64,000 nt of DNA from Manis javanica (Eukaryota; Chordata; Mammalia; Pholidota; Manidae). The notes beneath the pieces are model-generated. The model searched no databases. It saw only the letters and a list, made by a program, of their open reading frames with translations, and had not been told where the DNA came from. Every line of letters starts with the position of its first letter. Position 1 is the stretch's first letter. The translations under genes were made by a program, and so were the position numbers. Location of the stretch: NCBI RefSeq assembly GCF_040802235.1, contig NC_133167.1:12578501-12642500 (forward strand). The letters run 5' to 3'. This document shows, piece by piece, positions 1 to 64,000 of this stretch.

Positions 1-1989
1 AAACAAAACAAATATGCAACGGAATTTCCCCAAGCTTAGGAATTAGACAAATTCTGACTCAAAATGCCTCACAATGTTTGGCAAGATTATTAAAAAAGTA
101 GAAATGAAATGAAAAACATGCATTTTCTTTTCTAAGGCTAAAATAAGCCCCTTCCAAAATGAATATAAAATATAATCTGCTCATGAAGGAGAGAATCATG
201 TCAACAATCAGAATTCTCATTTGCAATACCAAATGCTAAAGGCAGGGTGAAGCAGTGTTGGCAGATTTCTGCAGAAAAAAACATTTCGGAGAGGTCCATA
301 ACCAAACAAATGATGGGTCATGTCTGGGGGCAAAAGAAAGATGTTTTCAGACAGACCAACCTTATAACTTTCTGAAAAGACTTAACTTTGAAATTCTCCA
401 GCCCAAAGTAAAATTGAATCTAAATTCAATTGGAAAAACACGAGCGAGTGAAAACCACAATATCCAGCAAAAGATGAGCAACGAAGCTCGTGCTCCGTCC
501 CAGACCTGCTGATTCAGGGTCTTGAGCTTCACCAGATTCCCAGGTGAAGCGCCTGCTCTTAAAAACATTTCCGAACCCCTTACAACCCCGCCTGCTGAGT
601 GGTGGGAAACATTTTAAATTTTAGTCCAAATTAGTTCAATTCCAATTTTGCTCAAAACAATAATGTGTACAATCTCCAGGCTTAACTCAGTTTACGGGGG
701 GAGGGGGGCCAACTGGGCAGTCCTGCGGATTCCTTCCTTTTCCCCTGTGTCTGCCTAACGTGATGTCTGGAACTTGGGTGGGGTCACCAGCCTCTCATGT
801 CACTTGGGGGTAAAAGAAGGCCCCTGATCTCAGGTTGGTCCTTGGATGCGCCCGTAGGTCTGCTGAGAGGTGGATAGCCCCACGCTGTTCTGGGCATCCT
901 GCTGGTGTCTATATCCGGCCTCCGGAAGTGGTGAGTTCATAGTTTACCCTTTCTAGGCCCACTCAGGGCCCAGCTGCCCCTCCGTTGTGCCTCCTCAGCC
1001 TCCCTTCACTGAAGCTGAGACCCTCACCCACATCCTCCATCCCAGCTCTCACTCCAGCAATCCACCCCACAGCCTTTGCCCTTTCCTGCATGTTATCAGC
1101 GCTGTGTCCCTCCCTCTCAGGGCATGCACAAGCATGGGGCTGTGGATCTAGATCCCTTCCTGGGTAGCCAGCTGCCGTCCCTTGTCTCACCTCAGCCACC
1201 TCCCACTGTCCCAGGGGGAACAGAGGCCTCCTCATCATCCTAGCACAGGCTTCTTCCCTCCCTGAGCCCGGGCTCCACGAGAAACTGGGACATTCGCTGA
1301 ACCCTTCCTCCCATGTCCCAATCGCCCTGCCTCTTGTCTTGTTCTCCATCTGTCTCCCAGGAGCAGACAGACAAACTCCTCTTTCCCGCCCTCTGTTGAA
1401 TATCCTCCACCTGTCTAGTTCCAACATCTTGGCTAAACCCTACTGGCAAATAAAATAAATCCCTACAAAATTATTTTCTATGAACTTTGGGTGCCTTACT
1501 GCTTTGTGTTCCAGGCCTAGTATTTGATATGTTAAGTAGAAGCAAAGCAATTTAAATCGCGGCTTTGTTTTCAACTGACTTGCCAGCGTATTTGCCTATT
1601 GTCTTCCTGCAAAATGCCACTTAAATGTCAGAAACTGAAAACTCTTTGTTCATCATTACATTTCTTCTCTACAGCTGAATCTTAATAATTCTCATTTTCC
1701 AACATCTCTTCACAGAGATGAACACCTTGGACTTATATCTGTGGAAAGGCAGAAGACTAAAGAACTTAAATATTTTTAAAAACTATGTCTATTATGTTAC
1801 ATAAACTTTATATCTAAATCTAAATAGTTTTCATAAGGTAGTTATGAAATTTACACATGGTGAAAACTAACTTTTGAGTGAGGAGTGGCACAGTATTAAA
1901 AAAATTTTAGTAAAATCTTTGTAGTTCTACCTTCTCTGTTAGTGAAGCAAGGTTAGACATTAATAATAAGATTTAAAAAATTAATCCCA
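1..1989. other. Gene-free flank, no assigned repeat
   Basis: I see no gene here. The first 700 bases are AT-rich. About 960-1,440 is strongly C/T-rich on the + strand, which is why long open frames appear there by composition, with no coding signature. No repeat family could be named with confidence. Confidence 0.5.
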
Positions 1990-2345
1990 TTTGGAAAATT
2001 AAGACTTCTCCTCCAAATAACTCCCATAAGAAAGGAAATCAAAATTGAAATTACAAGGTCCTTGGAATTGAATGGCAAAGGCAATATTAGACAGCAATAA
2101 CTATGGAATTTGTCCACAGTCATGCACTAAAGAAAATTCAGGATTCAGTGTTTTTATTATTAAATAAATAGAGAGTAAGCATTCAAGCACAGCATAAAAA
2201 TGACCACAAAACAAATCAAAAGAAAGGAATAGGGCCAAATATATATAAAACTAGAAATTAATTGATAAGCAAGTAAAAGAAATAATAGATAAAACCAAGA
2301 GTTTATCCTTTGGTGGAAGTTAGTGGATTAATGACAAATAACATT
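1990..2345 (+). repeat. Old L1 ORF2 fragment
   Basis: A-rich sequence reading like a decayed L1 ORF2, including a stretch resembling the 'aaaaccaaaagctggttctt' region just before the reverse transcriptase. Frames are broken by many stops. Subfamily (L1M or HAL1) was not determined. Confidence 0.4.
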
Positions 2346-4189
2346 TTTAACTTAGTGAACTGGTTCTCAAGTGCACCTGAAAGTAAGTGGGGACCACTCG
2401 TTAAAGGTAGCAGACTGGACACACACATTTAATATCCTGCTCCTCCCTGAACTATAAAAATGAGAGTAAAGGTGTTTCTTTGATTTTTGCATAAATCCTC
2501 AAGGCCAGAGGGGACAGGAGGCAGCAATAACCAAAGTTTAGATCCACAAAGCAGATGGATAATGGTGCTGACAGAGCAGCTTCTAGAAAGCTGAATCCTA
2601 ACCTGGCAGTAGAGAAAAGCAAGAAGCAATTGGATTTTCATGATAGAGCTTTCGATGTCTCAGGATCTGGACACACCAGGAACCTGTGAAAATGGATGAA
2701 AAGGTGGAGCTAAAAACCAGAGAGGATTGGTTACCAGTGTGTTTATGAAATGACCACTCCACTATGCCTTCCACATCTGCACAGAGTCTTTTAAGGCTCT
2801 CTCCCACCCCGCCAAAATTGGACAGGAGTTGTTTGTTTCCTGGAGAGAATAAAAGAGAAAGCACCAGAATAAATGGTAGATTGGGATATTTTGCTGAAAA
2901 CTGGGAAGGTAAACAAAGTTGACATACTGAATATGTATTCTTTCCCGACCAAGCTCCCAGTTGCTGGCAGCCAGGCAGACATCCTCTAGGCAGGATGGTC
3001 TGGATCCCTGAAGGCAGGGAAATGTGCAGACCAAGGGAACACACACAAAAACATTGATGTCTGGCGCATTCTAAGGAAATGACCCAACCAGAGCTTCTCA
3101 AAGTGAAGACCCCAGTCACCAAGCCTCATGTGTGTATTCTGAGCTTCCATTTGCTTCTTGGTTATGTATTCTAACAGTCAGCGGAAATCATGTAAGATGA
3201 GAAACCAAGACAAACAGGGAAAAGTTCCTTAGAAAGTACAAAGAGACTCTTCAGGGAGTTGTGCCAACCTTTTTCCCCCCCAACACTGAGTTTGTATGCC
3301 TTTGATGGAGCTGGGATTCTCCGGTTTTACCACACTTGGTACCACCATCTTATGTCATGTACAGAGTTACTTGATGCATTTACATAACCACTCTGGCCTC
3401 TGGAAGCATTTGAGATTGTGACTCCTGGAATCAGATCTATTTCACTCCAGAAACTGTAATAAAGAGACACCTGCTGAATCCACCAGGGGTCAGCACACTA
3501 AACATTATAACTGCAATATTAAATCGAGTTGAACCAAGAAAAAAAATGAGAAAACTGAGAAACACCAAATACTTTTTGAAACTTGGATATGCCCCTAAGT
3601 AAAAAAATCTTTTCCTTTCAAGTAAGATTTTGCCAGATTTGCTTGCTTTGTACAGATCTGATGCTTCTCTCTGAGGACCAGGAGCTCAGTAGCCATTAAC
3701 CCTGATTTGTAGTCAAGATAACTCCACAAGTTAACCTTTTAATCCATTCTCCTTGCTCCAAAGCCACAGCAAAGACAGACTGCTATTAAAAGGGAAAACT
3801 ATGAAGATAGAATCTGGATCAAAAACAAAATAAAATTTTTCATGGACCACATGCCATGCTCTGAACAGAGCCAAAGATACACACAGACCCTCACAAAATA
3901 ATTATTAAAGAATATACTTAAGCAGAAAGAAAAAGGAGCCTAGAGGAAAAGTATGGAATACAAAAAAGGGGGGAAGCAGGGAAATTGATAATGTGTAAAC
4001 AAATATTTATAACAACTATTAATTATTAAAAAATCCACTTTTGTTTGTTTCAAGAACTGCAGAACTAAAACTCTAGAACAATAAATTGAGTTAAAAATGT
4101 CAGTGGGTGGCTAAAGTAGGCTAAAGATCTGTTTGCTATAGTTTTTCAGAAAAAAAATGAGCATTTTGGATTTCTTAGAAATATGTATG
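2346..4189. other. AT-rich gene-free stretch
   Basis: No gene seen. The minus-strand open frame across 2,598-3,122 lacks recognisable protein features and has no splice context I can defend. The A-rich part from about 3,790 may be further L1 debris leading into the next feature. Confidence 0.4.
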
Positions 4190-4890
4190 TTATAAAACTG
4201 AAGGTAAGCAATAAAAAAAATGCTGCCAATAGCTCCCTAACCATAAAGGGGAAGGTACAAAAAACTTTACTAGTTTAATAGAATGCAGGACAGGAGGAAT
4301 AAAAACAAAGACCAATGAAAGTGAATAGAAAATCAAAACTAAGATATTAGAAATAACTTTAATCAATCGATAATCCAAAAAAAATTCAAAATGGAATAAA
4401 CTCACTATAAAAATAAGGGATTATATAATTAATTTTAATCTAGGAAATAAATTAAAATTTAGGCATGGTCTTCTAATAGAAGATACTCATAAAATAAGAC
4501 AATCCAGATAAGCTGAAGCTAACGGGGTAGAAAATCCTGTCCCATACCAATAAAAAAATTTATCACCCAAAGAATAGCAATATTGATTTCACACAAAATA
4601 TAATTTATGACAGAAACTTTATATGGATAAGGAAGGAAATAATTTAGGAAAAAGAGAATTATATAGAATACATAAACTTTTATGTACCTAACAAAATAGC
4701 CTTGAAATCTAGAAGGCAAAATTGACTTACATAAGGAACACAGACAAACCTATGATCATTTCAGGGGATTTGTAACACTTCTGTGCAAGATACTGATTGG
4801 TTACATATTTTTTTCAAAAAATGTAAGGAGATATAAATTTCAAAAAAATGAAGTTTGATGAAATGCATTTTCAAAAATACCTTCAAAAGG
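4190..4890 (+). repeat. Old L1 (L1M/HAL1-like), endonuclease region
   Basis: The + strand resembles the L1 ORF2 endonuclease region after heavy decay. Around 4,670-4,780 the words for 'tttatg-accta' and 'atcat-caggggattt' stand in the order expected for the FYAP and GDFN regions of L1 endonuclease, but no open frame survives. Confidence 0.5.
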
Positions 4891-5035
4891 ATATCATTTA
4901 ATTCTCACACAATCCTGTTAATCAGATAAGCAATCAGAGGCTTCTGGGAGGTTAATAACTAACCTCCCTTCTCCCGTGCAGTTTGGAAAGGACTGAGTTA
5001 AGATTCAAATGGCAGTTCTATGGCCAGGAGTCTCA
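4891..5035 (-). repeat. Possible MIR remnant
   Basis: Contains 'tttaattctcacacaatcctg' followed by a diverged 'aggttaataacta', as in the reverse complement of MIR. Divergence is high and the call is weak. Confidence 0.3.
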
Positions 5036-5039
5036 CCTG

Positions 5040-5460
5040 ATCCTAATCTCACCCATTGTGTATGAGCAATGATGTAATACTTAGCCTACTGCACAGGCGC
5101 ATGCTTGTATGCCCTTTGGCAATAATCTATTACTGCTGGTGTTGCTATAAGAGTTCTGCCTGGTGCTAGGGGCAGAGGAAAGCAGGAGAGCAGAGCCTAG
5201 AGAGGAAAGTAAGAGAGCAGGAGAGAGGAGAGTCTGGGAGCAGAGGCTGAGCTGGGGGCAGAGACAGGCAGATGGGAGTCCAGTGCTCCACCTACTGCCA
5301 TGAGAACAAAGCTTGGTATGCACCCCTTTTTACCCCCAACATTCCATCGTTATTACTACGTCTGATCGAATCCATAGTGAACTTGCCCGATCTGGGAATC
5401 CCTTCTGCCCAGAGCTACATATACTATGCTGCCCTTAAAAAATATAACTGTCGTAACTAA
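5040..5460 (+). repeat. Possible solo LTR, family unknown
   Basis: The order of elements is LTR-like: a TATA-like ctataagag near 5,145, a purine-rich stretch, a poly(A)-signal-like agaacaaagc near 5,305, then a pyrimidine-rich U5-like part and a GTGAACTTGCC-type end region. No matching 5' TG/3' CA ends or TSD could be fixed, so this remains a hypothesis. Confidence 0.25.
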
Positions 5461-7539
5461 AATTACTATTTATAATCATGAACTATTTTTGTGGAAGTCA
5501 TGCTATGACTTTAATAGACACACAATCAATATTAAAACAAACAAAAAAATGACCCTAATTCATACGTAATGCTGTCTCTGTCTTTGCAGAGTTCCTGTTC
5601 TTCCCTGAAGACAATAATACACAAACCAAAATATTGAAATTTTTTAGTTTTGGTTTGTTCTATTTAAGAATAATAGAAAAGTTTACAGACTGTGGCATAA
5701 ACAAGCTGGTACAACTCTGTAATCAAACTTAACGATTGATTAAGCAAACGAATGAAAAAGGGGAGCCGTCAGGACCACACAGAGCCACAGCTTGCCATTC
5801 TAAATCTGTTTTAATTTCAGGTATTCCCCAATTTTTCTTGCCCATTTTCTTCTCGTATCTCACTCTGCCAGAGTGCAAAGGTGCTTTGGAATGTTAGACA
5901 AGAGGGAAAGATAATTCTTCCTGCCTCCCAACCTAATCTTTACATCCCAGGGGGTTTTAGGAGCTGGAGAAGAACTACAGGAATGAGTGTTGTTCTTATT
6001 CTTCTCTCAGGGGCCAAGCAATGGAATTTACATCACAAAGATTAAATTTACATTATAAAGAAGTCCTTTACGTATTTTATAACTAAGTCCTCCTAGACAA
6101 GGTTTGTGAACACTTAACCTTAACCAACTAAATGTTCTTTATAAAGCATCCCAGTTACACAAAATACAAACGCATCAGTGATATGAGGAATGTTTTTGAA
6201 GTGAATCTCAAAGGACTTGATAGGTAGGGGCACAGCTGGGTGGGCTGTACAGACAAAAGCCTCACATAGGGGTTGGGGGTGAAAGTAGAGAGGGGCAGTT
6301 GTAGTGGACTGTAGGGTAACTTCTGTGCCCGTGCTGCTGTCAGCGCTAGTGCTGTGTAGAGGTGGGAGCTGGGAATTAACAGGGCAGGTAAAGGAATGGG
6401 CTGCTGTGAATGGTATGCCCTGGACAGGAATTTAGCGTGATGCAAGGAGCAAATGGGAAAAGATGACAAAGTTCCAAAGAAAGCCAGTGTGTCTTCTGTG
6501 GCTGTTTCAGAATTTCCAGCATATGAGGCGATTCGGGGCAGCCATCTCCTTCAGGACACCTGAGTGTTTGTCTGGAAGCTCTCTGCGAGGCGGCAGTGAC
6601 TTTACTGACATGATATAAGGTCTCCTTGGCTCTAGATTAAAGAGGTAGGTGCAACTAAAGTGCCACCCCTCCCTTCCACGTCTTGTATTATTTAGATTGT
6701 TTTGATTGCAAAAAAAAAAAGGTGATTGCCAAAAATGAGATTTGGTTATAAAGACAGTAGAGAGAGTTCAGGGCCCTAGTTACCTCCCACAGAAACCCAG
6801 CAATCTTCACAGAGGTGCTAAAAGAATCAAAATGTACGGCAGAGAACAAAAAGACCCAGGCACAAGTGTCCTGCAGGAGCCCTTCAGTACCGACCCTGTG
6901 GCTACCTGGTGTCTCAGCTCTGCTCCCATTGCTGGGGCTCATCGAGGCCATCCGTCCTGCTTCTGGGGACTTGGACATCAACTGTCTGTCTCTGTGTTGC
7001 CCGTTCACACCTCCCTAGAAAGAGTAACCAACTGGTCCAACTTAGTTTCCATGAGGTCAGGAGAGGAGCTTAGCCCCTCAAAAGTTGCAGGAGAGGGAGC
7101 CCCTTTGGAAGACTGCTTTACAAACTGGGCTACTTCCCAAGGCGGGGGTCTGTAAGAGGCACCTCCATAGGTCATGCTGGGCTGAGACATCTGCAGGAAA
7201 TAGACTGTGTTCCCCTCTGAGAGAGTGCTCCGATACCGGGGGCAGGGGCCTAGGGGACTGTCAGGTTACCTTTGTCTCGGCATCTACTGAATATAGGGAT
7301 AGGAAAAAGGCCTCAAAGGCTGTGAGAAGCAATCTCAAATTAAAGAAAAATCTCCCTTTACAACAAAGCTGGAAAATCATTCAGGATCTCTTTGAAAATA
7401 AGAATAGCAGCAACCATCCCCTGGGGTGGAGTGACTGTTCCCTGGCAGGAACAGGTCGGTGCCGAGCACTTTCCCTGCTTACAGAATCACACACTCACCA
7501 GCCTGATGAGGTAAGGGCTCTTGATACTATAACTGGCCA
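5461..7539. other. Gene-free stretch
   Basis: No gene or confident repeat. Open frames near 6,155-6,469 (-), 6,742-7,155 (+) and 7,085-7,933 (+) overlap one another on both strands and show no domain, so they are treated as chance. A run of 11 A occurs at about 6,710-6,720. Confidence 0.4.
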
Positions 7540-8270
7540 CACTTCATGGGTGAATCATCTAGGTCTGTGTAACAAACACCCCAGACTTAGTGGGCATGAT
7601 CACTGTTTTATTTGTTTAGATCTGGTGTCAGAGATTCAGGTAGGATTCAGCAGATCAGCACCTCAATGCTCTGTGATTTTAGGGGCCTCTGCTCGGCTGG
7701 CTGGTATGGCTGGGACTGGCTGGGATGGGCTGGGATGGGCTGGGACTGGCTGGGACTTGGCTGGGATGCGCTGGGACTTGGCTGGGATGGGCTGGGACTG
7801 GCTAGGACTTGGCTGGGGACGGCTGGGCCAGGCTGGGACTCTCACTCCTTGTGATCTTAGGGCCACTCACTGGGGGCTAGGAAATCCAAGATGGCCTCTC
7901 TCACATGTCTGGGGCCTTGGCACTGGCTGTTAGCTGGCAGGATTGGATTCCCCTCTGGGTGGTCACCTTCTCTCTCTCTCCTTCAGTAGTCTAGCCTGAC
8001 ATTTTTTGCATGGTAGCTGGCTTCAGAAGGCAAATATGAAAACTGCAAGTCTCTTAAGGGATAGGCTTGAAATTCACATAGCATCACTTGAGTTGCATTG
8101 TTCTGGGCAAAGCCAGGCACAGAGCCCACCCAGGTGCAAGGAGAGGGAGGTGAGGCTACTGGACATGCAGGGATGGGAGGGATGCTGGCAACCTCTTTGC
8201 AGACCATTTACCACCGGCTGTGGGCTTATTGACAATGGCAGGACCACCTTTTAAATTGAGACTGACCCTC
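7540..8270 (-). repeat. LTR-like (MaLR-type) relic with internal minisatellite
   Basis: The + strand begins 'gtgtaacaaacaccccagac ttagtgg', the typical reverse complement of a MaLR-type LTR 3' end, and later has 'ggaaatccaagatggcctc', also typical. The middle is interrupted by a GGGCTGG tandem repeat. Family assignment is approximate. Confidence 0.4.
7690..7850 (+). repeat. GGCTGGGA(C/T) minisatellite
   Basis: Roughly 14-15 units of 10-11 bp, mainly GGCTGGGATG and GGCTGGGACTT, with a few variants. All three + frames and the - strand are open across it, which explains the Gly/Trp/Leu-rich open frames. The G-runs could form a quadruplex on the + strand. Confidence 0.85.
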
Positions 8271-9770
8271 AAGTTCATGCTTGAAACTACCTCACATTTC
8301 CAGTAACAACCCACTCAGTACTGGACTTCCTACGTACTAGAAATGTTTTCTTTGTAGCTGAAATCTGTCCCCTGTTCCAGGGTGGTGATCTAAGCTTAGA
8401 CTCTTTAAACCTTCCTACAGTTATGAAATGCACCATTTTTCCTTTCTTAGGATTAGCTGAAGATGGTTCAGATGGAAGAGCTTAGTGGTAAAGGACTTGC
8501 TCACCTTTCTGCTGCAAAGTGGTTCAGCCTGGGGTGGTCACAGAACAGAGGAGAATGTCACAAAGATTCACAGTGAAGGCACTTACGCGGAACACCCTCT
8601 CTCCACGGACCTATCTCACAGAAAATGGTCATGCTCACAGTTCCAAATGGTCGTGTTCCTCCTTATCTCACCCTTTCAAATATGCCTCATTCCAATGATT
8701 CCCCTTCTTTTCCTCCTGGGTTCAGTTGATGAACCATCATCCAAGAAAGAAATTTTACAGAGTAAAATATAGAGCATAGACCATGTTCTGAGACCCTGGA
8801 AAAGCTTGATGACCAGTGTGCTCAGCAGGGAGCTTGTGGAGCTTGCATTTTTCTTGGTAACTGTATATTTAGCCGAGTCATTTCAGCTCCTGTTGGAAAA
8901 TCTTCGAAAATGTATTAATTCAATTAACTGCCCCTGTAACTGTAGTATATGAAACACATTAGAATTTGGGCTCACAAGTGAAAACCTCTAGGCTCCGTGT
9001 TGGCTTTATGAGCGTGATTTTCTGAGGCAGCGACATCAAGCACCTGCACTACCTGCAGAGTTCCCAGAAGTGACCTTGATGACTGTTGGACAGTTTTAAG
9101 AGAATGTTCCTCTTTCTGATAAAATTAAAGGCAGCCCCTCTCCTAAAAAATATCCTGCCTGCTTGGAGATTTTTACTATAAATTTAAGCAATACTATCAA
9201 CCAAATGAAGAGAACTATTTAGTCATTTAATCATGGAGAATTTTACTCTGGTTTCATCTGGCTCTTCAAAAGGAAATAAGTAATTAGTACAGAACTGCTG
9301 TACATCAGCGTGGAATCCAGTTCTTCCTAAAAGGAAGTCCTGAACAATAGGGGATATGAAGCTTATTCGTTAATTAACATTGGACTCGTATTATAGTAAA
9401 TAGGCATGTCTTGTCCGGACACATTCTTTTTCTGAACTTCCATTTCTGTTAAACCTTTTATCTCTCACACATTTCCCCATCACACTCTGAAAGATAAGAT
9501 TTGCGTAAAACTATACAAACTGTTCTGGGCTGGATGGTATTTGTATTTGGTTGGGTAAAGTTCAACTTTGAAGATGAGTGATTTGATTCTTATTTTAAAA
9601 AGAAACCCCTCCCAGTATAATGACATGATTTGTCTAATCAAGTGTGGGTCAGAGAATAAAAATTCCACGTGCACATTCCAGCCTAAATGTGTAATTGGGA
9701 CATGTGATAAGTAGAGATGTTCTGCAGTTATAAAAGAATCCTTTCTGTAGTTAAAAAAGTTTATATTATA
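8271..9770. other. Gene-free stretch
   Basis: Ordinary mixed-composition DNA. The 95-residue + frame at 8,485-8,772 has no recognisable features. Nothing else could be supported. Confidence 0.45.
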
Positions 9771-9801
9771 TGTGTGCGTGTGTGTGTGTGTGTGTGTGTA
9801 T
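9771..9801 (+). repeat. (TG)n microsatellite
   Basis: About 15 TG dinucleotides with one CG interruption, followed by TATAAAA. Confidence 0.95.
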
Positions 9802-9879
9802 AAAATGGATGTCACTGTTAATCATTGTTAAATCATAGATGTCTCAGTTTTTTTTTGTGCTTGCCCCTTGCAAGCTATT

Positions 9880-10494
9880 TTATCTGTTTATTCATTTATT
9901 TATTTGCCAAACTTTGAAAAGCCTGGTATGTGTCAGGCACTGGGGTTCTAAGGATGAATAGAGCTGTATGTAGCCCTTTCCCCTTGGAGACAGACATTTG
10001 AGGGACATTAGAGAGACATGCTAAGTGCCACCATAGGGGTATGAACGCAGAGAGGCCTGGGGGAGGTCAGAGAGGCTCCTTAGAGGAAGAAATTCTTATG
10101 TCCATCTCTAAGGAGGGGCAGGAATTTGCCAAGTACTGAGTGGGTTAAGGGTGGAGAAGGGTATTCAAGATGGAATTACGTGTGAAAAGGCAGAAGGAAT
10201 GCAGCTGGTTGAGGAAGCACACGGCTAGGCAGAGCTGGAGCCCCTTCTCTGTGGTTGTCTAACAGGGTATCTGGAGATCATCGGGGTGGGGTTGTGGAAC
10301 CCATTGAACTGGGGCTCTGTTCTGCAGGGAAGACGGGGGAACCCTGCAGAGCTTTAAGTCTCTGTAATAAAAGTGGAGGTGGTAGTAGGTACAGAAGAGG
10401 TGGTAAAAGTGGGAGATTGGAAGCAGAAACAGAGGCAAATAATGCAGTGGTCTAAGGCCAGAGCTGGTTGGTATTCCATAGTTCCAGCTGCTCC
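9880..10494 (-). repeat. L2 LINE fragment
   Basis: Reads as the reverse complement of an L2 3' region: 'tttattcatttatttatttg', a 'caggcactggggttctaagg' match, then 'aagaaattc' and 'gcagaaggaatgcagc'. It appears to continue beyond the MIR inserted at 10,495. Confidence 0.65.
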
Positions 10495-10690
10495 TCCCTA
10501 CTGTGTGTGCCTGAAAGAGGTTGCCTCACCTCTCTGTGTTTCCATTTGCTCATCTTAAAATAAGGATAATAATAGGGCCTACCTTATAAAATTGCTGAGA
10601 CACTTAAATGACTTAATCTGTGTAGAGCATTTAGAACAGTGAACAGCCCGGCATATTAATGGCTGCTGTTATTAACAGTAGTCAGTGATG
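10495..10690 (+). repeat. MIR SINE
   Basis: Clear MIR core and tail: 'cctctctgtgtttccatttg', 'ctcatcttaaaataaggata', 'ataatagggcctacctta', then 'ttagaacagtgaacagcccg'. It lies inside an L2 of opposite orientation. Confidence 0.85.
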
Positions 10691-11230
10691 TGGTCAGATG
10701 GGCACGCGGAAAGCTTGCTGTGGTGGTGCAGTGAAGTTTGAGGAGAAAGAGGCTGATGAGAAGGTGTTTGAAGTTCACCAGAGGAGAGACCACGGGGCTA
10801 GCACTGAATTCAGTCAGGAGTGATTCAAAAGATATTTAAAAGATAACTTCAGGATTTGGCAGTGGATAGGATGGGCAGAGGGAATGATGAGTCCTGGGTG
10901 ATTGCTGGCTTGGGAGTCTGGCTGGGGGAGCAAGGTGTGCATAAAAGCGGAGGAGGAGAGGAGGAGGAGATGGGGCGGGGAGGAACGAGCTGTTTCGACA
11001 TGTATTTGAGGTGTTTGGGAGACACCAAAGCGGAGATGCTTGGGTGCATATATGGATCAGATCCAGGAATTTGGATGTGGGACACGTGGCACAGGTAGTA
11101 AGAGAAGCCATGGATGTGCATGAACAGGTGCAGGCCACGTGTTCAGAGAGAAAAAGGTACAAAGGACAGAGACCTGAGCAGGATTCCACGGAGATCTGGG
11201 TCTGGGGAAGTCAGCACTTTTCCCTTCTGG
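10691..11230 (-). repeat. L2 LINE, coding-region relic
   Basis: Reverse complement of the L2/CR1 reverse-transcriptase region. Recognisable pieces are 'tttgggagacaccaaagcgg agatgcttggg', 'aggatttggcagtggatagg' and 'gagacctgagcaggattcca'. It is the continuation of the L2 interrupted by the MIR. No open frame is retained. Confidence 0.65.
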
Positions 11231-11544
11231 GCTGATCATGATGCTTTAATGAGTCTGAGGTTGTCTGACTTGTGTTAGAATGATCCAGCAGGAGGCCAGC
11301 CCACTGGAGGAGCAATGGCACCTGGGCATGGGGAAGAAAGAAGAAAGACCTAGAAGTGCCCAGAAAGGGTGGTAAAGGATGCAAATTAGCTTCAAGGGGT
11401 TGGCAGAGGAACCCCTGGAGAAATGTCTCTAGACAGGAAGGGACGATGGCAAGTTCATAACTGATAGTCAGCGTCAAACAGACAATGACCAGTAGCAATA
11501 GATTTGGGGAGGGTGGGGCCAGATCCAGGGTGGAGTGTGGCTGC

Positions 11545-11710
11545 TTCTAATACTAACCGCCGTTTATTGAGCATTTACTGTGCATCTGCCTCTCAGATGG
11601 ATGTGTTAATCCTGATGGCAGCCTGTGGAAGTGGGCACTAGTACCATCCACAGTTTACCAGTTAATTAAGGAGATTGAATTACTTGCCCATGGCCCATAG
11701 GAGTAACCGG
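11545..11710 (-). repeat. MIR SINE
   Basis: Reverse-complement MIR: 'ccgtttattgagcatttact', 'gtgttaatcctgatggcagc', 'gattgaattacttgcccatgg'. Moderately diverged. Confidence 0.65.
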
Positions 11711-11779
11711 CAGTAATGGGCCATGAGGCCCCACGTGTGCCTGCCTCCCATGGCTGCAGTTGTTCTCATGAGCATGTAG

Positions 11780-12560
11780 GTCCAGGTCCCTTCAGGAAAC
11801 AGACAGTACCTTCCAACTGGGCAATCTGAGGTGAATTTAATAAAGGAACTAGTTTTAAAGGTGCATACAGGGTTTGGGGAAACTGCAGGAGGAGTGCAGA
11901 GCTCGGGGCAAGGAACCGGGAGGCTGGTTGAGGTGAGAGAGCAGAGGCGGGGTCCCAGAAGGGGCCGCGGAAAGCAGCCTTGGCCTTCAGGGGTGGCCAG
12001 GCTGAGATGGCCTTGCGGAGGGGGAGCCGGGTGAATAATGCCCTGCCCTCACAGTTCTGGGGCGCTCAGACCCCCTCACTGGCCAAACAACCAGACACCA
12101 AAGGGCAGAGAGGTCAGTGTCAGGACATGGGCGTGGAGGAGAAAGGTGGAGAGTGGATTGGGAGGAACAAGCAGAAGTTTCCAGCAGTCAGGCCGAGGGA
12201 ACTGGACAGAAACGAGCTGAGCAGTAAGAGGGCTTGTGGCCCAGCACGCCTGATGATATGTCCAGGGCCAGCGACTGGGATAAGTGACTCAAGGACCACC
12301 CCAGGAAATCCAGCCCAGGGCAACTTTGTGGCCCCTTCGGGCACCACAAACCCCTTACACTTCTTCCCTTCAATTCAAAACTCAGAGGACGGACAGTGAA
12401 ACAAACCCCACACTTGGGAGATCAGTGGGGCTCCCCTCTGGAAGCAGCTCAGACTGCCTCCATGGTACTTCCCAACGCTTGCAAAAGAAATACTGTCAGA
12501 TGGTTCCTGCTGTTCCCAGAGGTCAGGTGTATATTGACAAGTTAGACTGGGTATGGAGAA
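11780..12560 (+). repeat. LTR-like GC-rich stretch, uncertain
   Basis: Begins 'cccttcaggaaacagacagt' with 'gaatttaataaaggaactag' downstream, an arrangement seen in ERVL/MLT2-type LTRs, followed by GC-rich sequence. Several overlapping open frames occur by composition. I cannot name the family or define its ends. Confidence 0.3.
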
Positions 12561-12944
12561 CATTAAGCCTGTCTTCTTTCTTTAGGTAAAGAGGGAGGTG
12601 TGCATGCCTGTGGGTAAGTGTACGTGTACAAGAGTGTGTGTGCGTGTACACAGGAGCACGCATGTGTGGAATGAGAGAAAGAGAATGAATGAATGGGTTC
12701 AAAATAAGATAGAATAAAACTGAGTTCAGAGCAGGACTACATGCTTAAGCAAAGTGCCCACACAGCACGTTCCTGGCCAGGACCTGGTGCCCCCCCAGAT
12801 CCTTCCGTTATGACCTGGTCTGAGACTGCTGGCCGAGGGCAGTTTGGTGGACTTGCTGTACGTACGGTGAGAGTGTGAAGAGAGTGGCTGGGATTCCAAC
12901 TTTGTCATGGATCCTCAAGAGAGTGACCAGTGACCATCTTTGGG

Positions 12945-13039
12945 TGATAGCCTTTTTTTTGTTTTAATGGTTAAAACAGTGAATTTTATGTTTTGTGAAT
13001 TTTACCTCCATAAAAAACATGTAATGATAGCCTTTTTTT
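12945..13039 (+). mobile_element. 65-bp L1 3'-end insertion with 15-bp TSD
   Basis: The 15-mer TGATAGCCTTTTTTT occurs at 12,945-12,959 and again at 13,025-13,039. Between them, 12,960-13,024 reads 'ggttaaaacagtgaatttta', '...ttttacctccataaaaaac', which resembles the extreme 3' end of an old mammalian L1. It is a severely 5'-truncated retroposition, unusually short, with its duplications still perfect. Confidence 0.7.
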
Positions 13040-13929
13040 GATGCCTTCTGTGCAATTTTATTATGCCTGCTGCCTGCTGCCCAGGAGCACCTGAAGAAGT
13101 AGTATTTTAGAATTCTTGTTTGAGTAGCTCTGAAATTCCATTCATCCACTGATGAAAATTAACATGGGAGGAGTATTTATTCATATTTTATAACGAACAG
13201 GAAGCTAGTTAGACAGAAATGAGAAATAATCTCCACTTTTTTTTTTTTTTGGTGGGATCTGTAGTAAGTAGTTTTCATTTGCTGACTGCCAGCCTTGTCC
13301 TTGCTGGCCTGCACCACGGGTCACAGCTGACACATGGCCTTATGCTCCCAAATGGGTTCTAGGATGGTAAACCAGGTTCCCAGTTTTCTTGAGGTTTTTG
13401 CTCTGGCTGCCAGGAGGCTCAACACCAACTGTGTTAGCTCTTCCTCCTGGAATATGTTTCTACCTTTTCATTATTTTCATTTCTCCTTTTGTCCCAATGT
13501 TGTCGTTATGTGAGTTTATAGTAAGGACACTCCAAACTGGTGTGGATGGCAGTGGAGGATAAATAAATATAAGTGGAATCAAATGGAGAACTCAATCTGA
13601 GATATAAGTAATGTACTGATTTTTTTTTCCTCCACAATCAGGCTTGGTAGCTCTAATATTAACTTTCAAATAAAGTCATAAAACTCAATCATTAGCAATT
13701 ACTTATCAAGGATCTTTGCAGCAAGTCATGGTCCCAGCTTTCTCTGGCTGACTCATTGGCCTGGATTAGTGCTGGATCCCACAGAGTGTGGGATGTGCTA
13801 TGACTCTGGTCATTGGCGCAGTCCCGATTGTCTGTCTCCTCTGCGCTGAGATTTCATTCCTGAATTCCTTCATGAGAGGTATTCGCTTATCTTCTAAGTG
13901 CCTCACTAGATGGGGGGAATGGAAGAATT
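13040..13929. other. Gene-free stretch
   Basis: No gene seen. Contains a T-run at 13,239-13,250 and unremarkable sequence. The + open frame from 13,788 runs into the L2 tail downstream and is not considered coding. Confidence 0.4.
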
Positions 13930-14052
13930 ATTGTCTGTTTTATTCAGCTCTTTACCCTCATCACCTAGAACAATGCCTGGCACACAGTAGGAGCCCTATC
14001 AACAGTGAATATAGTGGGAGCCCAATAAATAGTCACTGATGGAATGAATGAT
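13930..14052 (+). repeat. L2 3' end
   Basis: Classic L2 tail: 'tgtctgttttattcagctct', 'agaacaatgcctggcacaca gtagg', 'cccaataaatagtcactgatg gaatgaatga'. Confidence 0.85.
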
Positions 14053-15179
14053 GGTGTGACTTTTTAAGTTAAGAAGCAAATGCAGTTATAAGTATTTGGA
14101 AAGGGAAAACTTCTGAAATCTCTGTGGAGAGGATTTTCTGTACCATTTTGACAAAAAATGTTGCAGGTTCTCAGCAAACAGCCATTCACACCATCCTCAT
14201 GTCTGCTGGGTGTGAATTTAGTTTCAAGCTAGCCATCCAGCTGTGTACAAGGCCCATATCAGATGAGAGAGTCAAAGGGCATCACAGAGAAGAGAAAATA
14301 CCTTTCCTTTTTTTTTTTGGTATATTAGATGATTTCTCACCCTGGTCATACTTGAACCCTACATAATAGAAATTGTTTCTATGCATTTGAAATAGTGATT
14401 AGGTTATAAGCTGTCCTAAATATAGGCAAGCAACCACTTATATTTAATGGTTTCCAAAAATCTCTCAAAATTATTTCACAAACATTATTTTGGCCAATGA
14501 TAACCCAAAGAAATTAATATCATGTTTTTTTTTCTTTTGACTGTTAGAGTTGGCTGGTGCCAATATTGAGAAGAAAAGCATGAGCCCTTGTGTACTAAGT
14601 TGGCATCTATTTTGTACAGTCAAATCAGTATCAGGGCTTGTGAGGTTTCCTACCTGAGAGAGAAGTGTCTGCCCCGACTCCATTCGTGTCATTATTTTAA
14701 TAAGGGGAACTTGACAGGGACTCTGTGGAGCCAGTTAAGCTGTAGTCTTTGTCTTCCTGGTGCTTATCAAACAGGTTGTGATTAGTAATGTTTACTGAAC
14801 AGAACCAAATTTGTTGATCATTCCAGGTGTGCAGGCAACCACGCCATGCATCCTGAGGAGCAGAGCAGGACCGTGGGGTGGGCTGTTTGCAGGCTGACAG
14901 TCTCTCCGAGGAGACAGCACCACCATGAAATGACGGGTAACTGGTTACTAGGGTGGGCATGTGACCGCTGTGGCGCTGAGTTACTTGGGGCTCCACTCTG
15001 TGCCGTCTCCTTTCTACCTTCACCCCCTTGGTCATCTCACTCAGGACTTTTTTTTTCTTAAATAAAATTATTTTATTTCATTATAATAAGTACATTTATA
15101 TTGTACACTGCTGTGATTTTTTTTTTAAGTAGTCAAACTTCCCTTAGAGCTTTTCATGGATTTAAAAATTGTCTGTATG
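14053..15179. other. Gene-free stretch
   Basis: No gene supported. Overlapping + and - open frames at 14,697-15,061 have no recognisable domains. AT-rich at 15,050-15,140. Confidence 0.4.
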
Positions 15180-15520
15180 CTACTGGCCCTTAAATGTGTG
15201 CCTTCCACCCAAAGTCCCCTTGATTCATCTCAAACTCACATGTTCAAAGCTGCCCCCACTGGAACTGCTCCTTGACTAGGCATGGTCCTCGGGTAAATGA
15301 CATCACCGTTCACCTGGCTGTTCAAGCCAGGAACCTGGAGTATTTCCTTTTTCTCCATGCCCCATCCTCTACCTCCAGTTGTCATCAGATCTTCTTCTAC
15401 TTCACAAATAATTCCTTTGATTTTTCACCATCTTTGTTGCCTCCTTACTAGTTTGAACCATGACTGGCTCACACTGCGTTATAGAACAGCCTCATAATGG
15501 GTCTTCACACCCGATCCATT
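15180..15520 (+). repeat. Possible L2 internal fragment
   Basis: C/T-rich + strand with the order of words of an L2 coding relic: an 'aactcacatgttcaaagctg' like the 'aaacttaacatgtccaaaac' region, then 'aaccttggagt'-like and 'tcttcttctacttcaca' segments. Diverged; assigned by order rather than by long matches. Confidence 0.5.
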
Positions 15521-15879
15521 CTCTTCATAGTAACTGATGTCAAAACATCAACAGATTATATGATTTAAAATCTTTCAGTAGAATCTATACATGGAACAAA
15601 ATTGCATAGACCTGTACATACGCACAAATGAATGCAGGTCAAATCTGAAAAGCTCAATAAGATATAGAGTCTAGTTAACGGTGTTTACATGTGTCCATCT
15701 CCTGAATTTGATGTTGTCCTACCCTCATGTAAGAAGGAAGCTGGGTGAAGAGTACCTGGAAGTTCTGCAGACTATTTTTGCAAAACCTTATGAGTCTATA
15801 ATTTGTTAAAAATAAGGTTTAAGAAAAACCTTTTTAAGAATAAAGAAAATCATTGACTTTCCACTGCAGCAAATCCAGC

Positions 15880-16320
15880 CTAGCAGGGCCTATGGAAATC
15901 AATGACTACTATGATTCTCACCAACCCCCTTCCCAGCCCCACCTAATGTCCATCAGTTTCTCTTCCTCAGCTACACAGCATTCCTGGCAGCTCCTAAAAC
16001 ACAGCAAACACTTTTCTGTGCCAAGACATTTGCATATGCTGTCCCACATGCCTGGAATGCTATTCTGGAGGCTGCTCCTCTCTCATCCATCAGAGGAGTC
16101 TTTCCTGGCACCTGAAACGTATATTGGATGCCTGCTTGGCTCTTTTCTTTAATAGAGCTCCTCATGATCTGTAATGAGTGTTTGCCTAGATTTCATTGGG
16201 ATGTAAAGCCTAGTGAGAGAACAGGAACAGATCATATCTGTTTTATTTACTTCTGTATCATTGGTCCCTACTATGGTGCTTGGCCTATAATCAGTGTTCA
16301 GTAAATATATGTTGATAAAA
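15880..16320 (+). repeat. L2 3' region
   Basis: Contains 'acatttgcatatgctgtccc', 'acatgcctggaatgctattc', 'gaggagtctttcctggcacc', 'ttttatttacttctgtatca', then 'agtgttcagtaaatatatgt tgat'. This is the standard L2 order ending in its tail. Confidence 0.8.
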
Positions 16321-16734
16321 AGAAAGAGCAGACAGGCTTTAGGGTCCCAGAAAATGGGTCTGTCATTTACAAAGGAGCTTGAAGAAAAAGTTTCATGCAA
16401 GAACTTGTTAAAATTTGAATTAACGAAGGTTAGCTGGCTTGGTAAATGTTGTTGGTGTGTGTGTGTATAGTACAATCAAAAATAAGTGTAGTTTAATATA
16501 AAATATTAAGATTCTGTCTTCAAAATATCTTGCGTTTTGTCTACTTTGAAATTTTGCAGTTGATTTTAAAACCAATTGCAGGAAGTACTGCACAGTCTCC
16601 TATTTTATGTCTCCCTCAAAACCTCTGAATTTATTTCAACTCATTTGCCTGATATTTATGTGTAGCTTAAAGGAGGGAGGTGCTGCATTTAAGTTATTTA
16701 GGTGATACATTTATATTTATTTAAGAATATATAC

Positions 16735-17230
16735 ATTGCTTCCTTCATATTAAAATTCTAAATGCACATTTCAGATAATTTGGAAAATGCAGGAAGATAA
16801 AATGAAAAGGAATATCACAGTCATCTATTATCCAGAGATTACCACTATTCACGCTTATATTTTCTTTTGTTCACTCTATGAATCTCTCTTTGCCAAAATT
16901 AGAAACATACTATATTTGAAATATTATACCTGAGCTTTTGAAATTGAACATTAACAGAAGCAGTTTTGCTTCTGTGGGTATTACTTGGGAGAAGCTTTTC
17001 AAATGCTAGTGCCGTGATTTATTTTATTCGGCTCCTATTGTGTAGATTATCCTATTAGAAATTTAGGCTACTTTTTCACCTTCTCACAAATTTGCAGTGT
17101 GATGAATATCTCTATCTGCAAATGTTTGTCTTGAGTTTCTAATATGCACTTAGAATAGCTTTTTAGAAGGAGAAATACTGAGTCAAAAGGTATTCACATT
17201 TTAAAAGCTCTTGAAACTACATGACCTAAA
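16735..17230 (-). repeat. Old LINE relic (L1M-like)
   Basis: The + strand has 'attatccagagattaccact', 'ggctactttttcaccttctc' and 'gaaatactgagtcaaaaggt attcacattttaaaagctc', the antisense pattern of the 3' part of old L1 elements. Exact family not assigned. Confidence 0.45.
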
Positions 17231-19646
17231 TTGTGTTCAAGAAAAACTGCATACCCGTGGCAATCACTTTATCTCAGAGCCACATGAAATTTCACTTTTC
17301 TGTAGATGGAAATCGGTGATCGGGCCCATTTGGGATCCTTTCCAACAGACGTATTACTAAGTTACCAGCCCACTGGCCTCCCTCTGAGGTGGTCTTGCAT
17401 TAAAAAAAGATCTCAAGACATGGATACCTAAAGACAGTATTATCCTGACTCTCCTGCACATTTACTTTCTCATTATTCTAGGGAGAAATGTTAGTATTCA
17501 GGTCTGGTTTCCTGAGCTTTAAGTTGGAGAGAAAAGTGCAGGAAGTGTGTTAGTTTAAATTCCCTGAGCATTCCTTTGCACCAGTGAGAAGTTACAGTTT
17601 TTGAATAGATACCTGTATTTAGCTGGTCCCATGGTGCCTGAAGAATTTAGGGCATGATTAAAAGAGTTGAAAGGAAGCAGTGTCAAAAGATGTAGAAAAT
17701 CTAGTGTGTCAAGACTGAAAACAGGATTTTAAGGTTTTGAGTTGCAGCAACTTACTCACAACTGCGCATCCTGTCAGATTTGGGCCAGTGAGGAAACATC
17801 TCTGGGAGAGAGCATTTGGCATTTAAGATAAAAAATTTTTGAACCTCAAGGAAAATGAGCAATTGCAATTACAATGGGCTGACAGGGCTTCTGGAAAATA
17901 GCTATTTTTATTCTTAATGAGATAGGACGTGACTGCACTGAGTAAGAAGTACATTTGGCTCAGCCATCTATGTCTCAGCTGTTTAGTTTCAGAATTGTGT
18001 TGACTGAACACAGTAAGCATTTTTTCACAGTTTTGATTGTGGTGATTAGAAACAAGTAAACAATGTGTGTATGTGTGTGTGCACACGCATGCATGTGTTC
18101 AGAGAGAGAACATTAATGTAGAATTGTATATTCTGTAGATCGTGGAATCCAATATACCCACATACGCTAGAAGTTTCTTCTTAGATCTCTTAAAAGCCTG
18201 ATGAGAAGTCCCAGTAACTAGAACAGCAAAGCTTGGCATGAATATGCCCATCTTCAAAGCAGCATTTCTAGTGAAGTTAAATTCCTTTCACTCTATTACC
18301 TTTGTTTAGAGCTCTGGTTGCTCACAGAGATAGAAATCACTGTGCATGTGTCATGTTTTCATTGGAAGGTGTGCTAGGGTGTTAACTAATTACTAGGCAA
18401 ACGAACATTAATTTCTAAGAGGTTTTCTTAAGCATGTTTGTTGATACTACAATTAAGCTATTTATAGTAATCTTTTCAAGCAGTTTCTCTCTGTAAAAGG
18501 GCAAACAGAATTTATAGAGATGGGACACCAGAGAACAGTGATCTTAGCTCTTTTGATAAGAATGTGGTGCTAATGAAAATACGATTCCCCCTAAGACCAG
18601 AAAAATGAATACCCAAATGTAAAAAAAAACAGCGATGAAGAATCCTCACCTTTGCCAGCTATCTCAAACTTGGGGCCCTTTATCATGAGATGAATTCGGT
18701 CAATGGGCAAAGACAGTTCAAGCCAAACTGATCGCTTGGTGATGATCATCCCCTCCTGGCAAAGAGTTGTCCTCTCTACCATCCTTGAATATGATGAGTT
18801 TCTTCTTAGTTAACAGAGAACTGACAATATGCCTCCTGATTTATCCCTGGCTTTACCTTGCAAATGCCAGGCATTAACTGCCGAAGCTAAAACTTCAAGG
18901 AAGCACAAAGAGAGCTTTGCCTGGGCTCACAGGAAGCGCAAGGTGTCCTGAATGCCCAGAGGACACACTGGGTTTGCTGGTTTCGGCCACACCTCCTGCC
19001 TTGGTGTTGGCAGGGGGCTTCCTCTGGGCATGGCCCCCCCTACGTTCAAGCACTCCATAAACATTCACTGATGAAGTCAAGAACAGTGAAGCCTGCCCTT
19101 TCAGGCCACATCAGAGCATCCCTCACCTTCCGTCCCACCCCGAGTATTAGCCATAGTTGGCCTAAGCTATGAATGGAGTAAAGGAGACTAACAGAAGTTT
19201 CTGATTATTTCTTCAATGCTTAAAATACATGTTTTCTAATTTATCAAGAGAACTTAACTACTGCTATTTTCCTCCATCCTTTTTTCCAGTGTATATTACT
19301 ACTGCTTAGAACTCTGTTGTCCCAGACCATCACACACCCAAAGCCAAGTGCTGTTAAAGACGCTTTTAAAATTTATAATCCTATAAAATTCTTTTTAAAG
19401 TTGATGATCTTCACTTTCAAAGGATCCTAATACCCAAATACCCAAATGTAAAGTGTTCCATTTCTTCTAGGGAATATACAAGAAATACAGCTTCCATGGC
19501 ACTAGGTAAAAATAGGTGGACATGGTAAACCAATTAAAGTGATATCATAAAGAATAGCTATTTTTTCCCCTAAAGAAGTCTGTTTGCTTTGGCTGGTCAA
19601 TGAGTACAGCAGAAACTAATTAGCTAGTTCATTTAGTCCATTACAT
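17231..19646. other. Gene-free stretch 5' of the L1 insertion
   Basis: Mostly unassigned. A short TG-rich run lies at 18,064-18,082. One minus-strand open frame at 18,591-18,782 has natural-looking composition and ends near a donor-like AAAG/GTGAGG; it is discussed as a finding. No other coding evidence. Confidence 0.4.
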
Positions 19647-19654
19647 TAACTTAA

Positions 19655-19661
<7 letters not shown>
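19647..19661 (+). repeat. L1 target-site duplication, left copy
   Basis: TAACTTAAATATTTT, identical to 25,843-25,857. It merges into the poly(T) tract, so its right edge is ambiguous by a few T. Confidence 0.9.

Positions 19662-19688
<27 letters not shown>
19662..19688 (-). other. L1 poly(A) tail (poly(T) on + strand)
   Basis: Uninterrupted T run on the + strand, continuous with T residues of the target-site duplication. A pure tail of this length points to a young insertion. Confidence 0.9.
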
Positions 19689-19691
<3 letters not shown>

Positions 19692-20353
19692 TTAAGTATG
19701 TATAGGTTTTAAACTACTAACTAATTTGCACACACATATTGACATAATAGGAATACGGTGACATAAACAAAGCAAATCTATAATCACCAGCCATCTCCAG
19801 TGAAGCCAAGAAAACCATTTAGGCACCCTAGGCATTTGTGAAAATTTATCTATGATATGATGGATATTTTCCAACTGTACTTGAACCATCAGACAAATTA
19901 AAGCAGCCCATTTCTGGGATCTGTTCACATCCCATATGTTCTTTTAACCATAGATAGTCTATAGTCATGAGATTTTGGGGTGCTACAACTTGCACCCCTC
20001 CCAACTCCTGGTTGAGTTCCAACAGTACAGATCCAGTCAAATTCGTTGTCTCACTGTATGCACATGCCAGCCTAGACATCTCCCTCCTCCTTCTCATGGC
20101 AAGTCCAGGAGATGGTGGGCTGGATGCAGCCACAACCGCAGCATCGTCCGGATCCCTGTGGAGGCTTTTTGATGATCATCCCCCGGCACGAGTCCTCCAG
20201 AGAGTGCTGATGCCGGAAGCTCCTCCTCATATCGTATCTTAGTTCATTTTCTGGGTATCCAAGCTAGGCCTTGATCTTCTGTTAGTCCATTTTTGGGTTC
20301 TGTAATTCTGCTGCTGTTTTGTTCCTTCAGTTTTTCCTTTGTTCCTATACTCC
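19689..20353 (-). other. L1 3' UTR, chimeric
   Basis: In sense, 20,353-20,279 is the usual mammalian L1 sequence after ORF2 (ggaacaaaggaaaaactgaa, then 'cccaaaaatggactaacag'). At about 20,278 it switches to sequence unlike the normal 3' UTR, about 590 nt long, that continues to the poly(A). The usual long G-rich tract is missing; a 17-nt purine tract is present instead at 20,079-20,095. There is no poly(A) run at the switch point, which argues against simple 3' transduction and for replacement of the 3' UTR. Confidence 0.75.
19690..20052 (-). pseudogene. Retroviral env transmembrane-subunit fragment in L1 3' UTR
   Basis: Endogenous-retrovirus relic of an envelope gene, in the same orientation as the L1. 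One frame (about 20,052-19,877) shows, in order, a leucine-rich heptad stretch, a region in the place of the immunosuppressive-type domain (Q-N before a T-I-D-Y-L motif), and the disulphide-loop region that is CX6CC in many retroviruses. Here the first cysteine of the final pair is glycine. After one frame change near 19,870 a second frame continues with a helical segment, a Trp-rich membrane-proximal part, a hydrophobic membrane span and a stop just before the poly(A). Surface subunit, fusion peptide and an intact frame are all absent, so it cannot encode a working envelope. The viral family was not determined. Confidence 0.65.
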
Positions 20354-23300
20354 TCAGATGAGTGAAATCATTTGGTATTTCTCTTTCTCCGCTTGGCTTA
20401 TTTCACTGAGCATAATACTCTCCAGCTCCATCCATGTTGCTGCAAATGGTTGGATTTTTCCACTTCTTATGGCTGAGTAGTATTCCATTGTGTATATGTA
20501 CCACATCTTCTTTATCCATTCATCTACCGATGGACATTTAGGTTGCTTCCAATTCTTGGCTATTGTAAATAGTGCTGCGATAAACATAGGAGTGCATCTG
20601 TCTTTCTCAAACTTGATTGCTGCGTTCTTAGGGTAAATTCCTAGGAGTGGAATTCCTGGGTCAAATGGTAGGTCTGTTTTGAGCATTTTGATGCACCTCC
20701 ATACTGCTTTCCACAATGGTTGAACTAATTTACATTCCCACCAGCAGTGTAGGAGGGTTCCCCTTTCTCCACAGCCTCGCCAACATTTGTTGTTGTTTGT
20801 CTTTTGGATGGCAGCTATCCTTACTGGTGTGAGGTGATACCTCATTGTAGTTTTAATTTGCATTTCTCTGATAATTAGCGATGTGGAGCATCTTTTCATG
20901 TGTCTCTTGGCCATCTGTATTTCTTTTTTGGAGAACTGTCTGTTCAGTTCCTCTGCCCATTTTTTAATTGGGTTATTTGTTTTTTGTTTGTTGAGGCGTG
21001 TGAGCTCTTTATATATTCTGGACGTCAAGCCTTTATCAGATCTGTCATTTTCAAATATATTCTCCCATACTGTAGGGTTCCTTTTTGTTCTATTGATGGT
21101 GTCTTTCGCTGTACAGAAGCTTTTCAGCTTAATGTAGTCCCACTTGCTCATTTTTGCTGTTGTTTTCCTTGCCCGGGGAGATATGTTCAAGAAGAGATCA
21201 CTCATGTTTATGTCTAAGAGGTTTTTGCCTATGTTTTTTTCCAAGAGTTTAATGGTTTCGTGACTTACATTCAGGTCTTTGATCCATTTTGAGTTTACCT
21301 TTGTATATGGGGTTAGACAATGGTCCAGTTTCATTCTCCTACATGTAGCTGTCCAGTTTTGCCAGCACCATCTGTTGAAGAGACTGTCATTTTGCCATTG
21401 TATGTCCATGGCTCCTTTATCAAATATTAATTGACCATATATGTTTGGGTTAATTTCTGGGGTCTCTAATCTGTTCCACTGGTCTGTGGCTCTGTTCTTG
21501 TGCCAGTACCAAATTGTCTTGATTACTATGGCTTTGTAGTAGAGCTTGAAGTTGGGGAGTGAGATCCCCCCTACTTTATTCTTCTTTTTCAGGATTGCTT
21601 TGGCTATTCGGGGTCTTTGGTGTTTCCATATGAATTTTTGAATTATTTGTTCCAATTCATTGAAGAATGTTGCTGGTAATTTGAGAGGGATTGCATCAAA
21701 TTTGTATATTGCTTTCGGCAGGATGGCCATTTTGACGATATTAATTCTTCCTAGCCATGAGCATGGGATGAGTTTCCATTTATTAGTGTCCCCTTTAATT
21801 TCTCTTAAGAGTGACTTGTAGTTTTCAGAGTATAAGTCTTTCACTTCCTTGGTTAGGTTTATTCCTAGGTATTTTATTCTTTTTGATGCAATGGTGAATG
21901 GAATTGTTTTCCTGATTTCTCTTTCTATTGATTCGTTGTTAGTGTATAGGAAAGCTACAGATTTCTGTGTGTTGATTTTGTATCCTGCAACTTTGCTGTA
22001 TTCCGATATCAGTTCTAGTAGTTTTGGAGTGGAGTCTTTAGGGTTTTTTATGTACAGTATCATATCATCTGCAAATAGTGACAGTTTAACTTCTTCTTTA
22101 CCAATCTGGATTCCTTGTATTTCTTTGTTTTGTCTGATTGCCGTGGCTAGGACCTCCAGTACTATGTTAAATAACAGTGGGGAGAGTGGGCATCCCTGTC
22201 TGGTTCCCGATCTCAGTGGAAATGCTTTCAGCTTCTCGCTGTTCAGTATAATGCTGGCTGTGGGTTTATCATATATGGCCTTTATTATGTTGAGGTACTT
22301 GCCCTCTATTCCCATTTTGCTGAGAGTTTTTATCATGAATGGATGTTGAATTTTGTCAAATGCTTTTTCAGCATCTATGGAGATGATCATGTGGTTTTTG
22401 TCTTTCTTTTTGTTGATGTGGTGGATGATGTTGATGGATTTTCGAATGTTGTACCATCCTTGCATCCCTGGGATGAACCCCACTTGGTCATGGTGTATGA
22501 TCCTTTTGATATACTGTTGAATTCTGTTTGCTAATATTTTATTGAGTATTTTTGCATCTACGTTCATCAGGGATATTGGTCTGTAATTTTCTTTTTTGGT
22601 GGGGTCTTTGCCTGGTTTTGGTATTAGGGTGATGTTGGCTTCATAGAATGAGTTTGGGAGTATTCCCTCTTCTTCTATTTTGTGGAACACTTTAAGGAGA
22701 ATGGGTATTATGTCTTCTCTGTGTGTCTGATAAAATTCCGAGGTAAATCCGTCCGGCCCCGGGGTTTTGTTCTTGGGTAGTTTTTTGATTACTGTTTCAA
22801 TTTCTTTGCTTGTAATTGGTTTGTTTAACTTTTGTGTTTCTTCCTTGGTCAGTCTTGGGAGGTTGTATTTTTCTAGGAAGTTGTCCATTTCTTCTAGGTT
22901 TTCCAGCTTGTTGGCATATAGGTTTTCATAGTAGTCTTTAATAATTCTTTGTATTTCTGTGGAGTCTGTCGTGATTTTTCCATTCTCATTTCTGATTATG
23001 TTGATTTGTGTTGACTCTCTTTTTCTCTTAATAAGTTGGGCTAGAGGCTTATCTATTTTGTTTATTTTCTCAAAGAACCAGCTCTTGGTTTCGTTGATTT
23101 TTGCTATTGTTTTATTCTTCTCAATTTTGTTTATTTCTTCTCTGATCTTTATTATGTCCCTCCTTCTGCTGACTTTAGGCCTCATTTGTTCTTCTTTTTC
23201 CAGTTTTAATAATTGTGATGTTAGACTATTCATTTGGGATTGTTCTTCCTTCTTCAAGTGTGCCTGGATTGCTATATACTTTCCTCTTAAGACTGCTTTT

Positions 23301-24196
23301 GCTGCATCCCACAGAAGTTGGGGCTTAGTGTTGTTGTTGTCATTTGTTTCTATATATTCCTTGATCTCTATTTTGATTTGTTCATTGATCCATTGATTAT
23401 TTAGTAGCATGTTGTTAAGCCTCCATGTGTTTGTGAGCCTTTTTGTTTTCTTTGTAGAATTTATTTCTACTTTCATACCTTTGTGGTCTGAAAAATTGGT
23501 TGGTAGAATTTCAATATTGTGGAATTTACTGAGGCTCTTTTTGTGAGCTAGTATGTGGTCTATTCTAGAGAATGTTCCATGTGCACTTGAGAAGAATGTA
23601 TATCCTGTTGCTTTTGGATGTAAAGTTCTATAGATGTCTATTAGGTCCATCTGTTCTAGTGTGTTGTTCAGTGCCTGTGTGTCTTTACTTATTTTCTGCC
23701 CGGTGGATCTATCCTTTGGGGTGAGTGGTGTGTTGAAGTCTCCTACAATGAATGCATTGCAGTCTATTTCCCTCTTTAGTTCTGTTAGTATTTGCTTCAC
23801 ATATGCTGGTGCTCCTGTATTGGGTGCATATATATTTAGAATGGTTATATCCTCTTGTTGGACTAAGCCCTTTATCATTATGTAGTGGCCTTCTTTGTCT
23901 CTTGTTACTTTCTTTGTTTTGAAGTCTATTTTGTCTGATATTAGTACTGCAACCCCTGCTTTCTTCTCACTGTTGTTTGCCTGAAATATGTTTTTCCATC
24001 CCTTGACTTTTAGTCTATGCTTATCTTTGGGTTTAAGGTGAGTTTCTTGTAAGCAGCATATAGATGGGTCTTGCTTTTTTATCCATTCTATTACTCTATG
24101 TCTTTTGATTGGTGCATTAAGTCCATTTACATTTAGGGTGACTATTGAAAGATATGTACTTATTGCCATTGCAGGCTTTAGATTCGTGGTTACCAA
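20354..24196 (-). CDS. ORF2: L1 ORF2p: endonuclease / reverse transcriptase
   Basis: Encodes the L1 enzyme that nicks the target and reverse-transcribes the element's RNA on the cut DNA (target-primed reverse transcription); it acts in an RNP with ORF1p. The 1,280-residue frame has no stops. The APE-type endonuclease occupies about 15-245, with N22, E51 (QETHL), Y123, D153/N155 (GDFN), D213 and H238 (SDH). The reverse transcriptase shows motif A D606 (SIDAEKAFD) and the FADD box D708/D709. The C-terminal Cys/His motif CX3CX7HX4C is at C1138, C1142, H1150, C1155. Human ORF2p is 1,275 residues and these positions are displaced by +6 to +8, so the first Met probably overextends; Met10 gives the usual N-terminal length. 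The downstream 3' UTR is the odd part, not the enzyme. Confidence 0.95.
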
Positions 24197-24364
24197 AGGT
24201 TCAAGGTTAGCTTCTTTAGTATCTTACTGCCTAACTTAGCTCGCTTATTGAGCTGTTATATACACTGTCTGTAGAGTCTTTTCTTCTCTCCCTTCTTATT
24301 CCTCCTCCTCCCTTCTTCATATGTTGTGTGTTTTGTTCTGTGCTCTTTTTAGGGGTGCTCCCAT

Positions 24365-25288
24365 CTAGAGCAGTCCCTGTAGGATGCCCTGTAGAGGTGG
24401 TTTGTGGGAAGCAAATTCCCTCAGCTTTTGCTTGTCTGGGAATTGTTTGATCCCACCATCATATTTAAATGATAGTCGTGCTGGATACAGTATCCTTGGT
24501 TCAAGGCCCTTCTGTTTCATTGCATTAAGTATATCATGCCATTCTCTTCTGGCCTGTAGGGTTTCTGTTGAGAAGTCTGATGTTAGCCTGATTGGTTTTC
24601 CTTTATAGGTGACCTTTTTCTCTCTAGCTGCCTTTAAAACTCTTTCCTTGTCCTTGATCCTTGCCATTTTAATTATTATGTGTCTTGGTGTTGTCCTCCT
24701 TGGATCCTTTCTGTTGGGGGTTCTGTATAATTCCATGGTCTGTTCGATTATTTCCTCCCCCAGTTTGGGGAAGTTTTCAGCAATTATTTCTTCAAAGACC
24801 CTTTCTATCCCTTTTCCTCTTTCTTCCTCTTCTGGTATCCCTATAATACGAATGTTTTTCCTTTTGTATTGGTCACATATTTCTCTTAGTGTTGTTTCAT
24901 TCCTGGAGATCCTTTTATCTCTCTCTATGTCAGCTTCTATACGTTCCTGTTCTCTGGCTTCTATTCCTTCAATGGCCTCTTGCATCTTATCCATTCTGCT
25001 TATAAATCCTTCCAGGGATTGTTTCACTTCTGTGATCTCTTTCCTGACATCTGTGATCTCCTTCCGGACTTCATCCCACTGCTCTTGCATTTTTCTCTGC
25101 ATCTCATCCCACTGCTCTTGCATTTTTCTCTGCATCTCATCCCATTGCTCTTGCATTTTTTTCTGCATCTCTGTCAGCATGTTCATGATTTTTATTTTGA
25201 ATTCTTTTTCAGGAGGACTAGTTAGGTCTGTCTCCTTCTCAGGTGTTGTCTCTGTGATCTTTGTCTGCCTGTAGTTTTGCCTTTTCAT
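24365..25288 (-). CDS. ORF1: L1 ORF1p: trimeric RNA-binding chaperone
   Basis: Encodes the 307-residue nucleic-acid chaperone that coats L1 RNA as a coiled-coil trimer. Order: short basic N-terminus (1-30), coiled coil (about 33-140), RRM domain (about 143-235, with NIRIIGIPE at 145-153 and HIIIKMA at 203-209) and C-terminal domain (about 235-293, with YPARLSF at 268-274). The frame is intact and the RRM/CTD residues expected of an active element are present. The coiled coil contains three direct copies of an 11-residue unit at 40-50, 51-61 and 62-72 and a further 7-residue duplication (74-87). At 307 residues it is shorter than human ORF1p (338), despite the repeat. ORF1 and ORF2 are separated by 168 nt. 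Confidence 0.95.
   Translation of the reverse strand: MKRQNYRQTKITETTPEKETDLTSPPEKEFKIKIMNMLTEMQKKMQEQWDEMQRKMQEQWDEMQRKMQEQWDEVRKEITDVRKEITEVKQSLEGFISRMDKMQEAIEGIEAREQERIEADIERDKRISRNETTLREICDQYKRKNIRIIGIPEEEERGKGIERVFEEIIAENFPKLGEEIIEQTMELYRTPNRKDPRRTTPRHIIIKMARIKDKERVLKAAREKKVTYKGKPIRLTSDFSTETLQARREWHDILNAMKQKGLEPRILYPARLSFKYDGGIKQFPDKQKLREFASHKPPLQGILQGLL
25029..25169 (-). repeat. Tandem repeats inside ORF1 coiled coil
   Basis: Three 33-bp direct repeats (25,071-25,103; 25,104-25,136; 25,137-25,169), the first two identical and the third with two visible changes, encode an 11-residue hendecad. Next to them, two 21-bp units (25,029-25,049; 25,050-25,070) encode a heptad. All are in frame. 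Confidence 0.9.
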
Positions 25289-25842
25289 GGTGATAGAGAT
25301 AGTCTGCAGAGCTGGTACAAGTGACCGCTGGAAGAGCTTCCCTTCTTGTTGGTTTGTAGCCTTTTCCTGGGAGAATAGCGACCTCTAGTGGCTTGTGCTG
25401 GGCAGCTGTGCGCAGACAGGGCTTCTGCTTCCTGCCCAGTTGCTTTGGGGTTTATCTCCACTGTTGCTGTGGGCTTGGCCTGGCTGGGGCTGTTCCTCCA
25501 AAATGGTGGAGCCCCGTTAGAGGGGGAGCAGCCAGGAGACTATTTATCTCCGTAAGGGGCCTCTGTGCTCCCTGCTGCCCAGGGGGTTAGAGTGCCCAGA
25601 GATCCCCAGATTCCCTGCTTCTGGTCTAAGTGACCTGTCCTGCCCCTTTAAGATTTCCAAAAAGCACTCCCCTTCACAAGGCGCTGGGTTCTTGCAGGTG
25701 TGGATGTGGTCTGGATGTTGTCCTGTGTCCTGTGGTCTCTATTTTAGGAAGATTTTTCTTTGTTATATTTTCATAGCTCTATGTGTTTTTGGGAGGAGAT
25801 TTCCACTGCTCTACTCACGCCGCCATCTTGGCTCCCGCCCCC
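25289..25842 (-). promoter_or_regulatory. L1 5' UTR / internal promoter
   Basis: 554 bp upstream of ORF1, GC-rich, beginning at the TSD. This is the expected place of the internal RNA polymerase II promoter. It is shorter than the roughly 900-bp human 5' UTR, and no tandem monomer structure is seen. Confidence 0.75.
25819..25830 (-). promoter_or_regulatory. YY1 site at L1 5' end
   Basis: In sense, CAAGATGGCGGC lies 13-24 nt from the start of the element. It matches the YY1 consensus and occupies the position where YY1 directs accurate initiation in human L1. Confidence 0.75.
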
Positions 25843-25857
25843 TAACTTAAATATTTT
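25843..25857 (+). repeat. L1 target-site duplication, right copy
   Basis: TAACTTAAATATTTT, identical to the left copy at 19,647-19,661, directly abutting the first G of the element on the minus strand. Confidence 0.95.
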
Positions 25858-26135
25858 AAAGTTATTATAATACCATGACATTTTCCCCATAAACAAATAC
25901 TATATATCCCTAAAAAGTAAGGACATTTTTCCTGCTTGACCACAATACGTTATCACAAGTAACAAAGTAATAGTAATTCTTTGGTTGTATTTAGTGTTCT
26001 TCATCTCCTCCCCACCCCCCACCAAATTTCCCCAATTGTCCCTAAATGTTGTTTACAGTTGATTTGAATCAGTCAAGGTCCACACATTGCATGTGGTTGT
26101 CTCTTACATCTCTTTTAATCTAGAATTGCCCCCTC
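25858..26135 (-). repeat. Old L1 (L1M-like) 3' region
   Basis: The + strand has 'ttgatttgaatcagtcaagg tccacacattgcatgtggttg' and 'cttttaatctagaattgcc', the antisense of an old L1 3' region. The young L1 lies next to it. Confidence 0.5.
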
Positions 26136-28000
26136 CCTCTTGCCCTACCTCATTGACTTGAGGAAGAATAGCTATTTTGTAACAGTTAGTCTCATTTTAG
26201 TAATTGCTAAGAAGAAGGCCACCACAATGGGCAAAATAGTCTTGCCAACTCACTGAGACCAGATGTCTTCATTCAGTGACTGATATTTTTGATCTGGGAT
26301 TTACTGACCTTCAACCTCAGGAGCAATGAAAACAAACAACAAACAAACCCAACCATGCCTTGAACTTGAACAGGACCATGCATGCAGTAATTCTAGGGCA
26401 GAACTCCTGTGATTCAGTTCTGTGAATGTGAGTCAGTGGTGCTTTTCACTGATTGGGTTCCCAGTTTTTGTGAATGCACATGGTGATTTCCTTCTAAGTC
26501 TCCTGGCTTCTTAGGACAGTTTCCAGACATCCCACCGTCTTCACCTTTGAGTTGCCTTTCAGAAGATATGCAATCCTGTTAGCTTTAGAAAGTATCTCCC
26601 TGGTAAGGAGACTGTATGAAGTGGAAAGATGTTTATTGAATTTCCCTTTCCCTTGGTTACACCCGACCTTTTCTCTCTACCCTATTCTTATATGGAAAAG
26701 AAAGTCCCCACCACAGACTGGCACTTAGTACTGGAATTCCCTCCAGTAACCAGTGATCTTAAATCTTACAGTGCACACATATGAGGGGTGTGGGGAAAGG
26801 GTCTTTTATTCACAATGAAAGGAAATTGCCACTTAAAAAAAAATGACTCCTGCATGAAATATCTAGAAAATGGTACCCATGGGTTAACTAGGATGGGTTA
26901 GAGCTTACTCTTTTTTATACCTGTGGAGCAAAGTGCATCCATTAGACAATGTCCTAATTCCTACTGAACCATATTAAACTGGACTGTATCATCCTTAACG
27001 ATATATTATCCATCTACTTTATAAAGACAGATTTGAGTAGACCTCTGAAGTCCCATCCAGCTGTTGAGCTTGACGACTTAGTCATGTTAATGGCAGGTCC
27101 AATTTTCCCATTTTTGTCTCTCTTGCCCCTTCCTCCATAAGTAACTTTTTTGGACAGGCACTTGCTTTTGTGTGTGTTGGGAGCTTCTGTAATGGTTTGG
27201 GAGTTATGAGTCAAAAGGTCCTTGTTTTTAATCTTTAAGTATGACTTTGCTCAACAAGTAATTTCATGTCTCAGTTTGTGCACTGTATGTTTCCCATCTA
27301 TTGAAACAACTCACCTTTGTAATTAAGACAGTAATCCAAATACATTTATGTTAAAATGTGTGTTATCATAGAGTTGCCTAGAACTGGTTGGATGAAAAAC
27401 ATATGGAGCAAGCAAACACACTAGTACTAAAGAGAAGAACTGAAAATGCAGTGCACACAGTGCCTACACTAAAAAAGAATGCTTGATGGACATCCACCTC
27501 TGCCAGGCACATGCAGGCCCACTATCTCCATAATCCCCGAAGTGACAGAGGGTGGAGCCAGCCTGTTTGGGGAACGAGCAAAGGAACTTCACCTTGGAGC
27601 AAGGATTCCAACCCAGGTCTTCCCTTCCTCAAACCAAGTCTCTTCTCAGTGTTGCAACTCAACTCTTCAAGTTGTATATTTGAGCAATATTATTGTTTAC
27701 ATTTAGATTGTGTGTCACTCAAGAACTGTCCTCATTTTCCTCATGTCTTATCCATCAGAATAGATACTACAGACATGTTTCAAAACCTCTTCAGAAGGAT
27801 TCATATTTGGATCAAAATTCAGCCACAGGACATTTGTACCAGGTAGCCATAGCAACTGAACTTCAATTTGTGTCTTAGAAAATTTCTTTTATGAAGTTGA
27901 ATAGACCCAAATTCCTGCTTCATGGTTTAAAAAAGGATTGGGTATTCATGTGTGTGGTTGTTTCCCCATCTCTTTTATTTTGGCTGGCTGACTGGCACAG
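26136..28000. other. Gene-free stretch
   Basis: No gene supported; short open frames are chance. No repeat could be named with confidence. Confidence 0.4.
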
Positions 28001-28014
28001 CCGTGGCCTTTTGC

Positions 28015-28075
28015 AGCAGCTGGGGTATAAATATAAAGTGGGAATTGAGGCCCATTAGGAGCAGAACAGCTGACA
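28015..28075 (+). promoter_or_regulatory. Candidate TATA promoter
   Basis: TATAAATA at 28,026-28,033 preceded by GGGG and by an E-box CAGCTG at 28,017-28,022. No ORF or splice site downstream fixes a transcript, so this is a sequence-only candidate. Confidence 0.25.
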
Positions 28076-29074
28076 GAGCACAGCAAAGCAAGCTTGGCAG
28101 GGCCGACTGGCCAGTCCAGGCATGTCAGTTTCGGTCTGATTGACTCGTCGGCTTTCTGCTGAGTGAGCTTTAATGCTTTAAAGGCTGGCACGGGAAGCTG
28201 TGCTTCTTGTCATGAGAAAGAATATCCATCTCTATTTGTAATCTGCATGGTAACTAAGGCTAGACTTTCTGATGGAGCATCATCTTTGGTAGAGTTTGAG
28301 GTGTGGTATTTTATGCCCACTTCTAGATTATTCTTAAAGGTGCACATTATGTATGTTAGTAACATAAAAATGGCTTATGGTTCACAGTCAGTTGGCTTCA
28401 TCCTTACCAATTTATAGATGTGTCACTTCATGAACCTGAGTCTTTATGTTGGAAAGATACTTGTCTGAAGCAGGTAAGAGTTTATAACAACATTTGTGAT
28501 CTCTTTTGCAAACATTGGCAGGGTTTTTGTTTTTGTTCTTTTGTCTGGTTTGGGGTCATTTCTTAAACTTCCAAAGAAGAAATCTTGCTATTACATATTA
28601 ATTATAGTTGACCTTTAACCCAAACTGTTGATAAATAGCTAACATTTCTCTATCAGGGAAAAAGAAATCATGCGCATGTATCAATTAGAAAATTCTCCAT
28701 ATACATTCAGCTAACAACTTGCTGGAGTAAACATTTGTGAAGTGTCCGGAGGCACACAGGAAGGTTGTATAGATGTTTATACAAGTCCTCCAGAGGACCA
28801 CAGCTATTTTCCTCACTTTAGCAAACCCCAAATTTTCTGTAAAATTTATATATACATACAGTTTTTTTCTATTACTACTGTAACAAAAAAAACAAGATAT
28901 CAAATAATTAAAGGTTGCTTTGGTTTCACATATCTAGATGTCATATGACAGTAAGCGCTCAATAGGTTATTAGCAATTATTATCATCTGGCCAGTGACTG
29001 ATTCTTCTCTGGGTTGCTGGGAATATTCTGCATCACAAAACATTTTTCTAGAACTCAAATATTGATAATCGTCC

Positions 29075-29290
29075 AGCCACATCCCAGCCAAACCTGCTTT
29101 TCTTGCAAAATTTCCTCTCTTACCAGATGGTGCATCAGCTATGTAAGCCAGCCATTCATTCCACCATGCTGCTGCCTACCACAGGACCTTTGCACACACT
29201 GGTCCTTGTCCTAGAAGGTCCTTCCCACTGCTCACAGTGGGAAGAAGAAAATTCTGTTCATTTTCAAAGATCACAGCTTCCTTCTGCCTA
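29075..29290 (+). repeat. L2 fragment
   Basis: 'ccaccatgctgctgcctacc', 'acaggacctttgcacacact gg' and 'ctagaaggtccttcccactg' are a diverged L2 3' coding region. Confidence 0.65.
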
Positions 29291-29744
29291 GACAGACTGT
29301 TTGACCTCCCTGCACAGGCCAAGTCCTGGCTGGTGAAATACCAACATGTAGGGTATGTATATCTTTAACTTTACTAGATGGTCGGTGCCAATCTACTTCC
29401 CCAGAGTTCTTTCATTCTTTGTTACAGATGCACAGTATTCCACCAAAATAGTGGACACAAACTTCTTTTTCCATTCCCTGCTGCACTGGTTGGATATTAT
29501 TTGGTGGGTTAAACCAATATTGAATAGAAAGTATTTCACATGAGATGATTATTCTAGCAGAGCATTTGAGAGCTTGGAAGGCTCTCTGGGGGATTTTGGC
29601 TCATTTAATCAGTGGCAAGAGTCAGGTTGATTATTACCATTGCTACTTTTTATCTTCAGCTGAGATGATGAAACAAAACCTGGGGGATTAGGCATCTCAG
29701 GTCCTCTCCAGGTGAGCGACAGAACTTGGCATGTTGGCCCAAGT

Positions 29745-29930
29745 CTCCTGCAGCCACACCCCAGCCAAACCTCCTCTTACAGAATTCAACACCTAGTACC
29801 ACCAGCTACATAATCCAGTCCTTCCTCCCACCATGCTCCTGCCTACCGCAGGGTCTTTGCACATGCTGAGCTTGCTCCACTCTACTTCTCTGCCTCCTTA
29901 TGCAGTTAGTGAGTTGTTCAGCCAAGAGCC
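29745..29930 (+). repeat. L2 fragment, sister of 29,075-29,290
   Basis: Same L2 segment as the previous copy ('ccacaccccagccaaacctc', 'cccaccatgctcctgcctac', 'gggtctttgcacatgctgag') about 670 bp downstream. Either two fragments of L2 or a local duplication. Confidence 0.6.
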
Positions 29931-30332
29931 ATAGCTGATCAGAACGTGGGAAATGATGTCACCACAGAAGACTACAACAAAGACCCCAGAGGAAGCATGC
30001 CTTCTTTGTTGCACCTGTGAAAATGCCGGCTATCAGCTGACAGGCTGCTACTGGGCTACACTGTCCTGGAAAAGAGGGAAACAGATGGCAATGTAACAGG
30101 ACCTGATAACATTGTTCTGCGTTGGGCAGGGCTATCCTCTGGGGAACCAGGAGAGAAGCTTTCAGCTAAGAGTCATAACAGCTTCCAGAAGGAGCTTGCT
30201 GTGGCCACTTCCGCCCTAGGAGGAGCTCTGGGGGGTGGGTGGGAGTGCAGAGGCCTCATTGTTTGCCTGCTACTACTTCTGCCAGAACTCCTCTGAGAAG
30301 CCAGGAGTTATGACCCAAGGATATAGGCGCGC

Positions 30333-30334
<2 letters not shown>

Positions 30335-30399
<65 letters not shown>

Positions 30400-30400
30400 T
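30335..30400 (+). repeat. (GT)n microsatellite
   Basis: About 33 GT units with one GTAT interruption near the end. Cys-Val and Thr-His open frames across it are artefacts. Confidence 0.97.
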
Positions 30401-30599
30401 TGGGAGAAGGAAAGCTGAGTACAGGGGGGGAAGCACATGTTAACCAGGGCTGTCTAGGGCATGGCATGGACAGTGTGTATGCCCAGTATGCCCACTCTAT
30501 GTGCTGGCTGCATGCTAGAAACTGAGTGGTTCTTACCTGCATAGATAGAGATAATAAAGGCTGCTATGCATCACTTCTCTTAGGCATGGTGGACAAATG

Positions 30600-30700
30600 G
30601 TTCAAAAACCAGAAACCCAAGCTCTGCCATTAACCAGCTATGGAATGATGGGAAGTTCCCTTAAAGTCCCTGGGATTCTTAACAGGAGATGCCAAGATTT
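30600..30700 (+). repeat. MIR fragment
   Basis: 'cccaagctctgccattaacc agctatggaatgatgggaag' matches the 'gctctgccacttactagctg' part of MIR. Confidence 0.5.
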
Positions 30701-30979
30701 CTTCTGTGCTATAGATCTATCTAGTGCCTACTCTGCAGGAGTAGAGCTGGAGGCTGCTGTCTGGGGCTGAAAAATAAGCGTGACGTGGCCCCTTCCCAGC
30801 ACCTTCCTCCAGTTACTGCTTCAAGCTCTATAATACCTGGCCTCTGGTTAGCACCTGAGTGTCAGGCAATCACAGTTGAGGTGCTTTTGGGCTTGAATGG
30901 CTCTGAGTCCCACTTGGGGCACCTGTCAGGTTCACCTGCCTAAGAAGGCAGAGGGTCGCAATGTTATTCTGAAACTCTG

Positions 30980-31780
30980 GTGGTGATGTCTGCTCAACCA
31001 GTGCCATTTCCTGAAATTCTCATACACAGACACCCACACAGGCTCAGACAGCACACTCACAATGCTGCTCTCCTGGGTTGTCACTTACATGTCGCTTGTC
31101 CCTTAAACTGGACACTGTGGAGCCATCCTCTTACCTTTCCTATCCTTGTGTTTCTTCCTCCTGAGTCATTTGCATTCTCATGGTTACCTTAAGACCCATG
31201 GTTCCCTACCTACAGTCCCCTCTATGCATTCCGTTATGTGGCCCTGGATACCTCCACTCGAGCATCCGCTGGTATCCACGCTTACCGTGCCCACTCTGAC
31301 TCCTCCCCTCACTCCCCGCTGCTCTCTTTCTCCAGGGTTCCTTGCTGGGTGACTGACAGCCTCACTTAGGCACCTGTAAGTACCACCCGGGAGTCCTCCT
31401 GGACCTGTCCCTGCAGCTCTCTGTCCACATCCCACCAACAAGCCGTCCACTGACTTTGACTTGCCGTATGCCACTCCTGTCCAGGTTTTCCTCCAGCATT
31501 ACTTCTTGGTTCAAACCAACTTTTATGTGGTTCTGTTTCCATTAGAAAACAATCCAAAGCCTTTAGGGTGACCTTCCAGGCAGGGCTGCCTTTCCAACCT
31601 TTTCCTACCTTCCCCCTTCTTTGGCCCCACCCTCCATCTATCTTGGGCTGCTTGCAGTTCCGCCAATGGATCAGAGTCCCTTCACTGTCCCCCAGATGGA
31701 CTTTGTCCTCATCAGCTTCCTCTCCCCCTGGGGCCCCTCCCCTGCAGCTCCTCCCCTGCCTGCCTGCCTCCTTCCTTCTT
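30980..31780 (+). repeat. L2 coding-region relic
   Basis: C/T-rich + strand with L2 order: 'cacccgggagtcctcctgga', 'ccaccaacaagccgtccact gactttgacttgcc', then 'ctttgtcctcatcagcttcc'. No open frame of the L2 reverse transcriptase survives. Confidence 0.5.
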
Positions 31781-33679
31781 TTCAGAACTTCAGGTATTGT
31801 CTCCTCTTCTGGATGCTTCTTTGGCCGTCTCCTCTAGGTCGGTGACTCCTCCTAGGGGTTTTGATGGCATCTTGCAATGATGAGCATTTAAGATGCTCCT
31901 CCCAAGTGGGGCATGGTGGTAATCTATTCTCTGCTCCTGGCACAGTGCCTGGCTCTCAATATGTGAGAGAAAAAACATACTTTATAATTTAATGGGAGAA
32001 AGAAATTCTCAAAGATTTCTTGGAGTGGCAATGGGATCTCAGGGTTTTAATGTATCCCACCGTGTTTATGAGACTTGCAGCAGGTACAAATCCCTGTGGA
32101 CATCTGCAGGTTTCAACAAATCCTCAGAAGTAGCTGATTTCTTAAATTGCCTTGTACAATCTGTCACCATTTTGCCAAGAGAGGTTGACCAGCTGGCTGC
32201 CATCCAGGAGCCAGCGACTGACAGATAACAGGACTTGGCCAACTTTAAGAAAAATAAGGTGGAGAATTAAGTGTCAGCTGACCAGGTATTTGGAGTCAAA
32301 GCTGATGACTAGCATAGTCATCTGTGCCTTCCACAGGAGCAGCGGGCAAAATTGAAGAGCACCATGGAATCTGGCGCACAGCCGAGAGTCTGACTGCTGG
32401 GGTGGGGGGAAGGGGCTGACGGGAGTGGAGGCAGTTACTCTGAGGGTCAGTATTTCAAGTTGCTCCTGGAGAAATAATTGTGGAGAGGGCCAGTCAGAAA
32501 GGAGACTGGTGGCACCCCCTCTCACTCAGCCCCTATTCCTTGGCTCCTTGACTGCTATCAGATTAATGAAATATTTTCCAGCCTGACAGAAATGACAACC
32601 TCAAGAGGAAAAAAATATGTTGCACTGGATAGAAGATTAAAACCTTTTCTATAGAAGGGCTTAAACTCTTGCCTTGTACAAAATGTTCTGAGTTAACTAT
32701 CTTTGTCTCAGGGGTGTAATTTTTCTCCTTGAACCTTTAGAGTTACTTCCAGAATTGCAAAGGCTATTACAAACACCACGTTTAAAGTCTGAAGTGCCCG
32801 AGTGCAGTCAGCTCTGTGAGTGGAAAGCAAAAGAAAGGAGACAGGTTCATACTGAGGGATGAGCAAGCTATTGCCTTCAAACGCCAACGTGGAACATGCA
32901 TGAAGAGGTATTTTTTGGAAAAGCTGCAGAACTAGAACGCCCCTAAAAAATACTCCAATGATTTTTAGAAAGTAACATGATTTTTAAAAAGTGAAATTTT
33001 TAGAAAACAAAATGAATTTAATTACCGAGTCACTAATTGCAATTAAGAATCCATCTGTTACAGACTGTATTGATGTATTTTTCCAGTGCAAGAAATAGAA
33101 TTTATGAAACACAAATGATTAGAAGTATAGGCTGGATTTAGAAAGGAAGTCTGAATAGAATAGATTCTTTTCCATGGAAAACAATATTTGACTTTAAATT
33201 TGGTTATTATACTATGAAAGAATTCCACCTATATAAAACAAAATTTAAGATAAGTTGTATTTTTCATTACAAAAGTGCTTTTTAATTTATAAAAAGATTA
33301 AGTCAGACTGCATCCCATTATAAGCATTAATAAATTGCTTATTTTAAGAATTATGCTTAGAAAAAATGTGTGTGTCCATACCTTTCTAGGAACATAACTA
33401 CCAGAAAAGCAAATGATTTTCTAACAGACATTTAGAGAATTAGGAGGTGTTACGTTTAGAGCTTGGACATTCTTATTGGCGATTACCCATCTTAAGATTC
33501 AACAGCACACAGACTCTCTGGGAAGTTCATGTCTTCCTCTGGAATTTGGTTTGGCCTCCTTTCCTTATCCTCAGGAAGGAAGGCCAGGCCTGGATTTCTG
33601 GGTAACAGGAATACTCCTGTTCTGGGTTACCTGGGGACCCCTCAGTTCCTGGGTTCCAATCTTCTCTCAGCCCATTTTT
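31781..33679. other. Gene-free stretch upstream of FAM124B
   Basis: No gene supported. 31,930-31,975 ('cagtgcctggctctcaatat') may be a short L2/MIR tail. AT-rich from 32,900 to 33,450. Confidence 0.4.
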
Positions 33680-33860
33680 AGCTTTGAGACCTTTAGCTTT
33701 TCTGTGCCCCGGTTTCTTCATTGGTAATTTGGGGATCATAATCTCTTCTTCATAGGTTTGCTGAAGGATTAAATCAATTTATGTCAAGTTTTAGAACAGT
33801 TTATGGCTGGTTCCTAGCAGATCCTCAGTAAGATATGAGTAATAATTAGATTACTGACAT
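33680..33860 (+). repeat. MIR SINE
   Basis: 'agcttttctgtgccccggtt tcttcattggtaatttgggg', then 'ctgaaggattaaatcaattt' and a tail. Diverged MIR in sense. Confidence 0.65.
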
Positions 33861-34581
33861 GACAAAGCTCTCACTTTTTCCAAAGAACTGGCATAAAGGG
33901 AGACTTAGTTTTGCAATGCCTTTTTAGTACCTAAGCTCAGTTTTCCCAATAGAGCAAATAACTTTCAGTGAATAGTCAAAATTATTTAGATAGCGTATCC
34001 TCTCCTCAATGCCCCAGGGTCAGTTGTTCAAAAACAAAATCAAAAGACAAAGGGGACAAAAATCCTGGCAAGGGGACACGTTTTGAGAATTGTTTTAAAG
34101 CAGTCATTGTATTCAGGTGGCCTGGCTGGCTGCTGTAAACACCCAGACATGTAGGGAGGAAATCAGAACCATTGTGGGTCCCTAAAATGGATGTCTTTTC
34201 AATTAAACAGATTGCTATCAGCCTGACAGAGGGGACTCCTGTTCCTTTTTGCCCGGTCATTTCCTTTACTGAGTGCCTGTAAGAACCACCCACTCGGGTG
34301 TTTCTCAGGATTATAGGTTTTTAGGTCACACAGAAACCCTGCGGAGTGCCTGAAAAAGCCAAACGCAGGATCACATTCTGCACGAGCTGGATGACATTAC
34401 CCACTGTGTTGCTGAGGCCCCCGGCAACCAGCAGCGCAGGTCAAGAGCTCTGCTCTGAAGCAGCTGAAGGTCTCCTTGGTGGGCTTAAGGCTCCACATGA
34501 GAACTGCCCGCTCCTTCATTTCCAAAGCTTCAACGGAGGGCTCTCATACTCACTTCCTTCGTCATCCTTGGGCAGTCCGGA
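33861..34581 (+). other. FAM124B 5' flank and probable 5' UTR
   Basis: No TATA box or CpG island is evident. The 5' UTR end was not located; the last ~260 bp before the ATG are moderately GC-rich and include an upstream ATG at 34,388 with a short frame. A noncoding first exon further upstream cannot be excluded. Confidence 0.4.
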
Positions 34582-35313
34582 ATGGACGGGACACGAGAGC
34601 CTCTGGTCATGACTGTCCACCTCCTTGCCAACTCTGGGCATGGCTCACTTTTGCAGCAAACCCTGGACCAGCTCCTGGACTGTATTTGCCCAGAGGTCCG
34701 TCTCTTTCTGGTGTCAGAGAGGGTCAGTCCACTGAAATACGACGACAAGTGCCACTCCAGGCGGTCACGGTTCCCGGGGATGTCTGTTTTGCTCTTCCTG
34801 CATGAAGGCCTTGGAGAGGGGAGGCTGTTCCGCGTTCTTGACTCCCTTCGGCACTGGCCATGGCAGTGCCACCCTGCAGGGAACCTGCAGGGACGACCGT
34901 GTCCCTACATGCTTGCCAGTCAGGAGTTCTACAGTCTGGACAGCCAGATGCCCGTCTGGGGTGTGCGGCAGGCGCCCAGTGGCACTGAGATCCTGAGAGT
35001 GACGCTCTACTGCAGTTTTGATAACTACGAGGATGCCATCAGACTCTATGAGATGATCCTGCAGAGGGATGCCACCCTGCAGAAGAGCAACTTCTGTTTC
35101 TTTGTGCTCTATGCCACTGAGAGCTTTGCTCTGCAGCTCTCCCTGAAGCAGCTGCCCCTTGGGATGTCGGTGGACCCCAAAGAGTCGTCGGTGCTACAGT
35201 TCAAGGTTCAGGAGATCGGCCAGTTAGTGCCTCTTCTGCCTCACCCGTGTATCCCCATCAGCCACACCAGGTGGCAAACACAGGACTATGATGGCAACAA
35301 GATTTTGCTTCAG
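34582..35313 (+). CDS. FAM124B: FAM124B coding exon 1 (residues 1-244)
   Basis: First coding exon of FAM124B, family with sequence similarity 124. The translation is recognisable over its whole length as the mammalian protein: MTVHLLANSGHGSLLQ at about 10-25, the conserved LDQLLDCICPEVRLF, and CSFDNYEDAIRLYEMILQR near residue 150. This is the conserved FAM124 domain, with the C-terminal part encoded by exon 2. The start ATG has G at -3 and G at +4. The exon ends after Leu-Gln at a phase-0 donor (CAG/GTATTC). FAM124B has been reported to associate with chromatin remodellers CHD7 and CHD8; its biochemical activity is not known. Frame intact, no odd residues. The frame reads through the donor for 16 more codons to a stop at 35,362-35,364. 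Confidence 0.93.
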
Positions 35314-35394
35314 GTATTCCAGTTTTGCTTCTATGATCTTATAGATGCACATGGCACTGTGTGATTTTGCATCCCAGACGGCTCTTAGAGATAT

Positions 35395-35580
35395 TTATAG
35401 TAGTCCCTCTCCACCTGGGCTGCACATGAGAGTCCTTGGGAAGACTTAAAATCTTCCCATGCATAGCTGTCTCCAGGCCGGTTTGATCAGAATCTCTGGG
35501 GTTGCCCAGGCCTGGGCAGTCTTTTTAAAAAGCTCCTTGATTGACTCCAATGTGAGGCGGGTAGCAGGGTTGAGTCATTG
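35395..35580 (+). repeat. MER5-type hAT DNA transposon relic
   Basis: 'tgggctgcacatgagagtcc ttgggaagacttaaaatctt', then 'tctctggggttgcccaggcc tgggcag', is the typical MER5A order. Nonautonomous and ancient. Confidence 0.65.
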
Positions 35581-36185
35581 TTCTAATCAAATCCCTTATC
35601 TGACAGATAAGGAAGCTCATTCTGTGAGCTTGGGGCTTCCATAAGTTGTTTGCAGTTGAATCGGACAACACCCCATTTCTCAGATTTTGTTTAACCATGC
35701 TCATCAACTTTAAGCAAATACTTTGTCAACTCTTTGGAAACAAGAATATTGTAAATTCTTTCCATCTGGCCTAAAGAAGTTGAAGTTGTAATTATGGTGG
35801 GGGGTGTTAAGTTTGCATTCTTGTTGATTTAATTTTTAAGCATCTTGTATCACTCTCAAATTTTACTTCAAATCAAGTTACGTGCCTAAGACCCCTTCAA
35901 AAGAAAATCTTGAAATTAAAGCCCTCTTCTGTAAGCATCCCCTTTAAGCCAAACACAATCATGACAGCTACCACGGTATTGTCTCTTGTGGAGTATCAAG
36001 TGGCAGATGAACTTTGCACTGAGCCGTGTGACTCTGAACCTCAGTCCTTCATTAGCACAGTGAAGGCAGTATGAGCCCCTTCCTAGAGCACAGGCTGTTA
36101 GCCACACAAAATGACCAGATGCTTATAAAATGCTTGAAACAAAATTGAGAATGCAATTGTAGCTATCATACTTTATGTGATGACC

Positions 36186-36345
36186 TAGACCAGGTGTTTC
36201 AAATTGACTATTTTATTTAATTTTTAGAACAATCTAGGAAGTCACTATTTTTCCCATGTGGCAGCTAAGAGAACTGAGGGGTAAAGGGATTCAGTGTTTG
36301 CCCAGGACACAAGTAAGAAGGGTCTACTGGGTGGTGAATCCAGCC
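36186..36345 (-). repeat. MIR SINE
   Basis: Reverse-complement MIR: 'tttatttaatttttagaaca', 'gcagctaagagaactgaggg', 'ttcagtgtttgcccaggaca caagtaa'. Confidence 0.6.
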
Positions 36346-36371
36346 AGATAACTGTTGCGGTCCAGTACCTA

Positions 36372-36424
36372 GTGTGTGTGCGTGTTTGTGTGTGTGCATG
36401 TGTGTACGTGTGTGTGTGTGCATG
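36372..36424 (+). repeat. Imperfect (TG)n microsatellite
   Basis: TG-rich with CG, TT, CA and TA interruptions. Confidence 0.9.
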
Positions 36425-38570
36425 CACAGGCAGGGAGATGGGTGTGACATTCACAGCAGAATATTTAGTGGCTTCTGTCCTTGAGGAATGGTCAGAAACC
36501 CCTTGAAGGCCTGTTGGATGAAGTAATAACAGGCTAGAAGATGAATTGTCTTTCCCTTTGATTAATTTTGTTGTCATCAGAGTTATTAAAAAAATGAATT
36601 ACGGTGATTCTATATGAAACAGTCTCAAGATTGTTTACCTTCGTGGTCACATAAAACGGAGGGGCACCACTTTTCTTAGTTGCCTATTATATAGCTCACT
36701 ATTTTCTAAGGGACCTAAAGTCTCTCCATTAGTTTTAGTTAATGTCCAGAATTTTAAATCCACCTCACGCTCAAACAGAAATTTAATCAGTGTGTGCGGT
36801 AGGGGCATGTCTGTGTTCATTCTTATTTTAAAGGCTGGCTGACATTTTCACTTCAGAACCACAGCTTGTAGGGCTTAGTAACTTTGGAAAGTGAAGTCAA
36901 ATTTAAGGAGTACAGAATAGTCTTTTTGGATAGAAACGTCAATGAGTCTAAGCTTTTGCAAACAAAATGTAGGATTGTCTTCTGGAAACTTCTGCTTCTG
37001 GCCTCATAGCAAAATCACTGAGGAAGGCCTGCAAAGGATTGGCTGTAACACATCATGAAAGATGACACATTGTAGCTGCTGTGTGGCTCCTCCGCGCCTA
37101 TAATGGGCTGAATTTTTCAGGATGGAAAACCCAGCCCAGACTCCCTTGGGAGGAGAGAGGACGTGTGGGGAATGCATCGCTTCTCTAAGTAGCCCGGGTC
37201 TTGGGATTCGACTCTCAGCTCGGCCACTCCTGTCCTGGTCCTGTCCTCAGACAGGTGCCTGGGGTCGCCAACAGGCTGCCTGCAGCCCTGAGGATAATGT
37301 CCTTCTGACTGTCTCCCCCCACAATGGTCCAGCAGAATTTCTGGTCTCCGCTCCAACTGGACTACCTTGTCCCAGTCTCATCTCCAATCCAAGTATTCCA
37401 TCAGGGGAAGGGAAGTGTCCGAGGAGTTTAGTTCTGACACAAAGGCTCTGCTCTCCACCCTTGGACTTTTTGTGGAGTCAGAACTTCCTGGGACTCATGG
37501 GGGAAGGTGACTGTGAACTTCACAAGTGTTTGAAATTGTTTTCTCCCCCATTAGGTGGGAGAGGATGACTTCCGTGAGCTGGAGTTGAGTAATCCTCTTC
37601 TCCCACGTGGAAGGCTAGAGCGAACTAGAGCTGATTTTTGCCCTACCCAGGTCACATGGGCTCCAGTAATGTTCCAGCAGGCTAGGTTCTGGTTAACTGG
37701 CTCCCTGAGAGCGGGCCTTTTGAGAACGACAGAGATCTCTGGGGTATTTATAAAATGGTTCTTCCCCTTTCAGAAGCACAAGGAGATTTTTCTCCCAGGT
37801 TTATTGCGAGAATCTGGTCAAGGTCCTGGAGGTAAATCTCACAAAATTGTAGGGCTCCCCTGTGGCTGAGTTTCCCTGGGGTTTAAATTCTCAGAGCTGT
37901 CCACACCCAGCCTTCAGCCACTTGTCAGTCACAGTTCTGCTTTTCCCGGCCTGGCTTTCTTTCCTGCTGTAGGTCTCTCTATGAGTCTCACCAATGAGTC
38001 TCTCTGCCCTGGGAAGCCATAATTCCCTATATTTGTCTGTGTCTCTAACCTTGGGGGCCACCCTATGCCCTGTGTCCTCACCTCTCATATAGATGCTAGA
38101 GGAATTGTTGCTCTAGTCAACCTCTGCACCGTTGATGTTCTGGATTAAATAATTCTTCTTTGTGAGGAAGATGTCCTGGGCATTACATGTTGCTGTAATG
38201 CAATCATCACCACTATCCATGTCAGCTTCCAAAACATTGGTGGGTTTATTGTTTTTAGGAAATAGGTTTGTCTCTTCAGAAAAGGTATATAATCCAGAGA
38301 CAAACTCTGGCATAAGCAAGCGTGTGTTCCTTTCATTTTATCAACAGACATTGGCTAAGTTCATCTTTATGTTCTTTATTAACCACTGAAAATAAAAGCA
38401 CACTCTCATGAAATAAGTAATTCCTTTTCTTTTTCTTCTGTGGCATGTTTTGAGGACTCCTTTCTCATTTCTGAGTCTCCCAGCTGTACTCTCTCAGACT
38501 CTTATTTCTCCTTCTTTGTTCCTCTCTCCATTTTTTTCCCATTCTCCATTCCCATCCCTAATGTACCCAT
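36425..38570. other. Intronic DNA, no assigned element
   Basis: No exon recognised. Overlapping open frames at 37,117-37,869 on both strands lack domains or good splice sites. No repeat named. Confidence 0.4.
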
Positions 38571-38574
38571 ATGA

Positions 38575-38601
38575 CCACACCACACACACACACACACACA
38601 A
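38575..38601 (+). repeat. (CA)n microsatellite
   Basis: About 13 CA units. Confidence 0.95.
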
Positions 38602-39514
38602 CTCCTATTCCTACACATGTAACTCTCACTTGACACTGACTTATGCTGCCCTGAAAGAGACCTTGTAGTCATTGCTCGCGAGGGGGCTGCTCTTACAGAA
38701 TTGCAGGTTATCATCAGCAGTTATGACTAATCAATTAAAATGAACCTTTAAAAGTTGAGTTAATTGGAGGAGACGGGTTTCCACTTGTAAGTAGGCAACT
38801 CTGTCTCTTTGGATTTCTTATTATCTACATGATTTGTTTCCATGAAATTCTTTTCCTGGTGTACAGGAAATCCTCTTTCGCTATCTCTTGGAATCACTTT
38901 TAGTAAGAGACAATATTATTTTCCCTTCATGATGTCAGTCTGCCCCACAGCAGCTTAATCATTTTTCAGTGACGTATGTTCTCTTGTTTCTCAAGTGTTT
39001 CGAGTCAGATGAGTGACAAATGATCTTCCTGTTCATCAAGATGGTTTCCAATGTTTCCTGAAGTTTAAAAAAAAAAAACCAGCTCTCAATTTGTAGCATT
39101 TTACAAATCTTTCTTAGAAAGATGAGCTCTAAGGGATCTGAATTCCTGCAAATGCATTTCAATTTGTTTTTTGGCACGAGGAGCTCTATTCTCCCTCTGC
39201 GGGGTTATCTCTCTCAATCATCAGCATTATGCTTTTCCTGGAAATTCTGCACTCTAGCTGCACACATCTGCTTTCCTACATTAATAATGTGGTGCTCATT
39301 TTTGCCCTGTAGTCTGAGGACTTTAGGCTTCTCTTTAAAAAAGAAAAGTTGGCATTCCCTTCTCTTGAAAAGATTGCAGAAATGACCAGCTATATGATGA
39401 GAGTCATTTTGATAAGACTTCCTATCTACCTAATGTCAAATAATTAAGGGCCTGATTTATAAACTACACTTTCATCTATTTTTGCATGACATTTATATGT
39501 GTTAGGTGTTAAGC
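38602..39514. other. Intronic DNA
   Basis: No gene or confident repeat; an A-run occurs at 39,067-39,078. Confidence 0.4.
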
Positions 39515-41900
39515 TTTCTTTATTTATCCAGTGGACATCTAGTGAAGGTTTACCATGTGGCAGGCACCGTATTAGGTACTGGAGATACAGTGATGGAGGA
39601 GATGTATACAGTCCCTCTCTCCCTGCAATGCAAATGCAGACCTGTAGTGGCCGCTATGCCGTGGAAAATACAGGCTCTGGGAGAGTTGATGGTAATATTA
39701 TCACAATAAGAGCCACCTCATATGCCTCAGGCACTGTTATTATTTAATCCTCGCAACAGCTCTATGATGTTGGCACTTACCTCCTTTTATAGATGAAGAA
39801 ACTGAGGCATAGGAAGATTCGGTAACTTGTCTGTAGTTCCACAAAGAATAAGTGACAGAGCTGAAATTTAGGGCTACCTAACTTAGATTCAGCAGTATCA
39901 GAAAGGCTTCCAAGAGGAAATGAAGTGTAAGCTTGGAGCTGACAATGGGTTTTGAGGAAAAACGGTTGGAGGAGACGTATCTCAGACAGAAGATTCATAT
40001 GCATAAACACTGCCGTTAGGAAAGAGCAAATAATGTCCAAGGAATTGAAAGAGGTTGGAAAGAGAGGAAGCGGTGAGTTATCAGGTAGAATAAGAAGGAG
40101 TAGAATGAGGGATGTGGTAAGCCATACTCAAGGGCTTAGATTTTTATCTCAGGAAGAGTGGCAAGCCATTTGAAGCAAGAGGGTGACGCGGTCAAAGTTG
40201 TTTTCTTTGCTCTTTTGCTGGTGGAGCGGAGAATGGATCTGAGGGAAGTCGGAACATCTTTGGGGGGCCCTCATCGCATGGCTGCTGCAGTAATTCAGAT
40301 CATGATGAGAGCCTCCCACGGGTCAGTGGCAGTGGACACGGAGGGACAGAATGACCTGGGAGATCATCGGGAGGCAGAGTCCATGGCAATGGGTGACATG
40401 GGAAAGAAGAAGGGAAAATGATGCTCTTGCTTGTTAACTGGGGCTAATGAAGCCATGTTCTAAGATGGGAGAAGAGAGTGAGCAGCACAGATTTAGCGGG
40501 AGGAGGGAGATGAGTTCATATTTTGCCATGTTGAGTGAGTTGCTGGTACCTAGGTAGGAAGCTTGAGAGACAGATTTGAACTGTAGTTCGACTTTGGGGA
40601 GCCGTCATCATTTAGATAATAATTGAGTCCATGTCGATGACCTTGTCCTGGGAGAATGTGCAGAATGAGGAGAGAAGGGGATCCACGGCAGCACTGAAGT
40701 ACAGCATACCAGGACAGACAGAGGAAGAGGGTCCCTCAGGGGAGACCGAGAAGGGATGGATGGAAAAGACGGAGAAAATCCAGAAAAGTGTGTTGACCTA
40801 GAAGTTAAGGAGAAGACTTCAGATGCGATGGAGAAAGGTCAGCCTTGTGAAATTCAACCATAGCTCAAACAAAATTAACAACAAGGAGGCTGGTTGTAGA
40901 TGATCTTGGCAAGAGTAATTTCAGTGGGTTGTAGGAGGGAAAGTCAATGTCGTAGGTAGGGAAAATGAGGGAAGGTTAGAGGAAAATAGGGGAATGGAAT
41001 TTTTTTATAAAGACGTTTGGCTGTGAAGGAGAGGAAAGAGAGCTGGAGGGGAACAGATGGTTGAAAGAGCGTGTTTTTGAAGATGGCTTCAGCAGGTTAA
41101 TGCTGTTGGAGAGGAGTAGGCAGAGAAAGAGAGAGTGGGGAGGGACAGTAAAAGAGAGATGGAAAGAAGAAACAAGATAATAATCTTGGAGAAAATGAGT
41201 CCTTAATAGGTTGGGGTCACCAGGAAGACAGGAGTGGGTGGAAATCACAGCACGGGTACAGACCAGCCCCTTCTGCTGTGGAGAGGATGGGGTGCAGTTG
41301 CAAGTAAGTCCGGTGGTAGGAAGCTGAGAGAGTTGCTAACAAATGACAGCTTTTGTTTTCTCTGTCGCCTACATGGTGAGACCATCTGATGAGGTAGCCA
41401 GGGAAAGAGGTGCCACTGATGGTCTGAGGACAGGTCAGAAGCTTTGAAACAGCCACTTGTGGCGATGGAGAGAAACAAGAAACAGGGAAGTGGGAGTAGC
41501 CTGGATGCGGTCGGACACCACACCTGCACGTCACCTCTGTGGTGCATCAGTCTGACGGCGTGCTTTTCTTCGGCAGCCTGGGCACAAGCTCAGGCAAGTG
41601 GGCCTGGATGGCCCCTTGGCTGGGAGGTTCTGGGGGAGGAGGCGGGGTGGTGCGGGGACCTGGAGGCACTGGCGAGGAACTGGTTGAAGAGATGGTCTTT
41701 GGACTCGCGGTGACCATGGAAGGCAGTGAAGATAGAAGGCAGCCGAGGGAGAGAGGCGGGAGGAACGGAGGGGTTGGTGCGGAAAAGCAGGTGCACCAGA
41801 GAGCTTGGGTTGGAGCAGGAAGGGTGGTGGTGGCCCGAGGGCACTAGGTGTAAATGGGGTCAGAGCTGGAGCAAGTTCCCTGGAGGGGCCGTGGGGCTGT
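39515..41900 (-). repeat. Long L2 LINE relic
   Basis: About 2.4 kb reading in reverse complement along L2/CR1, an unusually long surviving stretch. It begins 'tttatttatccagtggacat', 'ggcaccgtattaggtactgg', continues with 'agaagattcatatgcata', 'gtaattcagatcatgatgag', 'aatttcagtgggttgtagga', and then 'gtttggctgtgaaggagagg', in the order of the L2 coding region. It is interrupted by a MIR at 39,690-39,890. Protein frames are destroyed. Confidence 0.6.
39690..39890 (-). repeat. MIR SINE nested in L2
   Basis: Reverse-complement MIR: 'cctcgcaacagctctatgat', 'tagatgaagaaactgaggca', 'agtgacagagctgaaattta'. It lies inside the L2 relic. Confidence 0.8.
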
Positions 41901-42548
41901 GTGAGCAGCGTTGAGGGGAAGGGTGTACCAGCTGGCTCCCCAGGGCCCTCCAGCTGAGTAGGGCCCTTGCTGGCTGCGCTGTGCCTTGGCTCTGGCTGCG
42001 GCTTCAGGACCAGTTTTGTTCTGATCTGAGATTGGTTTATGGGGCAAGGAGGAACTTGCTCAGGCTTCTCTTTCTGTTCACAGTGGCTGGAAAATTAAAT
42101 AAGAGCCCCAGCATCAAACCTGTGGATTTCCTCATCCAGACGGGGTAGTCTGATATCAGCCCTGAATGATTTGTGAATGTGGAAAGAGCCATGTCAGTTC
42201 CCATTTCCAGGAGAAAAAGATTTCACTGGCTCAAGTAAAAAGGTAGAATATAATGCAAATTCTGCTGGAGGCAAATTCTGCTGGGGGAGTTTACTCTCCG
42301 GGGAAGGGGACCCCCTCTTCCATCTGGGAGATAGCATCTCCGCCCTGACTCTAAAAGGAGGAGCAGATGGTTTTCTTTGGTGAGTGAGAATTTGGGGTGA
42401 CCTGAGGTTGGAGTAGAGTAGATGCCTTGACTTTTTGTTTTATACACTTTCACAATTAAGTTGCTTTTACACTGAGCAATCATTGCTTTTATAATAAGAC
42501 ATTTTTCTTAACTAATACTCAGACGAAAAGAGAAGAAAGACAGGGAAG

Positions 42549-42575
42549 GGAGGAAGGAAGGAAGGAAGGAAGGAA
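42549..42575 (+). repeat. (GGAA)n microsatellite
   Basis: Six to seven GGAA units. GGAA arrays of this length can bind ETS-family factors; activity here is unknown. Confidence 0.9.
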
Positions 42576-42714
42576 TTAGAGCACAGGGAAATGTGTAGAG
42601 AGCAAAATGAAATTAGGCAAAGAAATGGGTGGGCCTTACGCGCTGAGAACTGGATTCACGGCGACCAGAGGCCACATACTATGTGCGGCCCACCCTTGCT
42701 GGGCCTGTGGTATG

Positions 42715-42960
42715 GATTCCCAAATGTTGCTGCACACTAGAATCACCTAGGGATTTAAAAATTGTTCATGCCCAGGTTGAAATGCCCTCAGTGAAGTTAG
42801 GATGATGCGGCTGGGAGCCAGACCTCAGTTTCTGCTGCCGGTGGAAGCTGCCCTCGATGCAGGCTGGGGCACCTTGCTCAGGGGAGGCTCAGGTGGAGGA
42901 GACCTGTGCCGAGAGGTTTCACCCAAGTGCAGCCCTGTAGTGAACCACTCAGCTCAGGAG
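42715..42960 (+). repeat. MER5-type hAT DNA transposon relic
   Basis: 'cccaaatgttgctgcacact agaatcacctagggatttaa', then 'cctcagtttctgctgccggt' and a GC-rich end, follow the MER5A layout. Confidence 0.55.
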
Positions 42961-43699
42961 TAACCTTTTGAGATTCTAGAAGAGTGGTTTTCAAACTATG
43001 TTCTGGGGTCCCTAGGGACCAGGTGGGGGAGGTCAGCAGCCACCGTGAGCGGGGTACAAAGTGAGGCCTAGCAGGTACTTCAACTCGGGCTCCTCGGCCT
43101 TGACTGCCTCCTATATGGGGCCTCCAGGAAAGATTTTGTTTGAAAAAAGCTTTATATTCTTAAGAGCCAGGGAGGAATGGATGAGTGAAAATCATTGAAC
43201 GTGAGAGGAGGTCAGATAGCTATGGCCTGGGAGCTAAGAACAGTTTTTCCACCTTTAAATGGTTGGGGAAAACAATTTGTGACCCATGAAAATGATATGA
43301 GATTCCAATTGTAGTGTCCATAGAGTTTGATGGGAACACAGCCACGCCCACTTTTGCCTGTGCGTGGAGGGCTGCTGGCAGTAGAGCCGAATAATGGCAG
43401 TAAAACCCGAATGGGCCACAGAGCCTCAGGTATTTACTACATCACCCTTCACAGAAAATATTTGCCAACTTCTATGCTAAGGGAATTAATGGAATTCCCT
43501 TATTTGTTAATAGCTTGGTAATAGTCACCTCACCATTTCGGAGAGAAAATTCAGAAGGCATATATGTGTGTTACATATATAAACAAAAATACAACATGTA
43601 TGTATATGGAGATTTGCTCATCTCTAGACCTACTTTCCCACTGTTCTAATTTCTGCCTCCTTTCCCTGTGAGATAATGTGTACTGTTATTTTTTTTTCT

Positions 43700-44220
43700 T
43701 TTACAAAACTTTTTTTTAGAGTAGTGTTAAGTTCATAATGAAATGGGGCAGAAAATTAAGAGAATCCCATATAACCCCTTTCTCCACACACGCACAGCCT
43801 TCCCACTATCAATATCCTACATCACAGTGGTATGTTTTTTATAATCCATGAAGCTGCACTAATCATCATGATGACTCTTAGTGCTGGGCGTTCTGTTGGT
43901 TTTGAGAAGCCTACGATGACGTGTATCCAGTATTGTGTCAAATAGTTTGATACCAGGAGCGGTTTCCATAGTGTAGTGGTTATCATGTTCGCCTCACAAA
44001 TAGCTTGATGCTAAAGTTCCTCTGTGCCTACCTGTTCGTCCCTCCTTCCCCTCTAGCTCCTGGCAACCACCAACTTTTTTACCATCCCATAGTTTCACCT
44101 TTTCCAGAATGTCATATAGTTGGAATCCCATAGTATGTAGACTTTTCAGATTGGCTTCTTTCACTTAGGAAATGCGTAAAGGTTCTTTGAGACATTCTTT
44201 TTGATATTTCATTAAGGATT
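43700..44220 (-). repeat. Old L1 (L1M-type) 3' region
   Basis: In reverse complement an old L1 3' region: on the + strand 'agagtagtgttaagttcata', 'cagccttcccactatcaata tcctac', 'cacagtggtat', 'ctcctggcaaccaccaactt', 'ccagaatgtcatatagttgg', 'cagattggcttctttcactt'. A tRNA half has been inserted in it at 43,962. Confidence 0.75.
43962..43997 (+). pseudogene. Retroposed 5' half of tRNA-Val
   Basis: 36 nt matching the 5' half of tRNA-Val: GTTTCCATAGTGTAGTGGTT, then atcatgttcgcctcac. It includes the acceptor 5' strand, D arm (A box) and 5' anticodon strand, and stops inside the anticodon loop. Two differences from the usual gene are visible, both at positions of CpG decay (gtttccAtag, atcaTgttcg). 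Flanking 16-bp direct repeats (43,940-43,955 and 43,998-44,013) differ at three sites, all transitions. B box and 3' half are absent, so it is not a functional tRNA gene. Confidence 0.8.
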
Positions 44221-45135
44221 AAGCCAGACAAGAGTGGGCCCCGGAAACCAATTACTCAGGGCTATTGGCAAGATGGAGAAAATTGTCTTTTCCAGAAATC
44301 CTCTTGATGGGAGTGTTGTGTAAGGAGTAGGGGATGAGGCTCCCAAGGGCCCAAGGATGGAAAATGGGACAGTGGACTTCATTCTGCAGAAGGAGAAAGC
44401 AGTTAAATGCAGGGTGGGCATTTTCCTGAGTAGGGTCTGTAAATTTGGAACCAGAATGAAATTGTTAGGGATTAAGACACCAGAGCCCCCATATAAGGAG
44501 CCCCCACCCCACTTTTTTGTTTTTCCACATGATACTAGGTCACCACTCTAAATGGTGCCCCCAATTTTAAAGAATATTGGTTTAAAAGGTGTCAACTTAT
44601 TAGCCTGCCTGGGTTTCCCACATATCTTGCAATAATCCCAAGATATGTATCATCATTAGTATGATCTCATTAGTATGATCTAAAAGAGCTATCAACTTTG
44701 GAAGATTGAATTCTTATTCTAATCTTTATGTTGATTATAACTACATGTTCTTGTGGCTAATTTTCTTTATGCATGGTTGGTAATACTTGTTCACAACATT
44801 ACGTGAAGCCACCAAATAGCCTCTATGAACATCTTTGCATTGTTTGGACAACTCGGTCTACCAGAACGGTATTGCTGTCACATGGTTATTTGATTCTCAG
44901 AGTCTTAGCGTCATCAAATGTTAATTTAGGGCATCTGAGAGAGAGAGATGTTTGGAGCTGGTGCTGACCATATACTTCATAATTAGATTGTACATATTAC
45001 TTCAATTCTACCAACTTTATTGAAAGTCTGCTACATGCATGGCACAGCAAAGGATGAATAGTGTGTAATGTGTTCTTAACATTTAGTTAATGAAAAACAG
45101 CTATTGAATTTGTTCCTCTTTTCCTCGTCCCATAG
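44221..45135. other. Intronic DNA up to the exon 2 acceptor
   Basis: Nothing assigned except the pyrimidine tract and AG of the acceptor. Confidence 0.4.
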
Positions 45136-45783
45136 GTCCAGGTGAATCCAGGGCTTGGTGTTAGGAATGGGGAGCTTTCCTTTCTGAATGGCAGCTTGGG
45201 AGCTGACACACTACGCCAGGGCTCCAGGCTGACCCCTGCCTCTGTGAGCAGGACCCTACAGCCAAGATGCCGAAGGAGCTGGGCCAGGAGGTTCAAGGCG
45301 GCTTCCCTGGAGTGCTCTGAGCCTGGCGAAGGTGCAGTATCAGACAGTTCCACTGGTGCTTCGTGGAAAAGCCCTCGTTGCTCGTCCCAGGGCAGCAGAG
45401 CAGCCCTGGACTCCCAGCTGCACCTTCCTTCTCCCCACCTCCAACCTGGGACCAGGGTAACGGTCCTCAGCCAGAGCAACAGCTTTGAGAGGCTGGAGGC
45501 AGAGACGAATGTTGACACAGGGTTCACAGTGGTCAATTCTGAACCCAGGCAACCTTTTCTAAGCCGATTTCCAAGAGATCTGGGGACCAGCCAGCTACCA
45601 TCCTGCTTGCCAGCCTCCTCCTTGGGGGCAGCTGCCTCCAAAAACAGTATCTTTAAGAAAGCAGTCTATCCTTTGCCACTTGCAGGCCAAAGAGACCTTG
45701 GCACAAGGAAGATAATCTCAAAATGTCCCCTTCATTTGCCAATCCAGGGTGAAGATACAGAAGGAGAAGAATTCTTTATATAG
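45136..45783 (+). CDS. FAM124B: FAM124B coding exon 2 (residues 245-459)
   Basis: Terminal coding exon, entered in phase 0 at VQVNPGLGVRNGEL and ending in the acidic tail GEEFFI with TAG at 45,781-45,783. It gives a 459-residue protein with exon 1, close to human FAM124B (455). The half encoded here is serine- and proline-rich and likely disordered. It has a basic patch at 288-298 (RCRRSWARRFK) that could be a nuclear-localisation signal, fitting the reported association with CHD7/CHD8, and a conserved ETNVDTGFTVVNSEPRQ block at about 367-383. The minus-strand frame across the exon is a shadow. The frame is intact. Confidence 0.93.
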   Translation, partial: VQVNPGLGVRNGELSFLNGSLGADTLRQGSRLTPASVSRTLQPRCRRSWARRFKAASLECSEPGEGAVSDSSTGASWKSPRCSSQGSRAALDSQLHLPSPHLQPGTRVTVLSQSNSFERLEAETNVDTGFTVVNSEPRQPFLSRFPRDLGTSQLPSCLPASSLGAAASKNSIFKKAVYPLPLAGQRDLGTRKIISKCPLHLPIQGEDTEGEEFFI

Positions 45784-46625
45784 CGTAAAACAAACGTGGT
45801 TTTCTCAAACCCAAGGTCAGATACAATGTTCTAGAAACGGAGCACTGACCTCGAATCAGCCTGTCTTTTGTTCATCTGAGGGACCTGAAAGCTAGCCATG
45901 TGCAGATCTGTGTTGCTTTTATTTCAGATGTTCGAAGTCTAACAGTGCTGCGAGTGTTTGTTTATTTGCCATCGTGGTCATAAGGGAACACAGCCAACCC
46001 GCAGGAGAAAAGCCCTGCGCTTCATATCCCTGGAGACACGCTAACCCAGCAGGGCGTGTTGAGTTCAGCACCTATCAGGATAATTGCATTGTAGGCAAAT
46101 GCGTTGGATGTGTTATGCAACCGCTGATTAGTGTATGTAATTTCGTTTTAATTTTCACTTGGGTTGCCTAGCTCATCCCCCTGGACAGCGTGGACTATTT
46201 ATTCTTTAGCATTTTTTAATTTTTATGTGACCTCCTTTGGTAACTAGGCCCTGTTCACCACATACCCTCTAGTGATTTTGCCTTTAAAGTTGTTTGCAAA
46301 TGAAATGAGTTAACATGCAAAGTGTTTTGAAAATTACAAACTAATTTTTTTTTTCTCTGTTTAATGAGCAGAAACACCGGAAGCCAAGAAATCAGGTTTG
46401 AAATGAAAGCGAAGCTGTAGGGCTTTCCTGATCCTCCGCTTCTCATTTGTTTCTACACTACTCCAAAGGGGCCCGTGGTTGTGTTATTAACCAGAAAGGA
46501 ATGTGACATGATTGGGTGATGTGAGCGCTCCACTCAGCATGACAGGAAGATCAGATCGGTTGGGTCACTGGAGCAGGAGTAAAGTTCTTCTGGCCATGTC
46601 TGAATTCCTCAGTTTCTTTGTGATG
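45784..46625 (+). other. FAM124B 3' UTR, end not located
   Basis: Sequence following the stop codon. No canonical AATAAA was seen between here and about 48,600; ATTAAA variants occur near 47,964 and 48,224. The poly(A) site remains undetermined. Confidence 0.4.
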
Positions 46626-46629
46626 CTCA

Positions 46630-46700
46630 TTTATTCATACAATCATTCATTCAACAAATTTTTATTGAGCACCTGCTTAGAATAATACATCAACATGAGG
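46630..46700 (-). repeat. L2 end fragment
   Basis: 'cattcattcaacaaattttt attgagcacctgcttag' is the reverse complement of the L2 tail. Confidence 0.6.
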
Positions 46701-48729
46701 CGCACACCTTCTGTGAACATCAAACCCATAACTATTTATGGCTTTATCAGCATGATAAGTCCATTGTATGAACTCCTAAGAATATGTTGAAGCCCCAACC
46801 TATTCCTCTGGGAATTTCTTCCATAAATGATTCCCACACCTGCTGTACAAAGCTGTAGCAAGCATTGACGGATGACCTGTGGATAGAGACTTGGGAATAT
46901 TATGAATTGCAATTATAATTGTAATGTACAAATTCTCAGTTGCTTATTCCCTGTTTTTTTTTGGAGGGGGTAGGTCTATATACTCATACAAAAAAAATTT
47001 TTTTAACTTGTTTTTAAAAGTCTATGTGTTTCAGTTAATTGACTCCATGAACTTCATTCTCCAGGACAGATATTACATAACATGATAGATGCAGATTTAG
47101 CCAGGTGTTTTAGAGATCCTGGTTCTTGGCACACTCAGGTGGGAAGAAAAGTGAGTTCAGGCACACGGAGGAATCTTACAGCAGCAAGATGGGGCTGAGT
47201 TCCAGTGCTTTGGCCCGATAAAGACTAGAAAGAGGACCATTGCCAGTGGACAAGGACACAACTTCAAACTGATTTTATTTTTTTGTCCTAAAAATATCAA
47301 TGTACTCTTCTTCACATTTTGTTTCTCTCCCCCAGCTTAAAGTTTGCTCTTAGAAAGCAGAACTTAATTTTGGTATGGTTTTCTTTAAGAACCGTAAGAC
47401 TAAAAAAAAAAATGAAAGTCTTAGTTAAGTTGCACCATTGAGCTGCCTTGAAAATCACAGCAGGGGGAAGCTCTGAAACTTCTTTCCCACTGTTTTTGAG
47501 ATCACCTAAATTTCTTTAACATAATATGTGGGTAAGAGTATAAGTATATGGAAGTCATGAGGAATATTGAGAAATTTGAATGAGAACCTTACAAAATGGA
47601 CTAAAATAATGCACTCTTGAAAGGTCACCTACTCTGTCCTACTCAACACAGGAACCAGTTTTAAACATGATGGGATGGAAATTCCAGTGAGCTAGTGAGA
47701 GAGGCCCAGATCTGGCCTCAGCTTTTGAACTTATTATTTATGTGCCCTTGAATTGTCAGCCTTTGATCTTCTTATCTACTGCAACAAAAGGCTGTTAGGA
47801 GTCAGGATCATGCATGAGAAAGCATTTGGATATTGTTAAGCACTATGAAAACATAATACAGCATTATTATTACAAATGGTCCTTAAGACCCGCATTTTAA
47901 AAATGTCATGATAACAAAAAAATTAGTTGAAACAACTTTTACTAATACCAATGATACGATTAAATCAAAATCTCCCTAAGGTTTTTTCTGTGTGTGCCAT
48001 TTGTTTATGTCCATATACCTAGGAGGAAAATTATGGGTGGAAAGAATCAAATATATCTTAAAGTTCAAAAGAGATTTATGTAACAGAGATAAGCTATGAA
48101 CTAGTATAGCCCAATTTATCAAATTAGCCAGATAGCTTACTTAATTATACAGTATTCCTTAAAATGTAAAACACACCAGGAAGGAGTCCTAATGATGATA
48201 TTATTTTGTATTTTTTATAGGTATATTAAAATCAGACACGTCACAGTTATTTGGCTGTTTTTAACCTTCATAGTGTTTCACACTTTTTTGCAAGCATTAT
48301 TTGGACATTGCAAAACAGGAATAACAGAAATGGTAACATTTGGAAACTTCGGCATGTATTTGTCCCTTAGGAGAAGTAGAGCAGGGACTTGGGGGTGGGG
48401 GGAAGGAAGAAGAGGGGGACCCCTTGATTTAGGAGGTGTGATCAGGCCGGTGCCTCAGCTGCACCCCACCCACCCTGCTCCGACAGGCCTTTGCAGAGAG
48501 AGGCAGCCCTGGTCCTTTGGCCAGCAATCCGCTCTGACGTGGGGACAGCCCCTTTCCTCCTTCCAGAGACAGGGAAAGGGTAGCCCAGGAGAAGAAAATT
48601 AAGCCACAGCATATACCCCGTTTTCTATAGTCTCCTAAATTCCACCTCCAAGTTATAAAACCTAATCAGAAATTCCTGAAATAACTTGGAACCTGCTGCC
48701 TTTCCTGAACTTTCTGAGCCCGTAGGCTT
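46701..48729. other. Gene-free stretch with possible MIR
   Basis: No gene. 47,660-47,885 resembles a decayed MIR in sense ('taagcactatgaaaacataa', 'tacagcattattattacaaa'). The open frame at 48,192-48,602 shows no protein features. Confidence 0.35.
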
Positions 48730-48832
48730 GGGCTTCTCTTCCTTTTCTTTCTTTCCTTCCCTCCTCTTTTCCCTGCCTTTCCATTCATTTTTTCCCCCCT
48801 TTCCTTCTTTTCTCTTCCTTCTCTTCCTCCCT
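48730..48832 (+). repeat. Polypyrimidine tract
   Basis: About 100 bp almost purely C/T on the + strand; explains the Lys/Glu-rich minus-strand frame at 48,666-48,908. Confidence 0.9.
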
Positions 48833-49329
48833 CTTTTATATTTTCATTTTTTGTGCATTTGATACTGTTAACCTTAAAATGAAAACAGTCAGTTATCAGC
48901 AAAAACAAGGTTATTAAGGATTAGCACAGAATTGCAATTCAGGACATGCAAACCACAGCAGAACCATAGGCCTGTCTGGATCAAAGCAGAGAAAGACTCT
49001 TTTATAGAGACAGAGGCACTGGAAAGGGCTGTTCTAAGCAAAATGTCCACTGGAGTTAACTGGAGGGCCCACATTTTGTGGCTTCTCTTGGGCTGGGTTA
49101 AGACAGTCTCTCACTGGCTGGGCCGTAGCAGGAGGTTGAGGCCGGGGGCTTTCCTCTTCCTCCTGCCAGGTGATAAAGTAGCTGGGACGGTGTGGTGTCC
49201 GTCTCTTCCAGTGGGATCTGAGATTTGCGAGGCGTGGTGGGCGTGAGAGCTGCAGGCCTCCCAACACCATGTCAGTGAGGTTTCCCTTAATTAGTATTCA
49301 CAATACTCTCTTAATTCTTCACTGTACTT

Positions 49330-49760
49330 TAAAATACAGTAGTCCTCCAAACTGGGGGACACATTCTGAGGACCCCAGTGGATCCTGACATGGAGGGTAG
49401 TGCCAAGCTCTCATATATATATATATATACAGTATTTTTTCCTATATGTGCATACCTAAGATAAAGTTCAATTTATATATTAGGCACCATAGGAGATGAA
49501 CAGCAATAGATAAAAATAAAATGGAACAATGATAACAACATAATGTAATAAAAGTTGTGTGAATGTGGTCTCTTGAAATATTGTACTGGACTCACACTTC
49601 TCATGATGGTGTGAGAGGGTGAAATGCCTACATGATGAGATGAGGTGAGGGCACGGACGTAGGCATTGTGATGCAGCATTAGGCTGCTGTTGGCCCTCTG
49701 GACCACAGTGGACCACGGATAACTGACACTGCAGGGAATGCAGTGTGCCTTGTCTATGTG
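49330..49760 (+). repeat. Tigger-like nonautonomous DNA transposon
   Basis: 'atacagtagtcctccaaact gggggacacattctgaggac', then 'tatatgtgcatacctaagat aaagttcaatttatatatta ggcacc' and 'gaaatgcctacatgatgaga tgaggtgagg' follow a common mammalian pogo/Tc1-type element. It includes a short (TA)n at 49,414-49,431. Family name is approximate. Confidence 0.6.
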
Positions 49761-50339
49761 GCATCTCCCAGGATCCCTAGGGGCTGACACAGAGCTGCAG
49801 CTTCTAAATGGGCCCTTGGATCAGCTCTGAGAGAATGAGAAGAGATCGGCCTCTGCTCTGAGAAAACTCTCCCCCCTTCCCAGCTTATCTCAGGATTCTG
49901 TTCTAGGATCTAAACCCACCTCACTTAGAAACATCACTCCACCCACCGCTCTCTCCTTTCACACCTACTAGACCTTTCTCTGAGGTCTGGGATGTTTCTT
50001 TAGCATTTCTCACAATTAGCAATTTTTAAAAATGGCTGTAGTGTGCAATAGTAAAACAAAAGGTGCTCATGGCCCCAGAGTGCACATAATTGGGGATCTG
50101 TTACTGAGAATGCAATCCCGCTAAAGTTTATTTTCAAATATATGTTTAAAAAATCTAGCTATTCCAGAGAACTTAGAAGACCCAAAAAGCATTCTGCCTA
50201 GTGTGAGAAGAAGTGCATTGTTTTCGCAAATTCTTCTTCTGCCAGAGATGCTTCTGAGGTGCTTCTTGTAAGGACAATAATTCCAAAGAGGGACAGTCAC
50301 TCTAAGTCTGAGCTGAGGAGGAGGGCTGACTTCCACAGC

Positions 50340-50545
50340 ACGTCCTACACGTGAGGTGCTCTCCTAAGTATTTTGATCTTTCTGTCAATCCTGTGAGGTG
50401 GTGCTATGATTATCCCCATTTTAGTGATGAGAAAACCAAGGCACTGAGAGGGCAAGAGCCTGATCCAGAATCGCACAAGGAGTAAGAGGCATGGCTGGGC
50501 TTAGAATCCTGGCTGTCTGGATGGACTTGTGCCCCAACCACTCCA
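50340..50545 (-). repeat. MIR SINE
   Basis: Near full-length MIR in reverse: 'tgattatccccattttagtg atgagaaaaccaaggcactg', then 'ggcatggctgggcttagaat cctggctg' and 'caaccactccaccatcctgcc'. Confidence 0.85.
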
Positions 50546-50809
50546 CCATCCTGCCCCTCAAAGGTGAGTGCAAGAAGGGGAGGTCTCAGCTGCAGCACGG
50601 TGTCAGCGAGCTTTCAGGGTGAGACCCTTGGCAGAGGACCTGACAACATGACACCGTATCAAAGCAGCCCTGGCGCCCAGCCTAACCTAGCGTTGGGACC
50701 AGACGAGGTGCTTTTACCAATATTTTATTTAATGAACAAACAGCTAAGGGTGGGATGGTGGCAACACAGATGAAGCTTCCATTCTCCAGATGTCAGAGGA
50801 AGAGGTTGT

Positions 50810-51128
50810 CTCAGTCTGCTGGGGTGGCAGTAATAAACTACCACAGCGTGGGGGACGAGCTAACATGGCCAGGTTCCGGGGAGAGCTCTTCGCGTCTTAG
50901 AAGGCCACCTTCTTGCTGCGTTGTCACATGGCAGGGAGAGAGGGGAAAGGGGGGGTAGGAGGGAGAGCTCTCCAGAGAGCTTGTGAGGGCACTAATCTCA
51001 TTCACGGGGCCTCCACCCGCATGACCTAATTATCACCCAAAGTCCCACCTCTGAGTACCTTACACTGGGAATTAGGGCTTCAACATAGGAATTTGGGGGA
51101 GACACAAACATTCAGTCCATAGCAGAGA
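50810..51128 (-). repeat. MaLR-type LTR (MST/MLT-like)
   Basis: Reverse complement of a MaLR LTR: 'gtctcagtctgctggggtgg', 'aaactaccacagcgtggggg', 'gagggcactaatctcattca', 'catgacctaattatcaccca aagtcccacctc', 'gggagacacaaacattcagt'. The middle appears deleted. Confidence 0.75.
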
Positions 51129-53004
51129 TGAACCATTTCATTCCTGTCTGTCCTAAGTGCTGGGTCTACTCTGGACTGCGCCTCCCTTCATCTGTGCCCC
51201 CCCACTTCTCAGGTGTGTGCTTTTCTCACTGCCGACTATTACAGACCTATTACAGCCGGCAGCCACTCCCTCCCCCCTCCCTCCTTGTTGCTCTGCTGTG
51301 TACTAGCATCTCCGCACTTTTCTTTCATTGTTTGTGCTGTGGAGCCCTATCGGAAACTCATTCCCAAGGTTTGTCCTCCTGCATACATTCTACAAGTGTG
51401 TCCTGGGTGCCGGACCCCGGGCATGTGCACAGCAGTCACTGTGCACCGCCTGCCTCCACCTCCAGGAACTTCTCCAGGCTCCCTGAACCTTGGCCAGAGA
51501 GTCTCACTTCAAAGCAGCAGCTTTTGTCTTCAAAAGACACAGCCACCCTGGACGGTCGCAGCAGAAATGACACTGCTTGAATTCCCGTGGGCACAGGCCA
51601 TGGTTGCTTGAAGTTAGCATCCATCATCAGTCAGGACCTTTTTACATCACTCTCATGGGATCGCTTTTGCATTGCACCTTGGAGGTTTCTCTTGCTTTGT
51701 CTGATGGCCTGAATCCAAAACTAAAGGGTGACTGAATGTCAGCAGGACTTTTTAAGGGGGTGTGTAAATATTCATCTTGTTTTCTATCCTCTTATCCGTC
51801 TGTCAGTAGAAGGCACTGTTGTGACAATCTGATCACAGACAGGGGCCTCTCCAACTTTTTTCTGTGCTTTACCCAAAGAGGACAAAGTAGATATTTTAAA
51901 ATTCATTTATGTTCAGGATTCTCAGCAGGAGGTAGAGCCCACCTGAAACAGGCCCCATCTGCACCTCCCGGGACCTGAGCACACACCATAGAGGTGGTCC
52001 AGCGGGTCTTGTCTGGAGTTTTGAGGTACCTTTTGCAGCCCGGGGACACCCCCTGAGGTGGGGGAGGTGGGCACAGGCTCCAGCTCCAGGAGAAGTGACG
52101 CCCAGTGTTTCTCTGTGATGTCCCGAACCCTGATTGGGGGCGGGGCCTGATTTTGGTCGTGTTCTGCCTGCTCATCTTCTTTTGTTCTTGTGCGTTATCT
52201 GTGCCTGTTTCTCCAGCCTTCTGGTAAATTCACCCCCAGCTTGACTCAGCCAGAATCAGTTCTGTTCTTGCACCAAATAACAGACTGCTATAGAGTGAAA
52301 CACTGAGAGGGGCTGAGGCCAAGTATGAAACTGGGGCACCATGTTAGGGAATGGAATTTTCAAAAGAGATAAAAAGATGTTAAGAACTGCTCATTTGGGG
52401 AGTTCATGTCTCTTTGAAGTTCCCTTGGCTTTGATTCCTTGGACTCTTTTCCTTTCGGATTGCCTCTTGCTTCTCCCTTATGGCCGTGGCTGAAAGAAAC
52501 CCACTGCCAACCCTTTCTGCAGCTAAGAAGGAAGCAGGAAGGGACCCACAGAGGTGGGGCAGAGCCCCTTTAGAGCAATAGGCCAACCTCTAGGCCTTCG
52601 TCCAGGCTAGACACAGAGTCCTGTGGGCTGTGTGTGGGCGGGCGTAGGCCACCGACCAGTGTGCCTGGATGATGGAGGGAGGCGGCGGCTGTGTCTATGT
52701 GTGTGAGAGGAGTTGGGGGTCACAGGGAAGAAGCCTACCTGCACACCATAGAAAGGGGTGCCATAGGAAACAGACTCTATTTATCAGAAGTGAGATGAGA
52801 AATCAGCAGGCTACAAAAACAGGCATCCACTCCTGACCCAAACTGAAGCTGGTAACAAAGGAGGAGCCCCCGGGGCAGGGTTCCTGCGAGGGGACCCTGC
52901 CTGCGACTCCCAGTCACCTCTTCCTTACAAAGGACATGCCTTTTGACGATGCGAGAACCCCCAGCACCTGGCTTCCCTCATTCTCCTTTGTTTCCTTTAG
53001 AACC
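51129..53004. other. Gene-free stretch
   Basis: No gene or named repeat. Open frames at 51,128-51,611 overlap in several frames and are C-rich by composition. Confidence 0.4.
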
Positions 53005-53425
53005 TGTGTTAGTTTCCTAGAACTGTTGTGACAAATGATCACCAACATTGTGGTTTAAAGCACAGAATTTTATCATTTTATCCTCTCACAGTTCCAGAGG
53101 CTAGAAATCTGAAATCAGGGGGCTGCGGGGGACACAGTCGTGCTGGAGGCCCCGGAGGTCGATCCTTCATTGCTTCTCCAGGCGTTCCCTGGCCTAGGGC
53201 TGCTCCATCTTCACGGAACCATCCCTGTCTCTTTGTCTCTCTCTCTCTTACAGAGACACTTGTCATGGATTTGGGGCTCACCCAGATAATCTCATCTCAA
53301 GATCCTTAACTTAATTACTTAGCAAAGACCTTTTTTTTCCAAGGAAGGTTACATTTACAGGTTCTAAGCTTTAGGATATGGACATTTCTTTTGAGGGGCT
53401 ACCATTCAACCCACTATAGAACCCT
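53005..53425 (-). repeat. MLT1-type MaLR LTR
   Basis: Reverse complement of an MLT1-like LTR: 'gtgttagtttcctagaactg', 'tcacagttccagaggctaga aatctgaaatcagggg', 'tctcatctcaagatccttaa cttaattac', 'catttcttttgaggggctac cattcaaccc'. Confidence 0.8.
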
Positions 53426-53559
53426 TACAATTATGTGAGCTTTCCTGGTTTAGCTGTTTATCTGCATTCTCTGTCACCTTCCATTAACCCACCCTGCTTC
53501 CTTCTCTCTCTCCTTCACCCGCGTACCACAAACATAAGAGTTAGGACCTGCCTGTCATC

Positions 53560-53645
53560 TTTCTAACTGTATCCATAAGTCTTAAAACAGCACCTGAGCC
53601 AGAGTAGACACCCAGTGTTAGCTGACTGAATAAAAGAATTAAAAA
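53560..53645 (+). repeat. L2/MIR tail fragment
   Basis: 'acagcacctgagccagagta gacacccagtgttagctgac tgaataaaaga' resembles the '-cacatagtaggcactcaataaa-' tail. Confidence 0.4.
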
Positions 53646-55900
53646 ATCGATCTCTTGGACTGTGTGCCCTTAGCACGTCATCCAGACATTTAGTACTGCT
53701 CCTAACCCATTGCGTTAGTCTTGGGAGTGTGTGTATCTCTGTTCCTCATTTTAACCTGCATCTCTGAGGCAATCATGTCTGGGTTTTTCATAATTCTAGG
53801 TGATCATTTCTGCCCTTTAATTCAGAGCAACAAATGTCATGTACCAAATACTGTGCTAGATGCACCCTAGGAATTAATGGTAGATGAAGACAAATGTAAA
53901 TACACGTGGTATAGTTTGGGTTTTATTTCAACTGCCTGTCTACTGGAACTGATTTTGGCTTCTCCCCTTCCTGCAGTGTGTTTCTCATCCCACATTACAA
54001 ACAGGTTGAGCTGGCAGTCATCGATCCATGTGTGCCCAGAGCCTGGAAGTATTTTTTTCAAAAAAACTCTCCTTTTTCAAATCACTCACCTTCTTCTTGG
54101 CCCTGAAAGGGAGGCTTCAGATGGACACTAACGTGGTTCCGATAGGTTGAAAGGTAAGAGATGAAAGCTTGTTTTTGATTGCCTTAAATCTAATTTTAAA
54201 AAATCACAATTATCATGCTCTGCCACTTGAGCAGCTGCCTCGTCAGTCTGAAACACCTACTGGGAGGAAGTATTATTGGAGTAACTTCTATGGAGATGCT
54301 TCACAACCACAAAGATGATTAAATGATGGCTGTGTTGCCCCACAGCTTTGAGGGTTGGGTGTGCCTGCCTGCGTAGGCATGCAGGGTTTCTGCTTGGCCC
54401 CCCCACAAGGGGCTCTTTCTTGAGCCCCCACCACCAGTAGAACTAGCACAGGGCTAGACCCTCCGAGATTTTTGCCTGCTCTGGGGCCAGAGGGTTGAAA
54501 TGGACTCCTGCAGCTTATTCACAAGAGAAAAGTTCTCCTGCTTTTGAAGAAAGTAGTCAACGGACACCGGAGAATCGGGGTTCAATGACTTTGTGCATTG
54601 CTGTGCTAAATGAGAAAACTTTAAAAGGGCCCTGTAGACCCCACAAAAATGTCCCCTGAGTGCAAAAGCATCAAAAACAGGACCATCTTGCTGTAGCTGT
54701 TGCCCTACCAAACCTCACACAGGACTGTTCAGTAATGAAAACCAGACAGGGGCAGATCCTTGAGACACGTCATTAGTGAGCAAACCACCTCCGTAAATGG
54801 TCACTCACCAGTTTTTACCACTCATGTGGCCAGAATTGGCTTTCAGGCACACCCAGGGACACTCAGTGAGGCAGAGCAACGTAGTGTGTGATTTGACTTG
54901 GGGAATATTTGCAGTTTGTGTATTAAGAAGAAATACACTAACAAGTTGAAGTCGGCTTCCTAAGGAATTGTTTTCCTTCCGCTGTGAGCATAATTTAGGA
55001 AAAAGGCAAAGGGAAAACTGTGGCCTGGGAAACGTTTATGAAGTCTGAAGAGTGCCCCCTGCCCCTTCTCCAATGTGTATGTTGGACCTCATTCAGTTAC
55101 ATTTCAGGCATATTTCTGTCCTTCACGTGCTAAAGTTAAGATGATGCATTTTGGTGCCTCTGTTAGGTTTTAGAAGGTTACTTTTGCACAAAGCCTGCAC
55201 AACTGGATGAACATAGAAGGGTTCAGAGTGAGATAAATTCGTACCCTCTTGGCTGTCTTATGTGGCCATGGCCACTTCCCTAGCTCCTGGCGGAATGAAG
55301 AGCAGGGGCTCAGGAAAGGCAACAGTGAGAGAGATTTTGCAGTTTATTGGGGAAGAGGTGCCAGGACCTGTTTTTACACAAAGGTAAAGCCTTTGCGTCT
55401 TTCAGTCAATAGCTCTGTAGTTTCTGCTCAGTTATCCCTGGGTCACTAGCACAAAGATCTAGCGAGGTCCTCTCCCGGAGATGAGCAAGCACTTCGGAGA
55501 GCAGGAAGTGACCGTTGGGTTCTGTCCCATGAGAGACACTGAAGGAAGAAAGGAGTCTCGTGTCGCCGTGTTTCTGGCTGGTGACAAGGGGCAGTTGGAG
55601 GAGGAGTGAGTCGGCTTGGACAGCAGCCAACCACAGGGGCACGAGTGGGGTCAAGATTCGGTCCAGGATATTGCTCTCGGTTGCCAAGGGCCACAGCAAC
55701 AGGGCCTTTTGTTTAGTGTGACAAGAGCTGATCCAAGTTCCCTGGCACTCTGTGGACGGGTCACCGTGGGGAGAAGCGTGGGACCCTGAGCATCTTAGAT
55801 TTGGTTCCTTAGCCAGCATAGGCTCAGCACCAGAGCCCACTCACTGGCTATGGGCCTGGAGCTTGGGTAAGGCCCTTGAAGAAAACAGAAAGTGAGACTG

Positions 55901-55902
<2 letters not shown>
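53646..55902. other. Gene-free stretch
   Basis: No gene supported. The 85-residue minus frame at 54,454-54,711 looks natural in composition but is unassigned. No repeat named. Confidence 0.35.
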
Positions 55903-55963
<61 letters not shown>

Positions 55964-56031
55964 TGCTGTCTGTCTGCCTGCGTGGGATGCACAGGGCTTT
56001 AGCAGGATCATACTAATCAGTATGTCTGAGG

Positions 56032-56078
<47 letters not shown>

Positions 56079-56146
56079 TGCTGTCTGTCTGCCTGCGTGG
56101 GATGCACAGGGCTTTAGCAGGATCATACTAATCAGTATGTCTGAGG

Positions 56147-56195
<49 letters not shown>

Positions 56196-56263
56196 TGCTG
56201 TCTGTCTGCCTGCGTGGGATGCACAGGGCTTTAGCAGGATCATACTAATCAGTATGTCTGAGG
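55903..56263 (+). repeat. Three-copy compound minisatellite
   Basis: Three (GT)n runs (55,903-55,962; 56,034-56,077; 56,149-56,194), each followed by a 69-71-bp spacer that begins ctgctgtctgtctgcctgcg and ends tcagtatgtctgagg. The spacers are identical apart from one or two bases at the junction, so the duplication is recent. The period is about 115-117 bp. Thr-His and Cys-Val frames here are artefacts. Confidence 0.95.
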
Positions 56264-56475
56264 CACTGTTCCAAGATTTTCTTTTAAGTGTAGAATTCAA
56301 GTTCTACGATTTTTACATGCATCAACTCATTGAAGCATCACAACAAACCTATGAGGTTTGTTACCTTTATCATCCTCATTTAACAAATGAAGAGACAGAG
56401 GCAGACACAGTGCAAGTAACTTGTGCAGCTAATAGGTGTTGCCCAGGCTGACTACTCGGAACTCCTGACTCTTCA
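56245..56475 (-). repeat. MIR SINE
   Basis: Reverse-complement MIR: 'gaggcactgttccaagattt', 'ttacatgcatcaactcattg', 'caacaaacctatgaggtttg', 'aacaaatgaagagacagagg'. Its first ~15 bp are also the end of each minisatellite spacer. Confidence 0.8.
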
Positions 56476-56494
56476 TTACATTGCTGTATGTAGG

Positions 56495-56970
56495 GCAGCT
56501 GACTGACAGGCCCCAAAGATACCCAGTCCCCAATCCCTGGAATCTGTAATGGTTACTTGGTGTGGTGAAGGGACCTTGAAGATGTGCTCAGGTATGTTGA
56601 GATGGGGAGATGATTCTGGATTTTTGAATGAGCCCTAAATGTAATCACAAGCATCCTTACCAGAGGGAGATTTGCCTTCAAAAGAGGCAGAAGGTCATAG
56701 CAGAAGGAAGCAGGAGCGGGAAAGAATATGAGATGTGAGGAGGGAGTCAGGAGCCAAGGGATGCAGGTGGCTGCCAGACAGTGGGAAAGGCAAGGAAGCA
56801 GCCTCCCCAGGAGCCTCCAGGGGGACCAGCCTTGCCAGCCCCTGGGTTCTCCCTGTCAAACCCACTTTGGACTTCTGGCCTCTAGAAATGTAAGATAATA
56901 CATTTGTGTTGTTTTGAGTCACTAATTTTGTGGTAATTTGTTACAGCAGCTGTAGGCAACTAATACATCA
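56495..56970 (+). repeat. MLT1-type MaLR LTR
   Basis: Sense MLT1: 'gactgacaggccccaaagat', 'ccctggaatctgtaatggtt', 'gagccctaaatgtaatcaca', 'gaaagaatatgagatgtgag', 'ttctggcctctagaaatgta agataatacatttgtgttgt', ending 'gtaggcaactaatacat'. Confidence 0.85.
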
Positions 56971-57082
56971 TAGTTCTCAAATCTTTTCACAAAAACATGT
57001 AGAGATGAATGTTCTCAGGGGGAACATACGTCCATACATTCTCATATCTTGACACCCTCGACCCCCACAAACTGCATAGTGG

Positions 57083-57119
<37 letters not shown>

Positions 57120-57132
57120 CATGTGTGTGTGT
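57083..57132 (+). repeat. (GT)n microsatellite
   Basis: About 25 GT-type units with CG and CA interruptions. Confidence 0.93.
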
Positions 57133-59455
57133 TTGGTGAGGGTAAGGCCTAATACACATTATTATAAGTATATGATTCAGTAATATAAAAGATCTCAAAA
57201 TTCATTTTTAAGAAAGAGTTAATATTATTAATATGAAACACTATTTTAAACCTTATTACTTTGGCGCCACAAAAAATATTACCAAGTAGCTAGTATTGAA
57301 GAATAAACCTACTAATGCTGGTTTGATTGTAATAATACACATTATTTGTCTCATTACTTTGGTTTGGTGATTGTTAACTTCCTCTGACACCCCTGGAAAT
57401 GTCACAGCAGTGCTGTGCACTCCAAAAAATGAGATGGAAACGCCCTCCCCATGCTTTTCCATCTTCCCTTGTCTTTTCTTAATAAAAATGTTTTAATCCA
57501 TGGTCAGAAGGATAGGGAAAGGGATGTAAAAGCAAAATGACAACTCAGAGCAAGAACCCCAGCCCACCAGGAGGGGTTGAAGTCGGGGAGTGCTTTGATT
57601 CTCCTCCTGTAAAAGTTATCTTGTTTTGCTGCTATTCAAAGTTGATCCAGATGCAAGCGATGGGAAACGAGATTATTCCAGCTGATTGCAATAACCTGAA
57701 ATCTTAATAAAAGATGCAAACCATCCACGAACTTTGGCCCTATGTTGTTAATTGCAAAACACTAGCATTTGTGTCAAACAGTCATGAGCGCAGGCACCCA
57801 GTGTTAGCTGAGTAGGCAAGGAAGGTACAGTTCTCTTTTACAGGGGCGAGCAGGGCCCTCCTCATATGGTCTGCAGGTTGCGTGTGCACTGTTGAGGGGC
57901 TGCCTTCATCCTCGGAACATGCGTGGACTGTGTTTGGTAGGGCCCTTCCCAGAGGGGCACCGAGAACTGTGAGTAAAGGCGCCTGCTTCCTCATTTACCC
58001 AGGGCACCGGATGGGCTTGCAGGGACCTGGAGAGTATTTGCAGGGGCACAACAGGAAGGGAGTCGGTGCATGGAAAGCTATATCCTAGCAGGGCTATTTT
58101 GCCTCAGTGAATTGGAGACAGCAACCGGGAAAAGGCAGGAAAGACCCCTGCTTTCTAGTCTTAGTCTTGGTGGCACTGCCTAGAAATCCTATGTTAAAAA
58201 GGCAAGATGGCCGATAACTCCCTACATCACAGGGACATGGAGATGCTTAATTAATATTAAAGTTAAGTAGATCCTTATGCTTATATAATACTTTGTTCAT
58301 CATAAAAATCACCCTTAAGTGGGAAAAAAAGTGCTAATCCACAGAGGCACTCAAATCATATAATAGAAAGATTAAAAAATTTCTAAATACTTTTGCTAGA
58401 TAAACTTCATGCCAAGTGAACATGAGACCCACTGGATTGTTATTAGGCCAGGTTAGCTGGCAACTAAGTACAAGTTAACCCACATATATAATTGAGTTTT
58501 CTGAGCATAAACAATTCTGACATGTCCTTTCTGTCTTAGAAGAAATTGTGTGCAATAAAGATTCATAATTTGTTTTATAGGAGCATACAGATCTTGTCAG
58601 GTAGCCCTGGTTTACCTGAATCAGTCAAGAAAGTGCTAGTTTTTTTTTCTTTAAGTGATTTCTAGGGCTTTATTAATACTGCAAAATCATACTTGTGTAG
58701 AATAAATAAATGTAGAATACATGAGAGAAAATAAAAATTTTCTTCTCCCATTAATGGAAATCATTTCCTACAATGAATCTTCACTTTTCCTGTTCCCTTG
58801 TGATTCCCTCATACGGTTCAGTTTGTCCTGGAATCCCTGTTGTTTATGCGGAGCATGTATGTGATTCCTCCAAGAGGTGAGGAGATTAGGAAAAGTAAAA
58901 ATTGTCTACAACTATTGTGTTCCCCAAATCACACAATAGGGTGTTTAGCTCATAATAGATGCTAAATACTAACTCTATGCATTATATTAGCAGTCATATC
59001 TATGGGTAGAATTTCATTCTAATAACATTGAAAATATCAATCAAGGCTGTCTTACACCTTGTTAAAATGGTAATTTAAAATGTAGGTTTTACTATTGTGC
59101 AGGGTTGGTGAAGTCAACAGATTGGGAGATGACTGCCACTGAACAGATAGTTTGTTAATCAAGTTCCCAAAAGGAGGGGACACACCATTCAATGCAGGGC
59201 TTTGTGGGAAAGCACCAGGGTGAGTCAGGAGGCACAGCACAGAGAAACAGAGGATGTGAGCTCTGGGTTGGTTGGTTTGCATAGGAAAAGCACGCCCTGC
59301 GGTGAGACTAACGAACTCTAGGCCTCGGCCAGCCCTCACAGGGACAGTCTTTCTGGGATCAGCAAGGCCCCAGATGTCAAAGCTTCAGAATAAAAAGATA
59401 CGCTTGCTGCCAGTGGAGAAACTAGTGCCAGATGTACAGAACAGTAAGAATACGA
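57133..59455. other. Gene-free stretch
   Basis: No gene or confident repeat. Confidence 0.4.
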
Positions 59456-59600
59456 ATGGTGAACATTCACTGAGCACTTATTTTGTACCTGGCCTTGCGT
59501 CACGCACTTGGCATGTGTGAACTCAGAACCTCTGAGTTGGTAATGTTTTAGCTAGGTCAGGTAACCTGCCCCAGGCCATTCTGCTGGCAAATATCCAAAT
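59456..59600 (-). repeat. MIR SINE, diverged
   Basis: 'attcactgagcacttatttt gtacctggc', 'cacttggcatgtgtgaactc', 'ggtcaggtaacctgccccagg' follow reverse-complement MIR. Confidence 0.55.
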
Positions 59601-62600
59601 TAAGATGACCAATCTAGGCATTCTGGTCTGGACAACCACAGGGGGCCTGGTACTTTTTATTGAAGGTGGTATGGAGAAGTTGAAAGAACACAGTGGAAGA
59701 GAGAATGAGCTCGGTGAGAAGGTGGTAGTAGAATGGACTATATATTCCTCTCAGTGGAGAGAATAATGAAAGATCATGTTTGGAATGAATGAAAACTACC
59801 TACACACAAAATTTCATCAAACAAAAATAACTGTATGTTCCTAATGATTCTCCATTCTGGTGTTTGTTCAAATGGACTCAGGTTAGTTGCCTTACCTTAC
59901 AATATATCTTTTAAAGAAAAATGGTATTAAGGCTTGGCTTCAACAAGTGGGTGGGCTTCCAATGGGTGGCTATGCCAGAGTCCCCCATCCACAAAGAGCC
60001 AGCCCAGGGAGAAAACATGGTCAATGTAAGGGCAAAGGGTAAGGAAGGACCACCCAGAGGCAATAGGGCTGATGGCCCCAAACCATGTCTCAAAATGTCA
60101 CAGCCTCTTGCAAGTCAGGGAGAATAGCACTTCTGGGGGTTCACGGCATGGGCTGCGTGTGGGCAGTGAGACGATGTGGGAGGTCAGGTTCAAGCCAGGC
60201 CAGCCGGCGTTCTGTCATCATCTACAAGAACAGGAGAGAGTGAGGCTGACTTTAAAGAATGCCTGCCACTGGTGATTTGTCACAAAGAGCTAATTTTAGA
60301 CCTTTCTCATCTGGGAAGCTTCCTAAACCATGCCAGCTGGAACTCTCCAAGCCAGTATACCGCAGGTGAAGTTGGGGACCCATGCAAGAGCCCAGACTGT
60401 GTGCTGGTAATCCTAAAAGGTCTACATGGAAGCCATAAATCCTTGCTCTTCTCTCAGAGTAGCATTCAGTAAATATTCATCCAGTTAATACGATTTTATT
60501 GAAAAAATCTTGACCCAATCAGGCAAAAGGTATCACACATCTGAAATACACACTTTCCCTGTTTTTTAAAGAGTATCCACACATTCCCAGAGCCCAGGAG
60601 TCATGTGTATTAAATGAGTGGGGTACTCTTGCCCCCTTGTGATCCAAGATGGAAGTGTTTTTATTCCAGAAATTGATTATGTAACACTTCCTTATGGATT
60701 AGCTGCCCTCATCTGCTTTGGACCAATTCATTTGTTTTCCTGTTTTGTGCCTCTATAGGTATTTACAAGAATTTGTACTAGAATTAAAAAAAAAGAACTC
60801 TGCTTTCATCTAAAGTGGGCAAAACAACACCCCAAACCATTACAAGCAAGGATACACTAGTATCTCTAAGTGTCTCAAGTCAACACAGATTCTCAGATGA
60901 ATCCAGTAGCTTTGGGGCCAAATACTGCAAAAAGCAGGGCACCTGTTAGATTCCATCCTAGGGACTCTAAACTGATTCAGACATCCCTTCAGAATAAATA
61001 TAAAAAATCTGAGTTTCATTGTCAAAGATGATTGGAGCTGCCTCCTAGTTTGATTTAGCATTTTCTTTTCTTTTTTCTGGATGAGATTATTGCAAAATCA
61101 GGATAAATATTTTGTAAACCTTATCTAGAGAGAACATTTTCAACCACTGGAAATTAAAATAAGCAAAATATTATCGGCAGGAAAAACTTCATATTGATTC
61201 TAAACGAACAAATCTTTTCTATGCTTCAGAAACTAGCCCTCCTCCATCCCACCCCAGTGGGAAGACCATGGGTTTTAAGTGCCATCTGCCTCCTAGGCAA
61301 TTTTCATTCATTTCTTTCTCATCATTTTCCTCTGTAATTTGCTTCTTGAAGGCCATCTGTGTGTGGCTGTGACACTATTGTCATGAGAGGTGGTTGTCCT
61401 TATATTATCTCTCCCTAGTTCTTATTCTTCCTCATTGGACCCTGCTCAGGATGCCCGCGCTGCTCCATCTCCAGCTCCCGTACCTTTAAATGTTGTCTAA
61501 TATTGAACAGGAGCATTCTTTGTGGAGCATAGAAGGACTATGTGTGTTTGTAGGGGGGCAGATACAGGTTTTGTTTCTAGTGGTTAACAGTAAGAATCTA
61601 GGACTTACTCAGATATTTTCAGCAATAACTTAGATGAGTAAAGAATAAATTAGTATCTTAATATAGACAAGCTCCCTGGCATTTCAAAGGAAGAGCTGCC
61701 TGATCAAATGAGGGTATCTAAACTGTTTGAAATGTATCCTAAACAGCTACATGGTCCTAATCTTCTAGGAAAATAATGTTAGGGAACTCAGCCAAAATAT
61801 TACATCCTGAGACTAGTGTTAAAACTACTGCTTCCTGTTTTCATATGGTTCATCAGAATGTGTATAGCAATAGGACCGGGAAGATGGAAATCCTTTAGCT
61901 GCTCCGGAATAATATTTGAATGACAGATTCGTCAGGGTTTCCTGAGGCCGTGGCATCCATGTTCTGCATGTCCCCTTCCTCAGCGCCAGGTTGATTTCTT
62001 GGGTATAATTATTGATGGCTGGGTCGGTGCCCAGACGGCATGTCTGAGGCCCTCCCTAAAACCATACTCTCTTATTTCTTCGAATTACAGCATTCCTTTT
62101 AGTTCCCAGCTCTGAAAAAAAGCTAGCAACCGAGTGCTCAAGGGGGCAGAATCCTTGCTCATTAAAAGCCTCCATTACCATCTTGACTTTCGACCCTTCT
62201 GACTGTCATTCAGCTCTCCCAAAGCCCTGGGCGGAGTTCCGCCCTGTTTAGGAGGCCCAGTTAGCAAGCAGATCTCTCCGGGGCCATCCTCAGAGACTTC
62301 CCATGCGCTGAGGCTTAGGCACCACTCAGGTTAGCACGCAGCTCCCCTGGATGCTCAGCCCACAGCCATTTATTGCTTTGCACCTTTTCATGTGGTTCTT
62401 ACTTTCCCAAGTACTTTGGAAGCTCTTTCAGAGGCTGGGAACCTATCAGCTGTTTTTTGCACTCAGGGAAGCCCTGGAAATTTGGAGGAACTCAGTACGT
62501 GTTTGTGGATGATAAGCAGGTATATAATAAAGAATGAGAAGTTAGCAAGGGAAAGATAGATGAGCAGTTCCAAGTGAATCCGCAGGGCAGCGGGAAGACC

Positions 62601-62990
62601 CAAGGCTCAAAAGCCCTGGGTTCTGGCAGCAAGATCACGCCTGTTGCGATCCTGGGCCAGCGTGCCTTCCACTGCATCTTGTTTTATGTTTGGAGTCTGG
62701 GGTATCTACCAGGAGAACAAAAAGAGAAGCAGGGTTGTCCATACCCTAGGGAAACGTCAAGTAAACCGTTGGGGGGGAGGGTAGCTTCTCTCCATCCGGC
62801 CCTCCCCCCTGGCTCCCAACCCCAAGGTTGCTCCCAACCCAGCCTGGGACGCCTCCCACCAGAACCAGAGCCGAGGCCATGATCAAGCACACTTAGCTCT
62901 TGCTGGTGGGAAAATTCCCAATTCCACCCACCTCATGTAGACCCTTTTTAGTAGAATGTCCCCAAGGTCACAGGGTGGTGGTCAGAGGCA
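59601..62990. other. Gene-free stretch
   Basis: No gene supported. Short L2-like tails are possible at 60,455-60,490 and 62,370-62,530. GC content rises from about 62,560. Confidence 0.35.
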
Positions 62991-63420
62991 CCTTAAACTG
63001 CTGATATCAGGACCTGCGTCAGGGCACTCGGTGGTGGTTGCCATAGAAACAGCAGCAGCCGGGCCACAGATATTTCAAGGGGGACAAGAGGGACGAGCCC
63101 TTACTGCCCGTTCTCTTCTGTTCCTCTGCCCAGTTTCATCCCTAGACGGATAGATCTGCTCGGCGACCCACTGAGGACCGAAGCTTCCAGCAAAAGCTTG
63201 GCCACTGTAGCAATGGTAGCGGGTGAGTCTGGCAACAGGGAGAAAGAGATTGAGCAGGGCGCATGGGGACAGGTGGGGACAGGTGCGGGATGGTGTCAGC
63301 CTGAGGCCTCCGGGAGGGTGCGCCCGAGGCCTGGGAGGCCTAGAGGAGGGGAGGGGGCGGCGGCCAAAGTCTGTGCGTGGCTCCTCTGGGCCAGGTTCTG
63401 AGCCAGGCATGTTGCATCTT
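62991..63420 (+). promoter_or_regulatory. GC-rich candidate promoter/first exon
   Basis: CpG-containing GC-rich segment with an RFX X-box-like GTTGCCATAGAAAC at 63,037-63,050. Downstream is an ATG at 63,213-63,215 followed after 10 coding bases by a consensus donor (GCGG/GTGAGT, 63,222/63,223). Nothing downstream in the window identifies a second exon. It may be a weak CpG island or an unlisted gene start. Confidence 0.3.
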
Positions 63421-63429
63421 ACACGCTGA

Positions 63430-64000
63430 TTTATTTTTACTTTTAATTATGAAATATTTAAAATATGCAAAGGAGTAGAGAAAATTACATTGTGGATACT
63501 CGTGTAAGTGCACCTGCTGTCAACGTTTTGTGAAGCTTATCCCTTCTGAGGTCTTTGTGTCTGGTCCTTAAACCTTGAAGGGGTCCCTGCGGGCCTGTTG
63601 GGAAAACAGCAACTACAGGTTTAGAAACAAATAAGCAAGTCAAGACGAAATTTGACTTCCAAAAAGGCCAGCTGTGAGGTGGTACTGATTTTAAATATTT
63701 ATAGGGATATTCTATTAATGCTCTTATTTTCAAAAATATTTTAGTGATTTTTTTATTACAGGAAATTTTATTCATAATTCTCCTTCCTTACACAACTGCT
63801 GCTATTTCTCTGTGCGCTCATGCATTTTTCGCCTTTTTTATGTAGTTGCAATCATAGCTACTATGTAATTCCGAGTCCTATTTCCCCTGTCACAGCCACA
63901 AAATATTATTTCATAAACTTTCATTTCATTCCATGGCTGGCATTCATGGTAAATTGTAGTACTTGCTGCCCACTCTGTTGAGCTTATAGGCCCACATTTC
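63430..64000. other. AT-rich end, possible old L1
   Basis: 'attatgaaatatttaaaata tgcaaaggagtagagaaaat' and '...gtcaacgttttgtgaag' resemble an old L1 3' part. No gene seen. Confidence 0.3.

Follow-up and report, generated by a model that had tools for sequence, protein, structure and literature searches.

How does an L1 retrotransposon come to end in sequence that resembles a retroviral envelope gene? The question is raised by a stretch of 64,000 nt of the Manis javanica genome (NC_133167.1:12,578,501-12,642,500), referred to here as the window, within which all positions are counted. An earlier note on this DNA had described an intact L1 between target site duplications (TSDs), in which about 75 nt of 3' UTR are followed by about 590 nt of foreign sequence running to the poly(A). 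That layout was confirmed, and both ORFs were found to be open (Table 1). The element has the features by which an L1 is recognised: an ORF1p with the L1 RBD domain, an ORF2p with EN and RT, an A tail, a TSD, and frequent 5' truncation among its copies. The usual mammalian L1 3' UTR has a G-rich tract and is dispensable for retrotransposition; here, the first 75 nt alone are kept, both in the window and in 39 other copies. Rfam gave no match at gathering thresholds over 19600-25900, and further copies of the retroviral unit were not found inside the window.

Table 1. Features of the L1 element and of its retrovirus-derived 3' end, in window positions
Feature	Position	Strand	Evidence or remark
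L1 element	19660..25842	-	5' end at 25842, 3' A run at about 19660-19688; TSDs and 39 other copies matched
TSD, 5' side	25843..25857	.	TAACTTAAATATTTT at 25843
ORF1, 307 aa, open	24365..25288	-	Transposase_22 4.5e-25, Tnp_22_dsRBD 3.7e-20
ORF2, 1271 aa from ATG, open	20354..24169	-	RVT_1 5.8e-47, Exo_endo_phos 3.3e-24 (Pfam)
Retained start of the L1's own 3' UTR, 75 nt, ending GGACTAACAG	20279..20353	-	putative splice donor exon end
Junction of L1 3' UTR and retroviral unit	20278..20279	-	putative splice junction; gapless in window and 39 copies, GT...AG in L048
Retrovirus-derived 3' UTR part in window copy	19689..20278	-	590 nt of unit of about 1,547 nt
Env TM similarity, two frames	19695..20166	-	PDB, profile, tblastn of relatives
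First open env piece, 109 aa	19849..20175	-	ASLV TM match
Site of 11-nt deletion	19887..19888	-	deletion found in 30 of 39 other copies too
Second open env piece, 83 aa, with membrane span	19695..19943	-	tblastn of relatives
Poly(A) of window copy	19660..19688	-	premature relative to other copies
TSD, 3' side	19647..19661	.	TAACTTAAATATTTT at 19647; last bases overlap A/T run

Several other features of the window and of the 5' part of the element were seen. A 33-nt repeat is present three times near the 5' end of ORF1 (25071-25171). The first 170 nt of the window L1 (25672-25842), compared with L009, L016, L024, L027 and L044 among others, are unlike many young copies, whose 5' UTR is longer and contains repeats at a spacing of about 139 nt; L1 bases 175-327 are missing from L016 and L024. 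Such 5' UTR variation among copies could perhaps likewise stem from splicing. Elsewhere, GT runs make up a minisatellite at 55903-56263, with units of about 115-117 nt, a TGGCTGGGA-type minisatellite lies within an ORF at 7707-7840, and an ORF of 260 aa at 34582-35364 may resemble FAM124B.

What is the foreign segment? The earlier note had read it as env transmembrane (TM) sequence in two frames, in the sense of the L1, and had made this reading depend on env similarity in a profile search. Both were borne out. The first open env piece matched the ASLV fusion TM chains 4jpr and 5h9c in the PDB (E 1.4e-6 and 1.5e-6, residues 40-103), and a profile of nine relatives matched ASLV TM at 1.4e-13 and the 4n21 GP2 ectodomain at 4.9e-6, with weaker matches to other GP2 chains and to syncytin-2. 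Spike glycoprotein chains, at E >1 against the profile throughout, were taken as chance. With tblastn, the relatives span 20166-19695 in two frames, the frame change being an 11-nt deletion between 19888 and 19887, and family proteins match up to 20230 in another frame. None of the five window pieces from the foreign segment matched a Pfam family, one of the nine relatives reached TLV_coat (at 0.016), and for the second open env piece alone the best PDB E was no better than 1.1.

The domain names in 19695-20166, assigned by reading, follow the order fusion-peptide region, NLT at the start of the heptad repeat, Cys loop, second heptad region, membrane span and tail. Over the heptad repeat and Cys loop, the window piece is similar to alpharetrovirus TM, as in an ASLV-like env. 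Criteria published for this type are an internal fusion peptide between two Cys and an N-glycan site at the start of HR1 (PMC3758190, excerpt). The window has the NLT and lacks the first fusion-peptide Cys; by eye, the Cys pair is present in P0054 and P0084. The CX6CC motif is not intact in the window, where it reads C-x6-G-C with the second Cys of the loop lost, so the window env piece is a relic and not a working member. By a loose pattern that leaves 28 of the 90 related proteins unscored, a clade of 57 proteins retains CX6CC in 7 of its 23 basal rows and in 1 of its 34 derived rows, and 9 of the remaining 33 proteins retain it as well. A P0088 piece preceding the fusion peptide, compared as SU/TM boundary with 20150-20400, did not rise above shuffles; homology to an SU/TM boundary upstream of 20166 was dropped, as shuffled peptides score as well. 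Judged by its sequence, the foreign segment is degenerate retroviral env TM.

The relatives come from a protein collection that is biased towards open frames. A first search of it gave 32 relatives among 35 candidates, and a profile search gave 90 at E <=0.001 among 7,991 scored candidates, most of them on contigs <1.5 kb from the sources ena and lgn. Long env frames are kept in P0010, P0020, P0031 and P0033. A tree of the env piece was built from 84 rows (83 of the 90 proteins and the window; P0063, P0072, P0076, P0077, P0079, P0087 and P0090 were left out) and is used for broad groups only, because it has 95 columns and 56 of its 81 inner branches are open. Within it, P0026 lies on a long branch inside a 12-row group containing the window (SH-aLRT 81). 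This protein starts with U6 snRNA (34/35 residues; score 179 versus a maximum of 45 in 500 shuffles), joined to an env-like piece. U6 chimeras have been reported for L1 RNA and L1-mobilised mRNAs, by template switching to U6 (PMC4476161, excerpt). P0026 therefore indicates that L1 machinery acted on env-bearing RNA; linkage to an L1 is not proven by P0026 alone.

Other proteins of the collection were noted in passing. P0090, in which an env membrane-span piece continues in frame into L1 ORF1 (67% to the window ORF1p), is a truncated L1 joined behind an env piece. P0067 contains a 49-aa piece like the 3' UTR of this L1 and is filed as a Clostridioides difficile hypothetical protein (longest contig 974 nt); it is probably host DNA contamination. 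P0054, P0084, P0088, P0089 and others contain TM pieces that are ERV-like but more divergent, in some cases with a hydrophobic stretch flanked by Cys; they suggest an ASLV-type env in ERVs of the sampled hosts. In 2013 this type of env was called restricted to alpharetroviruses (PMC3758190, excerpt). Viral contigs gave no match to the env piece, to either of two alignments or to the junction pattern. Genome contigs likewise gave none to an alignment and the env piece, phages gave none, and an antisense junction peptide had no match in the protein collection.

Is the hybrid end peculiar to one copy, or is it inherited? In the host genome, the best 40 of 1170 candidates were scored, the window among them, and all 40 cross the junction at 95-100%. 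The query spanned the junction and the top list favours junction-bearing copies, so that 40 is a lower bound for the subfamily; the list informs neither total copy number nor other forms. In the window and the 39 fetched copies alike, the junction aligned without a gap. With one directly observed junction common to 40 of 40 scored matches, the best of 1170, the new L1 subfamily proposed for this 3' UTR is upheld. By match start, 31 of the 39 other copies reach the 5' UTR and eight are 5'-truncated. Both ORFs are open in 16 of the 39, at 98.8-99.9% to the window copy; the 1271-aa ORF2 frame is likewise found in 16 other copies.

Substitutions in the env segment between the window and the other copies amount to 0.0-3.9%, and the 11-nt deletion in the env frame is common to 30 of the 39 and absent from nine. 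From the low divergence and the common deletion it follows that the copies were made recently, with env already broken. As the frame is broken in 30 of the 39 fetched copies, including the youngest, the env code is a passenger. Target site repeats were checked in three of the 5'-truncated copies, and in three of three they enclose the L1 together with the unit, one of them imperfectly: exact repeats of 16 nt (L019/L049) and 15 nt (L037/L050), and one of 12/13 nt by eye (L042/L051) in which the longest exact word found by script is 9. The L1 and the retroviral unit therefore move as one. The element belongs to a young L1 subfamily that has apparently been active recently.

Where does the acquired 3' end stop? 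Seven copies (L002-L008, which are L009-L015 re-read with 1.5 kb flanks) run on in near-identical sequence for about 956 nt past the position of the window's A run, and the end of the window copy was for this reason rejected as the 3' end of the subfamily. From junction to tail the unit measures 1,546-1,548 nt, with an A tail at its end, in 7/7 copies read through; the other 32 copies, read about 150 nt past the match, also continue beyond the window's end. The window copy is thus 3'-shortened relative to a unit of about 1,547 nt. Across 19660-20354 there is no AATAAA or ATTAAA; TTTAAA is at 19713, and other weak hexamers are further off.

The unit consists of env TM up to its stop, about 600 nt, and an LTR-like end with AATAAA. 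In L002 the env frame ends at unit position 620 with ...QEDMSKK and a stop, as in P0010 and P0020. About 600 nt separate this stop from the TG start of the LTR-like end, where TGTGGGATC follows an A-rich stretch ending GGAGAAA at unit position 1224; AATAAA is at 1523, 18 nt before the tail (computed on L002). The last 323 nt would be the U3-R of an LTR, a reading that rests on the TG start after the A-rich GGAGAAA stretch and on the polyA signal. The suggestion that the new 3' UTR supplies its own 3' end is supported, since the unit has its AATAAA 18 nt before the tail. The poly(A) of the window copy falls earlier than the unit end.

One older copy, L048, which adjoins L033 and continues into it, has a different arrangement. 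Its ORF2 tail and the following 75 nt are 94.8% identical to young copies and its unit 85% (88.5% in the L033 part); this unevenness may mean that sequence outside the ORF changes faster, or that the copy is a mosaic. Between the L1 part and the unit there are 365 nt bounded by GT...AG. The 75 nt retained in young copies run on here as GTACCAAAGGG, and the 365 nt open with GTACCAAAGGGAAAGGG... and G-rich runs, then GATTAATGAT and eleven A at offset 261, then 93 nt ending TTTGTGTTTATTCAG. The first part is presumably the usual mammalian L1 3' UTR, and an internal A run of the kind expected between an L1 3' end and transduced DNA is present as A11 in this one copy. Excising the 365 nt yields the young junction. 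Four breakpoints, the GT/AG register among them, fit equally well (shifts -3 to 0; 10 mismatches in 80); CAG at both edges gives 3 nt of microhomology, and the GT...AG register sits behind a T-rich stretch ending TTCAG. A precise GT...AG loss like that of SpIREs is thus seen relative to L048 (365 nt, one copy; three other registers fit equally). The donor site, ACAG/GTACCA, is as we understand it not a full consensus match. An unspliced form is observed directly in one older copy, and L048 looks like a likely intermediate of the hybrid. The earlier note had argued from the lack of a poly(A) at the switch for template switching or recombination; this argument is not supported, as L048 has a normal 3' UTR, A11 and extra sequence at exactly that place, which fits transduction and later splicing.

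How, then, did the hybrid arise? The starting point would have been an L1 copy immediately 5' of the TM part of an env gene in an ERV, both having the same orientation. Transcription of this L1 would have passed its end and continued into the ERV, the RNA terminating downstream, probably at the LTR site (AATAAA). Retrotransposition of this read-through RNA would have been ordinary 3' transduction, giving L1 3' UTR, A run, ERV 3' end and A tail. In RNA from such a copy, a splice donor at ...ACAG/GTACC in the L1 3' UTR could have been joined to an acceptor at ...TTTATTCAG/AGG before env, and the old 3' UTR would have been spliced out along with the A run inside it (365 nt in L048). The subfamily would then have been founded when this spliced RNA was retrotransposed. 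A donor provirus would be expected to have, upstream of AGGATCAAAGCC, a segment matching the 3' part of the L048 intron. Read-through, splicing and an ERV LTR as source of the 3' end are what we infer, the splicing step from one unspliced copy, L048. On the sequences at hand, the best explanation, and a probable one, is that an L1 transduced the 3' end of an ERV and that its RNA was later spliced and retrotransposed in that form.

Might the segment instead be an ordinary ancient L1 3' UTR that resembles env by chance, or might the env-bearing copies be an ERV family that adjoins an L1 incidentally at the window? Both are extremely improbable. The window pieces without a Pfam match would agree with chance; against it are the ASLV TM match at 1.4e-6 (1.4e-13 with relatives), 90 relatives of which some match Pfam TLV_coat, including three from turtle records, and the normal L1 3' UTR visible in L048, and as far as sequence allows this idea is refuted. 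An ERV family would account for the long env frames of P0010, P0020, P0031 and P0033, but not for the end of ORF2 upstream with one junction in 40/40 scored genome matches, nor for 5' truncation with target site repeats. For the copies that were fetched it is refuted; among the older tree rows, some may be L1 and others ERV.

The main rival to splicing is a loss of the same 365 nt, after the same ancestral 3' transduction, by DNA deletion at the CAG microhomology. CAG at both edges and the equal fit of breakpoints shifted -3 to 0 are in keeping with a deletion, while one register is exactly GT...AG behind the T-rich stretch ending TTCAG, and in man, spliced L1 RNA has been documented to retrotranspose (PMC5860796, excerpt); we regard deletion as unlikely. 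Still less likely is a switch of template between ERV RNA and L1 RNA in one step during reverse transcription. L1 reverse transcriptase does form chimeras, and P0026 joins U6 to an env piece from the same family, but a single switch leaves L048 unexplained, with its normal 3' UTR and A run exactly between the two parts. Template switching was set aside as the origin after L048 had been read.

Transduction followed by splicing would mean that, in a lineage of autonomous L1s, the functional 3' end gave way to that of a retroviral RNA, and that the resulting spliced hybrid now thrives as an active L1 of its host, perhaps as the main one; we put this reading, as a whole, at slightly better than even. 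If true, an L1 has acquired an end like SINE-R, and an L1 product formed by splicing has escaped the dead end. One genome, with the likely intermediate still present, would show an L1 trading its 3' UTR for a foreign one and prospering. This would make testable both the need for the usual L1 3' UTR, with its G-rich tract, for success in nature and the benefit of a borrowed polyA signal, and it bears on the origin of SVA-like composites.

Are there known systems of this kind? Among the open PMC papers listed by our searches, no title or displayed abstract describes an L1 with an env-derived 3' UTR, and the family may be catalogued in Repbase or Dfam under some name. By construction, the nearest analogue is SVA, which is non-autonomous and mobilised by L1. 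Its SINE-R, like the unit described here an ERV-derived 3' end, stems from HERV-K10, of which it contains the env 3' end and the 3' LTR, and SVA is hominid-specific (PMC12593883, excerpt). Of the SINE-R composition, env and LTR up to the polyA site, env and AATAAA are seen in the pangolin unit, whose LTR is putative. The SVA composite of hexamer, Alu-like part, VNTR and SINE-R is non-autonomous and involves HERV-K10, whereas the carrier here is a complete L1 with both ORFs and an ASLV-like env. SVA is also shortened at its 3' end at cryptic, weak polyA signals (PMC12593883, excerpt), comparable with the early end of the window copy, which is preceded by no AATAAA or ATTAAA.

In human SpIREs the sequence lost is that of the 5' UTR and ORF1, and these insertions are described as dead ends in general (PMC5860796, excerpt). 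The likeness lies in the retrotransposition of spliced L1 RNA; the human losses are 5', whereas here the putative splice is in the 3' UTR and its product multiplied. L1 3' transduction families carry flanking DNA behind the L1 3' end. Flanking DNA would have been carried along here too, but most of the L1's own 3' UTR and polyA was then lost, and the transduced part is the sole 3' end. Hybrid insertions of L1 with other RNAs, including U6, are known (PMC4476161, PMC13174262; excerpts); in the U6/L1 chimeras of those excerpts the foreign RNA is 5' of a truncated L1, whereas here it is 3' and inherited by a subfamily. The catalogue of L1 chimeras also speculates on 5' UTR swaps (PMC13174262, excerpt), and mammalian L1 lineages recruit new 5' UTRs (PMC5872511, excerpt). 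That, likewise, is modular UTR replacement in L1 lineages, there of the 5' UTR and here of the 3' end.
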